This document shows positions 1 through 64,000 of a DNA stretch of 64,000 nt, piece by piece. Position 1 is the first letter of the stretch. Every line of letters begins with the position of its first letter. A model generated the notes under the pieces. That model did not search any database. It saw only the letters and a list, made by a program, of their open reading frames with translations, and was not told the DNA's origin. A program made the position numbers and the translations under genes. The DNA is taken from contig CAJIZJ010000009.1 of the NCBI GenBank assembly GCA_905181825.1, positions 1-64,000 on the forward strand. The letters are read 5' to 3'. Source of the DNA: an uncultured Flavobacteriaceae bacterium. Its GTDB lineage: Bacteria > Bacteroidota > Bacteroidia > Flavobacteriales > Flavobacteriaceae.

Positions 1-1
1 A

Positions 2-1114
2 TTTAAAAACATCTTTATTATAACGGTTGGGCTTTTACTATACTATATTGTAGGCTTTAACTTAATGTATCCGGGAGACTTTAATGGATACATTGGTTCA
101 ATCGTAACTGGAATTACGCCTCCTGAAAACGGAATGACTGCGGACTATGCAGACGGAGGCTATACATGGTGGACAGACTTTCTGTTCCAAGGCATGTTTG
201 CTGCCACTGCGGCGACCATTGTATCGGGTGCAGTTGCTGAACGTATGAAAATTGGCGCTTTCATGATCTTTACTGTTGTTTATGTTGGATTCGTATATCC
301 AATTGCAGGATCTTGGCAGTGGGGTGGCGGATTTTTATCAAGCTTCGAGTTTGGAGACGCAACAGGCTTTTATGATTTTGCTGGGTCAACACTGGTGCAC
401 TCTGTTGGAGGATGGGCGGCACTTGTAACTGTTTGGCTACTAGGAGCGCGTATCGGAAAATTTAAAGACGGAAAACCGCAAGCGATTCCTGGGCATAGTA
501 TTCCACTAGCCACAGCAGGAGTTCTTATTTTATGGCTGGGATGGTTTGGCTTTAATGGCGGCTCTGTACTTTCAGCTGATCCAGAAGCTACATCGTTAAC
601 GTTGGTAACCACTTGCTTAGCTGCTGCTGCTGGTGGCGTTGTCGCAATGATTACATCTACTATTTTATATAAAAACCTAGATTTGACAATGTTTCTTAAT
701 GGTATTTTAGGTGGTCTCGTTGGAATTACTGCTGGCGCCGATCAAATGAGCCCAGAAGACGCAATCCTTATAGGTGCTATTGCTGGAGCGCTTATTGTAT
801 TTGCTGTGAGCTTGGTAGATAAAATAAAACTAGATGACCCTGTTGGAGCTATTGCTGTACACCTAATTTGTGGCGTTTGGGGAACACTTGCTGTAGGTCT
901 TTTTGGTGCAAAGGCTGGATTTGATCAGTTTGTTATTCAATTAATTGGCGTGGCTTGCTACGCGGCTTTTTGCATAGTCACATCATTTGTGATTATATAT
1001 ACGCTTAAGAAAACAATTGGAATAAGAGTCTCGGAAAGAGAAGAGCTAGAAGGGCTTGATGCACACGAGCATAAGATGGACGCATACCCAGATTTTAGAT
1101 TAAATGAGCATTAA
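2..1114 (+). CDS. amt: Ammonium transporter (Amt/MEP/Rh family), 5' truncated by window edge
   Basis: Inner-membrane channel that takes up ammonium or ammonia. The ORF track starts at the ATG at 65, but the frame stays open to base 2 (reading FKNIFIITVG...), so the real gene begins outside the window and the ATG at 65 is internal. The two pore histidines of the family are visible: in VHSVGG (about residue 112 of the track ORF) and in IAVHLICG (about residue 266). Repeated glycine-rich membrane helices and the WLGWFGFNGG segment are typical of Amt. The short hydrophilic tail after the last helix is the usual cytoplasmic C-terminus. No glnK/PII gene follows; a strong terminator lies about 20 bases after the stop. 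Family assignment is very secure. Confidence 0.95.
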   Translation, partial: FKNIFIITVGLLLYYIVGFNLMYPGDFNGYIGSIVTGITPPENGMTADYADGGYTWWTDFLFQGMFAATAATIVSGAVAERMKIGAFMIFTVVYVGFVYPIAGSWQWGGGFLSSFEFGDATGFYDFAGSTLVHSVGGWAALVTVWLLGARIGKFKDGKPQAIPGHSIPLATAGVLILWLGWFGFNGGSVLSADPEATSLTLVTTCLAAAAGGVVAMITSTILYKNLDLTMFLNGILGGLVGITAGADQMSPEDAILIGAIAGALIVFAVSLVDKIKLDDPVGAIAVHLICGVWGTLAVGLFGAKAGFDQFVIQLIGVACYAAFCIVTSFVIIYTLKKTIGIRVSEREELEGLDAHEHKMDAYPDFRLNEH

Positions 1115-1133
1115 CTATTTTAGATTAGTCAAC

Positions 1134-1162
1134 AAAAAAACCCGCAATTGCGGGTTTTTTTT
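1134..1162 (+). terminator. Rho-independent terminator after amt
   Basis: Perfect inverted repeat CCCGCAATTGCGGG flanked by an A-run on the left and eight T on the right. It ends amt transcription. The A-run means it could also act on the opposite strand, but the ppc gene has its own terminator first. Confidence 0.9.
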
Positions 1163-1359
1163 ATTAATTGAGATACCTTATAATAATTGGCGTTAGAAAA
1201 GTAATCTAGTATTTGTTTAATGAATAAGGATGGATCATTTTAAAGCAATAAAAAGTATACCTCAACTACTAACTTAGGTGTTATACGTTATCGCTTGCTA
1301 TTCCAAGATAAACAAAGCGCCTCCATGAACTTGAATTAAGGAGGGGTTAAATGCCCATA

Positions 1360-1396
1360 AAAAAACCTCAAAAGTTTTCTTTTGAGGTTTTTTATT
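1360..1396 (-). terminator. Rho-independent terminator of ppc
   Basis: Inverted repeat AACCTCAAAAG / CTTTTGAGGTT with a short loop and T-runs on both sides, placed just downstream of the ppc stop on the minus strand. The roughly 195 bases between this and the amt terminator contain no ORF or motif that I can support. Confidence 0.85.
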
Positions 1397-1413
1397 TGAT
1401 GTGAATATTATTT

Positions 1414-3993
1414 TTAAGCGGAGTTCCTGCTTGCATTAATATTTCCAAACAAAGAGCGCATTACGATCTTCTCATACACCTCTATTTGAGCTTCGTCTCT
1501 GGGAGACTCTTTTTCTAGGTCTTGAATTTTCTTTAGCGCATATTGCTGAATCGTTAGCAAAGGCAGCACAATAGACTCACGGACTGAAATAGAGGCTTTT
1601 CCTGCGGGCTCCTCCTCCATTAACTCATCGTATCCAGTTAGCTTTAGTAACAATCGCTTTGTTGTAACATATTCTGAATATATAACATTCCAAAAGGCCC
1701 CATACTCAGGGTCTTCAGACATGTATTTTGTTAGACCAAAGAACGATTTAGACAAAGACATCATACTGTTCTCTATAAGTGTTTTGAAAAAATCCGAAGT
1801 TTTAAACAGGTGTTGTGCCTTTTCAAACTCCCCAATATCTTCGTAATGCTTTAGCGCTGTTCCAACACCAAAAAACCCAGGTACGTTTTGTTTTAACTGA
1901 CTCCAAGAGCCTACAAAAGGGATGGCTCTTAGGTCTTCAAAAACCAGTCCATCTGATTTACCTCGCTTTGATGGGCGGCTGCCTATATTTGTTTTTGCGT
2001 AAAACTTTAAAGTGCTCATGTGTTCCAAATAAGAGATAAACTTTGGATGTGCCTTGAATTCCACATATGCCTCGTAACTAAGCTTCGAAAGATGAGACAT
2101 AACCGCCCTGTTTTCAGAAGTCATGGCTAGGTCTTTCTCGCTTAAACTATTTTGTACTCCCGAGCTTATTAACTGCTCTAAATTGTATTGAGAAGAGTCC
2201 AAAGTTCCAAAATTAGAGCTTATTGTTTGACCCTGAATTGTGAGCTGAACCTCTTTATCCTCAATAGTTGGCCCAAGTGAAGCATAAAAGTTATGTGTTT
2301 TTCCGCCTCCTCTTGCAGGAGGCCCACCTCGACCATCAAAGAAAATAACAGTGACATCATACTTTCTAGAAATAGCCGTCAAATGCTCTTTGGCCTGGTA
2401 TATGGCCCAGTTTGCCATTAAATACCCTCCGTCTTTGGTGCCATCACTAAACCCTAGCATAATGGTTTGTCTATTCCCACGTGCTTTTAAATGAGCGGCA
2501 TAATTTGGATTTGTATATAGCTCTTCCATAACAGAAGGAGCGTTGTGTAAATCTGTGATTGTCTCAAAAAGTGGCGCAATATCAACCGTTAGTTGATCTT
2601 CAAAAGCCACAAGCTTAAGCATCGCATATAATTGCATGACATTAAGCGTTGTTTGGTTGTTACTTATAATGTAGCGATTAGCAGCTTTCTCTCCGTTCGT
2701 TTCCTGAATGGTTTTAATTGCCACCATTGTTTTGAGAGCCTTTAAAGTTTCTTTGTCTGTTACCAAGGACATGTCTAAATGGCCTTCTATTTTAGATAAG
2801 GTCGCTATTTGTTTCGCTTCCGATAAATTGTGGTAGTTTGCGGGGAATATAGAACTTCCATTTTCAATTAAAACATTAACCATGTCGTTAAACACCGCTT
2901 CATGTGCTCGACTGTCTTGGCGTATGTCTAGTGATGAAAAGTGAAATCCAAACAAATGTATTTTATTCAAAAGACTGTTTACGTCTGACGCATAAAGCGA
3001 TTGATGTTTCTGAATAATTTCTGCCTTAATTTCTCTTAATTCAGATACTAAATGATCCAACGTCAAATACGTTTTTTTATTGGTTGTCATTTTATACATT
3101 TCACCTTCGAGCTCAGTAACTCGATCTTCGACTCCTGCAAAAGACACTTTACGCTTTAATTGTCTTAAATCTCGGTAGTAATTTTTAATTATTGTTTCCC
3201 GCAATCTAGACGCTACTTTTAAAGTTATTTCTGGTGTTACAAATGGGTTTCCATCTCTATCGCCCCCTGGCCAGAAGCCTATATTTATAATGTCATTTTC
3301 AATGTGTTCTCCTTCAAATATATTTTGCTGGATATAGTCATAAACCGTCCCAAATGATTTATAAAACACATTTTCTAAATACCATATAAGGCTAACTGCC
3401 TCATCATAAGGCGTTGGCTTTTTATGTTTAAAAAATGGTGTTTTTCCCAGCTGAGCAAGCAGCTCATGTATTCTAGTTAAATCGTTTTCTTTTATGGCCT
3501 CCGTTAAGTCAGTAATAATTCCTAATACTGAGCCTGGATAAAATTGGGTTGGGTGTGCCGTGAGCACAATACGAACTTTAAATTCCTCAAGGTATTTTTT
3601 TAGAAGTTGTAAATTATTTTGTGAGCTTGCCGTTTCTTTTAAGCTTCGCAAGGTTCCAATTCCGTCCATATTATTGACAACAGGAAAAGCCGCGTCTTCA
3701 ATAGCATCAAACAACACCACCTGTCTTTCGATGTATTGTATAAATCTAAACAGTAAATTAATTTGGCTTTTAGGCGACCGTCTCGCTTGATATTTTTTGA
3801 AAAATGAATCTACAATCGCCGTAGGGGTTTCGTTCTTTGTAAACCCTTTCTGACAAGTTTCAAAGAAGAGAGGTAACAAAGCGCCTGTTTTGGTAATTGT
3901 ATCAAAAGGAAGCGTCATAAATATACTATTGTATATTTGATATTTTGATAAAACATTTTGTTTAAACCTGGTGATTTTTGGCTGTGTAGACAT
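1414..3993 (-). CDS. ppc: Phosphoenolpyruvate carboxylase
   Basis: Adds bicarbonate to phosphoenolpyruvate to make oxaloacetate, refilling the TCA cycle. The 859-residue length fits bacterial PEPC. The catalytic-histidine motif LTAHPTQ is at about residues 144-150, the glycine-rich loop FFDGRGGPPARGGG is in the middle, and GFSDGTKDGG precedes it. The C-terminus ends ASRNSA, resembling the terminal MRNTG active-site tail of the family but with different last residues. The gene is monocistronic, with its own terminator and a candidate promoter 25 bases upstream. Identification is very secure. Confidence 0.97.
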   Translation of the reverse strand: MSTQPKITRFKQNVLSKYQIYNSIFMTLPFDTITKTGALLPLFFETCQKGFTKNETPTAIVDSFFKKYQARRSPKSQINLLFRFIQYIERQVVLFDAIEDAAFPVVNNMDGIGTLRSLKETASSQNNLQLLKKYLEEFKVRIVLTAHPTQFYPGSVLGIITDLTEAIKENDLTRIHELLAQLGKTPFFKHKKPTPYDEAVSLIWYLENVFYKSFGTVYDYIQQNIFEGEHIENDIINIGFWPGGDRDGNPFVTPEITLKVASRLRETIIKNYYRDLRQLKRKVSFAGVEDRVTELEGEMYKMTTNKKTYLTLDHLVSELREIKAEIIQKHQSLYASDVNSLLNKIHLFGFHFSSLDIRQDSRAHEAVFNDMVNVLIENGSSIFPANYHNLSEAKQIATLSKIEGHLDMSLVTDKETLKALKTMVAIKTIQETNGEKAANRYIISNNQTTLNVMQLYAMLKLVAFEDQLTVDIAPLFETITDLHNAPSVMEELYTNPNYAAHLKARGNRQTIMLGFSDGTKDGGYLMANWAIYQAKEHLTAISRKYDVTVIFFDGRGGPPARGGGKTHNFYASLGPTIEDKEVQLTIQGQTISSNFGTLDSSQYNLEQLISSGVQNSLSEKDLAMTSENRAVMSHLSKLSYEAYVEFKAHPKFISYLEHMSTLKFYAKTNIGSRPSKRGKSDGLVFEDLRAIPFVGSWSQLKQNVPGFFGVGTALKHYEDIGEFEKAQHLFKTSDFFKTLIENSMMSLSKSFFGLTKYMSEDPEYGAFWNVIYSEYVTTKRLLLKLTGYDELMEEEPAGKASISVRESIVLPLLTIQQYALKKIQDLEKESPRDEAQIEVYEKIVMRSLFGNINASRNSA

Positions 3994-4017
3994 TTATTTA
4001 GTACATTAAATTTAACC

Positions 4018-4025
4018 CAAAATTA
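4018..4025 (-). promoter_or_regulatory. Candidate -7 promoter box for ppc
   Basis: Reads TAATTTTG on the minus strand, a full match to the Bacteroidota -7 motif TAnnTTTG. It lies 25 bases upstream of the ppc ATG. I see no good TTTG -33 element at the expected distance. Confidence 0.5.
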
Positions 4026-4252
4026 CTAAAGCACCTTCAGAACTCATGTATAATAGGGATATTTTTGCGAATATTCGTATAATGATTGACTTCACAAGAC
4101 AAAATCCTAACAAACTCAAGAAATCCTTCAATATCTCACAGTAAAACTACCCCTTTCATTTTATAGAAAGTCTAAAGTTGTTTTCTATAACAAATTGGTA
4201 AATCGTTTGACTTACTGTAAATTTAGATCTTCTAATCCATACATTGAAGCTT

Positions 4253-4723
4253 ATGATTGAGATCGAACGAAAATTTTTAATAACCTCTAACAGCTATCGT
4301 GAACACGCTTCGAGCAAAGCTGTTCTTACTCAAGGGTATTTGAGTAGTAACCCCGAGCGGACAGTAAGAATTAGGCTGAGTGATCAAACAGGATATATCA
4401 CTATTAAGGGGAAGAGTAATGAAAGCGGCCTTAGTCGTTTTGAGTGGGAAAAAGAGATTTCTAAATCTGAGGCTGAAGCGCTTCTTGAGCTATGCGAAGA
4501 AACTCTTATTAGCAAAACACGTTTTAAAGTACGCATAGAGGATCATCTTTTTGAAGTTGATGAGTTTGACGGCCCCAATAAGGGGCTTGTTATTGCAGAA
4601 GTTGAGCTTGGTTCAGAAAATGAAGTGTTTTCAAAACCAAATTGGCTAGGGGATGAGGTTACAGGTGATAAAAAGTATTATAATTCTAATCTAAGCCAAC
4701 ACCCTTTCTGTGATTGGGATTGA
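4253..4723 (+). CDS. CYTH domain protein (triphosphate tunnel metalloenzyme family)
   Basis: Small soluble protein with the EIERKFL signature (ExExK) at its N-terminus that defines the CYTH fold. The family hydrolyses or cyclises triphosphate-containing substrates inside a beta-barrel tunnel using Mg2+. Alternating charged strand motifs (VRIRLS, YITIKGKS, FEWEKEI, VRIEDHLFEVDEFDG, LVIAEVEL) match the tunnel strands. The ORF track starts at 4244 (MKLM...). I prefer the second ATG at 4253 because the ExExK motif normally lies at the extreme N-terminus, giving 156 residues. The substrate (inorganic tripolyphosphate, thiamine triphosphate or other) cannot be told from sequence. It has no operon partner. 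Confidence 0.85.
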   Translation: MIEIERKFLITSNSYREHASSKAVLTQGYLSSNPERTVRIRLSDQTGYITIKGKSNESGLSRFEWEKEISKSEAEALLELCEETLISKTRFKVRIEDHLFEVDEFDGPNKGLVIAEVELGSENEVFSKPNWLGDEVTGDKKYYNSNLSQHPFCDWD

Positions 4724-4795
4724 TTGAATAATTGTCATTAAAACGGCTTTAAAATTATTATATTCGCAACTTAAATCGACTTAAAAACTAAAGAA

Positions 4796-6349
4796 ATGAA
4801 CACAAACAATACTGATTTTAAAATTCAAGAAGCGCTAGATGCTCTTGGGATTAAAGATATAAACTTAGGTACTTCTACAGGGGTTAATAGTTTTGCTAAC
4901 GGCCCTACTATCGATAGCTATTCTCCTGTAGATGGTAAAAAAATTGGAAGTGTCATTTGCACATCTCAAGCAGATTATGAGGCTGTAATGACCTCAGCGA
5001 CGGCGGCATTTGCCGATTGGCGTACAATGCCAGCCCCCCAAAGAGGAGAAATTGTTCGACAGTTTGGAAATAAGCTAAGAGACCTTAAGGAGCCGCTAGG
5101 AAGACTAGTGTCTTATGAAATGGGGAAATCCCTTCAAGAAGGCTATGGAGAGGTCCAAGAAATGATTGATATATGTGATTTTGCGGTTGGATTGTCTAGA
5201 CAGTTAAACGGGCAAACCATTCCTTCTGAGCGCCCTAGTCATGTAATGAGAGAGCAGTGGCACCCCATTGGAGTGGTTGGTATTATCTCTGCGTTTAATT
5301 TCCCTGTCGCTGTTTGGGCTTGGAATACGGCTTTAGCGTGGATCTGTGGGGATGTGTGTGTGTGGAAAGGTTCTGAAAAAGCACCCTTGTGCTCTATTGC
5401 TTGTCAGAATATTATTGCCGAAATTTTAAAAGAAAATAACTTACCTGAAGGAATTTCTTCAATTATTAATGGAGATTACAAAGTAGGTGAAATGATGACG
5501 ACGGATACGAGAGTCCCTTTGGTCTCAGCAACTGGCTCTACAAGAATGGGAAGAATTGTGGGTGCTACGGTTGCTCAACGTTTTGGAAAATCATTATTAG
5601 AATTGGGGGGGAACAATGCCATTATTATTACTCCAACCGCCGATTTAAAAGTGGTGGTGCCAGGTGCTATTTTTGGTGCTGTAGGAACTTGCGGACAACG
5701 TTGTACTTCTACACGACGACTGATTATTCACGAATCTGTATATGATAAAGTAAGGGATGCCATTGTAGGTGCTTATGGGCAATTGACAATTGGAAATCCT
5801 TTGGATGAAAAGAATCATATTGGACCCTTAATCGATCATGATTCTGTGAATACGTATTTAGCGGCTATTGAAAAAGCAAAAGCTGAAGGTGGTACGGTAT
5901 TGGTTGACGGCGGTGTTTTAGAAGGTAAAGGCTATGAAAGTGGCTGTTATGTGAAGCCAGCGATTATTGAAGCTGAAAATCATTTTGAGATTGTACAGCA
6001 CGAAACCTTTGCGCCGATTTTATATTTAATGAAATATTCTGGGGCGGTAGAAAATGCCATTCAAAAACAAAACGGAGTCGCGCAAGGACTGTCTTCTGCG
6101 ATTATGACCAACGAGCTGAAAGAGGCTGAGAAGTTCTTGTCTTATGCGGGTTCTGACTGTGGAATTGCCAATGTAAATATTGGAACTTCTGGCGCTGAAA
6201 TTGGCGGTGCTTTTGGTGGTGAAAAAGAAACAGGGGGCGGACGCGAGTCTGGTTCAGATGCATGGAAAGTGTACATGCGACGTCAAACAAACACGATTAA
6301 TTATTCTGATGAATTGCCCTTGGCACAAGGGATTAAGTTCGATTTATAA
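4796..6349 (+). CDS. ALDH7-type aldehyde dehydrogenase (piperideine-6-carboxylate / alpha-aminoadipic semialdehyde dehydrogenase-like)
   Basis: NAD(P)-dependent aldehyde dehydrogenase of 517 residues. It shows the general-base Glu in LELGGNN (about residue 269) and the catalytic Cys in GTCGQRCTSTRR (about residue 303). The C-terminal GGAFGGEKETGGGRESGSDAWK stretch is characteristic of the ALDH7 (antiquitin/AmaB/Pcd) subfamily, which oxidises alpha-aminoadipic semialdehyde in lysine breakdown. The gene stands alone and is followed by a hairpin terminator. No lysine-catabolism partner lies nearby, so substrate assignment rests on subfamily resemblance only. Confidence 0.88.
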   Translation: MNTNNTDFKIQEALDALGIKDINLGTSTGVNSFANGPTIDSYSPVDGKKIGSVICTSQADYEAVMTSATAAFADWRTMPAPQRGEIVRQFGNKLRDLKEPLGRLVSYEMGKSLQEGYGEVQEMIDICDFAVGLSRQLNGQTIPSERPSHVMREQWHPIGVVGIISAFNFPVAVWAWNTALAWICGDVCVWKGSEKAPLCSIACQNIIAEILKENNLPEGISSIINGDYKVGEMMTTDTRVPLVSATGSTRMGRIVGATVAQRFGKSLLELGGNNAIIITPTADLKVVVPGAIFGAVGTCGQRCTSTRRLIIHESVYDKVRDAIVGAYGQLTIGNPLDEKNHIGPLIDHDSVNTYLAAIEKAKAEGGTVLVDGGVLEGKGYESGCYVKPAIIEAENHFEIVQHETFAPILYLMKYSGAVENAIQKQNGVAQGLSSAIMTNELKEAEKFLSYAGSDCGIANVNIGTSGAEIGGAFGGEKETGGGRESGSDAWKVYMRRQTNTINYSDELPLAQGIKFDL

Positions 6350-6375
6350 TCGATTTAAAAACTTACTATTATAAA

Positions 6376-6405
6376 AGTCACAGCCTCTGGTTGTGGCTTT
6401 TTTTT
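6376..6405 (+). terminator. Rho-independent terminator after the aldehyde dehydrogenase
   Basis: Ten-base stem AGTCACAGCC / GGTTGTGGCT (two G-T pairs) with a three-base loop, followed by a run of eight T. Confidence 0.85.
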
Positions 6406-6462
6406 AGTTCGTTTCTGTTTTTTGTAATTTAGGCGTGATGCTAAAAAAATTAACTGATAAAC

Positions 6463-7236
6463 ATAAAAACAACTACTATAGGGCTACTACTATTGAGCAA
6501 TCTTGTTTTAAACGCTCAAATTAATAATACAACATCTATCGTTAAAATAAATACTATTGGAAAAAAGCTATAAGAACCCTGTTTTGCCGGGTTTCAATCC
6601 CGATCCATCTATTTGTAATATTGGAGATGACTATTGCATAGTTAACTCCTCTTTTGAGTGGTTTTCAGGCATTCCTATTTACCATAGTAAAGATATAACC
6701 AATTGGACTTTAATTGGTCATGGAACACATCGTAAAAAACAAGTGGTATTTCAGGAAGAGCTCGGGGGTTACAAAAGAATCTTTGCGGTAACCATTCGAG
6801 ACCACAATGGACTATTCTACCCTATTACTACCTGTGTAGATTGTGAAACAGGAGGTGACTTTTATGTGAGTTCTGAAAATCCTGCAAGACCATGGTCCGG
6901 ACCTATTTGGCTAGATGCTCCCGGCATAAACCTTCTTTAATGTGGAATGAAAATGGGCCGTATTAGTCTGTTGGACATGGAGGGCGATCAGCCGAAGAAA
7001 AATGGCCTGGACAACAAGTACAATATGGGCTCAAGAGTTAGATTTAAAACAAAAAAACTAATCTGAAAAGGTGTACGGCTGAACTATGGATATGCTGACA
7101 ATGCTGTTTGGCTGAAGATTCACATATTTATAAAATTAATGGCAACTATTTACTCATCTATGCCGAAGCAGCTACATATTACAATCTTGCAAAGCTAAAG
7201 CACTCTTTGATTGGTTCGAATATAAAAGCGAGTAAT
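6463..7236 (+). pseudogene. Decayed secreted GH43 glycoside hydrolase (beta-xylosidase/arabinosidase-like)
   Basis: Remnant of a secreted family-43 glycosidase. The longest open piece (6557-6940, TTG start in the track) encodes KNPVLPGFNPDPSI and a NSSFEWFSGIPIYHSKD segment, both hallmarks of the GH43 propeller N-terminus. Upstream, in another frame, a signal-peptide-like string (TTTIGLLLLSNLVLNAQ) remains without an ATG. Downstream, homologous peptides continue in changing frames: one missing base near 6932 would restore NPSLMWNENG, an in-frame stop follows before SVGHGG, then come WPGQQ, WAQELDLK, and AEDSHIYKINGNYLLIYAEA. At least three frameshifts plus internal stops are visible. The C-terminal half of a GH43 enzyme is absent, so a deletion occurred too. 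No function is expected. Confidence 0.85.
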
Positions 7237-7327
7237 TGTTGAAGCTACTAATGAGTTCCAACAGCTTTTTCCGGCCATTATGTTTAGTCAAACAATAGTT
7301 CACGCAAGTATTAATTCTGAATTAAAC

Positions 7328-8467
7328 TTAACTATACTTTGCTTTTCGTAAAATTCGCATACTTTCCTTATAAAGCCCGTATACTTCATCGCTGTGATTA
7401 TACAACAACGCTTTAGCTGCCTGTAGTTGAACAAGAGCTGCCTTGATGCCATTGAAATAACAAATTAAGTAAGTGCCTGGAACATTCTTTAAGTCCTTAA
7501 GCTGTGTGGTTGTAAGTTCAGACCCCTGTTTAAGTCGTTCCATAAGTGCATTATTCGAATTTAAAATATGGTGTAAAATTTTTTTATCGTACTGAGGAGG
7601 GGTGAACAGTAGTTCTGAGTCAATATTATAAGTTGCATTATTTCCAAAAGTAATGGTTGTTTTTTCTAATTTAAAGTAAGTATTTTTTCCGTTTATTCCA
7701 AGGTTAACATATTCAACTATTTCAAAAGTATTCTTGTCATATGAAATCTCAACAGCATCTAACGTTGAGTAAAATAGTCGAACCTGTTCATTAATTAAAG
7801 CAATGTCTACACGTGAATAAAACGTTTGATTTTCAATTCTTTTTCTTTTGCCAGACCAACACATCACAAAATACTCTTTGAAGACTTTGTATTTAGGGTC
7901 ATAGTCTTCTCTCTGCGCCATGAAATCAAACACCCCGTCCAAGGTGTATTCTATATTATTTTGAGCATGAGATTCAATTGCTGAAACAATTTCAGAGTTG
8001 GAGTCAGTTAACTCAATATCAAAAACTTTAGGCATACTGATGCTGCCTTCTCTAAAAAAAACGGCGCCCCCATAATATTTCCAAATATTTTTTCTAAGTG
8101 AAGTGATTTCTAGTGCCTCTTTTGCTCTAATGGTAACTAACCCAACAACCTTGTCTTCATTAAGGTGTGGGAACGGAATGTTTTCATATTGAATAACAGG
8201 CGGAGCGCTCAAATAAGCATTAATTAGATTTTGGATCTTGCTGTCATCAAAAAAATCAACTCCAATAATATGATTGTATTGGTCGTCAACTCCAATAACA
8301 ATATATGAGTTACTGGCGGGGTTGCTATTAGATAAGGCGCAAACATGCTTTAAAAATTTTGCCTTACCCTCTTTACTAGTAATGTTTATTTGCAACTTTT
8401 TATCATAAAAACTGCATTCGTCGTTATGAGCAAGTAAGTTTTTGATAAGAAGTCGCTTGTTAATCAT
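7328..8467 (-). CDS. AlbA_2-type (Schlafen-like) putative nucleic-acid-binding protein
   Basis: 379 residues. The N-terminal third (EGKAKFLKHVCALSNSNP...SYIVIGVDD...GVDFFDDSKI) matches the AlbA_2/Schlafen AlbA_2 domain pattern found in putative DNA- or RNA-binding regulators. I recognise this architecture as a conserved single-copy protein in Flavobacteriaceae. The C-terminal two thirds has no motif that I can name. There is no helicase or wHTH domain of the longer AlbA_2 proteins. The gene is monocistronic and faces the GH43 remnant. Function is unknown; binding is inferred from the domain only. Confidence 0.7.
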   Translation of the reverse strand: MINKRLLIKNLLAHNDECSFYDKKLQINITSKEGKAKFLKHVCALSNSNPASNSYIVIGVDDQYNHIIGVDFFDDSKIQNLINAYLSAPPVIQYENIPFPHLNEDKVVGLVTIRAKEALEITSLRKNIWKYYGGAVFFREGSISMPKVFDIELTDSNSEIVSAIESHAQNNIEYTLDGVFDFMAQREDYDPKYKVFKEYFVMCWSGKRKRIENQTFYSRVDIALINEQVRLFYSTLDAVEISYDKNTFEIVEYVNLGINGKNTYFKLEKTTITFGNNATYNIDSELLFTPPQYDKKILHHILNSNNALMERLKQGSELTTTQLKDLKNVPGTYLICYFNGIKAALVQLQAAKALLYNHSDEVYGLYKESMRILRKAKYS

Positions 8468-8667
8468 TTTTGAAGCTTAATGCTGTTTTTTAAGACTAAA
8501 CCCGTTCACTCTTGCGTTTGGCGTTTTAAATTTACTAAACAAAGTGGGGAAACAAGTTGAAATGAATTTAAGTTTTAACCATTTGTTAACAAGGTGAACG
8601 GAAATATTTTAACAAATTGCAAACTATAACTTGTTGGACCAATAAACAGTTAAAATAAAACATTGTA

Positions 8668-9672
8668 ATGGAGGGAGATAAAAATGGGGTTGACATTCAA
8701 TCAATCAACGAAAAAATTGAAAAAGAGAGTGCTTTTGTAGATTTACTTACTCTCGAAATGAATAAAGTTATTGTGGGACAAAAACACATGATCGAGCGGT
8801 TACTTATAGGGCTTTTGGGTCAAGGACACATCCTTTTAGAAGGGGTTCCTGGGCTCGCTAAAACACTGGCAATAAACACCTTATCACAAGCCGTTGCTGG
8901 AAGTTTTAGTCGGATTCAATTTACGCCAGACCTCTTACCTGCAGATGTCGTAGGAACCATGATTTACAATATTAAAGCCAATGATTTCACCATTAAAAAA
9001 GGACCTATTTTCGCAAATTTTGTTTTGGCTGATGAAATTAATCGTGCCCCTGCTAAAGTACAATCCGCTCTTTTAGAGGCGATGCAAGAAAAACAAGTTA
9101 CTATTGGAGACAAAACTTTTATTTTAGACAAGCCATTTTTAGTTATGGCGACTCAAAACCCAGTAGAGCAAGAAGGAACCTACCCGCTTCCAGAAGCACA
9201 AGTCGATCGTTTTATGTTAAAAACAATCATCGACTACCCAAAACTAGAAGATGAGCAACTCATTGTTCGTGCCAACCTTAAAGGCGCTTTTGAAAAAATA
9301 AACGCCGTCGTCTCCGTTAAGCAAATTCTAAGCGCACAAGCGGCGGTTAGAGAGGTTTATATGGATGAAAAAATTGAAAAATATATTTTAGATATTGTTT
9401 TTGCTACGCGATACCCAGAAAAATACCGCTTGCCAGAGTTAAAGCCTTTAATTTCCTTTGGCGCCTCTCCAAGGGGTAGCATCAACCTAGCGACTGCCGC
9501 AAAGTGCTATGCGTTTATAAAGCGTCGTGGTTACGTAATCCCAGAAGATGTCCGTGCAGTTGTTTACGACGTTCTCCGTCACCGTATTGGAATAACTTAT
9601 GAAGCGGAAGCTGAGAACGTTACCTCAGAAGATATTATTAGTAAAATTGTCAATGTTATTGAAGTCCCTTAA
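8668..9672 (+). CDS. MoxR family AAA+ ATPase, first gene of the Bat operon
   Basis: Cytoplasmic AAA_3 chaperone-type ATPase of 334 residues. Walker A GVPGLAKT is at about residues 59-66, Walker B/sensor region LADEINRAPAKVQSALLEAMQE follows, and the sensor NPVEQEGTYPLPEAQVDRF is clear. MoxR proteins act with von Willebrand factor A (VWA) proteins, and here it heads the moxR-DUF58-batABCDE cluster that supports stress or aerotolerance in Bacteroidota. About 200 bases upstream are gene-free and should hold the operon promoter; I see only weak TTG/TA-type matches there. All following genes to 17707 are on the same strand with tiny gaps. Confidence 0.95.
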   Translation: MEGDKNGVDIQSINEKIEKESAFVDLLTLEMNKVIVGQKHMIERLLIGLLGQGHILLEGVPGLAKTLAINTLSQAVAGSFSRIQFTPDLLPADVVGTMIYNIKANDFTIKKGPIFANFVLADEINRAPAKVQSALLEAMQEKQVTIGDKTFILDKPFLVMATQNPVEQEGTYPLPEAQVDRFMLKTIIDYPKLEDEQLIVRANLKGAFEKINAVVSVKQILSAQAAVREVYMDEKIEKYILDIVFATRYPEKYRLPELKPLISFGASPRGSINLATAAKCYAFIKRRGYVIPEDVRAVVYDVLRHRIGITYEAEAENVTSEDIISKIVNVIEVP

Positions 9673-9738
9673 TTAGGTTTCATTTTTATTACGTGGGTTA
9701 CACGCACCCAGCCCCCTCATTAACAGTATACTTATAAA

Positions 9739-10605
9739 ATGGACACTAAGGAATTACTAAAAAAAGTTAGAAAAATAGAGATCAAAACACGCAGGTTGTC
9801 CGACCATGTGTTTGGAGGTGAGTACCACTCAACCTTCAAGGGGCGTGGAATGACTTTTTCTGAAGTGAGGCAATACCAGTATGGCGACGACGTAAGAAAT
9901 ATTGACTGGAATGTTACAGCGCGATGTAATGAACCGCATATTAAGGTTTTTGAGGAAGAGCGGGAGTTAACGCTCATGTTAATGGTTGATGTTTCGGGAT
10001 CCAAACTATTTGGAACAGAATCGCAGTTTAAAAATGAAATTGTCACGGAAATTGCGGCCACTCTTGCATTTTCAGCCACACAAAATAATGATAAAATTGG
10101 ACTCATTTTATTTTCCGACACTATTGAACTGTACATCCCTCCAAAAAAAGGCCGCTCCCATGTGTTGAGAATCATTAGAGAATTAATTGAGTTTAAACCA
10201 AAAAGCAAAAAAACTAATATTGCTGAAGGGTTAAAGTTTTTGTCTAATGTTATGAAAAAGAAAGCGATTGTATTTCTTCTATCTGATTTTATGGCTGACG
10301 ACTATCAGCATAATTTAAAAATTGCCTCTGGAAAACATGATATTACTGGGATAAGAGTTTACGATAAATACGAAGCTGAGATTCCAAGTTTGGGGATGAT
10401 CCAAGTGCAAGATCAAGAGACCGGTAGCTCTTTCTTGGTTAATACATCTTCCAAATCTGTTCGTAAGGGCTATGAGGATAATTACAGAAACCGCGTTCAG
10501 TACTTTTCTGATAGCTTTAAAAAATCAGGTGCTGGGACACTTGACTGTATGGTTGGCGAAAGTTATGTGAAAAAATTATTAGGTTATTTTAAACAACGTG
10601 GGTAG
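9739..10605 (+). CDS. DUF58 domain protein of the Bat operon
   Basis: 288 residues. The N-terminal part contains RGMTFSEVRQYQYGDDVRNIDWNVTAR, the signature of DUF58. It is followed by a VWA-like fold with a MIDAS-type DVSGS motif (LMVDVSGSKLFG). No membrane segment is visible, so it is likely cytoplasmic or peripheral. DUF58 proteins are encoded next to MoxR and are thought to be its partners. The gene sits 66 bases after moxR and 7 bases before the next gene, consistent with one transcript. Identification is secure; biochemical role is not established. Confidence 0.92.
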   Translation: MDTKELLKKVRKIEIKTRRLSDHVFGGEYHSTFKGRGMTFSEVRQYQYGDDVRNIDWNVTARCNEPHIKVFEEERELTLMLMVDVSGSKLFGTESQFKNEIVTEIAATLAFSATQNNDKIGLILFSDTIELYIPPKKGRSHVLRIIRELIEFKPKSKKTNIAEGLKFLSNVMKKKAIVFLLSDFMADDYQHNLKIASGKHDITGIRVYDKYEAEIPSLGMIQVQDQETGSSFLVNTSSKSVRKGYEDNYRNRVQYFSDSFKKSGAGTLDCMVGESYVKKLLGYFKQRG

Positions 10606-10612
10606 CTAATAA

Positions 10613-12280
10613 ATGAAACTAAAAGTAAACATAAAACAGTTTTCGAGTCAAAGTTTTCTTTGGGCGGCTATTTATATGCTGTTTTCTCTAGCAGCCAATA
10701 GCCAGGTAACTTCAAGTATAGACTCAACTGCTATTAAAATTGGTGAGGAGTTGCGCTATAAAATCCAGGTGGACGTAGACTCTACATCTTTGGTTGTTTT
10801 TTCTGAAGAGCAAACTTTTCAGCCTCTTGAAGTCATTAATAGCTACCCCATAGATAGCACAAAAAAGGGCGGATATTATCAACTCACCAAAACCTACGGG
10901 ATTACCCAGTTCGATTCTGGAGCCTATACCATCCCAAAGCAAAAAATTATTATTGGAGATAACGTTTACTACACCGATTCTCTTAGGGTTCAGGTAAATG
11001 CAGTTGGCATAGACACTACAAAGCAAAAATTGTTTGATATAAAACCTATTACGGACGTGAAGAAAACACGCTCTAGCCTGTGGTCTCGTATGGCATATTT
11101 TGTGGTAATTTTATTGATTATAGGCGGCTTATTATATTGGTTTTTTTGGCGTAAAAAACCGTTAACAGATGCTGAAAAGATTGCAGCACTTCCCCCATAT
11201 GAACGTGCTAAACTTGCCCTAGAAAACCTTGACGAAGAACGTTATTTTGAAAATAAAGAAATTAAAACGTTTTACTCAGACTTAACTTTGATTCTAAGGC
11301 AATACTTAGATGAAAAAGTATATGACCAGTCGCTTGAAAGCACAACAGACGAGCTTGTGTTTCGTTTACAAACACTAAAAGCTGCTAATCAAATTGATCT
11401 GAGCACAAATACAATTCGAAACATTGAAACAATATTAAAACGCGCCGACTTAGTCAAGTTTGCCAAATCTAAACCCGACTTCGAATTAGCAAAACTAGAC
11501 AAAGGTACTATAGGGCTTGAAATAGAACATGTCAAAGAAGGATTACCTGAGCCTACTGAGGAAGAATTGTTGCAAGATTTAAAATACCGTGAAAAGCTTG
11601 AGCGCAAGCAAAAACGAAACAAACGAAACAAAATTATAACCCTTTTAATAGGGGCCCTAGTTCTTACAGTTACAGTTCTAATTATCCGTTCTGGATTTAC
11701 AACCGTAAAAGATACCCTTCTTAGAAATCCAAGTAAAATTTTATTAGAAAAAACGGCTTGGGTTACAAGTGAATATGGTGCGCCGGGAGTTACTATTTCA
11801 ACTCCTGAAGTTTTAGCACGGCAGCTTATTGAACTTCCTGAAAAAATGAAAGGAAAAGTTCAAATTAGTTCCTTTGCTTACGCGGGTTCAGAAACCCCAA
11901 TAGATGTTCTCATAACAAGCTCTAAATATGCTTCAGAACCAAATGATGGTGACGAGAAAGAAGTGGCTATTGATGTTTTAAAGGCAACTGAAGGGGTGTT
12001 GGATGGCTTTGAAAAAGACGGCGCTAAAAATATTATTTCAAGAAACGAACAGTTTATAACGCCTAATGGTCAGGAGGGTGTTAAAACTTTTGGCGCGGCC
12101 GAATTTCTTATTGATGATATACTTACTAAGGGAAAATACGTTGTATTAGGGTTTTCAACCCCTGATTTGCTGCAACAAATTGTTTTAATCTGGAAAGAAG
12201 GGGATGTATATGCAGATCAAATTATGGAACGCATTCTAAATTCAATTGAGCTTATCACACTAACAGAAGAACAAAAGTAA
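10613..12280 (+). CDS. Bat operon membrane protein, BatD-like N-terminal region
   Basis: 555 residues. A hydrophobic N-terminus (WAAIYMLFSLAANSQ) looks like a signal sequence. It is followed by an extracytoplasmic beta-rich domain starting VTSSIDSTAIKIGEELRYKI as in BatD proteins, then a membrane segment at about 155-175 (MAYFVVILLIIGGLLYWFF). A cytoplasmic helical stretch follows, with PPYERAKLALENL and an FYSDLTLILRQYLDEK motif. A second membrane segment lies at about 340-360 and a soluble C-terminal domain of about 190 residues has no name I can give. It sits between DUF58 and batA as in other flavobacteria. The stop codon (TAA at 12278-12280) overlaps the batA ATG by one base. Confidence 0.75.
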   Translation: MKLKVNIKQFSSQSFLWAAIYMLFSLAANSQVTSSIDSTAIKIGEELRYKIQVDVDSTSLVVFSEEQTFQPLEVINSYPIDSTKKGGYYQLTKTYGITQFDSGAYTIPKQKIIIGDNVYYTDSLRVQVNAVGIDTTKQKLFDIKPITDVKKTRSSLWSRMAYFVVILLIIGGLLYWFFWRKKPLTDAEKIAALPPYERAKLALENLDEERYFENKEIKTFYSDLTLILRQYLDEKVYDQSLESTTDELVFRLQTLKAANQIDLSTNTIRNIETILKRADLVKFAKSKPDFELAKLDKGTIGLEIEHVKEGLPEPTEEELLQDLKYREKLERKQKRNKRNKIITLLIGALVLTVTVLIIRSGFTTVKDTLLRNPSKILLEKTAWVTSEYGAPGVTISTPEVLARQLIELPEKMKGKVQISSFAYAGSETPIDVLITSSKYASEPNDGDEKEVAIDVLKATEGVLDGFEKDGAKNIISRNEQFITPNGQEGVKTFGAAEFLIDDILTKGKYVVLGFSTPDLLQQIVLIWKEGDVYADQIMERILNSIELITLTEEQK

Positions 12281-13278
12281 TGTTTAAAGGAATCGATTTT
12301 ACTCAAAAAGAATTTTTATGGCTACTCGCAGTCATTCCAGTTTTGGTGTTTTGGTATGTCTTGAAAAACAGAAAGCAAACAGCTCAGCTAAGCGTTTCTA
12401 GCGTACAGGGGTTTAAAAAAACTTCCGTATGGACAACCATCAAGCACCTGTTATTTGGGCTAAGAATAATCGCTGTAATTCTTATTGTTTGCGCTCTAGC
12501 GCGCCCACAGACGGTTGAGGTTTCTTCTAAAACAAAAACAACTCGAGGGGTGGATATTGTTATGGCGATTGATGTGTCTGCTAGTATGCTGGCAAAAGAC
12601 TTAAAACCAAACCGTCTTGAGGCGTTAAAAAACGTAGCAGCGGACTTTATTAAGGGGCGCCCTAACGATCGAATTGGCCTGGTAGAATACGCTGGCGAAA
12701 GCTATACGAAAACGCCTATTACCAGCGATAAAAGTATTGTTTTACAGTCTTTAAAAGGGATTAAATATAATACGATTATAACGGGAGGCACAGCTATAGG
12801 AATGGGTCTTGCAACTGCTGTGAATAGGATAAAAGACAGTCGTGCAAAAAGTAAAATTATTATTCTGTTAACTGACGGCGTAAATAATGCTGGGTTTATT
12901 GATCCTCAAACAGCTAGTGAACTTGCTTTAGAGTATGGCATCAAAACATATACTATTGGACTTGGCACCAACGGAATGGCATTATCCCCCGTAGCGCTTA
13001 ACAACGGAGTGTTTCAATATGGAAGAGTTCAGGTAGAAATCGATGAAGAACTATTAAAAGAAATCGCCGAAGTTACGGGTGGAAAGTATTTTAGAGCGAC
13101 TGATAATCGTAAGTTGAAAGCAATCTATAAAGAAATAGATGCCCTAGAAAAAACAGAAGTAGAGGAATTTAAGTTTTATAATTATGAAGAAAAGTTCAGA
13201 CCGCTAGTCTTGCTTGCTTTAGGGTTGTTACTGTTTGAATTCTTATTAAGATTCACCTTATTTAGAAGTTTTATTTAA
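12280..13278 (+). CDS. batA: BatA, membrane-anchored VWA domain protein
   Basis: 332 residues: an N-terminal membrane segment (FLWLLAVIPVLVFWYVL), a second one at about 58-75, then a VWA domain with a complete MIDAS (DVSAS at about 98-102 and the downstream TGGTAIGMG and LTDGVNN motifs), and a C-terminal membrane anchor (LVLLALGLLLFEFLLRF). BatA is one of the two paired VWA proteins of the Bacteroides aerotolerance operon. Translation is coupled to the preceding gene by a one-base overlap, and batB begins directly after the stop. Confidence 0.93.
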   Translation: MFKGIDFTQKEFLWLLAVIPVLVFWYVLKNRKQTAQLSVSSVQGFKKTSVWTTIKHLLFGLRIIAVILIVCALARPQTVEVSSKTKTTRGVDIVMAIDVSASMLAKDLKPNRLEALKNVAADFIKGRPNDRIGLVEYAGESYTKTPITSDKSIVLQSLKGIKYNTIITGGTAIGMGLATAVNRIKDSRAKSKIIILLTDGVNNAGFIDPQTASELALEYGIKTYTIGLGTNGMALSPVALNNGVFQYGRVQVEIDEELLKEIAEVTGGKYFRATDNRKLKAIYKEIDALEKTEVEEFKFYNYEEKFRPLVLLALGLLLFEFLLRFTLFRSFI

Positions 13279-14316
13279 ATGTATCAATTAGAAGAGAACA
13301 TATGGCTTTGGGCATTTATCATCATTCCAATGATGTTGATTATCTATTTATGGACTTACTTCTGGAAAAAAAGAATTCAAAAGGGATTTGGAAGCTCAAT
13401 CGTTCTAAAAAGATTAAGCCCAGACTTGTCTTTTTTCAAGTCAACTCTAAAATTTGTAGTCCTCTGCTTGGCAATTAGCTTTTTAATAATTGGACTGGTA
13501 AACCCTAAAATTGGCACAAAACTTGAAACTATAAAAAGAGAAGGAGTTGACATTGTTTTTGCGATAGATGTCTCCAAAAGCATGCTGGCTGAAGATGTAG
13601 CGCCAAACAGATTAGAAAAGTCAAAACAGCTCGTTACTCAAATAATAAATAACTTAGCAAGCGACCGAGTTGGTATTATTGCCTATGCCGGCAAGGCGTT
13701 TCCACAGCTCCCAATTACGACTGATTACGCATCGGCGAAAATGTTCTTACAAAGCATGAACACCGATATGCTTTCTTCACAGGGAACAGCTATTGATGAG
13801 GCGATTCAGTTGTCGCGGAATTATTATGATGATGATGAACAAACCAATCGAGTTTTAATTATAATTTCTGATGGTGAAGACCATAATGACTTAAGTGTAG
13901 AGGTTGCAGAAACAGCTTCAGAAGAAGGAATAAAAATTTACACTATTGGAGTTGGAAGTGAAAAAGGGGGGCCGATCCCATTAAAAAGAAATGGGGTAGT
14001 CATGAGTTATAAAAAAGACCAAAATAATGAAACGGTCATTACTAGATTAAATCAAGAAACCTTAAGAACGATCGCAAATAAAGCAAATGGCGACTATGTA
14101 AACGGAAACCAGACCGCTGATGTCGTAAAACAAATTAGAGACGCCTTAAACGCAATGGATAAAAAAGAGTTTGAGGCTAAAGAATTTGCTGAATATAAAG
14201 ACCAATTTCAGTGGTTTTTAGGAATCGGTTTGTTTTTTCTGATTTTAGATATTTTATTTTTGGAGCGTAAAACCGCTTGGCTAAAACGTCTTAATCTTTT
14301 TAACGAAAACTTATGA
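13279..14316 (+). CDS. batB: BatB, membrane-anchored VWA domain protein
   Basis: 345 residues with the same plan as BatA: two N-terminal membrane segments, a VWA domain with MIDAS DVSKS, SQGTAIDEA and ISDGEDHND, and a C-terminal membrane segment (FLGIGLFFLILDILFLE). The ATG follows the batA stop with no gap, and the end overlaps the batC start by four bases (ATGA). The BatA/BatB pair probably arose by duplication and is thought to form a membrane complex with BatC. Confidence 0.93.
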   Translation: MYQLEENIWLWAFIIIPMMLIIYLWTYFWKKRIQKGFGSSIVLKRLSPDLSFFKSTLKFVVLCLAISFLIIGLVNPKIGTKLETIKREGVDIVFAIDVSKSMLAEDVAPNRLEKSKQLVTQIINNLASDRVGIIAYAGKAFPQLPITTDYASAKMFLQSMNTDMLSSQGTAIDEAIQLSRNYYDDDEQTNRVLIIISDGEDHNDLSVEVAETASEEGIKIYTIGVGSEKGGPIPLKRNGVVMSYKKDQNNETVITRLNQETLRTIANKANGDYVNGNQTADVVKQIRDALNAMDKKEFEAKEFAEYKDQFQWFLGIGLFFLILDILFLERKTAWLKRLNLFNENL

Positions 14317-15191
14317 GTTTAACAACAAATATAACAATCGATATAAAAACAGGAACCAACCATTCTTATGGACTTGGCTGGTGTGCTGTAGTTATATTGT
14401 TATTTAGCTACACGTTAGGGAACGCTCAAAATGATGAAGCTCAACTATCCCAGTCTAATAATTATATCTTTGATGGAAATTATCTTGTTAACGAAAACTT
14501 TGTAGAGGCTGAAAAAAAATACCGATTGGGGGTTTCCATAAAGCAAAATAATGCTGCTGGTTCGTATAACCTTGGAAACGCATATTACAACTCTGAACTT
14601 TATGATGAAGCAATGTTGCGCCACATTGAAGCGGTTAGCAATAGCGGTTCTAAATTAGAAAAACACAAGGCATATCATAACATTGGAAATACTCTAATGC
14701 AACAGAAGCGCTGCAAAGAGGCGGTTGAGGCCTATAAAAATGCTCTAAGAAATAATCCATCTGACGACGAAAGTCGTTATAATTTAGCGCTTGCTCAAGA
14801 ATGTGCAAAAGAACAAGGTGAAGGCGACGGCGACGGCGATGATGAGGACAAAGAAAAAGACAAGGACGAAAATGAAGACGAGAAAGAAAATAGTGACGAG
14901 AAAAAAGATAACGAAGATAAAAACAAAGAAGAAGGGGGCGAAGACGAAGATAAAAACAACGAAGGAGATAACGAAGATGAAGATGGCAAGCCGAAAGACG
15001 ATAAGGGGGACCAAAAGAATAATGACCCAAATAAGGATAAGGGGCAACAAAAACCTCAACCTGGAAAAATGTCTCCACAACAAGTAAAAAACCTACTTGA
15101 AGCTATGAATAATGAAGAAAAAAAGGTGCAAGAAAAAATGAATGCATCCAAAACAAAAGGGATTAAAATTCAAACAGAAAAGGACTGGTAA
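14313..15191 (+). CDS. batC: BatC, TPR protein with acidic low-complexity tail
   Basis: 292 residues. After a hydrophobic N-terminal segment (GWCAVVILLFSYTLGNAQ) there are two to three tetratricopeptide repeats (GSYNLGNAYYNSELYDEAM..., HNIGNTLMQQKRCKEAVEAYKNAL, ESRYNLALA). A roughly 85-residue run made almost only of Asp, Glu, Lys, Asn and Gly follows, and then a short conserved end with MSPQQVKNLLEAMNNEE. The low-complexity tract produces several spurious ORFs in the track. BatC is the TPR partner of BatA/BatB. It overlaps batB by four bases and ends one base before the batD start. Confidence 0.9.
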   Translation: MSLTTNITIDIKTGTNHSYGLGWCAVVILLFSYTLGNAQNDEAQLSQSNNYIFDGNYLVNENFVEAEKKYRLGVSIKQNNAAGSYNLGNAYYNSELYDEAMLRHIEAVSNSGSKLEKHKAYHNIGNTLMQQKRCKEAVEAYKNALRNNPSDDESRYNLALAQECAKEQGEGDGDGDDEDKEKDKDENEDEKENSDEKKDNEDKNKEEGGEDEDKNNEGDNEDEDGKPKDDKGDQKNNDPNKDKGQQKPQPGKMSPQQVKNLLEAMNNEEKKVQEKMNASKTKGIKIQTEKDW

Positions 15192-15192
15192 A

Positions 15193-16956
15193 ATGAAACT
15201 AAGAGCTCTTATATTTATGTTTTTCATTTCTGGGATGGTCTCCGCTCAGGTCTCTTTTGATGCAAAGGTTAGTAAACGGAAGCTTGGAATCAACGAGCGA
15301 CTGCGTGTTGATTTTACAATGAATAAAGATGGTGACGACTTTGAGCCGCCTAGCTTTGAGAACTTCACTGTTGTTGGCGGACCTAGTCAGTCTATTAACA
15401 ATTCTTGGATTAATGGTGTAAGATCGTTTTCCAAAACCTACAGTTATTTCTTGGCCCCAAAAAAAAGAGGGCTATTTAGTATTGGGCAAGCAACTATTGA
15501 AATTGAAGGAGAGACCTATAAAACACTTACTTTAGAAATAATAGTGAGTGCCGCGATAGACAAGCCAAAGGACCCGAATGACCCTAACTACGTTGCTTCA
15601 GAAAAAATTCACCTTGTTGCAGAAGTTTCAAATTTAAATCCGTATTTAAATGAAGCTATAACCGTTGTGCATAAGTTATATATAGCACCTGGGATAGGGG
15701 TTAGAAACTCCCGTGAAATAGACAAGCCTAGGTATAGCGACTTCTGGAGTCAAAACATTGATGTAAACGGCTTAGGGGCACAACAAGGAACTTATAAGGG
15801 TGAAGACTACCTTTATGTTATTCTAAGAAAAACAGTTTTATATCCCCAAAAAAGCGGGAAATTAAACATTGAACCCCTATCTCTTGACGTGACTGTTGAG
15901 GTTCCTTCCAATAGGCGTGACGTGTTTGGTCGTTCCTTTATGAGTACCGTTAACAGGAGGGTCTCAGCAGGTAATAGAGCTATTAACGTAAAGCCTCTTC
16001 CTGAAAAAGGGAAGCCAGAAAGTTTTTCAGGAGCTGTGGGGACTTTTGATTTTAGTTTGACTACAAACAAAAAAGCGTTGAAAGCGTCAGAAGCCTTTGA
16101 GGTTAAGCTTGAGGTTGTTGGAAAAGGGAATCTAAAACTGTTTAGACTGCCCGAGCTAGTTCTTCCAAGCGCCTTAGAGGTTTACGAACCCGAGCATAAC
16201 GAAAAAGTAACAACTCTAATTTCCGGAATGAGAGGTAAAATTAGCGACACCTATACCGTTGTGGCTAATGATCCGGGAAGCTACCCTGTTCCTAGCGTTA
16301 CCTTTTCTTATTTTGATGTAAAAACTAAACGCTATAAGTCGCTAGAATCTGAACGTTTGGTTATTTCTGTAGATCCTAGGCCTAATGCAAATTCTGAAGC
16401 TGAAAACAAGGTTACTAACCTATTGTCTGAGAACAATATCAAGCCTAATTTAAAACTGTTCCGTTCTTTTAAAACCAATACAGGGTTTACCCCTCTGCAA
16501 TCGGAACCATTTTTCAAATCCCTGTTATTTTGGGTGTTGCTTTTCGGTCCATTTTTGTTTATTCCAGTTTTACTGTTTGTTGTAAAAAACAGAACAATAA
16601 AAGCGTTAGATGTTTCTGGGAATAAAATTAGACAAACAAATCGATTGGCTCGAAAATACTTAATTGACGCCAAAAAATCTTTAGGGCAAAAAGAGAAGTT
16701 TTACAACGCCCTAGAGCGTGCTTTACATAATTACTTAAAATCAAAATTACGTATCGAGACAAGCGAATTTAATAAAGAAAAAATAGACGAATTGTTGACA
16801 AAAAAGAAGGTGGAAAGCACAACATTAGAGGGGTTTATTTCTATTTTAACTGCTTGTGAGCTTGCTAGATACACGCCTCTTACTTCTCTTGATATGCAAA
16901 ACGACTATGACAAAGCGGTACAGGTGATTAACGCATTAGACAAACAGTTAAAATAA
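15193..16956 (+). CDS. batD: BatD, oxygen-tolerance membrane protein
   Basis: The track starts at 15142, but the first 17 residues overlap batC and lack any signal. The ATG at 15193, one base after the batC stop, gives a clean signal peptide (MKLRALIFMFFISGMVSAQ) and 587 residues. The mature part begins VSFDAKVSKRKLGINERLRVDF, the opening of the BatD domain, which repeats as beta-rich modules (EKIHLVAEVSNLNPYLNEAI..., FDFSLTTNKKALKASEAFEV...). A membrane segment at about 460-480 (LFWVLLFGPFLFIPVLLFV) leads into a cytoplasmic helical tail. Most of the protein should face the periplasm. Confidence 0.92.
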   Translation: MKLRALIFMFFISGMVSAQVSFDAKVSKRKLGINERLRVDFTMNKDGDDFEPPSFENFTVVGGPSQSINNSWINGVRSFSKTYSYFLAPKKRGLFSIGQATIEIEGETYKTLTLEIIVSAAIDKPKDPNDPNYVASEKIHLVAEVSNLNPYLNEAITVVHKLYIAPGIGVRNSREIDKPRYSDFWSQNIDVNGLGAQQGTYKGEDYLYVILRKTVLYPQKSGKLNIEPLSLDVTVEVPSNRRDVFGRSFMSTVNRRVSAGNRAINVKPLPEKGKPESFSGAVGTFDFSLTTNKKALKASEAFEVKLEVVGKGNLKLFRLPELVLPSALEVYEPEHNEKVTTLISGMRGKISDTYTVVANDPGSYPVPSVTFSYFDVKTKRYKSLESERLVISVDPRPNANSEAENKVTNLLSENNIKPNLKLFRSFKTNTGFTPLQSEPFFKSLLFWVLLFGPFLFIPVLLFVVKNRTIKALDVSGNKIRQTNRLARKYLIDAKKSLGQKEKFYNALERALHNYLKSKLRIETSEFNKEKIDELLTKKKVESTTLEGFISILTACELARYTPLTSLDMQNDYDKAVQVINALDKQLK

Positions 16957-16960
16957 AACA

Positions 16961-17707
16961 ATGAAATATTTTATTATTTTTTGGTTAGTTGGCTCCTTTT
17001 GTTTGGCACAAGTAAACGAGTCTTTTGATAAAGCAAATCAGCTGTATAACTCTGGAAACTATCAAAGAGCCCTATCGACCTACACCTCTATATTAGATGC
17101 TAGCCAACACTCCGCTTCGTTATATTACAATATCGCCAACTGTCATTATAAGCTTAATAAAATTGCATTAAGTATTTATTATTATGAAAAAGCACTTTTG
17201 TTAGACCCAAAAGACGAAGATATTATAACCAACCTAAGCTTTGCTCAAAAAATGACGGTGGATGCTATTCAAGAAATTCCTAAAAACGGACTTTCAAAAT
17301 TATTTCACCAGACTGTAAACAGCATGAGTTTAGATGGATGGGCGAAAAGATGCGTGGGTGTTGCCAGTTTATTTGTGGTATTGTTTTTGTGTTATTTTCT
17401 GTCCTACTCAGAAACAAAAAAAAGATTGTTTTTCATTTGTAGCGGTTTTGTTTTAATACTCTTAATTAGCACTTTTTGTTTATTACTCAAAAAAGAAAGT
17501 CTTGAAATGTCTTCCCGACCCGCAATTATTTTTGCAAAAGAAGTTGAGGCAAAGACAGAGCCGAACCTTAGAGCGGAAAACGCCTTTACGTTACACGAGG
17601 GTACAAAGGTTTTTGTGATTGAAAAATATGATTCTGATTGGTCAAAAATTAAACTAAAAAATGGCGAAACTGGCTGGATTACGAATTCTGAAATAAAAGA
17701 ACTTTAA
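16961..17707 (+). CDS. batE: BatE, TPR and SH3 domain membrane protein
   Basis: 248 residues: a signal peptide (MKYFIIFWLVGSFCLAQ), two to three TPR units (FDKANQLYNSGNYQRAL, ASLYYNIANCHYKLNKIALSIYYYEKALLLDP), two membrane segments at about 130-175, and a C-terminal bacterial SH3 domain (AKTEPNLRAENAFTLHEGTKVFVIEKYDSDWSKIKL...GWI). This is the last gene of the Bat operon, four bases after batD. I see no convincing terminator after it. Confidence 0.88.
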   Translation: MKYFIIFWLVGSFCLAQVNESFDKANQLYNSGNYQRALSTYTSILDASQHSASLYYNIANCHYKLNKIALSIYYYEKALLLDPKDEDIITNLSFAQKMTVDAIQEIPKNGLSKLFHQTVNSMSLDGWAKRCVGVASLFVVLFLCYFLSYSETKKRLFFICSGFVLILLISTFCLLLKKESLEMSSRPAIIFAKEVEAKTEPNLRAENAFTLHEGTKVFVIEKYDSDWSKIKLKNGETGWITNSEIKEL

Positions 17708-17780
17708 CTTTAAGAATTATTTAATTTTTGTCGAAGTTCTTTTCGTTTTTATTATATATTTACCATGAATTGATAGTAAA

Positions 17781-18086
17781 ATGACTGTGCGTAAACTTAT
17801 TTCTTTTTCTTTTTCGATTGTTTTTCTGTTAATTTTAACAGCGCCTTCCTTTATGCTTTTAATCTCAAAGCATGACCTGCCGTCTGTAATGACCTCAATA
17901 GAAACAGAAACCGACAACAAGGACATAGAAAACTCTAGAGAGTTCTCACAGGTTGATTTTGTTAATAGCCTCATTTCAGAAGTGTGCTTCTACATAGCGC
18001 CTCTTACGTTAAACTTTGGATTCTTTAGAAGAAATTTTAAGGCGCTTCCTGTTGTAAACACCTCCCCGCCTCCAGACTTGGTTTAA
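17781..18086 (+). CDS. Small membrane protein upstream of SulP, unknown function
   Basis: 101 residues. One strong hydrophobic segment near the N-terminus (ISFSFSIVFLLILTAPSFMLLIS) could be a signal anchor. It is followed by an acidic stretch, a second mildly hydrophobic region and a proline-rich end (NTSPPPDL). I do not recognise a domain. It is kept as a gene because it has an ATG start, fits the 370-base gap between batE and the SulP gene, and is on the same strand 63 bases before the SulP start. It may be co-transcribed with the transporter. Confidence 0.6.
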   Translation: MTVRKLISFSFSIVFLLILTAPSFMLLISKHDLPSVMTSIETETDNKDIENSREFSQVDFVNSLISEVCFYIAPLTLNFGFFRRNFKALPVVNTSPPPDLV

Positions 18087-18149
18087 ATTGTATTTTTGAA
18101 AACGTCAAAGCCTAGTTGCTTTGTGAAATCTAATTTTAATCTTACTACA

Positions 18150-19994
18150 ATGAAACAATTTTTTTCAAATATTAAAGGAGATGCTTTTGGAGGTATTACC
18201 GCCGGAGTTGTGGCGCTACCCTTGGCTTTAGCTTTTGGAGTGTCTTCGGGTCTTGGACCTAGCGCAGGTCTTTACGGCGCTATATTTATTAGTTTTTTTG
18301 CTGCTCTTTTTGGAGGAACTAACACGCAAATTTCTGGCCCTACAGCACCAATGACGGCCGTAAGCATGGTTATTGTTTCTGGTATTGTTGCTGCTAATGA
18401 TGGAGACATAAATGTTGCTCTCCCCGCAATCTTAACCGTGTTCTTGATAGCCGGATTGTCTCAAGTGGGACTAGGGTTACTGGGCCTAGGGAAGTATATT
18501 AAATATATTCCCTATCCTGTCGTTTCTGGTTTTATGACCGCCATAGGAGTTATTATATTATTAACTCAAGTCCTGCCTTCTCTTGGGTATAATCCTAAGG
18601 AAGATGCAGGCTACGTTAATCTTTTTAAAGCACAAGCTAAAGAAGTGATTCTTCAAAATATTTTAAAAGATGAGGCCGGAGAGGGTGTTTTAGTTTTAGA
18701 AAACCTTAAAAGCACCATTGATAGAGCTTCGTTAATTACAAAAGAAAACATACTTAAAGAGGCTAAAACACTTGCTTCAAAAGAGGCTTCTGGGACTATA
18801 GGGGCGTTAAAAGTCCTACCAAGAGCCTTGCAAAATATTAATTGGCTAGAGCTGTTACTAGCATTGGGAACTATTTTGATTATTTATGGGTTTAAGCGCA
18901 TCACAACGGTAGTTCCTAGCACGCTAGTTGCTTTAGTTGTCATGGCTGGTATCGCCGTGGCCTTTGAACTTGATTATATACCTATTGAAGAAATTCCTAA
19001 CGGATTGCCAATACCTCAACTTGCTATTTTCACTCAATTTAAACTGGCCACAATAACTCCGTATATATTAACCGGGTTCACGCTTGCTCTGCTAGGCGCT
19101 ATTGATTCACTGCTTACAAGTATCGTAGCTGATAACATGACCAAGACGAAGCACAGACCAAATAAAGAGCTTATTGGACAAGGAATTGGAAACAGTATAG
19201 CATCCATTTTTGGCGGCATTCCTGGCGCAGGGGCGACCATAAGAACAGTTGTTAATATAAACTCCGGAGGAAAAACAAAGCTTTCAGGAATGATTGCGGG
19301 CGTTATGTTGCTTTTTGTCTTGCTAGCGATGGGGCCCATTGCTTCTAAAATTCCTACCGCGGTTCTGTCGGGAATATTAATCACGGTTGGAATTGGCGTT
19401 ATGGACTATAAAGGACTCAAAGCAATACCGGCACTTCCGAGAGATCTTTCTTTTGGACCTCTAAAAGTAAGCTCTGAAGTTTTGATTATGCTTGTCGTAT
19501 TGTTTTTGTCTACGTTCTGGGACTTGATCTTTGCTGTTGGAATCGGCTTAATTATTTCTTGCTTGATGTTTATGAAAAAAATTGGAGATTTGACGTCTGA
19601 ATACTCTGAGGTTAAACCTTTAAAAGAAAAAGCGTGGCCAGATGAGGGTGATTTTCCTGAAACACTAAAAGAGACCGTGTTTATTAAACACATTAAAGGA
19701 CCTTTGTTTTTTGGGTCTACTTCTGATTTTCAACAATTATACAAACAAATTCCGGATACAGCCACTACGGTTATTTTAAGGCTTGGCAAGATGCAATATA
19801 TGGACCAATCTGGACTGTATGCTATGGAAGATATGATCCAAGATTTGAAAACTAAAAACGTAGACGTGCTGTTTGTAAACGTGTTAAAACAACCGCGATA
19901 CATGATGGAGCGAATTGATCTTATTCCCTCATTTATTCCTGAAGAGAATATCTATAATGATTTTGACGATTGTGTTAAAAGCTTGATTAAATAG
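18150..19994 (+). CDS. SulP family inorganic anion transporter with STAS domain
   Basis: Inner-membrane transporter or channel of the SLC26/SulP family, with substrates such as sulfate or bicarbonate. The track begins at a TTG at 18096. The ATG at 18150 gives MKQFFSNIKGDAFGGITAGVVALPLALAFGVS, the standard SulP opening, and a 614-residue protein. About 12 hydrophobic segments are followed by a cytoplasmic STAS domain from about residue 510 (VFIKHIKGPLFFGSTSDF... LRLGKMQYMDQSGLYAMEDM). Bicarbonate is plausible for a marine flavobacterium, but nothing in the sequence fixes the substrate. A second, divergent SulP lies at 46490. Confidence 0.9.
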   Translation: MKQFFSNIKGDAFGGITAGVVALPLALAFGVSSGLGPSAGLYGAIFISFFAALFGGTNTQISGPTAPMTAVSMVIVSGIVAANDGDINVALPAILTVFLIAGLSQVGLGLLGLGKYIKYIPYPVVSGFMTAIGVIILLTQVLPSLGYNPKEDAGYVNLFKAQAKEVILQNILKDEAGEGVLVLENLKSTIDRASLITKENILKEAKTLASKEASGTIGALKVLPRALQNINWLELLLALGTILIIYGFKRITTVVPSTLVALVVMAGIAVAFELDYIPIEEIPNGLPIPQLAIFTQFKLATITPYILTGFTLALLGAIDSLLTSIVADNMTKTKHRPNKELIGQGIGNSIASIFGGIPGAGATIRTVVNINSGGKTKLSGMIAGVMLLFVLLAMGPIASKIPTAVLSGILITVGIGVMDYKGLKAIPALPRDLSFGPLKVSSEVLIMLVVLFLSTFWDLIFAVGIGLIISCLMFMKKIGDLTSEYSEVKPLKEKAWPDEGDFPETLKETVFIKHIKGPLFFGSTSDFQQLYKQIPDTATTVILRLGKMQYMDQSGLYAMEDMIQDLKTKNVDVLFVNVLKQPRYMMERIDLIPSFIPEENIYNDFDDCVKSLIK

Positions 19995-20010
19995 CAGCAC
20001 TAAAAAACTA

Positions 20011-20529
20011 CTAAGGAGTAGAAATACTTGGTAACTCTATTTCATTAGCAGCGCTCATTAGATCTGGCAAAATCATTGGAGCTAACGATTTTACAGGGCT
20101 GTAAAGTAAAGACCTCTCAATTTCGTCGCTTGAAACGAATGGTATTGTTTGATTTAATGTGCTAAGAATCAATAATAACACGCTAATTATTAAGGCAATT
20201 TTGGTGCCCCCAAAAAGGGCTCCTAATAATTTATTTAAAAGGCCTAGCGCAGCAAAGTCAGCAAGTTTAGTGAGTGCTTTGCCCGCTAAGGAGATTGCTA
20301 GCACAATGACCACAAAAGTGACCGCAAAAGCGGTAATACTAGTAGTGTTCTGGCTCCAGTCAAAATTATTTGATAAAATTTGGGCAGCGTACTTGCTAAA
20401 ATGTACGGCTCCATAAATACCAACCACTAGTGCTAACAAAGAGGTGACTTCAACAAAAAGGCCTTTGAAAAGTCCTTTAACAATTCCGTAAAGTATAAGT
20501 GCTCCAATAATAATATCAATAACAGACAT
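20011..20529 (-). CDS. CvpA family membrane protein
   Basis: 172 residues with four hydrophobic segments and the CvpA opening MSVIDIIIGALILYGIVKGLFKGLFVEVTSLLALVVGIYGAV. The family is named after the E. coli colicin V production factor. Its role in Bacteroidota is not defined. It is convergent with the SulP gene (16-base gap) and divergent from the next small gene. Confidence 0.85.
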   Translation of the reverse strand: MSVIDIIIGALILYGIVKGLFKGLFVEVTSLLALVVGIYGAVHFSKYAAQILSNNFDWSQNTTSITAFAVTFVVIVLAISLAGKALTKLADFAALGLLNKLLGALFGGTKIALIISVLLLILSTLNQTIPFVSSDEIERSLLYSPVKSLAPMILPDLMSAANEIELPSISTP

Positions 20530-20619
20530 AGTTGATAGTTTATTTTAAAAAATAGCATTAACATTCTAACGCAAATGTTTCGTTTCTATTTTAATACACC
20601 CTAAATTTACGAAATAATT

Positions 20620-20976
20620 ATGGCTCGAGACGAAGAACTTAAAAAACGATGGGAAGAGGTGGTGCAAAAACTATCCTCTAAGTTTGCGGATGGCGAAACT
20701 TTAGACCTTGACGGAATTATATATCTTATTGGTGTTCAGGAACTTGGACAGCTTCACCGTCGATTTAAAAAGGACGAAAAGCTTAACCTAATGCATATTG
20801 CAATTTGTCGACTTTTAGAGCCTTACGGATATTACGTGTTTGACTATTTTGACGAACAAGGCTGGCCTCATTACAACGTCAAAGAGGCTTTACCAAACCT
20901 TAAGGCTGGTGAACAAAGTGTTCTTATGAAGGACGCTATTGTAAACTATTTTCTTGAGGCAGAATTTATTAGTTAA
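20620..20976 (+). CDS. Conserved hypothetical protein upstream of pheS
   Basis: 118 residues, soluble, with mixed charge and no signal peptide. Sequence includes EELKKRWEEVVQKLSSKF, ETLDLDGIIYLIGVQELG and CRLLEPYGYYVFDYFDEQGWPHY. I recognise it only as a conserved flavobacterial protein without a named domain. A near-match -7 box (TAAATTTA at 20602-20609) sits 10 bases before the ATG. It is 34 bases from pheS, which has its own perfect -7 box. Confidence 0.7.
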   Translation: MARDEELKKRWEEVVQKLSSKFADGETLDLDGIIYLIGVQELGQLHRRFKKDEKLNLMHIAICRLLEPYGYYVFDYFDEQGWPHYNVKEALPNLKAGEQSVLMKDAIVNYFLEAEFIS

Positions 20977-20983
20977 CTTTTCT

Positions 20984-20991
20984 TAAATTTG
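20984..20991 (+). promoter_or_regulatory. Candidate -7 promoter box for pheS
   Basis: TAAATTTG, a full match to TAnnTTTG, 19 bases before the pheS ATG. It would give a leader of roughly 10-15 bases. No clear -33 TTTG was found. Confidence 0.45.
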
Positions 20992-21010
20992 GTCTTTATT
21001 TTACATTATT

Positions 21011-22030
21011 ATGATAGAACACATCCATAAACTTATAGAAGAAGCTGAAGCTTTCAACACGCAATCGTTAGAAGACGTGGAGGCTTTTAGAATTAAGTTT
21101 CTTGGGAAAAAAGGACTCTTAACAGAACTGTTTGCGAGCTTCAAAGAAGTGCCAAACGAACAAAAAAAAGATTTTGGACAGGCTATTAATAACTTAAAGA
21201 GTACTGCGCAAGAAAAAGTCAACACACTAAAGCAATCCTTGACAAACAATGTGACCGACAATGCTCTTTTTGGTGACTTATCACGTCCTGGTGAGTCTTT
21301 TGAAATAGGCGCGCGGCACCCAATTTCGTTGGTTAAAAATCAAATTATTGATATCTTTTCTAGAATAGGGTTTAACGTAAGTGAAGGGCCGGAAATTGAA
21401 GACGATTGGCATAATTTCACTGCCTTAAATTTACCCGAGCACCATCCTGCTAGAGATATGCAGGATACCTTTTTTATACAAACAGATCCCGATATTTTAT
21501 TGCGCACACACACAAGTTCGGTTCAAGTCAGGTACATGGAAAATAATCAGCCTCCTATCCGTACTATTTCACCTGGAAGAGTGTACAGAAATGAAGCTAT
21601 TTCAGCACGTTCGCATTGCTTTTTTCATCAAGTAGAAGGACTTTACATAGACAAAAACGTAAGCTTCGCAGACCTGAAGCAAACGCTTCAATATTTTACA
21701 ACTGAACTTTTTGGTAAATCAAAAATTCGGCTTCGTCCCTCTTATTTTCCTTTTACAGAACCGAGTGCTGAGGTTGATGTGTACTGGGGGTTAGAAACTG
21801 AAACGGATTACAAAATGACCAAAGGAACCGGTTGGTTGGAAATTATGGGCTGTGGCATGGTGGATCCAAACGTTCTTGAAAACTGTGGAATAGACTCTAA
21901 AGAATACTCTGGTTTTGCTTTTGGAATGGGAATCGACAGAATTGCCTTGTTACTTCACCAGATTAGTGACATCAGATTGTTAAGTGAAAACAACGTTCGC
22001 TTTTTAGAGCAATTTAAAAGCGCATTATAA
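21011..22030 (+). CDS. pheS: Phenylalanine--tRNA ligase alpha subunit
   Basis: Class II aminoacyl-tRNA synthetase subunit that charges tRNA-Phe with PheT. 339 residues, the usual length. An N-terminal coiled-coil arm leads to the catalytic core with motif 2 (RTISPGRVYRNEAISARSHCFFHQVEGLYID) and motif 3 (GFAFGMGIDRIALLLHQISDIR). PheT is not in the window; the two subunit genes are often unlinked in flavobacteria. Confidence 0.97.
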   Translation: MIEHIHKLIEEAEAFNTQSLEDVEAFRIKFLGKKGLLTELFASFKEVPNEQKKDFGQAINNLKSTAQEKVNTLKQSLTNNVTDNALFGDLSRPGESFEIGARHPISLVKNQIIDIFSRIGFNVSEGPEIEDDWHNFTALNLPEHHPARDMQDTFFIQTDPDILLRTHTSSVQVRYMENNQPPIRTISPGRVYRNEAISARSHCFFHQVEGLYIDKNVSFADLKQTLQYFTTELFGKSKIRLRPSYFPFTEPSAEVDVYWGLETETDYKMTKGTGWLEIMGCGMVDPNVLENCGIDSKEYSGFAFGMGIDRIALLLHQISDIRLLSENNVRFLEQFKSAL

Positions 22031-22040
22031 ATTCCTTTTT

Positions 22041-22436
22041 TTGAAAAAAGACATTCTCATAACCGAAGTGAAAAACGTGTACATCGCTGTTGTGAAAGAA
22101 TACAATGAAGCCTATAAAGTTTTTGACTGGAACGCCTATATAATTAATAACAAGTCGGTTTGCTTAGATATGATCATTATTGTGACTAAAGGGTATTCAA
22201 AAGATAAAATAACAACAACTTTTAGAAAAAAAATTGATGCTCTTCCAGCAAAAAGTTTTGCGAAAATTGAGATGATTCAAGAAAATGTTTTGTCAATGAA
22301 CAATGTGTTTAACCTGTCTTTTTTTGAGGACAATAAAATCTATGAAAAGAGATTTGAGTTTCAAAAAAACACCATCAACGAGTCACTGCTTGAAAAGATC
22401 CCTTTAATGAATCTAAGAGGCGTTTTAAAATCTTAA
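22041..22436 (+). CDS. Conserved hypothetical protein downstream of pheS
   Basis: 131 residues with a TTG start (MKKDILITEVKNVYIAVVKEYNEAYKVFDWNAYIINN...). It starts 10 bases after pheS and is probably co-transcribed. No ATG in frame would keep the N-terminus. A similar small protein follows pheS in other flavobacteria as far as I can recall, and it has sometimes been mislabelled as a pheS piece. It has no synthetase motif, signal peptide or membrane segment. Function unknown. Confidence 0.65.
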   Translation: MKKDILITEVKNVYIAVVKEYNEAYKVFDWNAYIINNKSVCLDMIIIVTKGYSKDKITTTFRKKIDALPAKSFAKIEMIQENVLSMNNVFNLSFFEDNKIYEKRFEFQKNTINESLLEKIPLMNLRGVLKS

Positions 22437-22601
22437 GATTCTCAATCGGCTCCAAGAGTTTCGTGTTCAATAAAATACGTTTTTTAGTGATCTTTTCTTT
22501 TCCTCTTTCAGAAAACTAAGCCAGAATAAAGCCCTATAAAAATCTTTACTTCTTTAGAAATGAAATGATTAAATTTTAAAATCACCTGTTTTAAGGGTGC
22601 C

Positions 22602-23603
22602 CTAACAAAGCTTCTCTGTTAGTTTCTTAAATGACTCTTTAGGGTTTTTGTGGAGATACAAAATTTCGTAAACCGTGTTTATGATAGGGGCTTTAGAAGG
22701 GGTTTTCGATTCTTGGTTTATTAAGAATGCACTTTTAGCCGCGTAAAAGCCTTCCGCTATCATACTCATTTCCATCTGTGCGGATTTTACCGTATACCCT
22801 TTGCCGATCATATTTCCAAACATTCTATTTCTTGAAAATACAGAATAACCCGTAACTAATAAATCGCCTAAATAGACCGTCTCGTTAATGTTTCGCTTCA
22901 TTTTATGAACACTTTTTATAAAGCGTTTCATTTCGCGTGTCGCGTTACTCATCAAAACACTTTGAAAATTATCACCATATCCTAGGCCATGAGCGACACC
23001 TGCTGCAATTGCATAAATGTTTTTTAACATTGCTGCGTACTCTGCACCAATAACATCATCATGAGTTTTGGTTCTAATATAATGGCTAGAAAACTGAGCG
23101 GCTACTTCTTCTGCAATAGTGAGGTTTGTACAGGCAATTGTAATATATGATAAACGCTCCAGCGCAACCTCTTCCGCATGGCAAGGACCTGCTAAAACAG
23201 CAATGTTGTCTAGCTCTATTGAATGTTTCTCGTGAAAATGCTCACCAACTAACAGCCCTGATTCTGGAATAATTCCCTTAACTGCTGACACTATTATTTT
23301 GGAGGAAATATCAATATTTAGTTTTGCTAGTTCTGTTTCAATAAATGCTGAAGGAATGGCAAATATTAAGATGTCCGCATAAGCTGCTAACTTGTTTATA
23401 TCACTCTCTAGCTTTAGTTGTTTCATGTGAAGCTCTACGGAGCTTAAATACGAAGGGTTATGCTCTTCGGAAAGGATGTAGTCAATGGTTTGTTGTTTTC
23501 TTACATACCAACCAACTTCATCAAGGTTCTCGCAAAGCATTTTAACGATGGCCGTGGCCCAACTTCCGCTTCCAAAAACCGCGTATTTTAACTCTGAAGA
23601 CAT
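22602..23603 (-). CDS. gpsA: NAD(P)-dependent glycerol-3-phosphate dehydrogenase
   Basis: Reduces dihydroxyacetone phosphate to glycerol 3-phosphate, the backbone for phospholipids. 333 residues. The Rossmann nucleotide motif VFGSGSWATAIVKML (GxGxxA) is at the N-terminus, the catalytic-domain segment AVLAGPCHAEEVA and the lysine motif GAEYAAMLKNIYAIAAGVAHGLGYGDN follow. It lies 65 bases downstream of the acidic hypothetical gene on the same strand and may be co-transcribed. Confidence 0.95.
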   Translation of the reverse strand: MSSELKYAVFGSGSWATAIVKMLCENLDEVGWYVRKQQTIDYILSEEHNPSYLSSVELHMKQLKLESDINKLAAYADILIFAIPSAFIETELAKLNIDISSKIIVSAVKGIIPESGLLVGEHFHEKHSIELDNIAVLAGPCHAEEVALERLSYITIACTNLTIAEEVAAQFSSHYIRTKTHDDVIGAEYAAMLKNIYAIAAGVAHGLGYGDNFQSVLMSNATREMKRFIKSVHKMKRNINETVYLGDLLVTGYSVFSRNRMFGNMIGKGYTVKSAQMEMSMIAEGFYAAKSAFLINQESKTPSKAPIINTVYEILYLHKNPKESFKKLTEKLC

Positions 23604-23668
23604 TTCAATTATATTTAGTGGTTAAAAGTAATGAAAATAATGTATTTGGAACCTTGATAGGCTTGAGC

Positions 23669-24436
23669 TTAATTAAATTTCTTTTCAATTATCTCTAAAA
23701 ATCGAGCCTCTATATCCTCTTGCCCCTCCCAGTTATTATAGTCTGGCTTAATAATGGAGTTTAACAAACTAGTAGCCTGTTCGTATGAATCCAAAGTACT
23801 TAACTGAGATAAAACTCGGTCATAATCTTCATTGCTGTTTTCAAATAAGCTTTTTACAAAAGCCAATCGATCGTTAAGCCCCACTTGGAAGCCTTGAGAC
23901 TTTAATTGATCATTTAATGAGGTTATCTGGGGGGGGTCTTCAACAGCATCGAAAATTGGAAGTTGATTATAGCTTGGAGATAGCTCACTAAGATCGTGCT
24001 CTGTTGGTTCGTTAAGCGGGGTGGTCGTCTCTTCTAATTGAGATTCTGATTGAAGTTCTAGTACAGGGCTTTCTTCAGTTTCTTCTTCTGACTGATCAAC
24101 TGCTGCAGCTGTTAGGCTCCCTGTTTCTTCAATCTCTGGCTCCGGAATTTCTAACTCTTGTTCTGGCTTGTTGTGTTCTTCTTGTTTATGAACTTCGGAA
24201 TTCACAACGGTCGCTAGCTGTTCTTGCGCAGGCTCAAGCGATTCAAAAAAAGAAGAGTCTGACTCAACTGACTCTGGAACCTGTCCGTCGTGGTGCTCTT
24301 CAATAAACTTTAAAATTGTAATTTTTTGATAAAGCAGCGCTATTTCGGTTTGCATTTTCCCAAGATCCTCTCTTCCAGTAAGTTTAAGGATTTTATGGGC
24401 GATACTTAATAATTCCGATTCTAGCTTCTTTTTCAT
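23669..24436 (-). CDS. Acidic conserved hypothetical protein
   Basis: 255 residues. A helical N-terminal part (MKKKLESELLSIAHKILKLTGREDLGKMQTEIALLYQKI) is followed by a long Glu/Pro/Ser/Thr-rich low-complexity linker (about 65-165). A conserved-looking C-terminal domain then reads NDRLAFVKSLFENSNEDYDRVLSQLSTLDSYEQATSLLNSIIKPDYNNW. No signal peptide or membrane helix, so cytoplasmic. I recognise the C-terminal block only as a recurring flavobacterial sequence without a function. It is divergent from tdk. Confidence 0.7.
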   Translation of the reverse strand: MKKKLESELLSIAHKILKLTGREDLGKMQTEIALLYQKITILKFIEEHHDGQVPESVESDSSFFESLEPAQEQLATVVNSEVHKQEEHNKPEQELEIPEPEIEETGSLTAAAVDQSEEETEESPVLELQSESQLEETTTPLNEPTEHDLSELSPSYNQLPIFDAVEDPPQITSLNDQLKSQGFQVGLNDRLAFVKSLFENSNEDYDRVLSQLSTLDSYEQATSLLNSIIKPDYNNWEGQEDIEARFLEIIEKKFN

Positions 24437-24517
24437 TTTGTAGTATTGATTAAATTAAATCTATTTTTAAGGGGGCGCAAACTGCTTAATAATGCTTTTT
24501 TATAACTTTTAAATTTA

Positions 24518-24525
24518 TACTTTTG
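24518..24525 (+). promoter_or_regulatory. Candidate -7 promoter box for tdk
   Basis: TACTTTTG, a full match to TAnnTTTG, 68 bases before the tdk ATG. The implied leader contains the inverted repeat listed next. Confidence 0.45.
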
Positions 24526-24555
24526 ATTTTTAATAAATTTACGCCACCTTTATGG

Positions 24556-24576
24556 AAACGAATGTTATTTTCGTTT
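24556..24576 (+). promoter_or_regulatory. Inverted repeat in the tdk leader
   Basis: AAACGAA and TTCGTTT separated by seven bases form a seven-pair stem 18 bases before the tdk start. It could be an RNA hairpin or an operator. No T-run follows, so it is not a terminator. Confidence 0.35.
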
Positions 24577-24593
24577 GGTGTTAAAATTACAAA

Positions 24594-25241
24594 ATGTTTC
24601 TCGAAAATACAGTAAACCCTAAAGAACAATTTGGCTGGATCGAAGTAATCTGCGGATCGATGTTTTCTGGAAAAACAGAAGAATTAATTCGCCGCCTAAG
24701 ACGTGCACAGTTTGCAAAACAAAAAGTTGAAATTTTCAAACCTGCTATTGATGTAAGGTATGATGATGAAATGGTCGTATCGCACGACGCAAATGAGATT
24801 CGATCAACCCCAGTCCCATCAGCCTCTAATATCCCGCTACTAGCAGATGGATGTGATGTTGTTGGAATAGATGAGGCTCAATTTTTTGACGATGAAATTG
24901 TAAACGTTTGTAATGCCCTTGCAAACAAAGGAGTTCGAGTTATTGTTGCTGGTCTTGATATGGATTTTAAAGGAAACCCGTTTGGTCCTATGCCAAATCT
25001 AATGGCTACAGCAGAGTATGTTACTAAGGTACATGCCGTATGTACGCATACAGGCAATTTAGCACAATACAGCCACCGAAAGTCTAAGGACGAATCTCTA
25101 GTGCTTCTAGGTGAAGTAGACGAGTATGAGCCCCTAAGCCGCGCTGCTTATTATAAAGCAATCACAAAAGAAAAGGTAAAAGACTTGGACGTCATAAAGC
25201 CTGTTGATATTCCGGTTGCAAAAAAAAAATCTAATGCCTAA
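24594..25241 (+). CDS. tdk: Thymidine kinase (type II)
   Basis: Phosphorylates thymidine for salvage into dTTP. 215 residues with the P-loop [17 protein letters not shown] at about 21-37 and the Walker B-like [11 protein letters not shown]. The lasso domain reads [14 protein letters not shown]... [10 protein letters not shown]: only one cysteine of the usual four-residue zinc site is left, so zinc is probably not bound in the standard way. It overlaps the alanine racemase start by eight bases, suggesting translational coupling. Confidence 0.95.
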
Positions 25242-26340
25242 GGTCTTCGAAACAACTTTAGAAATTAATCTCAACGCTTTAAAGCATAATTTTGATTTTC
25301 TAAAATCTAAACTTCAAAACAACACTCTTTTTTTGGCGGTTGTGAAAGCTTTTGCTTATGGAAGCGATGCCTCTGTTATTGCTAATTATCTTCAAAAAAT
25401 TGGGGTTGACTATTTTGCTGTCGCCTATATTAGCGAAGGGGTTGAATTGAGAGAAGCAGGGATCACAGTTCCTATTTTAGTGCTTCATCCTCAACTAGGA
25501 AATCTTGAATTAGCAATTAAGCACTCTTTAGAACCTAGTCTTTACAGCTTGAAGACGTTAAGAGAGTTTAAAAAAGTTGCGATAAAGTGTAATGTTTTTA
25601 ATTATCCCGTGCATATAAAGTTTAATACCGGATTGAACCGATTGGGTTTTGAACCTGAAGAAATAAATTTAGCTTTAAATACGTTAATTGACGCTTCTTG
25701 CTTAAAAGTAAAGTCTGTGTTTTCTCACCTAGCAGCAAGCGAAGATTTAAATGAAAAAAAATTTACTGACACTCAAATAGAGCGATACAAATCTCTTTCT
25801 GAAAAATTTATTAATAGCTTTGATTACACCATTATTAGACACTTGTGTAACACCTCTGGAGTTTTAAATTATCCCGAAGCTCAATTTGATATGGTTCGGT
25901 GCGGAATTGGCTTATATGGGTATGGAAATTCAAAAAAAGAGAGTGAAAATTTAATACCTGTCGCTAGCTTAAAATCTGTGGTGTCTCAAATTATTAGTGT
26001 ATCTATTGGAGAAAGTGTTGGATATAACCGCGGGCACATTTGCAGAGTAGACTCTAAAATTGCCACCATTCCTATTGGACATGCCGACGGAATTGGCAGG
26101 CACTACGGACACAATGCGGGAACGGTTTCTATCAACCAACAAACAGCTCCTATTGTCGGGAATGTCTGTATGGATATGATAATGGTAGACGTAACGTCTA
26201 TAAACTGTCTTGAAGGAGATGAGGTTGTTCTATTCGGTTCAAGTTTTTCCGCCGAGGGAATTGCTGAAGCTGTTGATACGATATCTTATGAGCTAATTAC
26301 CGGAATCTCACAGCGTATAACTCGTAAGATTATTAAGTAG
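25234..26340 (+). CDS. alr: Alanine racemase
   Basis: PLP enzyme that interconverts L- and D-alanine for peptidoglycan. The track begins at a TTG at 25204 inside tdk. The ATG at 25234 gives [20 protein letters not shown], the normal opening, and 368 residues. The PLP lysine lies in [10 protein letters not shown], where the usual Asn-Ala-Tyr is Phe-Ala-Tyr. The second-subunit catalytic region (ESVGYNRGH) and the [13 protein letters not shown] motif are present. Overlap with tdk indicates a two-gene operon. Confidence 0.93.
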
Positions 26341-26423
26341 TTTTTTTATGGTTTCAGTATACATCGATTCTGAATAAAAAATAACACATTCTGTCACGAC
26401 CAATTAATATAAATTAAAGATTT

Positions 26424-26447
26424 GCTAAAAAAACAGTCTTTTTTAGC
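26424..26447 (+). promoter_or_regulatory. AT-rich inverted repeat upstream of asd
   Basis: Nine-pair palindrome GCTAAAAAA / TTTTTTAGC with a six-base loop in the 210-base gap between alr and asd. It could be a weak terminator of alr or an operator. No T-run follows the stem on the plus strand. Nothing else in the gap stands out. Confidence 0.3.
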
Positions 26448-26550
26448 GAGATTCATAAAGACGACCCCTGTTGGCCTGGTTTTTGAATTTTATATGTTTG
26501 TGAATCGCTTAATTTGTTAATTTTACCTTTCTAAATTAAAGATATATAAA

Positions 26551-27537
26551 ATGAAAATTGCAGTTGTTGGTGCTACAGGCATGGTGGGAACGGTCATGTT
26601 AAAATTACTCGAAGAACGTCAGTTTCCAATCACAGAACTTATACCCGTTGCTTCTGAACGAAGTGTTGGTAAAAAAATAAGCTATAAAGGTGCTGACTAC
26701 TCTATAGTGAGTCTTACCACTGCTGTAGAGATGCAAGCGGATATTGCAATTTTTTCTGCCGGTGGAGACACTTCTCTTGAGTGGGCTCCAAAATTTGCCG
26801 ATGCAGGAACTATTGTCATTGACAACTCGTCTGCCTGGAGAATGGACCCTACAAAAAAGTTGGTTGTTCCTGAAATTAATGCTTCAGAACTAACCAAAGA
26901 GGACATGATCATTGCAAATCCAAACTGTTCAACCATTCAGTTGGTAATGGCGCTTTTTCCACTACACAAGTCCTATAAAATGAAACGCGTGGTAATCTCC
27001 ACATACCAGTCGGTTTCTGGAACAGGCGTGAAGGCTGTTCAGCAATTAGAAAACGAAATAAAAGGAGTCAAAGGGGAAATGGCTTATCCATACCCTATAG
27101 GCCGAAACGCCTTGCCTCATTGCGATGTTTTTCTTGAAAACGGCTACACTAAAGAAGAAATGAAGCTGGCTAAAGAGCCTCAAAAAATACTTAATGATCA
27201 AACGTTTGCCATCACGGCTACAGCTGTTAGAATCCCTACCTCTGGAGGGCATTCGGAATCTGTAAATGTTCAATTTGAAAACGATTTTGAGCTTCAGGAA
27301 GTTAGGACAATTCTGAGTCAGGCTTCAGGTGTAACAGTTCAGGACAATCCAGACACAAATACGTACCCAATGCCAATTTATGCACACGGAAAAGATGATG
27401 TGTTTGTTGGTAGAATTAGAAGAGATGAAACACTTCCAAACACCCTAAATATGTGGATTGTTTCTGACAACTTACGTAAAGGTGCTGCTACAAATGCGAT
27501 TCAAATTGCCGAATATTTGGTGGCCAATATTTTATAA
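26551..27537 (+). CDS. asd: Aspartate-semialdehyde dehydrogenase
   Basis: Reduces aspartyl phosphate to aspartate semialdehyde for lysine/diaminopimelate, threonine and methionine synthesis. 328 residues. The NADP motif VVGATGMVGTVMLKLL is N-terminal, the catalytic cysteine lies in IANPNCSTIQL at about 130, and the conserved VRIPTSGGHSESVNVQFE follows. It is followed after nine bases by an ABC ATPase gene. Confidence 0.96.
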   Translation: MKIAVVGATGMVGTVMLKLLEERQFPITELIPVASERSVGKKISYKGADYSIVSLTTAVEMQADIAIFSAGGDTSLEWAPKFADAGTIVIDNSSAWRMDPTKKLVVPEINASELTKEDMIIANPNCSTIQLVMALFPLHKSYKMKRVVISTYQSVSGTGVKAVQQLENEIKGVKGEMAYPYPIGRNALPHCDVFLENGYTKEEMKLAKEPQKILNDQTFAITATAVRIPTSGGHSESVNVQFENDFELQEVRTILSQASGVTVQDNPDTNTYPMPIYAHGKDDVFVGRIRRDETLPNTLNMWIVSDNLRKGAATNAIQIAEYLVANIL

Positions 27538-27546
27538 GCCCTTTAA

Positions 27547-28458
27547 ATGCTGTCGATAAAAAACGTATCGTTTAATTACAAAGAGAAAAGGATCTTACGA
27601 TCTATTTCTGTCTTTGTAAAAAAAGGGAATTGTTTATCTGTAGTAGGAGGGAGTGGTTCAGGTAAAAGCACGCTTCTCAAGTTAATTTTCGGAAAAATGG
27701 ACGTCTCTAGTGGGGCCATAACCTGGAAAGAGCAGTCCATTTTGGGGCCGAAAGATAAGCTGGTTGTTGGTCATGATTTTATGAAATATGTGGCGCAAGA
27801 GTTTGATCTAATGCCTTATATATCAGTCGCTGAAAATATTGGAGCTTATTTATCAAACTTTTTTCCTAAGGAAAAAAAAGAACGCATTGACGAACTTTTA
27901 AAAGTTGTAGAGTTAGAAGATTTTTCTGACACAAAAGTTCAGTTTTTAAGCGGTGGCCAAAAACAACGCGTGGCATTGGCCCGGGCTATTGCAAAGCAGC
28001 CCGAGATTATTCTTCTTGATGAACCCTTTAGCCATATTGATAATTTTAAAAAACAAAGTTTACGGAAAAAATTCTTTAGCTACTTAAAATCAAATAGCAT
28101 TACTTGTGTAATGGCGACGCATGATAAGGAAGATGTTTTACCTTATTCTGATACCATGGTTGTGCTGGAGAATCATGAGATCTTGGTAGAGGGAAGCCCG
28201 GTAGAAATATATAATAACCCTATACACCCATTGGTCGCTGCTTTTTTTGGAGACTTTAGTATTATAAATAACATTATTTACTATTCGCATCAAGTATTTG
28301 TGGTTGAAAACAGTGGTCTTAAGGCTGTTGTTAAGGAGGTGTTTTACAAGGGTAGTTTTTTCTTAATTGAGGCGGAATACAATACTAAAACAGTTTATTT
28401 TAATCATCCCTCAAGACTTCCTAAAAAAAGTGAAGTTTATTTAAAAACAACCGTATAG
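27547..28458 (+). CDS. Orphan ABC transporter ATP-binding protein
   Basis: 303 residues. Walker A GGSGSGKST, a Q-loop, the ABC signature LSGGQKQRVALARA, Walker B IILLDEPFSHID and the switch histidine in MATHD are intact, so it should hydrolyse ATP. The C-terminal 70 residues resemble the TOBE-type tail of importer ATPases (YNNPIHPLVAAFFGDFSIINN...). No permease or binding-protein gene lies nearby. It is nine bases after asd and probably co-transcribed. The import substrate is not predictable. Confidence 0.85.
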   Translation: MLSIKNVSFNYKEKRILRSISVFVKKGNCLSVVGGSGSGKSTLLKLIFGKMDVSSGAITWKEQSILGPKDKLVVGHDFMKYVAQEFDLMPYISVAENIGAYLSNFFPKEKKERIDELLKVVELEDFSDTKVQFLSGGQKQRVALARAIAKQPEIILLDEPFSHIDNFKKQSLRKKFFSYLKSNSITCVMATHDKEDVLPYSDTMVVLENHEILVEGSPVEIYNNPIHPLVAAFFGDFSIINNIIYYSHQVFVVENSGLKAVVKEVFYKGSFFLIEAEYNTKTVYFNHPSRLPKKSEVYLKTTV

Positions 28459-28581
28459 TTTCTTGCATTTTTGAGATAAAAACGCAATGAATTTTATGAA
28501 TTTCTTTGCGATGATTACCATACAATCTCAGATAAATTTAGTAATTTTAGATAAATATTTTTAATTTAAAACTCTTAATCC

Positions 28582-29502
28582 ATGAACTATACTACATTAG
28601 CTATTGTTTTTATTGTAATATTATCTTTGTTTGCCGCTCTTTTTACAGTTAAACAACAAACCGCTGTTATTATTGAGCGTTTTGGAAAGTTTTTAGGCAC
28701 CCGCCAGTCTGGTCTCCATTTTAAAATCCCCTTTGTAGATCGGATTGCTGGTCGTATGAGTCTGAAAATTCAGCAATTAGACGTGTTAATAGAAACTAAA
28801 ACAAAAGATGATGTATTTGTTCGCTTGAAGGTATCAGTGCAGTTCAAGGTGATAAAGCTTAAGGTTTATGATGCTTTTTATAAGCTAGACTTCGCGCATG
28901 ATCAAATTACTTCTTATGTTTTTGATGTTGTTAGAGCGGAAGTTCCGAAAATGAAACTGGATGGCGTGTTTGTAAAAAAAGATGATATTGCCATCGCTGT
29001 TAAAACAGAACTTAACGAAGCGATGATGGATTACGGTTATGACATCATAAAAACCTTAGTAACAGATATTGATCCCGACTCACAGGTTAAGGAAGCTATG
29101 AATAGAATTAACGCTTCTGAACGCGAAAAGATTGCTGCTCAATTTGAAGGAGATGCTGCGCGTATTTTAATAGTTGAAAAAGCAAAAGCTGAGGCTGAAA
29201 GCAAACGTCTTCAAGGACAGGGTATTGCAGACCAGCGTCGAGAAATTGCTCGTGGTCTTGAAGAATCTGTTGAGGTGTTGAATAAGGTGGGTATTAACTC
29301 TCAAGAAGCATCAGCTCTAATTGTTGTAACACAACATTATGATACGCTTCAGTCTATCGGACAAGAAACGAATAGCAACCTTATATTGTTGCCAAACTCA
29401 CCACAGTCGGGGAGTAATATGCTAAACGATATGGTGGCCAGCTTTACAGCGAGCAACCAAATTGGTGAGGCTATGAAAAGTGCTCCAAAGAAAATGAAAT
29501 AA
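28582..29502 (+). CDS. SPFH/band 7 family membrane protein (stomatin/QmcA-like)
   Basis: 306 residues: one N-terminal membrane anchor (LAIVFIVILSLFAALFTV) followed by the SPFH domain (QQTAVIIERFGKFLGTRQSGLHFKIPFVDRI) and a long helical coiled-coil region rich in Ala/Glu (ERLKIAAQFEG-type, EKAKAEAESKRLQGQGIADQRR). Such proteins oligomerise in membrane microdomains and may support membrane proteases. No NfeD partner is adjacent. A shared terminator follows. Confidence 0.9.
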   Translation: MNYTTLAIVFIVILSLFAALFTVKQQTAVIIERFGKFLGTRQSGLHFKIPFVDRIAGRMSLKIQQLDVLIETKTKDDVFVRLKVSVQFKVIKLKVYDAFYKLDFAHDQITSYVFDVVRAEVPKMKLDGVFVKKDDIAIAVKTELNEAMMDYGYDIIKTLVTDIDPDSQVKEAMNRINASEREKIAAQFEGDAARILIVEKAKAEAESKRLQGQGIADQRREIARGLEESVEVLNKVGINSQEASALIVVTQHYDTLQSIGQETNSNLILLPNSPQSGSNMLNDMVASFTASNQIGEAMKSAPKKMK

Positions 29503-29527
29503 TAATCAAGCACTGATTATTAATTAT

Positions 29528-29568
29528 AAACCCCCTATAAATTATATGTTTTTATAGGGGGTTTTATT
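29528..29568. terminator. Bidirectional terminator between the SPFH gene and the lipoprotein gene
   Basis: Stem AAACCCCCTATAAA pairs with TTTATAGGGGGTTT with a short loop; T-rich on the right and A-rich on the left, so it can stop both convergent transcripts. Confidence 0.85.
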
Positions 29569-29583
29569 TAAATTGACCTTTGT

Positions 29584-30486
29584 CTATTCTCTACTAACAG
29601 ATCCAAAATTTTCGGACCCTATATCTTTATTTAGCATAGTATATAACAAATGGTCTGTAGCATTTGGAGGAACTGTCCCCTCTAATGGCTTTATAGTTGA
29701 TGGATCCGGACTTGTGTCTGGTTTAGGCTCAACAGATATAACAACCTTTTTACCAGATAAATCTAAAGGAAATGTTAGCCCTTGTGGAGCATTCATTAAA
29801 AAATCCTCTCCAGGAAATTGAGGGCCACTCGTTGTTCCGCTAAATAACTTAGTAGAATCAGCTCCAGAAACAGAGGTGAACTTACCTGTAGAAACTGGGA
29901 CTCCGTCAATAACAACCCAGCCTTCGTACTCCCAGCCTTCTGGAAGAGTGGGAAGGGTTAATCCTGGAGATGGGAAAAGATTAGTTGTTGACGGGTTCGG
30001 ATCTAGCCACCATAGTCCACTGTTTTCGTTTGTAGTATCTTCATCAGTAGGGGTTGCTAAGATGTAATTTCCTGCTGCCGTGGAAAAATTGGTTCCTAGA
30101 GCTTTAGAATGATCAATAGACACTTCTGCATTATCACTAACAAAATCACCGCCCAAAACGTGAACTTTACTTGGAGTTGGGTCTGGGTCTGGGTTGGGCT
30201 CAATTGTAAGTACGTATTCGGTAGCGCTGTCTAATGTTTTAGCGGGCATTAAAAATTTAGTTTCTGACAAAACTCCATTAGAGTCGACTGAAAACGTTCC
30301 TGCAGCAACTGGAGACCCGTCTACAATCAGCCAGTTTTCATAAATAAAGTTTGCTCCTACATCTTCAAGCTTATTAATGCTGAGTGTTAGTGACTTTTGA
30401 GCCGCAGGAGAGTCGTCATCACTACAGCCGATAGCGGTCGTTAATCCCATAATTAGAATTAAAAAATAAATTGTTTTGTTTAACAT
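29584..30486 (-). CDS. Lipoprotein with two anti-sigma-factor-like repeats
   Basis: 300 residues. Signal peptide with lipobox (ILIMGLTTAIGC, Cys at about 21) predicts an envelope lipoprotein. The mature protein carries two similar modules: YENWLIVDGSPVAAGTF with TIEPNPDPDPTPSKV, and YEGWVVIDGVPVSTGKF with SVEPKPDTSPDPSTI. The W-V-V-DG-P-V-GTF and EP-x-P-x-P-S pattern resembles the extracytoplasmic part of RskA-type anti-sigma factors. No sigma-factor-binding domain or transmembrane helix is present, so it is not itself an ordinary anti-sigma factor. Monocistronic. Function unknown. Confidence 0.75.
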   Translation of the reverse strand: MLNKTIYFLILIMGLTTAIGCSDDDSPAAQKSLTLSINKLEDVGANFIYENWLIVDGSPVAAGTFSVDSNGVLSETKFLMPAKTLDSATEYVLTIEPNPDPDPTPSKVHVLGGDFVSDNAEVSIDHSKALGTNFSTAAGNYILATPTDEDTTNENSGLWWLDPNPSTTNLFPSPGLTLPTLPEGWEYEGWVVIDGVPVSTGKFTSVSGADSTKLFSGTTSGPQFPGEDFLMNAPQGLTFPLDLSGKKVVISVEPKPDTSPDPSTIKPLEGTVPPNATDHLLYTMLNKDIGSENFGSVSRE

Positions 30487-30545
30487 AAGGGGAGGGGGTT
30501 AATGGTACCTACTTCTGTTTAGGGTCTTTTTTCGGTTTGTTTCGA

Positions 30546-30553
30546 CAAAATTA
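30546..30553 (-). promoter_or_regulatory. Candidate -7 promoter box for the lipoprotein gene
   Basis: Reads TAATTTTG on the minus strand, 60 bases before the lipoprotein ATG; a full match to TAnnTTTG. Confidence 0.4.
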
Positions 30554-30739
30554 ATAATTTGGAACAGGCAGGTTCGAGGCTTTCGAGCTGATTGTTTTAA
30601 TCTCCAAATCAACTACCATGCCGATAATTACTGATTTACAGTCGTTTGCGCCTTCACAAACAAAAAATGACGTGATAAAAACAGTTTTAAAACTAGATTT
30701 TAAAAAACAGGGAAGTGATACAAGTATTAAAGGGAGTCT

Positions 30740-32755
30740 TTAAACCTCTTGACTTAGTAAGGGAGCTTTATCGGCTTTGGCCGCTTGTAAAAAAGCATCG
30801 ATTTGATGATTTAGCTCTAGACCGTCAGTAATTAGAACTTTTAATGCAATCACTACAGCAATTCGTGTACCTACTTTTTTAGCTGCTGTATTAAATAAAG
30901 GTTCTAAATCTTCATAAGAAACACCTTTAGCAAGCAACTGTATTTCCGCTTTTACTTTTTGTTGCTTAAGCTCTGGAAGGTTTGTGTATTTCTTACCTAA
31001 TTGCTTAATTAGATCTAGTGGTTTTCGTTTTGAAGCCTGAGATGAAACTTGATTGTTTGTAGGAGTAATTTGTGGTTTTTTCGCCCACGTGTCTCTTAAA
31101 CCAACTGTTTTATTAAACACTAAATTAGCGGGTGTAGACTCCTTGTCAAGGTTAAAATATCCAATACGCTGAAACTGGAAGTGCTGACCAACAGATGCTT
31201 TTTGGATGTGGGGCTCAACAAAGGCGGTCTTTACTTTTAACGAGTTTGGATTTACAAAAGTTAAAAAATCTTCCAACTGATTGTCGGGCTCTTCATGTGT
31301 GAACAGGCGGTCATACTCTCTAACCTCTACCTTAATCGCGTGATTTTTAGAAACCCAATGCAACGTGCCTTTAACTTTTCGAAGGCTTTCAGGGGTTTTG
31401 CTGCCGCTTAAACTCTTTGGGTCGTATGTACAGTGTATTTCTAAAATTGTGCCGTTAGCGTCTTTTACAGTGCTATTAGCTTTAACAATAAACGCATTTT
31501 TAAGTCTAACTTCACTTCCTAAGGAGAGTCTGAAGAATTTACTACTTGCTTCTTCTTTAAAATCATCTCTTTCTATGTAGAGAACCTTTGAAAATGGAAG
31601 GCAGCGATGCCCTGCTTTTTCGTCTTCAGGATTATTTTCTGCATCAAGCCATCCCTCTTTTCCCTCGGGATAGTTTTCTATTATAAGTTTAACCGGGTCT
31701 AAAACAGCCATAATCCTTGAGGCTATTTTGTTTAAATCTTCACGAACACAAAACTCTAGAAGTGATACGTCTATTGTGTTGTCTCGTTTTGCGACCCCTA
31801 CAGTTTCTACAAATTTACGAATCGCTGAGGGGGTGTAACCGCGGCGTCTAAGTCCTGATATTGTTGGCATACGTGGGTCGTCCCATCCGCTCACATATTT
31901 GTCTTCTACCAGCCTGAGTAATTTACGTTTACTCATTATGGTATAGCTTAAGTTGAGACGGGCAAACTCTCGTTGTTTTGGTTTTAACGGAAGGGAGTCT
32001 TTACTGTAACTAAATATGTTTTTTTTAAACCAGTCATATAACTCTCTGTGTGGCTTAAACTCTAACGAACACAGAGAATGTGATACTTGTTCTAAGTAAT
32101 CACTTTCCCCGTGGGTCCAGTCGTACATAGGATAAATACACCAATCCGAGCCTGTTCTGTGGTGGTCAGTGTGTAGTATCCTGTACATAAGAGGGTCTCT
32201 CATTAACATGTTGACATGCTTCATGTCTATTTTAGCTCTCAAGACATGGGTTCCTCCTTTAAATTTTCCGCTTTTCATTTGTCTAAAAAGCTCTAAGTTT
32301 TCTTCAACAGACCTGTTTCTAAATGGTCCATCTTCTCCGGGCTGGATCGGGGTTCCTTTTTGGAGTGCCATTGCCTCGCTAGACTGTGAATCGACATAGG
32401 CACGGCCGTCTTTGATCATTTGGAGCGCCCATGTGTATAGTTGATTAAAGTAATCTGATGAATATAACTCTTTATCCCACTTATATCCAAGCCATCTAAT
32501 GTCTTCCTTTATCGCATCTACGTACTCTTGATCTTCCTTTGTTGGGTTCGTGTCGTCAAAACGTAAATTAACCGGAGCGTTATAGCGCTCCCCCAAACCA
32601 AAGCTTATACCAATAGCTTTTGTGTGGCCTATATGGAGGTATCCGTTAGGTTCTGGTGGGAATCGGAAACGCAGTTTGTCTTGCGGTAAACCGTTCTTTA
32701 AATCTTCCTCTATTATTTGCTCTATAAAGTTGAGCGGTTTGTGGTTGTCTGACAT
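30740..32755 (-). CDS. glnS: Glutamine--tRNA ligase with C-terminal extension
   Basis: Class I synthetase that charges tRNA-Gln. HIGH motif HIGHTKAIG is at about 42-50 and the KMSKS-equivalent IMSKRKL at about 275. The anticodon-binding beta-barrels end near residue 560 (FNKTVGLRDTW), the normal end of GlnRS. About 110 more residues follow (NNQVSSQASKRKPLDLIKQL... VIALKVLITDGLELNHQI). They are helical and basic, and could help bind tRNA; I cannot confirm whether they are a YqeY-type domain. Having glnS means Gln-tRNA need not be made only by amidation. Confidence 0.95.
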   Translation of the reverse strand: MSDNHKPLNFIEQIIEEDLKNGLPQDKLRFRFPPEPNGYLHIGHTKAIGISFGLGERYNAPVNLRFDDTNPTKEDQEYVDAIKEDIRWLGYKWDKELYSSDYFNQLYTWALQMIKDGRAYVDSQSSEAMALQKGTPIQPGEDGPFRNRSVEENLELFRQMKSGKFKGGTHVLRAKIDMKHVNMLMRDPLMYRILHTDHHRTGSDWCIYPMYDWTHGESDYLEQVSHSLCSLEFKPHRELYDWFKKNIFSYSKDSLPLKPKQREFARLNLSYTIMSKRKLLRLVEDKYVSGWDDPRMPTISGLRRRGYTPSAIRKFVETVGVAKRDNTIDVSLLEFCVREDLNKIASRIMAVLDPVKLIIENYPEGKEGWLDAENNPEDEKAGHRCLPFSKVLYIERDDFKEEASSKFFRLSLGSEVRLKNAFIVKANSTVKDANGTILEIHCTYDPKSLSGSKTPESLRKVKGTLHWVSKNHAIKVEVREYDRLFTHEEPDNQLEDFLTFVNPNSLKVKTAFVEPHIQKASVGQHFQFQRIGYFNLDKESTPANLVFNKTVGLRDTWAKKPQITPTNNQVSSQASKRKPLDLIKQLGKKYTNLPELKQQKVKAEIQLLAKGVSYEDLEPLFNTAAKKVGTRIAVVIALKVLITDGLELNHQIDAFLQAAKADKAPLLSQEV

Positions 32756-32786
32756 AATGGTTTGTATTTCTTGATCAAATACCTAG

Positions 32787-32794
32787 CAAAATTA
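32787..32794 (-). promoter_or_regulatory. Candidate -7 promoter box for glnS
   Basis: TAATTTTG on the minus strand, 32 bases before the glnS ATG; a full match to TAnnTTTG. Confidence 0.45.
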
Positions 32795-32862
32795 ATCAAA
32801 TAAAAAGTTTATAGATATATCTTCAGTATAATTATTATTTTTATACCAAAAATAAATAAATA

Positions 32863-33219
32863 ATGGGCGTTATTAAGGTTGAAAATATAAGGGTTTATGC
32901 ATATCACGGCTGTTTGAGTGAAGAAACAACAATTGGTAGTGACTACAGGGTTGATTTAAGTGTAAAAGCGAGTTTAAGCCGGTCTTCTATCTCAGATGCC
33001 TTAGTGGACACTGTTGACTATGTAATATTAAATAAAATTGTGGTTGAAGAAATGGGAATTCCTTCAAAACTACTGGAGGCTGTTGCAAAAAGAATTATGT
33101 TGCGTGTTTTTGAAAGTTGTAAATCTGTAACGGAAGCAACTGTCTCGGTGTCTAAAATAAACCCTCCTATAGGAGGCGATGTGGAAAAAGTAACAATTGT
33201 ACTTACTGAGGCGCGTTAG
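32863..33219 (+). CDS. folB: Dihydroneopterin aldolase
   Basis: Folate-pathway enzyme that cleaves dihydroneopterin to 6-hydroxymethyl-dihydropterin. 118 residues, the normal length. VKVENIRVYAYHGCLSEET-type opening (IKVENIRVYAYHGCLSEE) and VDYVILNKIVVEEM match the family, and the C-terminal KINPPIGGDVEKVTI holds the conserved Pro-Pro. It stands alone between the divergent glnS and the convergent lipid kinase gene (four-base gap). Confidence 0.93.
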   Translation: MGVIKVENIRVYAYHGCLSEETTIGSDYRVDLSVKASLSRSSISDALVDTVDYVILNKIVVEEMGIPSKLLEAVAKRIMLRVFESCKSVTEATVSVSKINPPIGGDVEKVTIVLTEAR

Positions 33220-33223
33220 GTGC

Positions 33224-34117
33224 TTAAGGAACCATTACGTTAAGTGCTCTCTTTTTTATAGTTATATTAATAGTGTTGGAGTGTATTTCTTTAGACTCCC
33301 CATCTATTTGTATTAAAAACCCACCCGAACTAAGGTTTTCTATTTCTATATTTTGGGCTAGAAAGTAATGTGCCTTCTTAAAGATATGTGGCTTTCTTAT
33401 TAGTAATAAAAATGCAAAACAAATAACCTCTAATTTATTTAGCGTCTCAACAACAATGGCATCTAACATGCCATCTTGAATAGATGCTTTGGGGGTTAGA
33501 GAAATATCATAACCCATTTCATTTGTATTGGAAACAAAAACCATAAACGGCTTCAAAGAAAGAGTTTGTGATTCCGAAGTTATTTTTAAATATAGTGAAG
33601 GGGAGTCTTTGAAAAAGGTTATAAGAGAGGCTTTAAGATAGGATATTAACTCTCTTTTATTTGTTTTAGAATAATTTTTTATAACATTCGCATCAAAACC
33701 TATCCCTGTATTACTGAAAAAATAGTGCTTGTTAATTTCGCCCACGTCAATCTTAGTGCTGTGTAATATTTTTATTACTTTTAGTGCTTCCGAAATAGAT
33801 TTAGGAATTTTTAAAGTTGAGGCCAAGCCATTGCCTGATCCCATTGGTACAATGCCTAGTTTGACATTAGAGCCCACTAAACAGTTAGCTATTTCGTTAA
33901 TTGTTCCATCGCCTCCACAAGCCACAATAATATCAGCTCCATTGGCAATGTGTTTATTAGTAAGCTCTGTAGCGTGGTTTGGGTGTAGGGTTTGGGTTAT
34001 TTCAGCTTTAAACTCGCTTGAAGGAAATACGCTAGATACCATTTCTGGAGTGAGCATGTTTTTTCCCGTTCCAGAAATAGGATTGACTATAAAATAAATA
34101 GCTGTTAAAGGTTTCAC
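33224..34117 (-). CDS. Diacylglycerol/lipid kinase family protein (YegS/DgkB-like)
   Basis: 297 residues with the DAGK catalytic signature: FIVNPISGTGKN at the N-terminus, VACGGDGTINEIANCLVGS at about 62-80, and GIVPMGSGNGLASTLKIPKS. Such kinases phosphorylate diacylglycerol or related lipids at the inner face of the membrane. The precise lipid substrate is not predictable. Monocistronic on the minus strand, divergent from tRNA-Cys. Confidence 0.9.
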   Translation of the reverse strand: MKPLTAIYFIVNPISGTGKNMLTPEMVSSVFPSSEFKAEITQTLHPNHATELTNKHIANGADIIVACGGDGTINEIANCLVGSNVKLGIVPMGSGNGLASTLKIPKSISEALKVIKILHSTKIDVGEINKHYFFSNTGIGFDANVIKNYSKTNKRELISYLKASLITFFKDSPSLYLKITSESQTLSLKPFMVFVSNTNEMGYDISLTPKASIQDGMLDAIVVETLNKLEVICFAFLLLIRKPHIFKKAHYFLAQNIEIENLSSGGFLIQIDGESKEIHSNTINITIKKRALNVMVP

Positions 34118-34163
34118 GTAGTTATGTTTTTACTGATATTTTTCATTTATCTTGTGTAGTCTT

Positions 34164-34181
34164 TAAATTTGCTTAAATTTG
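34164..34181 (+). promoter_or_regulatory. Duplicated -7 promoter box for tRNA-Cys
   Basis: Two overlapping-phase copies of TAAATTTG (34164-34171 and 34174-34181), each a full match to TAnnTTTG, 10 bases apart. The second ends 11 bases before the tRNA, a good distance for direct initiation. Confidence 0.5.
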
Positions 34182-34192
34182 CATTCGTTTTT

Positions 34193-34263
34193 GGCGTCTT
34201 GGCCGAGTGGCTAGGCAGAGGTCTGCAAAACCTTCTACAGCGGTTCGAATCCGCTAGACGCCT
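34193..34263 (+). tRNA. tRNA-Cys (anticodon GCA)
   Basis: A complete cloverleaf folds by eye: acceptor GGCGTCT / AGACGCC, D-arm stem GCC/GGC, anticodon stem GAGGT / ACCTT around the loop CTGCAAA (anticodon GCA), four-base variable loop, and T-arm AGCGG-TTCGAAT-CCGCT. The discriminator base is T, as required for cysteine identity. CCA is not encoded. Confidence 0.96.
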
Positions 34264-34271
34264 CAAGTTAT

Positions 34272-34302
34272 AAAAACCACAACAGATTGTTGTGGTTTTT
34301 TT
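34272..34302. terminator. Bidirectional terminator of tRNA-Cys and the LysE gene
   Basis: Stem AAACCACAACA / TGTTGTGGTTT with a three-base loop, A-run before and T-run after. It lies between the convergent tRNA and LysE-family gene. Confidence 0.85.
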
Positions 34303-34303
34303 G

Positions 34304-34972
34304 TTATCTTATTTCTTCTATAATATTTTGCGGGTTCAAACTGTCTTTAGGTAAAAAGCCTTTTATGATTAATATAAGTCCACAAATTACTAATAAAGCC
34401 CCGAGAATTTTTTTTGTTTTTATGATTATTTTAGGTGTAAGTTTTTTCTTTAGTTGCTTTGCGAGTATTATTTTTACGAGGTCGGTTAAAAAGTATGCTA
34501 TCAATAAGGTGCTAAAAAAAACGACGAACCTGTTTATACTATTTTCAAAACTTGGTCCTGTAACAACAACAACCCCTAGCCAAAAAACCAACACACCAAT
34601 ATTTATAAAGTTTAATAGGAAGCCTTTTATAGAGAGTTGAAAGTAGTTTGCTTTTGTTGTGTTATTGAACTCATTCTCTATTTGCTTTTCATTGGGTTTT
34701 TTGATGAGTATTATTAACCCATAAACAGAAAGAATTGTGCCGCCAAAAACATAAAGACCTGGAAGATTGCTTAAATTTTCTAATAATTGAAAGCTACTAA
34801 AATAGGCAACGGCTATAAAAAGAGCATCCGCAATAATAACTCCTATATCAAATGCTATTGCTGCCCTCACTCCTTTTGTTATACTGGTTTCTATTAACAT
34901 AAAAAAAACCGGTCCTATCATAAAAGCTAGAAAGAAGCCTAATGGGATTGCAGCTTGGATGTCTTCAATCAT
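34304..34972 (-). CDS. LysE family exporter
   Basis: 222 residues with about six membrane segments. The opening AAIPLGFFLAFMIGPVFFMLIETSITKGVRAAIAFDIGVIIADALFI is the LysE/RhtB pattern (GPxFF, GxRAA...G...AD). The family exports amino acids or related small molecules; the substrate is unknown. Very AT-rich codon use. It follows the GIN-domain gene after 21 bases on the same strand. Confidence 0.87.
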   Translation of the reverse strand: MIEDIQAAIPLGFFLAFMIGPVFFMLIETSITKGVRAAIAFDIGVIIADALFIAVAYFSSFQLLENLSNLPGLYVFGGTILSVYGLIILIKKPNEKQIENEFNNTTKANYFQLSIKGFLLNFINIGVLVFWLGVVVVTGPSFENSINRFVVFFSTLLIAYFLTDLVKIILAKQLKKKLTPKIIIKTKKILGALLVICGLILIIKGFLPKDSLNPQNIIEEIR

Positions 34973-34993
34973 AAAAAGTTGATTCTTTTTAAA

Positions 34994-35668
34994 TTAGTCC
35001 TTATATATAATTTTCCCTCCAAAAATATTGTTATTTTTTATGTTCGTTGTTTGTCCAAAGACAGTTAGGAGGCCGCCTGCAAAAATTTTAATATCAATAA
35101 GGTCCGAGCTTCTTACTTCCGCATTTCCTCCTGCTTTTATTCTTATTTTTGAAAATTGTGCTTGTAATTTTTCTCCCCTGTAAACACCTCCTGTGTTTAT
35201 ATCTATGTTTTGTGATTTAGAGGTACCATATACTTGGATTTTACCACCTGTGACAGATTTAATTGTTAAAACTTTAGTGTTAACAGGTATTGTGATTTCT
35301 CCACCTTCTTGCGCTTTTAACTCTACCTCATATTGTTGGATTGGCGTCTCAGAAATAACTTTCGCCCCCTCATTAACATCAATAGTGTTTACTTTTGTGT
35401 AAAATAATTTAACGAAAGTATCTTCCCCTTTAAAATATTTACTTACCACCATTCTTATTTTAAGAGTCGTATTTTTTTGTATAATTGAAACGCTTTTAGC
35501 ATTTTCTCCGGATATCTCTATTCTATTTTCTGAGGATTGAATAAGCTCAACATTAATTAAATCATAAACTTTAAGTTTAGAAAATTCTCCTAATGATTTA
35601 CTTATTGGAGCTTGTGAAAATATTGGAAAATAAAAAAATAAAAATAAAATAAAAATACTCTTTTTCAT
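34994..35668 (-). CDS. GIN domain (DUF2807) secreted protein
   Basis: 224 residues with a signal peptide (MKKSIFILFLFFYFPIFSQA). The mature part is a right-handed-helix-type repeat domain seen as head GIN/DUF2807: FSKLKVYDLINVELIQSSENRIEISGEN..., VNEGAKVISETPI, KAQEGGEITIPV, SVTGGKIQVYG, AGGNAEVRSSDL. It is secreted or outer-surface in Bacteroidota; a role in adhesion has been suggested for the family but is not proved. It starts 10 bases after the rnr stop and is probably co-transcribed with it. Confidence 0.85.
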   Translation of the reverse strand: MKKSIFILFLFFYFPIFSQAPISKSLGEFSKLKVYDLINVELIQSSENRIEISGENAKSVSIIQKNTTLKIRMVVSKYFKGEDTFVKLFYTKVNTIDVNEGAKVISETPIQQYEVELKAQEGGEITIPVNTKVLTIKSVTGGKIQVYGTSKSQNIDINTGGVYRGEKLQAQFSKIRIKAGGNAEVRSSDLIDIKIFAGGLLTVFGQTTNIKNNNIFGGKIIYKD

Positions 35669-35678
35669 TGTGTGTGAA

Positions 35679-37847
35679 TTAAGATAAAATAAAGTCTAAG
35701 TGTTTTTTTAATAAGTCTGCTTGTTTTACACGAACCTCTACTTGATCTCCTAATTGATATTTTGTTTTTGTTCGTTCACCTATTAAGGCATATTCGTCAG
35801 AATCAAATCTATAGAAATCTCCTTTTATATCTCTTATTCTTATCATGCCTTCGCATTTATTTTCTATTATTTCTACATACATACCCCATTCGGTAACTCC
35901 AGAAATAACTCCTAAAAAATTATCTTCTTTATGATCTTGCATGTATTTAACTTGCATGTATTTTATAGAGTCCCTTTCTGCTTTAGTAGCAAGGCTTTCC
36001 ATATTAGAAGAGTGTTTACATTTTTCTTCAAAAACTCCTTGGTCAGTTGTTTTATTACCATCTAGATAGTGTTGTAATAATCGATGGACCATGACGTCTG
36101 GATAACGACGAATAGGAGAGGTAAAATGACTATAATAATCAAAAGCTAATCCGTAATGTCCAATATTTTTAGTTGAATACTCTGCTTTACTCATGCAACG
36201 AATTGTAAGTGTATCAACTAAATTTTGCTCTTTAGTACCTTTTACGTTTTTAAGAAGTGTATTTAAAGAATTTGTTGTTGTAGTTCTATTTTTAAAATTT
36301 AATTGATGTCCAAATTGAGATACTATTCGTTGAAGTCCTTGAAGTTTTATATCGTTAGGTTCGTCATGAGTTCTGTAAATAAATGTTTTTTGAGGGGATT
36401 GTTTTCCTATAAATTCAGCTACTTTTTTATTAGCTAATAACATAAATTCCTCAATTAGTTTATTTGCATCTTTAGATGTTTTAAAAAAAACACCTACAGG
36501 ATTACTAGTTTCATCTAAATTAAACTTAACCTCAACTTTATCAAATGATATAGCGCCATCTTTCATGCGTTTCTCTCTCATTATTTTAGCGAGTTCATTT
36601 AGTTTAATTATTGAGTTTTTAATAGGGGTTGTTGTTATATAAGATTTATTAGTAATAGATATATCTTTTGGTATTTCACAACCTTCTGTCTCAATAATGT
36701 GTTGAGCTTCTTCATAAGCAAATCTAGCATCACTATATGTTACAGTTCTTCCAAACCATTGGTTTACTATATCTGCTTTGTTATTTATTTCAAATACTGC
36801 AGAAAAGGTATATTTTTCTTCATGAGGTCGGAGGGAACATGCATTATTTGATAACACTTCTGGTAGCATAGGAACTACTCTATCTACTAAGTAAACAGAA
36901 GTAGCTCTTTCATAAGCCTCATCGTCTAGAACTGTTCCTTCTTGTAAATAATGAGATACATCTGCAATATGAATACCTATTTCATAATTTCTATTTGCAA
37001 GCTCTTTAAAAGATAAAGCGTCATCAAAATCTTTTGCGTCTTTTGGATCTATAGTAAATGTAAGGGTAGAACGCATATCTCTACGTTTTAACACTTCTTC
37101 TTCTGTGATGGATGTATTTATATTATTTGCATAATTTTCTACTTCTAAAGGGAACTCTATAGGTAATCCATACTCTGCTAGTATGGAATGAATTTCTGTA
37201 TTATGTTCTCCAGGCTTGCCTAATATCTTTATTATTTTACCATTTGGACAATCTGCTTTTTCTGGCCATTCTTCTAAAGCTACTAATACTTTATCACCAT
37301 CTTCAGCTTTCAGAGTTTTAGATAAGGGTACAAAAATATCTATAGGCATTTTATTACTATCTGGAACAACAAAAGCAAACTTTGCATTTAATTGAACAAT
37401 ACCTACATATTCAGAGCGAGCTCTTTTTATAATTTGTGTTACCTCGCCTTCTTGTTTACCATTCTTTTTACGATTGTAAATGTATAATTCAACGGTATCT
37501 CCATGAAGTGCCTTATTCATATTATTAGAAGCTATAAAAATATCTTCTTCAAAATCTTCACTTATTATATAACCATTCCCTCGGGATGCCATATCTACTG
37601 TTCCTGTAAAATATTCGGTAGAGCTTATTATTTTAAATTTACCTCTTTCAACTTCTTCTATTTCTTTATGACCTGCTAATTTGTGTAAATTTTTTATAAT
37701 TTGATTTCTACTACTTGAATCGTTAACCCCTAGCTTTGCAGCAATTTGTTTATGATTATAAGTCTTATTTCTATCTTGTTTAAGTATAGTTAATATACTT
37801 TCACTATAATTTTGTACAGACTTTTTATTGTTCTTATTTCTTTTCAT
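35679..37847 (-). CDS. rnr: Ribonuclease R
   Basis: 3'-5' exoribonuclease of the RNase II family, 722 residues. Order: an N-terminal winged-helix-like region, cold-shock RNA-binding domains, then the RNB catalytic domain with DPKDAKDFDDALSF (metal-binding aspartates) at about 265 and GIHIADVSHYL. The C-terminal S1 domain contains GVISGVTEWGMYVEI. It degrades structured RNAs and takes part in rRNA quality control. Codons are strongly AT-biased. It reads away from the AT-rich candidate origin region. Confidence 0.96.
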   Translation of the reverse strand: MKRNKNNKKSVQNYSESILTILKQDRNKTYNHKQIAAKLGVNDSSSRNQIIKNLHKLAGHKEIEEVERGKFKIISSTEYFTGTVDMASRGNGYIISEDFEEDIFIASNNMNKALHGDTVELYIYNRKKNGKQEGEVTQIIKRARSEYVGIVQLNAKFAFVVPDSNKMPIDIFVPLSKTLKAEDGDKVLVALEEWPEKADCPNGKIIKILGKPGEHNTEIHSILAEYGLPIEFPLEVENYANNINTSITEEEVLKRRDMRSTLTFTIDPKDAKDFDDALSFKELANRNYEIGIHIADVSHYLQEGTVLDDEAYERATSVYLVDRVVPMLPEVLSNNACSLRPHEEKYTFSAVFEINNKADIVNQWFGRTVTYSDARFAYEEAQHIIETEGCEIPKDISITNKSYITTTPIKNSIIKLNELAKIMREKRMKDGAISFDKVEVKFNLDETSNPVGVFFKTSKDANKLIEEFMLLANKKVAEFIGKQSPQKTFIYRTHDEPNDIKLQGLQRIVSQFGHQLNFKNRTTTTNSLNTLLKNVKGTKEQNLVDTLTIRCMSKAEYSTKNIGHYGLAFDYYSHFTSPIRRYPDVMVHRLLQHYLDGNKTTDQGVFEEKCKHSSNMESLATKAERDSIKYMQVKYMQDHKEDNFLGVISGVTEWGMYVEIIENKCEGMIRIRDIKGDFYRFDSDEYALIGERTKTKYQLGDQVEVRVKQADLLKKHLDFILS

Positions 37848-37865
37848 TTATGATATGTGATTAAG

Positions 37866-37873
37866 CAAATTTA
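37866..37873 (-). promoter_or_regulatory. Candidate -7 promoter box for rnr
   Basis: TAAATTTG on the minus strand, full match to TAnnTTTG, 19 bases before the rnr ATG; it predicts a leader of only about 10-15 bases. Confidence 0.5.
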
Positions 37874-37911
37874 CCACTTTAATTCAACGAAGACTCACCC
37901 GTTTTTTAACT

Positions 37912-37920
37912 TTATCCACA
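37912..37920 (+). other. Perfect DnaA box
   Basis: TTATCCACA matches the strong bacterial DnaA-binding consensus TTATNCACA exactly and sits at the rnr-side edge of the AT-rich region. Confidence 0.6.
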
Positions 37921-38029
37921 TTTAATATAATTATATAATTTTTTTATTTAATTATTTAAAAACTAATGGTGTTTATTATAGTGTGTTAATAGCCTATATA
38001 AGTTTTATATAATTATAATATAAGTTACA

Positions 38030-38060
38030 TTATAAACATCTTATAAACATCTTATAAACT
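38030..38060 (+). repeat. Three tandem 11-base repeats (TTATAAACATC)
   Basis: TTATAAACA begins at 38030 and 38041, and TTATAAACT at 38052, so the unit repeats every 11 bases, about one helical turn. Each 9-mer differs from the DnaA box TTATCCACA at two or three positions, so they could be weak phased DnaA sites or origin iterons. Confidence 0.8.
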
Positions 38061-38290
38061 ATATAAAACATTGTAAATCAATTAATTATATAGATTATTA
38101 TACATTGTTAATAACTAATATAATTCAAGTTAATTAATAATTTTTTTAATTTTTTATGTTAACAACCTCTTTTTTTATAATCATAAGTACTTAACTCAAA
38201 TAGATAACTTTATTAGGTTTATAATTTATTATTTGTGGTTGATAAAAAAAAATGAATATTAAAAATTTAGTTTTCATTTTCCTTCATTAA

Positions 38291-38299
38291 TTATCAACA
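38291..38299 (+). other. Near-consensus DnaA box
   Basis: TTATCAACA differs from TTATCCACA at one position and lies on the rpiB side of the AT-rich region. Confidence 0.4.
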
Positions 38300-38381
38300 A
38301 CTAATTAAACATGCTATTAACATTATATTTTTTATACTTTTCTTTTTTTGTAAATTTACTAAGAATTAAATAAATATTTAA

Positions 38382-38813
38382 ATGAACATATCAATAGGTA
38401 ACGATCACGCAGGAACAGTTTATAAATTTAAAATTTTAGAATTTTTAAAGAATAAGAAAATAAATGTAACTAATCATGGTACTGACTCCGATACTAGTGT
38501 TGATTATCCTGATTTTGTACATCCTGTTGCTAAAGATATTATTAATAATATTTCCAAGTATGGTATTTTAATATGCGGTAGCGCAAATGGCGTCGCTATG
38601 ACAGCAAATAAATACTCCGATATAAGAGCTGGTATATGTTGGAATAATGAAATAGTATCATTAATAAGACTTCATAATAATGCTAATATTCTTTGTATAC
38701 CAGCACGTTTTACAAATATAAAAGATGTTTTAGAAATGGTAAATACTTTTTTAACAACAGAATTTGAGGGTGGTAGGCACCAAAATAGAATTAATAAAAT
38801 TAAATCTTGTTAA
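38382..38813 (+). CDS. rpiB: Ribose-5-phosphate isomerase B
   Basis: Interconverts ribose 5-phosphate and ribulose 5-phosphate in the pentose phosphate pathway. 143 residues, the usual RpiB/LacAB length. The N-terminal ISIGNDHAGTVYKFKILEFL and DYPDFVHPVAKDI are typical; the catalytic-loop motif GILICGSANGVAMTANKYSDIRAGIC has Ser where many RpiB have a Cys/Thr loop (ICGTGxG/GSANG type). A 36-base gap leads to the GNAT gene on the same strand. Confidence 0.92.
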   Translation: MNISIGNDHAGTVYKFKILEFLKNKKINVTNHGTDSDTSVDYPDFVHPVAKDIINNISKYGILICGSANGVAMTANKYSDIRAGICWNNEIVSLIRLHNNANILCIPARFTNIKDVLEMVNTFLTTEFEGGRHQNRINKIKSC

Positions 38814-38849
38814 TACCTTTTTATTAATATTAAAACATCCCAGTATTCT

Positions 38850-39293
38850 ATGTTAGATATTTATATAAAAACATTCAATGAATTATCAATCAACGAACTT
38901 TATGATTTACTACAACTAAGAAGTGAAGTTTTTGTTGTTGAGCAAAACTGCGTTTATCAAGACATTGATGGTAAGGATAAAAAATCACTACATGTTATTG
39001 GAAAAAGTAATAATAAAGTAGTTGCTTATACTCGTATATTTAAGCCAGGAGATTATTTTAATGAATCTAGTATTGGTAGGGTAGTAGTTGATAAAAATGA
39101 AAGACACCTAAGTTATGGATCTTTAATAATGGAAGCTTCTATTACTGCAATTGATAATAAATTTAACTCTTCCCATATTAAAATCTCTGCACAGGTCTAC
39201 TTAGAGTCTTTTTATAATAAATTAGGATTTAAGTCTATTGGTAAAACTTATTTAGAGGATGGAATTCCTCATATAGAAATGGAACGGTATTAA
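38850..39293 (+). CDS. GNAT family acetyltransferase (ElaA-like)
   Basis: 147 residues. LRSEVFVVEQNCVYQDIDGKDKKSLHVIG is the ElaA-type opening, and the acetyl-CoA-binding region reads IGRVVVDKNERHLSYGSLIMEASI. The C-terminal YLESFYNKLGFKSIGKTYLEDGIPHIEM is well conserved in the family. The acceptor is unknown. It probably forms an operon with rpiB and overlaps the convergent OmpA-like gene end by four bases. Confidence 0.88.
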   Translation: MLDIYIKTFNELSINELYDLLQLRSEVFVVEQNCVYQDIDGKDKKSLHVIGKSNNKVVAYTRIFKPGDYFNESSIGRVVVDKNERHLSYGSLIMEASITAIDNKFNSSHIKISAQVYLESFYNKLGFKSIGKTYLEDGIPHIEMERY

Positions 39294-40129
39294 TTTTTTT
39301 TAGAGATGTAGGTTATTTTAATTTCCACCCTCCTATCGAATTTACTGGCACCTCCCAAAGGGTATTTATTTCTTAATCCAACATACTTCATACGGCTTCT
39401 TTTAACCCCTTTTTTAACTAAATAGTCATATATATATTTAGCCCTAGCCATCGACAAGTTTCTCTTTCCTGTTTTCTTGTCTATAGCATCTCTTGAATTT
39501 TTGGTACAACAGACGTGCCCTTGTATAGTAAAATAGATGTTTTTTCTTTTCAATAAGGAGGCTGCTATGTTCTCTAAAACCTTGTTAGACTCTTTTTCTA
39601 AATTACTGTAACCTGTTTTAAATAAAATATTATCTAAGGTTATTTTATCACCCACAGAAAGATCATCCTTTAATAAATACATAGTGGTTTCTTCCTCTTT
39701 TTCAAGCTCTTCACTAAGTGGTACAGCTTTCCTGTATTCTATATTAATTTCAACCTTTCTATTTAATCCCCTTATAATATTTAAATTTTCTGAAGAAACA
39801 ATTCTTAACAAAACCTCTCCTTTGCCATCTACGTTGCTTATAAGATTGTCATCAACACCAAATCTTGAAAATATTTTTTTAATAGCATCAGCTCTGTTTT
39901 GTGAAAGGGTTAAATTATAGTTATCTGTTCCTCTGTCATCTGTAAAACCATAAATAGAAATACGTTCTATTTTTATATCTTTTAAGCTTTGTACAAATAA
40001 AACAAGCCTATTACTTTCAATTTCAGGAACATTATACTTCCCAGTTTCAAAATAAACGACATGCGTACTACTTGTTTGTGAATGAAGTAAATGCCCCACA
40101 AAAAATAATATTAAATAAATTTTTTTCAT
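39290..40129 (-). CDS. Secreted protein with two OmpA-like domains
   Basis: 279 residues. A signal peptide (MKKIYLILFFVGHLLHSQ) is followed by two OmpA/MotB-type peptidoglycan-binding modules. The first has YFETGKYNVPEIESNRL...ISIYGFTDDRGTDNYNLTLSQNRADAIKKIF. The second has ILFKTGYSNLEKESNKVLENIA...IQGHVCCT...NLSMARAKYIYDYLVKKGV. There is no membrane barrel, so it is likely periplasmic or outer-membrane associated. It follows the S41 protease gene after 37 bases. Confidence 0.85.
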   Translation of the reverse strand: MKKIYLILFFVGHLLHSQTSSTHVVYFETGKYNVPEIESNRLVLFVQSLKDIKIERISIYGFTDDRGTDNYNLTLSQNRADAIKKIFSRFGVDDNLISNVDGKGEVLLRIVSSENLNIIRGLNRKVEINIEYRKAVPLSEELEKEEETTMYLLKDDLSVGDKITLDNILFKTGYSNLEKESNKVLENIAASLLKRKNIYFTIQGHVCCTKNSRDAIDKKTGKRNLSMARAKYIYDYLVKKGVKRSRMKYVGLRNKYPLGGASKFDRRVEIKITYISKKN

Positions 40130-40166
40130 ATATAATTTACTTTCTTTTTAAAGGTAATAAAATATT

Positions 40167-41801
40167 TTACCTATTCAATATACTAAGATAAGATTTAGTG
40201 TTTCCTAGTAGTTCTTGCGCCGCCTTCACGTCTTTACTTTTTACTAAGTAATAAGTATACAACCCTTTTCTATAAAAGAAGCGCTTAATAATTTCACCCT
40301 CCAAGGCGGTTGTAATTTCTGATTTATGTAGTTCTATTAAACGGGTCTTTGATTCATTTACAGATTTTTTTAGTTCTTTTAATGTGCCTTCAAGACCCTG
40401 TAAACCTTCTTTTTTTATATGGTCGTACAATTCATTTATCTCTCTTATACTTTTATCTTCTAAAAAAACAGGATGAACAAGGCTTCTTTTTTTAAAATTA
40501 TTAAAACCCTTTTCACCTAATTTAAAATCACCTAAGTCTTTCACATTGTTGTTGTGGTAATAATTATTAGCAAATTCAAAGACCAGCGAGCTATCTATAA
40601 GCTTCTGTATAAATTTAGACTTTTCTCTTTTCCCTAACAAAACATCTGGCGTCACCCCACCTCCATCATAAACAGTTCTACCGTTTTTAGTGTTAAATGC
40701 TTTATAGTCGTTTTCTTGGTATTTAATAGCTTCCCCGTCTTCTCCTCTATTTTTATAATCTAAAGCTTGTATACAGCGCCCTGAGGGTGTATAATAACGT
40801 GATATTGTCACCTTTAACTGCCCTCCGTAAGGCAGTGATTTAGGCCTTTGTACCAAACCTTTTCCAAAACTTCTTTCTCCAATAACTACTGCTCTATCCA
40901 AATCTTGCAATGCTCCCGCCACAATTTCACTTGCTGATGCACTTTTTTCATTTATTAATATAATTAAAGGTATGTCTAAATTCAACGGTTGCTTTCTAGT
41001 TATAAAGCTGTTATTAAAACCCTCTATATTTGATTTTGTTGAAACTACTAGCTGTCCTTTAGGCACAAACAAATTAACTATTTTGACTGCCTCCTGAAGA
41101 AGTCCTCCTGGGTTGTTTCTTAAATCTAGAATAATCCCTTTAGCTTCGTCTATCATAAAAAGCTTAAGGGCATTTTCAACCTCTTTCGAAGCTGTTTTTG
41201 TAAATCTATCTAAGGCAATATATCCAACACCATCATCCATTAATTTAGCTATAGGAACTGCTTTTGGAGTTATTCCAGCTCTTTTTATCCGAACCTCCTT
41301 TGTTTCTCCATTACTTATCAAAGACAACAAAACAGAACTATTTCTCTTTCCTTTAAGTAATTGTAGCGTAGCAACCCCAAGATCACTTACTTTATTTCCA
41401 TCTATATATGTAATTTCATCCCCAGCTTTTAAACCTACTTCATCAGCAGGAAGCCCTTTAAATACCTCAATTACAATTAACTTACTTTCTGATAGATTAA
41501 TAGTAGCACCAATTCCAACATAGGCCTCAGATTGGTTCATACGCGCAGACTCTACGTCTTGTTCTGTCAAGTATGTAGTGTAGGGGTCTAGTGATTTGAG
41601 CATATACTTGATTCCTTCCTGCATTAGCTCTGCCGGATTCGTTTCATCCACGTAATTCATATTGATTTCTTTAAACAGAGTGGAGAATATCTCCACTTGT
41701 TTAGCAATTTCAAAATAGTCGCTATTATAGGCGGTTGTTGAGATAAAAACTAAAATAGTCAACCCCATTAACCTTCCTCTTTTTTTATAACTTAACTTCA
41801 T
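40167..41801 (-). CDS. S41 family C-terminal processing protease
   Basis: 544 residues: N-terminal signal anchor (LMGLTILVFISTTAYNS), CTP N-terminal region (DETNPAELMQEGIKYMLKSLDPYTTYLTEQD), a PDZ domain (VGIGATINLSESKLIVIEVFKGLPADEVGLKAGD), then the catalytic domain. The serine lies in NEKSASASEIVAGALQD and the lysine in GERSFGKGLVQRP, both as expected for the Ser/Lys dyad. It probably degrades or trims periplasmic proteins. Its start overlaps rnpA by 17 bases, so the two are translated together; the ATG at 41801 is the only sensible start near the signal anchor. Confidence 0.92.
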   Translation of the reverse strand: MKLSYKKRGRLMGLTILVFISTTAYNSDYFEIAKQVEIFSTLFKEINMNYVDETNPAELMQEGIKYMLKSLDPYTTYLTEQDVESARMNQSEAYVGIGATINLSESKLIVIEVFKGLPADEVGLKAGDEITYIDGNKVSDLGVATLQLLKGKRNSSVLLSLISNGETKEVRIKRAGITPKAVPIAKLMDDGVGYIALDRFTKTASKEVENALKLFMIDEAKGIILDLRNNPGGLLQEAVKIVNLFVPKGQLVVSTKSNIEGFNNSFITRKQPLNLDIPLIILINEKSASASEIVAGALQDLDRAVVIGERSFGKGLVQRPKSLPYGGQLKVTISRYYTPSGRCIQALDYKNRGEDGEAIKYQENDYKAFNTKNGRTVYDGGGVTPDVLLGKREKSKFIQKLIDSSLVFEFANNYYHNNNVKDLGDFKLGEKGFNNFKKRSLVHPVFLEDKSIREINELYDHIKKEGLQGLEGTLKELKKSVNESKTRLIELHKSEITTALEGEIIKRFFYRKGLYTYYLVKSKDVKAAQELLGNTKSYLSILNR

Positions 41802-42138
41802 TCAATATTTTTTTATTAAAACGTTTTGTCATGGATGTAAATTGTACATCAAGTTCTTTTGATCTAGGCATTTCTTTCCCTACATATAATACCATCAAAC
41901 AATATTTAGAATCTAGTGGCTCCAATAGCTTATGGAAATGACTCTCAGTAGCTACTCTAAGCAGTCGTTTTATTTTATTTCTATCTACTGCATTTTTGAA
42001 GTGTTTTTTACTAACTGAGACCCCTACTTTATTTATAATTTCAGTCTCTATGTACACAAGCCTTAAAGGAAACGCTCCTATAGATCGCCCGCTAACAAAC
42101 AACTTTTCTATTTGTTTTTTACCTTTTAAGCGCTCCAT
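41785..42138 (-). CDS. rnpA: Ribonuclease P protein component
   Basis: Protein cofactor of RNase P, which trims tRNA 5' ends. 117 residues. The family's RNR box is clear: FKNAVDRNKIKRLLRVATESHF at about 60-80, with the N-terminal FVSGRSIGAFPLRLVY strand. rpmH is not adjacent, as is usual in Bacteroidota. It is two bases after the M1 peptidase gene and overlaps the S41 gene. Confidence 0.93.
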   Translation of the reverse strand: MERLKGKKQIEKLFVSGRSIGAFPLRLVYIETEIINKVGVSVSKKHFKNAVDRNKIKRLLRVATESHFHKLLEPLDSKYCLMVLYVGKEMPRSKELDVQFTSMTKRFNKKILNEVKL

Positions 42139-42140
42139 GC

Positions 42141-43997
42141 CTACAATGTTTTTTTCTGATTATTTTTCTGATTTATGTCAGCAGTTTCGTTATGTGCATC
42201 AATTGTAATTGTATTGACATCCTCTTTGGCAATAGCTATAGTAAAACTATACGTTGGATAGGCCCAGGCCCAATCTTTCAATATTTTCACTTCTTTTTCT
42301 ACTGGTTTCTCTCCTCGCATCATCTGCAAGGGAATGTAGTAATTTAATTTTTCTCCATCATTTAAAAGCACCTCTACTTCTACAGGCATAGGCATAAGAC
42401 CAATTCTTTCTAGGCTTATTTTTATACCGGTCTCCGCAGCTATTTGTTCAGACATAGCCCTCAACGTCTCTATGCTTTTTACAGCATAATCAATTGTGTT
42501 AACCGTTTGTGTCCAGTCAGTTAAAAACCACTCTAGCTCTATCCCCGATGTTTTTTCAGCAGAACGAATGAAGTCATTTGGTGTTGGGTGTTTAAACGCC
42601 CAATCTTTGAAATACCTTTTAAGGGTTTCATTAAAGTTGTCTTCTCCAATAATATATTTTAATTGGGCTAAAACAAGCGCTCCCTTGCTATAAGTTGATG
42701 TGCTATAAGAACTATTATATAAGAACCTATCCGCATGTGTACTCATCGGCTGTTCTTTTCCACTTAAAGCCAGCCTGAAATAGCGGTTATAACTACTTCT
42801 CAAAGGGTCTTTTGTTTCTTTTCCTAAAAGAGAATTTTCAATAATTGTGCAAGTGTATTCCGCAAAACCTTCGTCAAGCCACGGGTGTTTACTTTCGTTG
42901 GAAGCAAGTAAAAACTGAAACCAGGTATGTCCAATTTCATGTGCAGTTACTCCAACTAAGCTTTCAAAGGGTCTTTCACCTGTAATAAGTGTACACATTC
43001 CGTATTCCATCCCTCCATCTCCTCCTTGAATAATAGAATATTGCTCGTATGGGTATTTTCCAACGGTTTTACTGTAATGCCTAATAATCTCACTTGCAAT
43101 AGGCTGCAGGTTTTCCCAGTTGTCTTTATATTTTTTACTCAAAGAACTTTTATAAAGAAAATGTAATACTGGACCATCAACTACCTTTAGAGTGTCGTGT
43201 GTGAAATTAGGATCTGCTGCCCAAGTGAAGTCGTGAACATTAGGTGCTTTAAAATGCCATGTCAGAAATTCTTTTTTTGTATGATCAGTTAATTTTTTAG
43301 TATACCCATGGCCAATTTCTTCTGGGTTTTGAAGATTGCCTGTTCCCCCCACCGTATACTCCTTATCTATAGTCAGTTTTACATCAAAGTCTCCCCAAAC
43401 ACCATGAAATTCCCTACTAATATATGGGTCTGCGTGCCACCCTTCAAAGTCATATTCTGCCATTTTTGGATACCACTGAGCCATTGATAGCGCCACCTTT
43501 TCTTCACTGTCTTTTCCTGCTCTTCGGATAACAGGTGGGATTTGACCCTCGAAATTCATATCAAATATAGCAGAGTCTCCGGATTTTATAGGCGTGTTTA
43601 ATTGAACCTCTAAAACGGTTCCTGCTACATTATAGCCAACAGGAACATTGTTGTGTTTTAAGCTTATAACATTTAGAAAACCAAAATCTTCTTGTCTAAG
43701 TTTACTTATTCTATCGCCAACTCTTGAGTCTGGGTCTGCAATTGTAAGCGAACGAACATCCATTTCACTTCCTGGCTGAAAAGCATTAAAGTATAAGTGA
43801 TAAAACACGACACTTAAATCATCAGGAGAGTTATTGGTGTAGACAAGTTGTTGTGTTCCGTTATAAGAACTGGTTTTAACATCTACAGAAACCTCCATAG
43901 TATAGTCAACATGCTGTTGCCAGTAACTATAATTATTTTGTGCGCTTAAAAATGTACAACTTATAAGTAGTAAGATTAAATGAGCTGTTTTTTTCAT
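42141..43997 (-). CDS. M1 family zinc metallopeptidase
   Basis: 618 residues with a signal peptide (LILLLISCTFLSAQ). The zinc site is complete: HEIGH at about 353-357 and the third ligand Glu at 376 in WLDEGFAEYT. The exopeptidase motif appears as GGMEYGM at about 328-334. It should be a secreted or periplasmic aminopeptidase that recycles peptides. It lies between the S8 peptidase gene and rnpA on one strand, making a run of protease genes. Confidence 0.93.
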   Translation of the reverse strand: MKKTAHLILLLISCTFLSAQNNYSYWQQHVDYTMEVSVDVKTSSYNGTQQLVYTNNSPDDLSVVFYHLYFNAFQPGSEMDVRSLTIADPDSRVGDRISKLRQEDFGFLNVISLKHNNVPVGYNVAGTVLEVQLNTPIKSGDSAIFDMNFEGQIPPVIRRAGKDSEEKVALSMAQWYPKMAEYDFEGWHADPYISREFHGVWGDFDVKLTIDKEYTVGGTGNLQNPEEIGHGYTKKLTDHTKKEFLTWHFKAPNVHDFTWAADPNFTHDTLKVVDGPVLHFLYKSSLSKKYKDNWENLQPIASEIIRHYSKTVGKYPYEQYSIIQGGDGGMEYGMCTLITGERPFESLVGVTAHEIGHTWFQFLLASNESKHPWLDEGFAEYTCTIIENSLLGKETKDPLRSSYNRYFRLALSGKEQPMSTHADRFLYNSSYSTSTYSKGALVLAQLKYIIGEDNFNETLKRYFKDWAFKHPTPNDFIRSAEKTSGIELEWFLTDWTQTVNTIDYAVKSIETLRAMSEQIAAETGIKISLERIGLMPMPVEVEVLLNDGEKLNYYIPLQMMRGEKPVEKEVKILKDWAWAYPTYSFTIAIAKEDVNTITIDAHNETADINQKNNQKKTL

Positions 43998-44007
43998 AGT
44001 AGAATAA

Positions 44008-45621
44008 TTATTTAGATATTTTTGAAGCCATTATAAGTGCGTTGTAAGCGTTTATTAATTTCCCAGATTTTGATAATTCAGAAAAAGGAACCACATCTCT
44101 ATTTTCTAAAGATACTTTTTTGTTAATGGCTAATCCTGATTTCATAAGTATTTCCTTTACTTGTGCCGCACTTAAGTTAGGATATTGAGAGAAAATTAAA
44201 GCCGCTACACCCGCTACTAATGGTGACGCCATAGACGTACCTTGCGCATACTCATAACTTTGTTTTGGGTATGTTGAGTATATTTGAGATCCAGGCGCAA
44301 ATACATCCACCGTATTTTTCCCGTAGTTAGAATATCCGGCGACTAACGAGGACCCGTATCTAGGCCCTGTAGCTCCTACTTTAATAAATGTATTTGAAAT
44401 TTCAGCCCCTGTTCCTATTTGGTCATTTGGAAAACTACTTACTTGATCTGTATCTTGGCCTTCATTTCCAGCCGCAGCGACTATCAAAACATCATTGTCA
44501 GCTGCATAAGCTATAGCGTCCCTAACCCATTCACTATGCGGAGAAAATCCTTTCCCGAAACTCATATTAATTACTTTTGCTCCGTTATCAACCGCGTAAT
44601 ACACTCCTAGAGCGACGTCCTTGTCATACTCGTCCCCATTAGGCGTATTTCTTATGGCCATAATTTTTACATTGTTGGCCGCTCCATTCATTCCTATTCC
44701 GTTATTGCGTATAGCCCCTATAATCCCAGAGACATGTGTGCCATGGCTTCGACCATTTTTTGCGGTTACATCATTATCCCCATAAGACCTATCGTTTAAA
44801 TCATCTGGATTATCACCAACAACTTTCCTTCCATCAAATTCGATATTTAAATTATAATCTAAGCGGTCGTTAAAAGACTTGAGCCCTGTATTCAGTTCTT
44901 TCATCAATGCCTGTATACTGTCAAAACCAAAACCATAGGATTGTTTAATAACACTCACATGTCCAAGCAATGTTTCGTCTTCCGTATCAATGGCGTCAAC
45001 CTCTTCCTTTTTGTAAATCTTTTTGTTTAAATGTTTTGCCACCACAGCATCCGACCTACTCAGTTGATCCATTATACCGTCGTACTGTGTTTTTGAACGA
45101 AGGAACTTTACACGCTCTTGTTTAAGTAGCTCTTCTGCTTCCTTGAACCTTGGATTTGTAGTCTGCTTACTAGCCAATAACCTTACGTATTCTAGTTGTT
45201 CATTGTTCGAATCACCCAGAAAGTTCCATCCGTTTACGTCGTCTATATAACCATTATTGTCATCATCCTTACCGTTATTAGGAATTTCTCCTGAGTTAAC
45301 CCAAATGTTTCCGCTAAGGTCCTCGTGGTTAATATCAATACCCGAATCAATAACCGCTACAATAACAGTTTTGCTTTTGGGTTTCACCAGCTCTTTATAT
45401 GCCTTATTTAAACTAACTCCGGGAACGGTATCAGCTGTAATGTCAAAGTGACTCCAAGTCTCTTTTTGCTTGTCTGTAAGCTTAGTTTCCTTAAGCGGAA
45501 TTAAATCAATATTTTCAATTGGGGTGGAGGTTACTTTCGCAGTTGATCCACAGCTGGATAGCATTAATAAACCAAACCAAAAAGTTGTTTTTTGAAGGTT
45601 TTTAAATAATTTTAGCTTCAT
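44008..45621 (-). CDS. S8 family subtilisin-like serine peptidase, lipoprotein
   Basis: 537 residues with a lipobox (LMLSSC, Cys at about 24), so anchored to the envelope. The catalytic triad is present: Asp in AVIDSGID (about 92), His in GRSHGTHVSGIIGA, Ser in GTSMASPLVAGVAAL. A roughly 130-residue insert between Asp and His is helical and charged (ASKQTTNPRFKEAEELLKQERVKFL...). Such an insert is common in Bacteroidota S8 peptidases. It is 10 bases before the M1 gene. Confidence 0.93.
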   Translation of the reverse strand: MKLKLFKNLQKTTFWFGLLMLSSCGSTAKVTSTPIENIDLIPLKETKLTDKQKETWSHFDITADTVPGVSLNKAYKELVKPKSKTVIVAVIDSGIDINHEDLSGNIWVNSGEIPNNGKDDDNNGYIDDVNGWNFLGDSNNEQLEYVRLLASKQTTNPRFKEAEELLKQERVKFLRSKTQYDGIMDQLSRSDAVVAKHLNKKIYKKEEVDAIDTEDETLLGHVSVIKQSYGFGFDSIQALMKELNTGLKSFNDRLDYNLNIEFDGRKVVGDNPDDLNDRSYGDNDVTAKNGRSHGTHVSGIIGAIRNNGIGMNGAANNVKIMAIRNTPNGDEYDKDVALGVYYAVDNGAKVINMSFGKGFSPHSEWVRDAIAYAADNDVLIVAAAGNEGQDTDQVSSFPNDQIGTGAEISNTFIKVGATGPRYGSSLVAGYSNYGKNTVDVFAPGSQIYSTYPKQSYEYAQGTSMASPLVAGVAALIFSQYPNLSAAQVKEILMKSGLAINKKVSLENRDVVPFSELSKSGKLINAYNALIMASKISK

Positions 45622-45630
45622 AAGATTTTT

Positions 45631-46488
45631 TTAAAATAAATTATTGAAGTCGTGAATAGTATTTAAACGGACTCCTTTCTCGGTGTGTTTTACGGTTATT
45701 AGTTCGTTATGCGCGTCGTGCTCCAAAAGTAGATAATAGTTATGATCTGCGGCAAGTTTTAAGAAACGTTCTTTTTCATCTAGAGTTAGTAAAGGTCTCG
45801 TGTCATAACCCATTACAAAAGGGATGGGTATATGGCCCACAGTAGGTAGTAAATCTGCCATAAAGCAAATCGTTTTTCCTTTATAAGAAATCATAGGAAT
45901 CATTTGCTTTTCGGTATGGCCGTTTGCATAAAAGACATCAAACCCAAGCTCAGACCTCTTTAATATATCATCTTCCGGGACTGGAAGAAATTTTAAATTA
46001 CCGGAGTCTTGAATCGGTAAAATGTTTTCAGTTAAAAAAGAAGCCTTTTCGCGCTTATTGGGTTTCACCGCCAAATTCCAATGGTTTTCATTGCTCCAAA
46101 CAACCGCATTTTTAAAAGCGAGTTCATATCCACTTCGGTCTTTATTCCATTGAACACAGCCTCCACAGTGGTCAAAATGCAGATGAGTTAAAAATATATC
46201 CGTTACATCGTCTTTACAAAAACCCACATTGTTGAGCGCCTTATCTAAAGATTGATCACCCCAACGAAAATAGTAGTTAAAAAAACGATCACTTTGCTTT
46301 GTACCCATTCCTGTATCGATAAGGATTAATCGATCTCCGTCTTCAATCAACAGACAACGAGAAGCAATATCAATCATGTTTTTCTCATCAGCAGGATTTG
46401 TCTTGCTCCACAAAGACTTGGGAACCACTCCAAACATTGCCCCTCCGTCTAATTTAAAATTACCAACATTTATGGGGTATAACTTCAT
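45631..46488 (-). CDS. MBL fold metallo-hydrolase
   Basis: 285 residues. The metal-binding motif THLHFDHCGG (HxHxDH) at about 114 and further His residues (NGHTEKQ, FMADLLPTVGH, EHDAHNE) give a metallo-beta-lactamase fold with two metals. No signal peptide, so cytoplasmic. The substrate is unknown; some relatives are lactonases or quinone-pathway hydrolases, but nothing here decides it. It lies nine bases before the S8 gene and two bases after the SulP gene. Confidence 0.87.
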   Translation of the reverse strand: MKLYPINVGNFKLDGGAMFGVVPKSLWSKTNPADEKNMIDIASRCLLIEDGDRLILIDTGMGTKQSDRFFNYYFRWGDQSLDKALNNVGFCKDDVTDIFLTHLHFDHCGGCVQWNKDRSGYELAFKNAVVWSNENHWNLAVKPNKREKASFLTENILPIQDSGNLKFLPVPEDDILKRSELGFDVFYANGHTEKQMIPMISYKGKTICFMADLLPTVGHIPIPFVMGYDTRPLLTLDEKERFLKLAADHNYYLLLEHDAHNELITVKHTEKGVRLNTIHDFNNLF

Positions 46489-46489
46489 A

Positions 46490-48685
46490 TTAAGTGTTGT
46501 TAATAAGCTTATTTAACCGGACGCCATAATCTAAAAGAGCCTTGATTTCTTTAATACTTGCGATGCGTTGTTTATTGCAAATTAGCACCCCGTCGTTATT
46601 TGATTCGACATGGTAGTAGGCGTTACTTTCAAAAAAACGCACTAGTTCGTTTGTGAAAAACGCTTTTATTTCTTCAGGGTTTTCACCCCTTAAGTAAAAT
46701 CTATTTGAAAAATCTTTGTGACTCTCAAAGTCAATATCTTCGTAGCCTGCTAGAGCATAAAGCCGCTCTAAGAGCCCTTCTTTATCAAGAGTAAATGCAG
46801 GAATTGTTTTAGAAGTTTTAATAAAAAGCATTGTTGTTCTAACAACCTCTTTTGCAATAAACTCTCCTTCTGAAAACGTAACATCAAAAGATCGATATTG
46901 ACCGTTCTCTTCTGTCAGCTCATTAAATATATGTTCTATTTTCTTTGTTTTAAAATAGATGAAATTTTCTAGAAACTCACCGTCTGTTTTCTTTACAGGA
47001 TTATAAGTTAAATCAAAATTATCAGCAACCAAACTTAAATTGGTTTGACGTTTTGTTTTATTGTCTGGCAAGATTTTTTGCAGAGTTAACATACGCCTTA
47101 AAGCAAACGGATGCTTAGATTTAGCACCTAAAACATCAAGTCCAATCACCTCAATATTTCCTCCTTTTTTATGAAATAATTCCTGGTAATCATCAACACT
47201 TTCCATCACGGAGTGATCTACGAAACCACACAACGAAAAGTCAATAATTACGTCATTATTTTCTGGAATTGCTTCTAAATTATTTTTTAGGGTGTTGAAG
47301 TTTAAGAAGCTGCAAAAATGCTTTACACTAACAAAATAACTGCCGTCTTCTTCTTTATACATTAGCACGTTAGGCTTTAATATGTTTTTCATAAACAGAC
47401 CAAGACTCTTAGTAACAACCACATGAATTATAAATGTTGCAATTAGTCCTGCTACAATCCCAGAAATTAAGCCAATCTTTAAAGTTACCAGTAAAGTGGC
47501 AAAGAAAATTATAAGCTGTTCTTTTCCTATAGTAAATATTTTTCTAACAATAACAGGAGACGCTAGCTTGTACCCTGTATAAACCAGAATAGCCATTAGT
47601 GCGGACAAAGGGATTCTTGTTAATTCCGAGCTAAAAAGAAGAATAAAGACCACCAGAAAGAGAGCGTGGAATAAGTTTGAAGATCGATTACTCCCTCCAT
47701 TGTTTACATTGACAGAACTTCTGGCAATTACCGTCACCACATTAAGACCCCCTAAGAACCCACTAACTACAGTAGCAAGCCCAAGAGCTTTTATGTCCTT
47801 ATTTACATTAGAACGCCTTTTGTCAACGTCTAATTTATCAACCGCCTTTATGCTTAATAAAGACTCAATACTTGCAATAAGTGTCAGTGCGACCACGCTC
47901 GACCAAAAGGAAAGACTTCCTACCATTTTAAAGTCTGGCGAAGGAATTTCTCTTACAATAGTTTGAATATCTGGAATGGCAGGAATCATATAGTCTAAAG
48001 ATATAGGATTTGGGGACTTAAGAACCAACTGGTAGTAATAGCTAAACCCAACAGAAACAATCACAATCCACATAGGAGCTGGTATGAGCTGTAAATATTT
48101 ATTTCTTATTTTTGAATAAAATACCATAATAGCTAAACTAAGAACTCCTGCAAGTGCGGCATAAATTAACCCTTTATCCTCAAACTGAAAAACCGTTATT
48201 ATTGTGTTTGGTATTTCTAACAAATAATCAATACCACTGTCTCTGACAATTTTATTTCCAAGCATTATATGAAACTGCTTCCCCAGAATAATAAGCCCTA
48301 TGGCTGCTAGCATTCCTTGAATTGCCGATGAAGGAAAATAATCCGCTAGTTTACCAAGCCTTAAAAATCCCAGTATAATTAAAATGATTCCGGAGCAAAT
48401 AATAGCAGCATATGTAGCTGTCAAACCAAGTGATGTAATAGCAATTAAAACCACTCCAACTAGGCCATTTCCTGGCCCAGAAATTGTTACAAAACTACCC
48501 CCCAGAACGGAAACAATGACACCCCCTACTATAGCTGTAATGACTCCAGCTATTGGCGGTGCCTCGCTGGCCATGGCCAGCCCAAGACCCAATGGTAGTG
48601 CGATAAGACTTACCACTAAACCAGAAAATATATTTTTTGGCAGTGCTTTTATAAACCCGCCAAGTGAAGATTCTTTTGATTTCAT
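46490..48685 (-). CDS. SulP family inorganic anion transporter with long C-terminal extension
   Basis: 731 residues, about 120 longer than the SulP at 18150. The opening GFIKALPKNIFSGLVVSLIALPLGLGLAMASEAPPIAGVI is typical, followed by about 12 membrane segments. A STAS-type domain starts at about 455 (FCSFLNFNTLKNNLEAIPENNDVIIDFSLCGFVDHSVMESVDDY). After it, about 170 residues (FDLTYNPVKKTDGEFLENFIYFKTKKIEHIFNEL...) have no name I can assign. It overlaps the UspA gene by four bases, so the two are translated together. Substrate unknown; bicarbonate or sulfate are both possible. Confidence 0.88.
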   Translation of the reverse strand: MKSKESSLGGFIKALPKNIFSGLVVSLIALPLGLGLAMASEAPPIAGVITAIVGGVIVSVLGGSFVTISGPGNGLVGVVLIAITSLGLTATYAAIICSGIILIILGFLRLGKLADYFPSSAIQGMLAAIGLIILGKQFHIMLGNKIVRDSGIDYLLEIPNTIITVFQFEDKGLIYAALAGVLSLAIMVFYSKIRNKYLQLIPAPMWIVIVSVGFSYYYQLVLKSPNPISLDYMIPAIPDIQTIVREIPSPDFKMVGSLSFWSSVVALTLIASIESLLSIKAVDKLDVDKRRSNVNKDIKALGLATVVSGFLGGLNVVTVIARSSVNVNNGGSNRSSNLFHALFLVVFILLFSSELTRIPLSALMAILVYTGYKLASPVIVRKIFTIGKEQLIIFFATLLVTLKIGLISGIVAGLIATFIIHVVVTKSLGLFMKNILKPNVLMYKEEDGSYFVSVKHFCSFLNFNTLKNNLEAIPENNDVIIDFSLCGFVDHSVMESVDDYQELFHKKGGNIEVIGLDVLGAKSKHPFALRRMLTLQKILPDNKTKRQTNLSLVADNFDLTYNPVKKTDGEFLENFIYFKTKKIEHIFNELTEENGQYRSFDVTFSEGEFIAKEVVRTTMLFIKTSKTIPAFTLDKEGLLERLYALAGYEDIDFESHKDFSNRFYLRGENPEEIKAFFTNELVRFFESNAYYHVESNNDGVLICNKQRIASIKEIKALLDYGVRLNKLINNT

Positions 48686-49530
48686 TGTACGATTAAAACA
48701 TCTGTTGGTAATTCAGTTAAAATATGTTCAATATCATGAGGAAACAAACGGTCCCAAAAAGTCATTTTGCTAGGGGCGTTCATTACTAATAAGTCAGCAC
48801 GTGCTACTTGCGCATAGTGACCTATTGAATAGCCGCGTTTCCCAAAAATTGGCTGAGACTTGATCATAATGTCTTTTGTAAGTTCGTTAGGAATCGTTTT
48901 TAGTATAGCCTTCACGCGCATTTCCTCTCTCATACGTAAACGCTCCTTAACTATTGTGGACTTTCTTAGTGATTTATCGTCGTCCACTTTCACACTCACT
49001 TCGTCATCACCAATTTCCTCAACAACCGTCACCCTGCTAGCCCCCAATTTATGCCCCACAAAAAAAGCAGTTGTAACCGTTTCTTCTGTCTTAGGGTCTT
49101 TTAATCCATTCACTACTATGTGGTTACAACTCACCCTTTCCTTTGAAGGGTTTATTAATAATAAAATAGAACATGTAGCCTTACGAGTAATTTTTCTAGC
49201 AATAGAACCTAGGTAGTATTTAACAAAATTTTCTTTTTTAAGGGCTCCTATTATAAGTAAGTCAACTTTTTTTTCTTCTGTAGTTGATAAAATCACTTCT
49301 ACAGGATCACCCGCTTTGAAAGAAACTTCAAAATCCAGCCCTTGATCCTTAAAAGGATTTAAAAAAGATAGAAACGTGTTTAGTTTCTCGTCTGATGATT
49401 CACCTACATGAATTAACACAAGCCTGCCGCCTAAAAACAAGGCCAATCGAGCAGCTTCATTTATATTCGCTTCCAGGTTTGGAGAAAAAGTGACGCCAAT
49501 CCCAATGGTTTTAAACGCTATTGTGTCCAA
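48682..49530 (-). CDS. Universal stress protein (two tandem UspA domains)
   Basis: 282 residues with two UspA-like halves: KTIGIGVTFSPNLEANINEAARLALFLGGRLVLIHVGE with a nucleotide-binding end SIARKITRKATCSILLL, and a second half starting at about 140. The start is TTG (MDTIAFKTIGIG); I see no ATG alternative. It overlaps the downstream SulP by four bases and is probably a cytosolic regulator or partner of the transporter. That functional link is inferred from overlap only. Confidence 0.85.
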   Translation of the reverse strand: MDTIAFKTIGIGVTFSPNLEANINEAARLALFLGGRLVLIHVGESSDEKLNTFLSFLNPFKDQGLDFEVSFKAGDPVEVILSTTEEKKVDLLIIGALKKENFVKYYLGSIARKITRKATCSILLLINPSKERVSCNHIVVNGLKDPKTEETVTTAFFVGHKLGASRVTVVEEIGDDEVSVKVDDDKSLRKSTIVKERLRMREEMRVKAILKTIPNELTKDIMIKSQPIFGKRGYSIGHYAQVARADLLVMNAPSKMTFWDRLFPHDIEHILTELPTDVLIVQ

Positions 49531-49600
49531 GTAGTTTTTTGTTTAAATATTAAGTTGAAATATAAGAATTTCTTTAAAAATACAAAAACAAGAACTTAAA

Positions 49601-51397
49601 TTAATCGTTAAGCTTCAAAACAGCCATGAAGGCTTCTTGAGGTATTTCTACATTTCCTACTTGTCGCATTCTTTTCTTTCCTTTTTTTTGGTTTTCTAAA
49701 AGCTTTCTCTTTCTTGAAATATCACCACCGTAGCACTTTGCTGTTACATCTTTACGAACTGCTTTTACCGTTTCTCTAGAAATGATTTTTGCTCCAATTG
49801 CAGCTTGAATAGGGATATCAAATTGTTGTCGAGGAATGAGCTCTCTTAATTTCGAGCACATTTTCTTCCCAATTGTCACCGAGTTGTCGATGTGAATTAA
49901 TGCTGATAATGCATCTACTGTTTGTCCGTTTAACAAGATATCAACACGAACTAATTTTGAGACTCGCATTCCAATTGGCGAATAGTCAAAAGAGGCATAG
50001 CCTTTAGAGACCGTTTTTAATCGGTCATAAAAGTCAAATACAATTTCAGCTAAAGGCATATCAAAAGTTAATTCAACGCGCTCTGTCGTAAGGTAAGTCT
50101 GGCTTGTAATCTGTCCACGCTTTTCAATACATAATGACATTACATTCCCAACAAAATCTGCCTTCGTAATGATGGAAGCCTTAATATAAGGCTCTTCAAT
50201 TCGCTCTAGGCTTGATGGTTCCGGAAGATCCGAAGGGTTGTTTAGTGTTAGAATTTCTTCTGGGTTTTTACGTGTAAATGCGTGGTAAGATACATTAGGT
50301 ACGGTTGTAATGACCGTCATATTAAACTCTCTTTCCAAGCGTTCTTGAATAATTTCTAAGTGTAACATCCCTAGGAAACCACAACGAAATCCAAACCCTA
50401 AGGCAGCAGAGCTCTCGGCTTGAAACACTAAAGAAGCATCATTAAGCTGTAGTTTTTCCATAGACGCCCTAAGCTCCTCATATTCTTCTGTGTCCACAGG
50501 ATAAATACCAGCAAAGACCATAGGCTTTACATCTTCAAAACCATCAACCGCTTCGGTTGTAGGGAAGTTGGCGTCTGTAATAGTGTCTCCAACCTTTACA
50601 TCTCGTGCATCCTTTATTCCGGTGATCAGATAACCTACATCTCCGGTTTTAATTTCTTTTTTAGGGGTTTGAGTAAGGTTTAGTGTCCCAACCTCATCGG
50701 CCCCATAAGTTTTTCCTGTTGCAATAAACTTTACCTGTTGATTTTTTTTAATGCTTCCGTTTTTAACTTTAAAGTAAGTTTCAACTCCTCTAAACGAATT
50801 GTAGACAGAATCAAAAACCAGCGCTTGTAGCGGGGCTTCTGGGGATCCGCCTGGAGGAGGAACAAGTTTAATGATAGCATTTAATATTTCTTCAATACCA
50901 ATTCCTGTTTTGGCACTTGCAGGAATGACATCAGAAGCATCACATCCAAGAAGGTCAACAATATCATCTGTTACTTCTTCAGGATTTGCGCTTGGTAAAT
51001 CAACTTTATTTAATATAGGTATTATTTCTAGATCATTTTCAAGCGCTAGATATAGATTTGAAATTGTTTGCGCCTGTATGCTTTGTGCGGCATCAACCAC
51101 CAAAAGAGCTCCTTCACATGCCGCAATTGATCTAGAAACTTCATAGCTAAAATCAACGTGTCCAGGCGTGTCAATTAGGTTTAAAATATACTCTTGCCCC
51201 TCGAAGGTGTATTCCATCTGAATGGCGTGTGACTTTATGGTAATCCCCCGTTCGCGCTCCAAATCCATAGTGTCAAGTAGTTGGCTCTGTTTTTCACGCT
51301 CTGTCACGGCACCCGTAAAATCTAATAATCTGTCAGCCAAAGTACTTTTACCATGGTCAATGTGTGCGATTATACAAAAGTTTCTAATATGCTTCAT
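49601..51397 (-). CDS. lepA: Elongation factor 4 (LepA)
   Basis: Ribosome-associated GTPase of 598 residues. The GTPase motifs are AHIDHGKST at about 10-18, DTPGH and NKVDLPSA. The LepA-specific C-terminal domain is present ([42 protein letters not shown]). Monocistronic, with a perfect -7 box upstream. Confidence 0.97.
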
Positions 51398-51441
51398 TTA
51401 CTCTCTTTTCAGGACGCGTTGTATGCGGTGGTAAAAGTAAT

Positions 51442-51449
51442 CAAATTTA
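51442..51449 (-). promoter_or_regulatory. Candidate -7 promoter box for lepA
   Basis: TAAATTTG on the minus strand, 45 bases before the lepA ATG; full match to TAnnTTTG. Confidence 0.45.
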
Positions 51450-51469
51450 CCACACAACATTTAGATAAA

Positions 51470-52996
51470 TTAGTTACTATCAATCAGTGATTGAATTCTT
51501 TTTATTGATTCTTTTTTTCCAATTAAATACATGATGTCAAAGACATCAACTCCTTCAAGCGCCCCCACAAGCGCTATCCTTAGCGGCATCATGACCTTCC
51601 CAAAACCAATTTCATTTTCTGTAATCCACCCCTTAACTGCGCTCTGCAGCTCATCAACCGTGGTGTCTTTAGCTTCACTAAGTACATTTATCAGTTGAGT
51701 CATAACTGTTTTTGAGTGGTCTTTCCAGGCTTTTTTTATACCAGCTTCACTATATTCGGTAGGCGCATTAAAAAAGTAGTGACTTAGCCCCCATAGTTCT
51801 GAAGGAAATGTTGCTCGCTCCTTAACGTGCTCAATAACAAGCTCAATAAACCCAGGGTCAACAGAGTTTGTTTGTGGATTGTCATTCATAAACACTGAAA
51901 CTAAGTCCACAGCGCTTGTTTTTTGCATATACTGATGGTTAAACCATTTTGTTTTATCAGGATCAAACCGAGCTCCTGCCTTGTTTACATTTTTAAGATC
52001 AAAGGCATTTATTAAATTTTCTAAGTTAAAAATCTCCTGTTCAGTTCCTGGATTCCATCCCAAGAAAGCTAAGAAGTTTATTACAGCTGCTGAGTAGTAA
52101 CCCGCTTCCTTATAGCCTATTGACAAGCTATCCGTGGTTCGGTCTTTCCAGTTCAGGGGAAACACTGGAAACCCTAGTTTGTCTCCGTCACGCTTACTTA
52201 ACTTTCCTTTTCCAGTAGGTTTTAAAATTAGTGGCAGGTGTGCGAACACAGGAGCCTCCCATCCAAAAGCCTTGTAAAGCAGCTTGTGAAGCGCTAATGA
52301 TGGCAACCACTCCTCTCCTCGAATCACATGAGTAATTTTCATTAAATAATCATCCACAACATTTGCTAAATGATAGGTTGGCATCCCGTCTGATTTAAAC
52401 AGAACCTTATCATCAAGGGTGTTTGTGTCAATTTTTATTTGCCCTCTAATTGTATCCGAAAGCATGATAGTTTGCCCTTCCGGAGCCAGAAAACGAACAA
52501 CATAGTCGTCGCCGTTGGCGATTTTATCTTGCACTTCTTTTTCGGATAAAACCAAAGAATTAACTAAGCGTCCCTTTGTTCTATTATGCCAGTTATAAAT
52601 AAAAGTTTTTCCATTTTCTTCGTGATTTTTTCGCTCTTTGTCAAGGTCTTCAGCAGAGTCAAAAGCGTAATATGCCTTGTTGTTTTTTATCAAGAGGTCT
52701 ACATATTCCTTATATAAGTGTTTTCGCTCACTTTGTCTATAGGGACCAAAATCACCTTCTTTACCTGGCCCTTCATCAAATGGAATATTACACCAATTAA
52801 GAGATTCTATAATATAATCTTCAGCGCCATCCACATAGCGTTTTTGGTCCGTATCTTCTATGCGCAACACAAAAGTACCGCCATTTTTTTTTGCAAATAA
52901 ATAATTAAAAAGAGCGGTCCGCACGCCGCCAATGTGAAGTGGTCCAGTGGGGCTTGGTGCAAATCTTACACGAATAGGGTTGTTCATTTTGTTCAT
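51470..52996 (-). CDS. gltX: Glutamate--tRNA ligase
   Basis: Class I synthetase that charges tRNA-Glu. 508 residues. HIGH motif GPLHIGGVRTALFNYLF is at about 18-34 and the KMSKS-equivalent GKLSKRDGDKLGFPVF at about 260. Two ATGs are possible: 52996 (MNKMNNPIRV) and 52987 (MNNPIRV). A perfect promoter box lies only ten bases upstream of the first ATG, so the second start (505 residues) may be the one used. Confidence 0.96.
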   Translation of the reverse strand: MNKMNNPIRVRFAPSPTGPLHIGGVRTALFNYLFAKKNGGTFVLRIEDTDQKRYVDGAEDYIIESLNWCNIPFDEGPGKEGDFGPYRQSERKHLYKEYVDLLIKNNKAYYAFDSAEDLDKERKNHEENGKTFIYNWHNRTKGRLVNSLVLSEKEVQDKIANGDDYVVRFLAPEGQTIMLSDTIRGQIKIDTNTLDDKVLFKSDGMPTYHLANVVDDYLMKITHVIRGEEWLPSLALHKLLYKAFGWEAPVFAHLPLILKPTGKGKLSKRDGDKLGFPVFPLNWKDRTTDSLSIGYKEAGYYSAAVINFLAFLGWNPGTEQEIFNLENLINAFDLKNVNKAGARFDPDKTKWFNHQYMQKTSAVDLVSVFMNDNPQTNSVDPGFIELVIEHVKERATFPSELWGLSHYFFNAPTEYSEAGIKKAWKDHSKTVMTQLINVLSEAKDTTVDELQSAVKGWITENEIGFGKVMMPLRIALVGALEGVDVFDIMYLIGKKESIKRIQSLIDSN

Positions 52997-53005
52997 TTAG
53001 AAATA

Positions 53006-53037
53006 CAAAGATATAACTGCTAGTCACATTGCCCAAA
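53006..53037 (-). promoter_or_regulatory. Candidate promoter of gltX (-33 and -7 boxes)
   Basis: On the minus strand TTTG (53034-53037), a 20-base spacer, then TATCTTTG (53006-53013): a full match to the Bacteroidota pattern TTTG-N19-21-TAnnTTTG. Initiation would fall at about 52998-53002, just before the gltX ATGs. Confidence 0.65.
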
Positions 53038-53059
53038 GAAAAACGAAGGAAGCTTTAAT

Positions 53060-54097
53060 TTAAATCATATCATCAGGAACTCTCTTGTTCATAATTCCAA
53101 ACCATAAGGGGGGTATCATTGCCAGAACCATAGAAGTGGGGTAGCCGTAAGGAAGTATAGGGCTTTCCTCATGTGATTCTAAAACTTGATATTTTTTTGA
53201 AGACTTATAGTGGTGGTCACTGTGCCTAGTAAGTTCATATAGAATGATACGCCCTATCACGTGATTAGAATTCCAGGAATGAATTTTTTGAACACGCTCA
53301 TACCTTCCAGAGGCGTTTTTTAATCTAAGCAATCCGTAATGCTCTATATAGTTTACGGTTTCTAAAAACAAAAAAGACACGACCCCTGTAGCTATTGCTA
53401 AACCAAGCCCCAGAGCTCCGAAAATAAGGTAAACACAAAGTAAATATGCGAACTGAATAATAACATACCAAAATACGTCATTGTAAAGGCTAAAAAAAGA
53501 GCGATTATTGTTTTTTAATAACTTCATTTGCACCTTCCAGGCCCCAAAATATTGTCTAACAGTTGATGTAATCCAAAACGAATACAGTGTTTGTCCATAG
53601 CGGGCTGTAGCGGGGTCTTCTTTTGTAGCGGCATTTAAGTGATGATTGTGGTTGTGTTCTATGTAAAAATGCATGTATAAACAAGGTAAAAGCAGTGCTT
53701 TTGACAAGAACCGTTCTATGGACTCTTGACGATGCCCCAGCTCATGAGCCACATTAATTCCATTTGTGGTCAGAACCATTCCAATCGAAATAACCAACCC
53801 CGTAAGCTCAATGGTGCTTAGATTAACGGTTGATACGACGTTAAAGCCCCAGATAAGCAACCCGAAGACAATAGGAGCATTAGCATAAAGCATCCAGTCG
53901 AAGAAACGATTCACTGCTCGTTTTTCTTTTGTTTCTTCTGATAAGTTCTTAGAGCTTACAGGCATTAGGTGCTCAATAATTGGTATGAACACAAAAGCAT
54001 ATACAGGCGTAAGGAACAGCCACCCACCCTTTACATACAGCCCAATAAACGCTGATAATGGGATGGTAAGAGCAAACAAATACTTCAAGTCTTTCAT
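53060..54097 (-). CDS. alkB: Alkane 1-monooxygenase (AlkB family)
   Basis: Membrane di-iron hydroxylase of 345 residues that adds oxygen to the end of medium or long alkanes or alkyl chains. All three histidine boxes are present: HELGH at 118-122, EHNHNHH at about 147-153 and HSDHH at about 292-296, plus the AlkB signature NYIEHYGL at 249-256. About six membrane helices. No rubredoxin or rubredoxin reductase gene is adjacent, so electron donors must be encoded elsewhere. Monocistronic with a good promoter. Confidence 0.93.
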   Translation of the reverse strand: MKDLKYLFALTIPLSAFIGLYVKGGWLFLTPVYAFVFIPIIEHLMPVSSKNLSEETKEKRAVNRFFDWMLYANAPIVFGLLIWGFNVVSTVNLSTIELTGLVISIGMVLTTNGINVAHELGHRQESIERFLSKALLLPCLYMHFYIEHNHNHHLNAATKEDPATARYGQTLYSFWITSTVRQYFGAWKVQMKLLKNNNRSFFSLYNDVFWYVIIQFAYLLCVYLIFGALGLGLAIATGVVSFLFLETVNYIEHYGLLRLKNASGRYERVQKIHSWNSNHVIGRIILYELTRHSDHHYKSSKKYQVLESHEESPILPYGYPTSMVLAMIPPLWFGIMNKRVPDDMI

Positions 54098-54133
54098 TAG
54101 TATAGTATTTTAACCCACATGAATTAAGGTTTG

Positions 54134-54162
54134 CAAACATAACAACACAAACCAATCGCAAA
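54134..54162 (-). promoter_or_regulatory. Candidate promoter of alkB (-33 and -7 boxes)
   Basis: On the minus strand TTTG (54159-54162), a 17-base spacer, then TATGTTTG (54134-54141), a full match to TAnnTTTG, 37 bases before the alkB ATG. Confidence 0.6.
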
Positions 54163-54207
54163 TAAGTTTTATTATTGTAGATTTATTCCTCCTAAAGTTA
54201 ATGATAA

Positions 54208-57200
54208 TTGGATAGTTTTCAAAAGATAGAATTAAATTTAAGGCTTTTTATTCGCCAATACTACATAAGCGCTCTGTTAAGGGGCGTGCTTATGTTTCTT
54301 TGTGTTGGTCTTCTTTTTGCTCTTTTTCTGTTAATTATTGAACACTTTCTTTGGTTTAGCTCATTAGGGCGCACCCTTTTATTTTGGTTTACAGTTAGCT
54401 TTGAACTTGTTATATTTTATGGTTTTATTTTAAGCCCATTGTTCAAATTATTTCAAGTTCAGAACGGGATTGGTTTTGAAACGGCGTCAAAAATTGTCGG
54501 AGAGCACTTTCCGGAAGTAAAAGACAAGCTTTTGAATGTCTTACAGCTCAAACAACAGTCAGACCATACAGAACTGTTACTTGCAAGCATAGAGCAGAAG
54601 TCCAATCGCTTAAAGACAATTTCGTTCAAAAAAGCGGTTAATTTTTCTGAAAACAACAAGTATATAAAGTACGCTCTTTTGCCCATCCTCATAATATTTA
54701 TCTTTTATGGAGCCGGCAAGCAATACGTTTTCACAGACAGCCTGAAGCGCGTTGTTAATTACCAAGCCAGCTATTCTCCACCAGCCCCTTTCGATTTTGT
54801 TGTTAACAATTCTTCGCTATCTACTCTCGAAAACGAGTCATTTACTCTTAAGGTTCTAACACGAGGTTCTGTAGTCCCTGAAACCGTTAAGATTATTTAT
54901 GACAACGACAGTTTTCTGTTAAAGTCATTAAGCCCAGGCGTTTTTGAGTATCAGTTTCTCCAGCCTAAAAAGACCTTCAATTTTAAGCTTTTTTCTGGAA
55001 ATGTCACATCTAAAAGCTTACAATTAACAGTTGTCCCTACGCCTGTAGTGCTTGGGTTAAGCCTTTACGTTTACCCACCTGACTACACGCGGCAGCCGAC
55101 CAGGAAAATAGTCAATAACGGAAACGCCACCGTTACTGAAGGCGCCATGTTGAAATGGGAGCTTCTTACGAAGTCAACAGACTCAGTCGTGTTTTTGACT
55201 GGAACTTCACGCTCTTTTTTTGATAAGTATAATCAGCAATTTACCCTCTCTAAGCAATTTTTTAATTCACAAGGTTACACTATAAAAACTAGTAATTCAA
55301 AACTCGCCAACTTTGAAAGTCTCGATTATTTTATTAATATCACCAAGGATAAACCCCCCACAATTCAGGTTCAGATGAAACGCGACTCTACAATGGAAGC
55401 CTCTCTTTATTTTTACGGGCAGCTTTCAGATGATTACGGGCTTAGGGAATTAAACCTACATTATTTCCCTACCAACAACCCCAGCATCAATAAAAAAATC
55501 AAGTTGCCATTATCTGAAGGCAATTTTCTAGAATTCACCCATTTTTTCCCCTCAAACTTAGAGCTTTTAGAGGACACAGCTTATTCACTATATTTTGAGG
55601 TTTTAGACAACGACCCTATTCATAATTACAAGTCAACACGTAGTCGGACCTTTAAGTATAATCACAAAAGCGAGAAACTGATTGAAGCTTTAAGAATTAA
55701 TCAACAGAGCCAAGTTACGAACGCTCTCCAAAAGGCGCTAAAAGCACTCGCCCAGGAAAACAAAACACTTAAAGAGATTTCTCAAAACCAAAAGGAAACT
55801 CCCCGTCTTAATTATTCAGATCAGCTAAAACTTAAGCAGTTTATTGAGCGCCAAAAAAGTCAAGACAAATTACTTGAGACCCTTAATAAATCAATGCAAG
55901 AAAACTTAAGTCAGTTTAAAAAGACCGACAAGGACCCATTTAAAAAAGAATTACAAGAACGCTTAAAGTCACAAGAAGAATCTCTTCAAAAAAACGAAAA
56001 GTTACTAGAAGAGATTGAAAAGATTGCCAGTAAAATTAAAAAGGAAGAGTTGGCTGAAAAGCTTGATGAAATTGCGAAGCAAAGTAAAAACAAGCAGCGA
56101 AGCCTAGAGCAACTTTTGGAGCTAACAAAGCGTTACTACGTCACAAAAAAAGCTGAACAAATTAATAGTCAAATAAAAGCACTTTCAAAAGAACAAGAGC
56201 TATTGTCTAAAACCCCTTCAGATCTAAACACTAAATCGGCCCAAGAAGCTCTTAACGACTCTTTCGATCAGGTTCGTCAAGAACTTGATGCTTTAAAAAA
56301 AGATAACAACTCATTATCTAAGCCGCTGTCGCTTCCCGACGACCCTTCACTAGAGGAGTCTATTGCCAAAGACCAGCAAGAAGCTTTGGCGAATTTAGAT
56401 AAAAAAGAAGAATCGTCTGAACCAAACATCAAGCAAAGCGCGCTAAACCAAGCACAAAAAAGTCAGAAAAAAGCAGCTCAAAAACTTCAGCAAATGGCAC
56501 AAAAAATGGGACAGAAAATGGGTGCTGGCGGAGCGAAACAAATGGCAGAAGACGCTGAGGTCCTGCGTCAAATTTTAGACAATTTAATTTTCTTTTCTTT
56601 TGAACAAGAAGCTTTGATGAATCGAGTTTCCTTGTCCTCTGCTAATCCCCGCGAACTTGCTGTTCAGCTGCTTAAACAAAGCAACCTACGTACTCATTTT
56701 GAGCACGTTGAAGACAGTTTGTTTGCGCTATCCTTACGACAACCAATGATTTCTGAGCCTATTAACAAAGAGGTCACAGAGGTGTTTTTTAATATTGACA
56801 AAAGCTTAGCGTTGCTCTCAGAGAATGAACTTCAAAAAGGCGTAAGCTCGCAGCAATTTGTAATGATGGCCACTAATAAGCTGGCAGACTTGCTAAGTGA
56901 AGCTCTAAGCAATATGGAAGCCCAACTGGAGCTCTCGTCAGGCCAAGGTCAAGAAGAAATGCAACTCCCTGATATTATTAAGAGTCAAGAGGCCTTGAGC
57001 GAGGAAATGGAGAAAAAACTAGGCAAAAAGGGCAAAGATTCAGAAGGTGAAAGTGGAGATCTTAAACCGGGTAATAAGGGCAAGGAATCAGGAGATCAAA
57101 ATGGCACTGAGCCCTCTTCGGGCTCTAAACCCAGTGATTCCACACAAGGGTCTGGAAATGAAGGAGATAGTGGTGAGTTGTTTGAAATATTCAAACAGCA

Positions 57201-57576
57201 ACAAGAACTAAGAGACGCCTTGCAAGACTTATTAATGAAAAACGGATTTTCTAAATCAGACAACGCGCTTCTAAAGTCTATGAGTAAGATCGAAGAAAGC
57301 CTCATCAACAACGGAGTTACTCAGAACACATTGGATCAGATGAATGCCTTGAAGCATCAACTTTTAAAACTAAACAAAGCAACGCTTGAGCAAGGAGAAG
57401 ACTCTAAAAGACAATCAGACACGGGTGTGAGCACGCTTACAGCTGAACCTTCTGTAGGTCCCGAAACGATAAAACAATATTTTAATACTACGGAAATATT
57501 AAATAGACAAAGTTTACCTTTGCGTCAAGATATACAGAAAAAAGTTCAAGAATATTTCAAAACAAACAATGATTAG
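54208..57576 (+). CDS. DUF4175 family large membrane protein
   Basis: 1122 residues with a TTG start (MDSFQKIELNLRLFIRQYY); no ATG lies upstream in frame. Two membrane helices near the N-terminus (LLRGVLMFLCVGLLFALFLLII, LLFWFTVSFELVIFYGFIL) and one at about 150 precede an extracytoplasmic beta-rich region (250-500). Very long charged coiled-coil segments rich in Gln, Lys and Glu follow (500-800), and then a C-terminal helical domain. The family is typical of Bacteroidota and its function is not known. It overlaps ybeY by eight bases, and this order (DUF4175-ybeY-mnmG) recurs in flavobacteria. Confidence 0.85.
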   Translation: MDSFQKIELNLRLFIRQYYISALLRGVLMFLCVGLLFALFLLIIEHFLWFSSLGRTLLFWFTVSFELVIFYGFILSPLFKLFQVQNGIGFETASKIVGEHFPEVKDKLLNVLQLKQQSDHTELLLASIEQKSNRLKTISFKKAVNFSENNKYIKYALLPILIIFIFYGAGKQYVFTDSLKRVVNYQASYSPPAPFDFVVNNSSLSTLENESFTLKVLTRGSVVPETVKIIYDNDSFLLKSLSPGVFEYQFLQPKKTFNFKLFSGNVTSKSLQLTVVPTPVVLGLSLYVYPPDYTRQPTRKIVNNGNATVTEGAMLKWELLTKSTDSVVFLTGTSRSFFDKYNQQFTLSKQFFNSQGYTIKTSNSKLANFESLDYFINITKDKPPTIQVQMKRDSTMEASLYFYGQLSDDYGLRELNLHYFPTNNPSINKKIKLPLSEGNFLEFTHFFPSNLELLEDTAYSLYFEVLDNDPIHNYKSTRSRTFKYNHKSEKLIEALRINQQSQVTNALQKALKALAQENKTLKEISQNQKETPRLNYSDQLKLKQFIERQKSQDKLLETLNKSMQENLSQFKKTDKDPFKKELQERLKSQEESLQKNEKLLEEIEKIASKIKKEELAEKLDEIAKQSKNKQRSLEQLLELTKRYYVTKKAEQINSQIKALSKEQELLSKTPSDLNTKSAQEALNDSFDQVRQELDALKKDNNSLSKPLSLPDDPSLEESIAKDQQEALANLDKKEESSEPNIKQSALNQAQKSQKKAAQKLQQMAQKMGQKMGAGGAKQMAEDAEVLRQILDNLIFFSFEQEALMNRVSLSSANPRELAVQLLKQSNLRTHFEHVEDSLFALSLRQPMISEPINKEVTEVFFNIDKSLALLSENELQKGVSSQQFVMMATNKLADLLSEALSNMEAQLELSSGQGQEEMQLPDIIKSQEALSEEMEKKLGKKGKDSEGESGDLKPGNKGKESGDQNGTEPSSGSKPSDSTQGSGNEGDSGELFEIFKQQQELRDALQDLLMKNGFSKSDNALLKSMSKIEESLINNGVTQNTLDQMNALKHQLLKLNKATLEQGEDSKRQSDTGVSTLTAEPSVGPETIKQYFNTTEILNRQSLPLRQDIQKKVQEYFKTNND

Positions 57577-57991
57577 TTTTAGCATAGAAACCCAATTTGA
57601 ATTCCTTAAAACCAAGGCCGCCTCTAAATGGCTTAGCTCTATTATCTCTAATGAGAGCCGTGGTGAAGGAGAAATATCAATTATTTTCTGTAATGATGAC
57701 TTTCTCTACAAGCTAAATGTAGAGTTTTTAAATCACGACACTCTCACGGATGTTATTAGCTTTGACTATTCAGTTGGCAATGAAGTTCATGGAGAGATAT
57801 TTATTTCTGTGGAAAGAGTTAGAGAAAATGCAGTGGAATTTGAACAGGTTTTCGAAACAGAACTCTACAGGGTTATGGCTCACGGAGTTTTGCATTTTTG
57901 CGGATACAAAGACAAGACTGCCGCAGAATCTTCTTTGATGCGCAGCAAAGAAGACTTCTATCTACAACAACTAATGGATAAGCCTTTCTAA
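57569..57991 (+). CDS. ybeY: Endoribonuclease YbeY (rRNA maturation factor)
   Basis: 140 residues. Needed for 16S rRNA 3'-end processing and ribosome quality control. DVISFDYSVGNEVHGEIFIS and MAHGVLHFCGYKDKTAAESSLMRSKEDFYL match the family. The zinc-site pattern normally reads HGxLHLxGYDH; here the first two His are present but the third position reads Lys-Asp (GYKD), so the third ligand would be Asp or missing. It is translationally coupled to the DUF4175 gene. Confidence 0.92.
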   Translation: MISFSIETQFEFLKTKAASKWLSSIISNESRGEGEISIIFCNDDFLYKLNVEFLNHDTLTDVISFDYSVGNEVHGEIFISVERVRENAVEFEQVFETELYRVMAHGVLHFCGYKDKTAAESSLMRSKEDFYLQQLMDKPF

Positions 57992-57996
57992 ATCCC

Positions 57997-58004
57997 TATA
58001 TTTG
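57997..58004 (+). promoter_or_regulatory. Candidate -7 promoter box for mnmG
   Basis: TATATTTG, full match to TAnnTTTG, just after the ybeY stop and 47 bases before the mnmG ATG. The first parS-like site would lie in the leader, about 10 bases after initiation. Confidence 0.45.
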
Positions 58005-58019
58005 CAGACTCAACTGATT

Positions 58020-58035
58020 TGTTCCACGTGGAACA
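58020..58035. other. parS-like ParB binding site 1
   Basis: Perfect 16-base palindrome TGTTCCACGTGGAACA, matching the parS consensus TGTTNCACGTGNAACA in every fixed position. It lies between ybeY and mnmG. parS sites normally cluster near the chromosomal origin. Confidence 0.88.
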
Positions 58036-58050
58036 TTAAACAAGTAACCA

Positions 58051-59922
58051 ATGTTTGATAAAATTTATGATGTAATTGTAGTAGGTGGTGGCCACGCAGG
58101 CAGTGAAGCTGCTGCTGCTGCTGCCAACATGGGGAGTCAAACGCTGCTCGTTACCATGAACCTTCAAAACATAGCTCAAATGTCATGCAACCCTGCAATG
58201 GGTGGTATCGCTAAAGGGCAGATTGTTCGCGAGATTGACGCTCTAGGGGGTTACAGCGGAATTGTTAGTGATACGTCTGCTATTCAGTTTAAAATGCTTA
58301 ATAAGTCTAAGGGTCCAGCAATGTGGAGTCCAAGAGTTCAAAGCGATCGTATGCGTTTTGCTGAAGATTGGAGAATGCTTCTTGAACAAACTAAAAACTT
58401 AGACTTCTACCAAGAAATGGTCACTGGCCTAGTTGTTAAAAAGGGTCGAGTTACTGGAGTAAAGACTTCTTTAGGAGTGGAAATTAGAGCTAAGTCTGTT
58501 GTGTTGACCAACGGGACCTTTCTTAATGGACTTATACATATAGGTGATAAAAATTTTGGAGGTGGCCGCGCAGGGGAAAAAGCTGCCACAGGAATCACAG
58601 AACAACTTGTAGACTTAGGCTTCGAGTCTGGTCGCATGAAAACAGGCACCCCGCCACGAGTGGACGGTAGGTCTTTAGATTTTTCAAAAATGATAGAGCA
58701 ACCAGGAGACTCAACGCCTGAAAAGTTTTCATTTTCTGATATTACCAAACCCTTACAGTCTCAGCGTCCTTGCCATATGTCATACACTAGCACAGAAGTA
58801 CACAATCTTTTAAAGGAGGGCTTTGATCGCTCTCCGATGTTTAATGGTCGCATACAAAGCTTAGGGCCTCGTTACTGCCCTTCAATTGAAGATAAAATAA
58901 ACCGCTTTGCAGACAAAGATCGTCACCAGATTTTCGTGGAGCCCGAAGGTTGGAACACTGTAGAGTATTACATTAATGGTTTCTCAACATCTCTTCCTGA
59001 AGACATCCAATTTAAGGCTTTGAGAGCGGTTAAAGGTTTTGAAAAGGTTAAGTTTTTCAGGCCTGGATATGCTATTGAATACGACTACTTCCCCCCTACT
59101 CAGTTAACACACTCCTTAGAAACAAAACTTGTTAGTGGCTTATACTTTGCGGGGCAGATTAACGGGACAACCGGTTATGAGGAAGCAGCGTCTCAAGGCC
59201 TAATGGCAGGCATTAATGCCAGTCTAAAGATCCAAGAAAAAGACCCTTTTGTATTAAAAAGAAACGAGGCTTATATAGGCGTTTTAATTGACGACCTTAT
59301 TACTAAGGGTACAGATGAGCCATATAGAATGTTTACCTCTAGAGCCGAGTACCGTACACTTTTAAGGCAAGACAACGCTGATATTCGCCTTACTCCAAAA
59401 GGATATGACTTAGGAATTGCTAGCGAAAAAAGATTAAAACGAATGGAAGAAAAGCTTTCTAAAGCAGAAGCTTTTGTTGGGTTTTTTAGAACACAAAGCG
59501 TCAAGCCAGCAGAGGCTAATCCTGTATTGGAGAGTAAGAATTCGGCTCCTATTAGACAATCAGATAAGATGTTTAAGGTTTTTTCAAGACCTAATATCGG
59601 TATCGAAGACGTTCGTAAATTTGCAGCTGTTGACGCCTATATAAATGATCATGAATTAGATCGAGAAGTTATTGAGCAAGCAGAAATTCAAGTCAAATAT
59701 TCAGGATACATCGCTAAGGAAAAGAATAACGCAGACAAATTAACGCGTTTAGAATATGTGAAAATCCCAGCGGGATATGATTATTCGCAAATTAAATCTA
59801 TGAGTTATGAGGCTCGAGAAAAACTTAAAAAAGTGCAGCCATCAACAGTTGCTCAAGCCTCCCGAATTAGCGGGGTTTCTCCAAACGATATTTCTGTTTT
59901 GTTAGTTTATATGGGGCGATAA
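58051..59922 (+). CDS. mnmG: tRNA uridine-5-carboxymethylaminomethyl modification enzyme MnmG (GidA)
   Basis: FAD enzyme that with MnmE modifies the wobble uridine of certain tRNAs. 623 residues. FAD-binding motif VVVGGGHAGSEAAAAAANMG is at about 9-28, the conserved cysteine motif NPAMGGIAKGQIVREIDALGG follows, and GRAGEKAATGI, GTPPRVDGRSLDF and the C-terminal YEAREKLKKVQPSTVAQASRISGV...DISVLL are typical. mnmG is often close to oriC in bacteria. Two parS-like sites flank it. Confidence 0.97.
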   Translation: MFDKIYDVIVVGGGHAGSEAAAAAANMGSQTLLVTMNLQNIAQMSCNPAMGGIAKGQIVREIDALGGYSGIVSDTSAIQFKMLNKSKGPAMWSPRVQSDRMRFAEDWRMLLEQTKNLDFYQEMVTGLVVKKGRVTGVKTSLGVEIRAKSVVLTNGTFLNGLIHIGDKNFGGGRAGEKAATGITEQLVDLGFESGRMKTGTPPRVDGRSLDFSKMIEQPGDSTPEKFSFSDITKPLQSQRPCHMSYTSTEVHNLLKEGFDRSPMFNGRIQSLGPRYCPSIEDKINRFADKDRHQIFVEPEGWNTVEYYINGFSTSLPEDIQFKALRAVKGFEKVKFFRPGYAIEYDYFPPTQLTHSLETKLVSGLYFAGQINGTTGYEEAASQGLMAGINASLKIQEKDPFVLKRNEAYIGVLIDDLITKGTDEPYRMFTSRAEYRTLLRQDNADIRLTPKGYDLGIASEKRLKRMEEKLSKAEAFVGFFRTQSVKPAEANPVLESKNSAPIRQSDKMFKVFSRPNIGIEDVRKFAAVDAYINDHELDREVIEQAEIQVKYSGYIAKEKNNADKLTRLEYVKIPAGYDYSQIKSMSYEAREKLKKVQPSTVAQASRISGVSPNDISVLLVYMGR

Positions 59923-59934
59923 TATAACTAAACA

Positions 59935-59950
59935 TGTTCCACGTGGAACG
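59935..59950. other. parS-like ParB binding site 2
   Basis: TGTTCCACGTGGAACG matches site 1 in 15 of 16 bases; only the last base differs. It lies 1915 bases from site 1, right after mnmG and just upstream of the methyltransferase ATG. The track's extended start translates it as FHVER. Confidence 0.85.
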
Positions 59951-59954
59951 CTGT

Positions 59955-60809
59955 ATGAAGACACACAATAAACATATCACTCTTAAGGATTATTCTGTTA
60001 GCGGCGAAACATTTTCGCTTCTTAAAGACCCCTCTCTGGACTTGCTATACACCCACCCCAAGCCAAGCGACGAAGAGTTGAAGGCGTTTTATCCGAAAGA
60101 AGGCTATATTTCACACAGTAATCAATTAAAGACTCTCTTTGACTTTCTATATCATGCCGTAAGATATTTTTCTTTAAGAAGAAAAGTTAGGCTTGTAAAG
60201 CCCTTTAAAACCAAAGCAGCCACTCTGTTAGACATTGGCGCTGGAACGGGTTATTTTATAAGAGCCGCCAAAAAAAGCGGTTGGAATGTTAATGGGATAG
60301 AGCCCAATTCTGTAGCTAGAGAAATTGCAAATATGAAAGAATCCAACACGGTAAATTGCGAAAAATCCTTAAGCAGTCTTGAAGATGCGTCTTATGATGT
60401 CATCACACTTTGGCACGTTTTAGAGCACCTCCCAAATATCGAAGAAGACTTGAAAACGTTTAAAAGATTGCTTAAGCCAAATGGTCGCATTATCGTGGCC
60501 GTTCCTAATTTCAAAAGTTTTGACGCCCTTTACTTCAAAAGTTTTTGGGCTGCATACGACGTCCCAAGGCATCTATGGCATTTTTCCAAAGAATCTATTC
60601 CCAAAATCTTTTCTAAAGTCCAGATGAAATTAGAAAAAACATATCCAATGCGTATGGACGCTTATTATGTTAGCATGTTATCCAACAAACAGAAAACAGG
60701 TTCCATCCGTTTTTTAAGTAGCCTTCTCACGGGCTTTCGCTCAAACCTCAAAGCTTCAAAGTCAGGAGAGTACTCATCCCTAATTTATGTGTTAAAAAAC
60801 ACTTATTAG
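59955..60809 (+). CDS. Class I SAM-dependent methyltransferase
   Basis: The track starts at 59934, but the first seven codons (MFHVERC) are just the translated parS-like site. The ATG at 59955 gives MKTHNKHITLKDYSVSGETF and 284 residues. The SAM-binding motif LLDIGAGTGYFIRAAKKSGWNVNGIEPN is at about 85-112 and the post-motif VITLWHVLEHLPNIEEDLKTFKRLLKPNGRIIVAVPN is standard. An N-terminal extension with YTHPKPSDEELKAFYP is seen in this methyltransferase group. The substrate is unknown. Confidence 0.88.
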   Translation: MKTHNKHITLKDYSVSGETFSLLKDPSLDLLYTHPKPSDEELKAFYPKEGYISHSNQLKTLFDFLYHAVRYFSLRRKVRLVKPFKTKAATLLDIGAGTGYFIRAAKKSGWNVNGIEPNSVAREIANMKESNTVNCEKSLSSLEDASYDVITLWHVLEHLPNIEEDLKTFKRLLKPNGRIIVAVPNFKSFDALYFKSFWAAYDVPRHLWHFSKESIPKIFSKVQMKLEKTYPMRMDAYYVSMLSNKQKTGSIRFLSSLLTGFRSNLKASKSGEYSSLIYVLKNTY

Positions 60810-61035
60810 CGTTTTAAAGGTCTTTAAGCCCTAGTTGACACTTAAGCCAAACATCGGTATAAAGAAAAAACGTTTATTTATTAGGACGCTCTAAAAGCGG
60901 ATGTTTTAGATAAGATAATCCAATGAAGGTCTTGATTTTCTATAGTTTTTTTCTATAACGCAACTCGTTTGAATATTTTGTGTTTTTGCCATTGGTTTTT
61001 TTTACTTTTACAAAATCAAATTAAAATATACAATT

Positions 61036-61548
61036 ATGAATAAACTAGCCCTTTCTTTTTTAGCGTTAATAAGCCTTGCTGCATGTCAGCAACCAAAAAT
61101 CGGATTTGTTGACAATGTTGTTCTTATAAATAAATATCAAGAACGTGTGGACATAGAATCTAAACTCCAAGCTAAAATTGAAATATTCAAAAAGCGGACA
61201 GACAGTCTTCGCTCTGCTTTTGAGCTAGAAATCAAAGATGCTGAAATAAGAGCCCGTAAGATGTCTCAGTCAGCTATTCAGAAGCTATCTCAAGAACTAC
61301 AGCAAAAAGAGCAAGTTTTACAACAAAGAGTTCAGTTTGAACAGCAATCAATTGCTCAAGAAAGTCAAACTCTAAATGACTCAATTATTAATAAAGTAAT
61401 TGACTTTGTTAAAGATTATGGAGTAACTAACAGTTTCAACTTTATATTGGGAAGTAATGAAGCGGGTAGTGTTTTGTATGGGCAAGAGTCTTCAGATTTA
61501 ACTCAAGAAATTCTTGAGGCCTTAAACGAAAAATACAGTAAAAATTAA
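61036..61548 (+). CDS. OmpH/Skp-like lipoprotein
   Basis: 170 residues with lipoprotein signal LSFLALISLAAC (Cys at about 17). It is followed by IGFVDNVVLINKYQERVDIESKLQAKIEIFKKRTD and a long helical coiled coil rich in Gln, the OmpH/Skp periplasmic chaperone pattern. Skp normally has no lipid anchor; lipidated forms occur in Bacteroidota. A possible promoter lies in the 226-base upstream gap (TTTG at 60977-60980, TACTTTTA at 61003-61010). It converges with holB with a four-base overlap. Confidence 0.82.
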   Translation: MNKLALSFLALISLAACQQPKIGFVDNVVLINKYQERVDIESKLQAKIEIFKKRTDSLRSAFELEIKDAEIRARKMSQSAIQKLSQELQQKEQVLQQRVQFEQQSIAQESQTLNDSIINKVIDFVKDYGVTNSFNFILGSNEAGSVLYGQESSDLTQEILEALNEKYSKN

Positions 61549-62666
61549 GCTTTTTTCAGGTGTAACAAACGAGTAAGTTTTATTGATAAATCTGTGAGAA
61601 CAATCTTTGCATTTGCATTACGCTCTATGTGGTAACTCGCAAGTTCAATTTCTTTAGAAATTTCAGAAATATTGGAGGCGTCTATAAAAGGCGCAAAATT
61701 TTCTATTTTAAAACTTTTGTCATTTAACTTAATGAAAACCAATTCCTTAGCTCCGTAATTATAAAGTAATGCCTGCCTAAAAAACCGCAAGCTGTAATCT
61801 AAAAACTGTTTTTGAATTTCTCGTCCTGACTTAGATATCTCTTGACTCCACGCCATGAGGGTATTGATCGATTGCTTATTACTTTTTGCCTGAAATGCAG
61901 TTCTAACCCACTCTATAAACCAAGCTTCGAACTGAAGATCCTCAGGTTGCTGATTCAGCAAATCAAGCGCACGACTATAGCTGCCTTCAGACTGATGGGC
62001 TATGTTTGCAGCTAAGTTAGTTTCTGTATTATACTTTTTAATTAAGGTGTCTCTTATTTCATTCTCTGAAAGAGAGTTTAAATGCAAAGTCTGACACCTA
62101 GAGCGGATCGTTCCAATTAGCTGCTCTTCATCCTCTGTGATTAGAATAATAACAGTCTTATCTGCGGGTTCTTCAATTAATTTTAAGAGCTTATTGGCGC
62201 ACATAGAATTCATCTTTTCTGCCATCCAAATTATCATAACCTTATACCCTCCGTTAAATGCCTTAAGAGACATCTTAGATACAATATCACCTGCTTCTTC
62301 TACGCCAATATTTCCTTGTTTGTTACCAACACCAATGAGATCGTACCAATCGTTGATTGAGCCATATGGGTTTGATTCCATAAAAGTACGCCATTCACTA
62401 ATGTAGTTAGAAGAAATCGGTTTAGACTTCACCTTATCACTTGTAGTTACTGGATATACAAAGTGAATGTTAGGATGTGTTAACGGGCTCATATCGAGCC
62501 CCCCCTGCTGTTTCATCAAGTAGTCCGCATATGCAATAGCCATGGGAAGGCTACCAACACCACGCTTTCCAGCGTAAAGCTGAGCATGTGGAATGCGTCC
62601 AGAACGGATCCCTTTAATCAAGTGTGTTTTTAAAAATGATTGCCCAATAATATCATCAAAATTCAT
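61545..62666 (-). CDS. holB: DNA polymerase III delta-prime subunit
   Basis: Clamp-loader subunit, 373 residues. FDDIIGQSFLKTHLIKGIRSGRIPHAQLYAGKRGVGSLPMAIAYADYL opens the AAA+ domain. The P-loop is degenerate (GKRGVGSLPMA lacks the GKT lysine), as expected for delta-prime, which does not bind ATP. KVMIIWMAEKMNSMCANKLLKLIEEPADKTVIILITEDEEQLIGTIRSRCQ carries the SRC motif. A perfect -7 box directly abuts the start, so the mRNA is probably leaderless. Confidence 0.9.
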   Translation of the reverse strand: MNFDDIIGQSFLKTHLIKGIRSGRIPHAQLYAGKRGVGSLPMAIAYADYLMKQQGGLDMSPLTHPNIHFVYPVTTSDKVKSKPISSNYISEWRTFMESNPYGSINDWYDLIGVGNKQGNIGVEEAGDIVSKMSLKAFNGGYKVMIIWMAEKMNSMCANKLLKLIEEPADKTVIILITEDEEQLIGTIRSRCQTLHLNSLSENEIRDTLIKKYNTETNLAANIAHQSEGSYSRALDLLNQQPEDLQFEAWFIEWVRTAFQAKSNKQSINTLMAWSQEISKSGREIQKQFLDYSLRFFRQALLYNYGAKELVFIKLNDKSFKIENFAPFIDASNISEISKEIELASYHIERNANAKIVLTDLSIKLTRLLHLKKA

Positions 62667-62670
62667 AAAA

Positions 62671-62678
62671 CAAAGATA
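62671..62678 (-). promoter_or_regulatory. Candidate -7 promoter box for holB (leaderless)
   Basis: TATCTTTG on the minus strand ends five bases before the holB ATG. Initiation would fall at or next to the start codon. Confidence 0.5.
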
Positions 62679-62810
62679 GCAGATTTAATTGAATCTCATA
62701 GTTAAACATACTTACACTAAACATTAAGGGTATACCTAACTTATTTATTGATTAGGCGTATTGGCACATAACTTTTTCTCGTGTACATTTCACAAGCTAA
62801 AAGAAATACT

Positions 62811-62818
62811 TACCTTTG
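62811..62818 (+). promoter_or_regulatory. Candidate -7 promoter box for pgk
   Basis: TACCTTTG, full match to TAnnTTTG, 34 bases before the pgk ATG; a TTTC at 62788-62791 is a one-mismatch -33 element 19 bases upstream. Confidence 0.55.
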
Positions 62819-62852
62819 AGGTCTTATAAAACTAACCAAACTTTTCAAAGTA

Positions 62853-64000
62853 ATGAAAACAATACAAGACCTAAATTTTAAAAATAAAAAAGCACTAATA
62901 CGAGTTGATTTCAACGTCCCTTTAAATGACCGATTTGAGGTTACAGACTCCACTAGGATTGTTTCTGCTAAACCTACAATTATAAAGGTTTTAGAAGATG
63001 GCGGAAGTTGTGTTTTAATGTCTCACCTGGGTAGACCAAAATCTCAAGAGCCAGCTTTTTCATTACGACACATCGTGAGCACGCTTGAAACTGTTTTGGG
63101 CGTTGAGGTTTTATTTTCTAGTAATTGTATTGGAGAAGAGGCTCAAGCCGCTTGTGATAATCTCAAGGCTGGCCAAGTGCTTTTGTTGGAAAACTTGAGA
63201 TATCATTCAGAAGAAACAAGCGGAGATTTAGGGTTTGCAGAAGCGCTATCAAAGCTAGGAGATTTTTATATTAATGATGCCTTTGGAACCGCTCACAGAG
63301 CACATGCTTCAACTACAATTATTGCACAATTTTTCTCAGAAAACAAATGTTTTGGAAGCTTATTAGCTCAAGAAATAGAAAGTATTGATAAAGTAATGCA
63401 AACAGGAGAAAAACCTGTTTTAGCAATTTTAGGAGGTGCTAAAGTATCCTCAAAGATTACAATTATAGACAATATATTAGACAAGGTAGATCATTTAATT
63501 ATTGGTGGCGGGATGACTTTTACTTTTGTAAAAGCGCAAGGCGGCAAAGTCGGAGATTCTATCTGTGAAGATGATAAAATGGAGCTGGCGCTTCAAATCT
63601 TAGAAAGAGCTAAGGAAAAAAACGTACAAGTTCACATTCCTGTTGATGTTTTGGCTGCAGATGATTTTAGTAACGATGCCAATACCCAAATAGTAGATGT
63701 TAGAGCAATTCCTGAAAACTGGCAGGGATTGGATTGTGGTCCAAAATCAAAAGCAATATTTCACGACGTAGTTCAACAATGTAAGACAATATTATGGAAC
63801 GGTCCTTTAGGCGTTTTTGAAATGGAGACTTTTTCAGCCGGAACGATTGCATTGGGAGATTCAATTTCGGAAGCAACCAAAAACGGAGCTTTTTCTTTAG
63901 TTGGAGGAGGTGATTCAGTTTCTGCAGTGAAGCAATTTGGTTTTGAAAATAAAGTTAGTTATGTAAGTACAGGGGGGGGCGCAATGCTTGAAAGCCTTGA
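62853..64000 (+). CDS. pgk: Phosphoglycerate kinase, 3' truncated by window edge
   Basis: Not listed in the ORF track because no stop is reached. The ATG at 62853 opens MKTIQDLNFKNKKALIRVDFNVPLND, the universal PGK signature (RVDFNVPL). The next conserved blocks are seen in the DNA: SHLGRPK, LLENLRYH, NDAFGTAHRAHAST, LGGAKVSSKI and GGGMTFTFVKAQGG. The frame stays open to the last base (about 382 codons of roughly 395), so only the tail is missing. Glycolytic/gluconeogenic enzyme, probably monocistronic. Confidence 0.96.
   Translation, partial: MKTIQDLNFKNKKALIRVDFNVPLNDRFEVTDSTRIVSAKPTIIKVLEDGGSCVLMSHLGRPKSQEPAFSLRHIVSTLETVLGVEVLFSSNCIGEEAQAACDNLKAGQVLLLENLRYHSEETSGDLGFAEALSKLGDFYINDAFGTAHRAHASTTIIAQFFSENKCFGSLLAQEIESIDKVMQTGEKPVLAILGGAKVSSKITIIDNILDKVDHLIIGGGMTFTFVKAQGGKVGDSICEDDKMELALQILERAKEKNVQVHIPVDVLAADDFSNDANTQIVDVRAIPENWQGLDCGPKSKAIFHDVVQQCKTILWNGPLGVFEMETFSAGTIALGDSISEATKNGAFSLVGGGDSVSAVKQFGFENKVSYVSTGGGAMLESL

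Follow-up and report, generated by a model that had tools for sequence, protein, structure and literature searches.

A probable DnaA-type chromosomal replication origin between rnr and rpiB in the Flavobacteriaceae

Chromosomal origins have been predicted with Ori-Finder 2022 for two members of the Flavobacteriaceae, Mariniflexile litorale (PMC11278836) and Algorimicrobium (PMC12843772). Both predictions use mnmG as the oriC marker and are supported by GC skew, and in M. litorale dnaA did not match the skew (PMC11278836). The legend to figure 3 of the M. litorale paper gives leuB/dnaA as oriC and mnmG as ter, contrary to the text of the same paper, and the labels have apparently been swapped. 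In Blattabacterium, a reduced flavobacterial symbiont, neither DnaA boxes nor dnaA were found. The locus described here belongs to the same family as the two predicted origins; compared by marker gene name, it is the rnr–rpiB gap as opposed to mnmG, and the two are 20 kb apart in the DNA that we analysed. The rnr–rpiB gap is named in no paper found by our literature search, while the DoriC database may list the region for some species.

The analysed stretch of 64 kb (the window; G000:C9:1-64000) comes from a MAG of 1.66 Mb in 61 contigs, which is 76.65% complete and whose closest named relatives are Flavobacteriaceae MAGs. This MAG encodes DnaA on another contig (G000:C49, profile match of 508 bits, above the cut-off) and carries a gene for ParB. 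Within the window, the two divergent genes and the gap between them are arranged as follows:

35679–37847, minus strand: rnr, ribonuclease R, left flank (TIGR02063, 729.9 bits)
37848–38381, no strand: proposed oriC, the whole rnr–rpiB intergenic region (longest gene-free stretch, only box cluster of the window, family-wide conservation)
38382–38813, plus strand: rpiB, ribose-5-phosphate isomerase B, right flank (TIGR01120, above the cut-off)

The gap spans 534 bp, begins directly after the rnr start codon, which ends at 37847 on the minus strand, and contains only 15.9% G+C; the next longest gene-free stretch is 387 bp. The initial annotation had described it as the longest gene-free stretch, very AT-rich and lying between divergent genes, and its coordinates proved exact. 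It had also suggested a candidate oriC. We consider, from sequence comparisons, that the gap is very probably a DnaA-type chromosomal replication origin: the orientation of 16S genes, the position of parS, the skew switch and the box cluster in relatives all support this suggestion, and these four independent signals place the origin at or very near rpiB.

The elements recognised inside the gap are the following:

37912–37920, plus strand: primary DnaA box TTATCCACA, exact, about 470 bp upstream of rpiB and the only exact match in 64 kb
37920–37962, no strand: A/T-only run of 43 bp, candidate DNA unwinding element, starting on the last base of the primary box
37973–38001, no strand: core repeat copy 1 (direct repeat D1), TTATTATAGTGTGTTAATAGCCTATATAA, with an inverted CTATTAACA-type site at 37984
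38030–38051, plus strand: two tandem TTATAAACATC units with an 11-bp period (repeat D2), weakly DnaA-box-like
38095–38123, no strand: core repeat copy 2 (D1), TTATTATACATTGTTAATAACTAATATAA, 79% like copy 1 at a spacing of 122 bp
38106–38114, minus strand: inverted DnaA-type box TTATTAACA, inside core copy 2
38130–38157, no strand: second A/T-only run, 28 bp, from the scan for such runs
38291–38299, plus strand: second DnaA-type box TTATCAACA, 379 bp after the primary box

All the elements that the initial annotation had picked out are thereby accounted for: its perfect DnaA box is TTATCCACA at 37912, its one-mismatch box is TTATCAACA at 38291, its related minus-strand strings are TTATTAACA at 38106 and CTATTAACA at 37984, and its phased repeat array is the pair of TTATAAACATC units, which is followed by a third, partial copy. 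The gap contains five TTATHMACA boxes, counted on both strands, a number reached in none of 1000 dinucleotide shuffles (mean 0.30), and represents the only cluster of at least three such boxes in the window. Since the window as a whole has no surplus of one-mismatch DnaA boxes (15 against an expected 18), it is their clustering and conservation that carry the argument. In the complete genome of the same genus (G115, the only one, sampled for 1.6 of its 2.74 Mb), the rnr–rpiB gap with its six boxes is likewise the only cluster of at least four TTATHMACA boxes per 500 bp, and no cluster of this density occurs in the 1.2 Mb control samples from three other genera. Two hallmarks of an oriC are therefore found in the gap, a box cluster beyond chance and an A/T-only run abutting the perfect box, which is the predicted unwinding element. 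This 43-bp run is the longest of the four A/T-only runs of at least 25 bp in the window, and its place in the alignment is AT-rich in relatives too. The core of 29 bp, TTATTATA-nnn-TGTTAATA, is present twice, 122 bp apart. The alignment reveals the TTATAAACATC tandem repeat in the nearest relatives, and it was not seen there in other genera.

Comparison of the gap in related genomes, one of the checks proposed for the initial annotation, revealed conserved boxes across the genera of Flavobacteriaceae. A TTATYCACA box recurs upstream of rpiB, nearly always on the same strand and very often at about -470. In the region from -1000 to -300, 45 of 72 named loci have it on the plus strand and one has it on the opposite strand; the shuffle control averaged 0.9 and did not exceed 3. 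At least three boxes per gap are present in 48 of these 72 loci, but at least four in only 25, which counts against the oriC reading. Measured from the primary box, the core TGTTRATA begins at +71 to +73 in 33 of 46 loci. Most of these 46 loci also have another box on the same strand 379–393 bp after the primary one, most often at +389 to +392, with 390 as the commonest value and 379 in the window. Among the 10-mers most enriched in the gap (65 loci) are the core words GTTATTATAG and TGTTAATAGC, and the order of the gap elements holds across genera in the alignment. We tentatively suggest that the flavobacterial origin has an architecture of its own, comprising a strong box, a melting stretch, two cores (TTATTATA, three bases, TGTTAATA) that contain weak DnaA sites in inverted orientation, and another box on the same strand some 390 bp further on, in which the core would be lineage-specific; this proposal is somewhat less likely to hold than to fail. 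If it is true, the core may, for example, be bound by an as yet unknown regulator of the origin or serve as a separate unwinding module.

The flanking genes are also conserved: rnr and rpiB are divergent and 0.6–5.5 kb apart in 22 of 24 complete genomes of the family. In seven genomes (G113, G148, G105, G146, G056, G123, and G230) the separation is widened to 1.9–5.5 kb, perhaps by genes inserted beside the origin, and in G021 the two genes are 37 kb apart. The record of G023 has rnr starting at base 600 and rpiB close to its end, so it was seemingly opened at or near the gap. In another family (f4: G166, G174, G196, G204, and G208) rpiB and rnr are in tandem rather than divergent, with a spacer of 300–460 bp and parS 3–6 kb away, and therefore one gene was flipped while the neighbourhood stayed.

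Conservation of this kind might be ascribed to a merely regulatory role, in which the gap would be a divergent control region for rnr and rpiB, AT-rich owing to its two promoters. Across the family the gap does carry the motifs TACCTTTG (25 of 65 loci) and GTAGCTTTG (21 of 65), which resemble the Bacteroidota promoter element TAnnTTTG, and because of this resemblance the gap probably holds the promoters of both genes as well; the two functions can coexist. However, two promoters leave unexplained the conserved DnaA boxes at a fixed spacing of 390 bp, the uniqueness of the box cluster in the G115 sample, and the polarity of 16S genes, parS and skew around the gap. Sigma-70-like promoter sites in the gap are at chance level, and a search of it against Rfam revealed no RNA. 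A purely regulatory role is thus very improbable.

The polarity of whole chromosomes points to an origin in the same place. The MAG of the window is fragmented, and the orientation of 16S genes was tested in relatives. We located rpiB and dnaA in 24 complete genomes of the family, and dnaA was never near rpiB; it lies approximately a quarter to half of the chromosome away, which bears out the earlier statement that the origin is not beside dnaA. In 22 complete genomes of the family, 49 of 49 16S matches are directed away from rpiB and 4 of 49 away from dnaA, and in 19 further genomes of the order the count for rpiB is 51 of 51; the figures 49/49 and 51/51 overstate independence, since some of the species are closely related and a few matches are possibly fragments of one gene.

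Chromosome-scale GC skew, also proposed as a check, changes sign at rpiB, from minus to plus, in three sampled relatives (G134, G074, and G054) and does so weakly in G115. In the three relatives, raw skew in the sampled sequence is mostly below zero to one side of rpiB and mostly above zero to the other. When skew at four-fold sites was separated by gene strand, an origin at rpiB gave z values of 7.2, 5.5 and 12.0, and an origin at dnaA gave -7.2, -1.4 and -10.6, respectively; dnaA is nearer to the terminus than to the origin in the genomes sampled for skew. Within 10 kb, the left–right skew leans towards an origin in 44 and 46 of 71 named loci but is mixed by gene, and it carries no weight in our argument. 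The skew was computed on sampled sequence and has a resolution of tens of kb, and for this reason the exact position of the origin rests on the boxes and their conservation.

In G115 the skew is weak, a point against the oriC reading. When the terminus is placed opposite, corrected skew puts the origin best at 1.26–1.28 Mb, compared with 1.323 Mb for the gap (45–65 kb off), and the arms differ in corrected skew by 0.030 (bootstrap interval 0.004–0.055, with 25 kb around the gap excluded). A free two-breakpoint fit of origin and terminus to four-fold-site skew, too weak to be decisive, prefers 1.845/2.655 Mb, not rpiB. Both 16S genes located in this genome are directed away from the gap.

The third line of evidence is the centromere-like ParB site. 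The relevant features of the window are:

58020–58035, no strand: parS, TGTTCCACGTGGAACA, centromere-like ParB site, exact match
58051–59922, plus strand: mnmG (gidA; TIGR00136, 840 bits), flanked by both parS sites
59935–59950, no strand: parS-like site with one mismatch

These two sites, which the initial annotation had correctly placed 20 kb from the gap, are the only parS sequences that the whole MAG contains when up to one mismatch is allowed. An exact parS occurs in 20 complete genomes of the family, and in all 20 it is 7–55 kb from rpiB and about 0.9–2 Mb from dnaA. In G115 there is no parS up to one mismatch, which tells against the oriC reading; between it and the MAG of the window, the ParB site has been lost or has diverged within the genus.

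The position of parS on both sides of mnmG in the window fits another placement, in which the true origin would be elsewhere in the neighbourhood, beside mnmG and parS, as in the two papers that name mnmG as the marker; skew and 16S genes are unable to separate loci 20 kb apart. However, the spacers flanking mnmG are just 59 and 11 bp by ORF coordinates, no DnaA box within one mismatch occurs beyond 52358 in the window, and neither the window nor the G115 sample has a box cluster outside the rnr–rpiB gap. Moreover, the gap is conserved, whereas mnmG, in those relatives in which it was seen, lies across the gap from its position here. We therefore regard an origin beside mnmG as unlikely. The ybeY–mnmG–parS block (54208–61548 in the window) lies on the rpiB side here, but the relatives in which it was seen have it on the rnr side, on the same strand; this block has crossed the origin.

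The initial annotation had seen no clear skew switch at the gap, and locally the skew indeed changes from plus to minus. In this genus, the sequence up to about 25 kb from the gap shows a reversed corrected skew, plus on the rnr side and minus on the rpiB side (28500–54100 in the window). In five relatives the G/(G+C) of minus-strand genes at four-fold sites is 0.33–0.41 on the rnr side and 0.52–0.63 on the rpiB side, and the four-fold-site skew of the window agrees with this reversed pattern. The reversal exceeds the effect of gene orientation, since in the window it is seen on genes of either strand. A recent inversion of a flank is not an evident cause either, because the gene order nearest to the gap is common to the family. 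The C-rich coding strand of the mnmG–parS block would fit its former (rnr) side; beyond this block we offer no explanation for the reversal, which counts against the oriC reading.

Taken by itself, the local change from plus to minus, together with the many genes facing the gap, would suit a replication terminus, which had been left as a live alternative. The genes at 39–54 kb do face the gap, and the checkable part of their order is conserved in relatives whose family puts the origin here. However, all 16S matches of relatives, including both in G115, are directed away from the gap, the arm-scale skew has the opposite sign, and parS, an origin-proximal element, is located here. A terminus at the gap is rejected on these grounds and has hardly any probability left. 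Of the marks of a terminus, an arm-scale skew maximum and converging rRNA operons are both contradicted by the opposite pattern; only the local skew fits.

Given an origin in the rnr–rpiB gap, we suppose that replication starts by ordinary DnaA-dependent initiation, which beyond the sequence elements themselves follows the classical model. DnaA, encoded elsewhere, would load on the perfect box at 37912 and on the weaker TTATYAACA-type boxes over about 390 bp, and the resulting complex may melt the 43-bp A/T-only stretch beside the perfect box. The helicase would be loaded at the melted stretch, and two forks would leave, one via rnr and the other via rpiB. ParB bound to parS around mnmG, 20 kb off, would then move the new origins apart.

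What this analysis adds is the exact location, the family-wide conservation and the internal anatomy of the origin; first discovery is not claimed. Several records of the family start at dnaA, which is far from the origin. With a precise family-wide origin, read-depth estimates of growth rate, skew analysis and comparisons between chromosome arms would become correct for this widespread marine group, and the gap offers studies of initiation in Bacteroidota a short DNA fragment that can be tested. It also raises the question of why the origin stays with rnr and rpiB and not with dnaA.

Compared with the classical DnaA-dependent oriC, the gap differs in lying away from dnaA, in having one perfect box with several weaker TTATYAACA-type boxes, and in carrying two copies of the 29-bp core repeat, of which we found no description. 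Inspection by eye revealed no clear DnaA-trios (3'-GAT-5') beside its boxes, in contrast to the basal unwinding system of Bacillus subtilis, which consists of DnaA boxes, a spacer, and DnaA-trios (PMC8287927), but both systems have a box followed by an easily melted stretch. With the classical oriC the gap shares TTATCCACA-type boxes on both strands and an adjacent A/T-only stretch, as well as an origin-proximal parS, a skew switch and outward rRNA operons.
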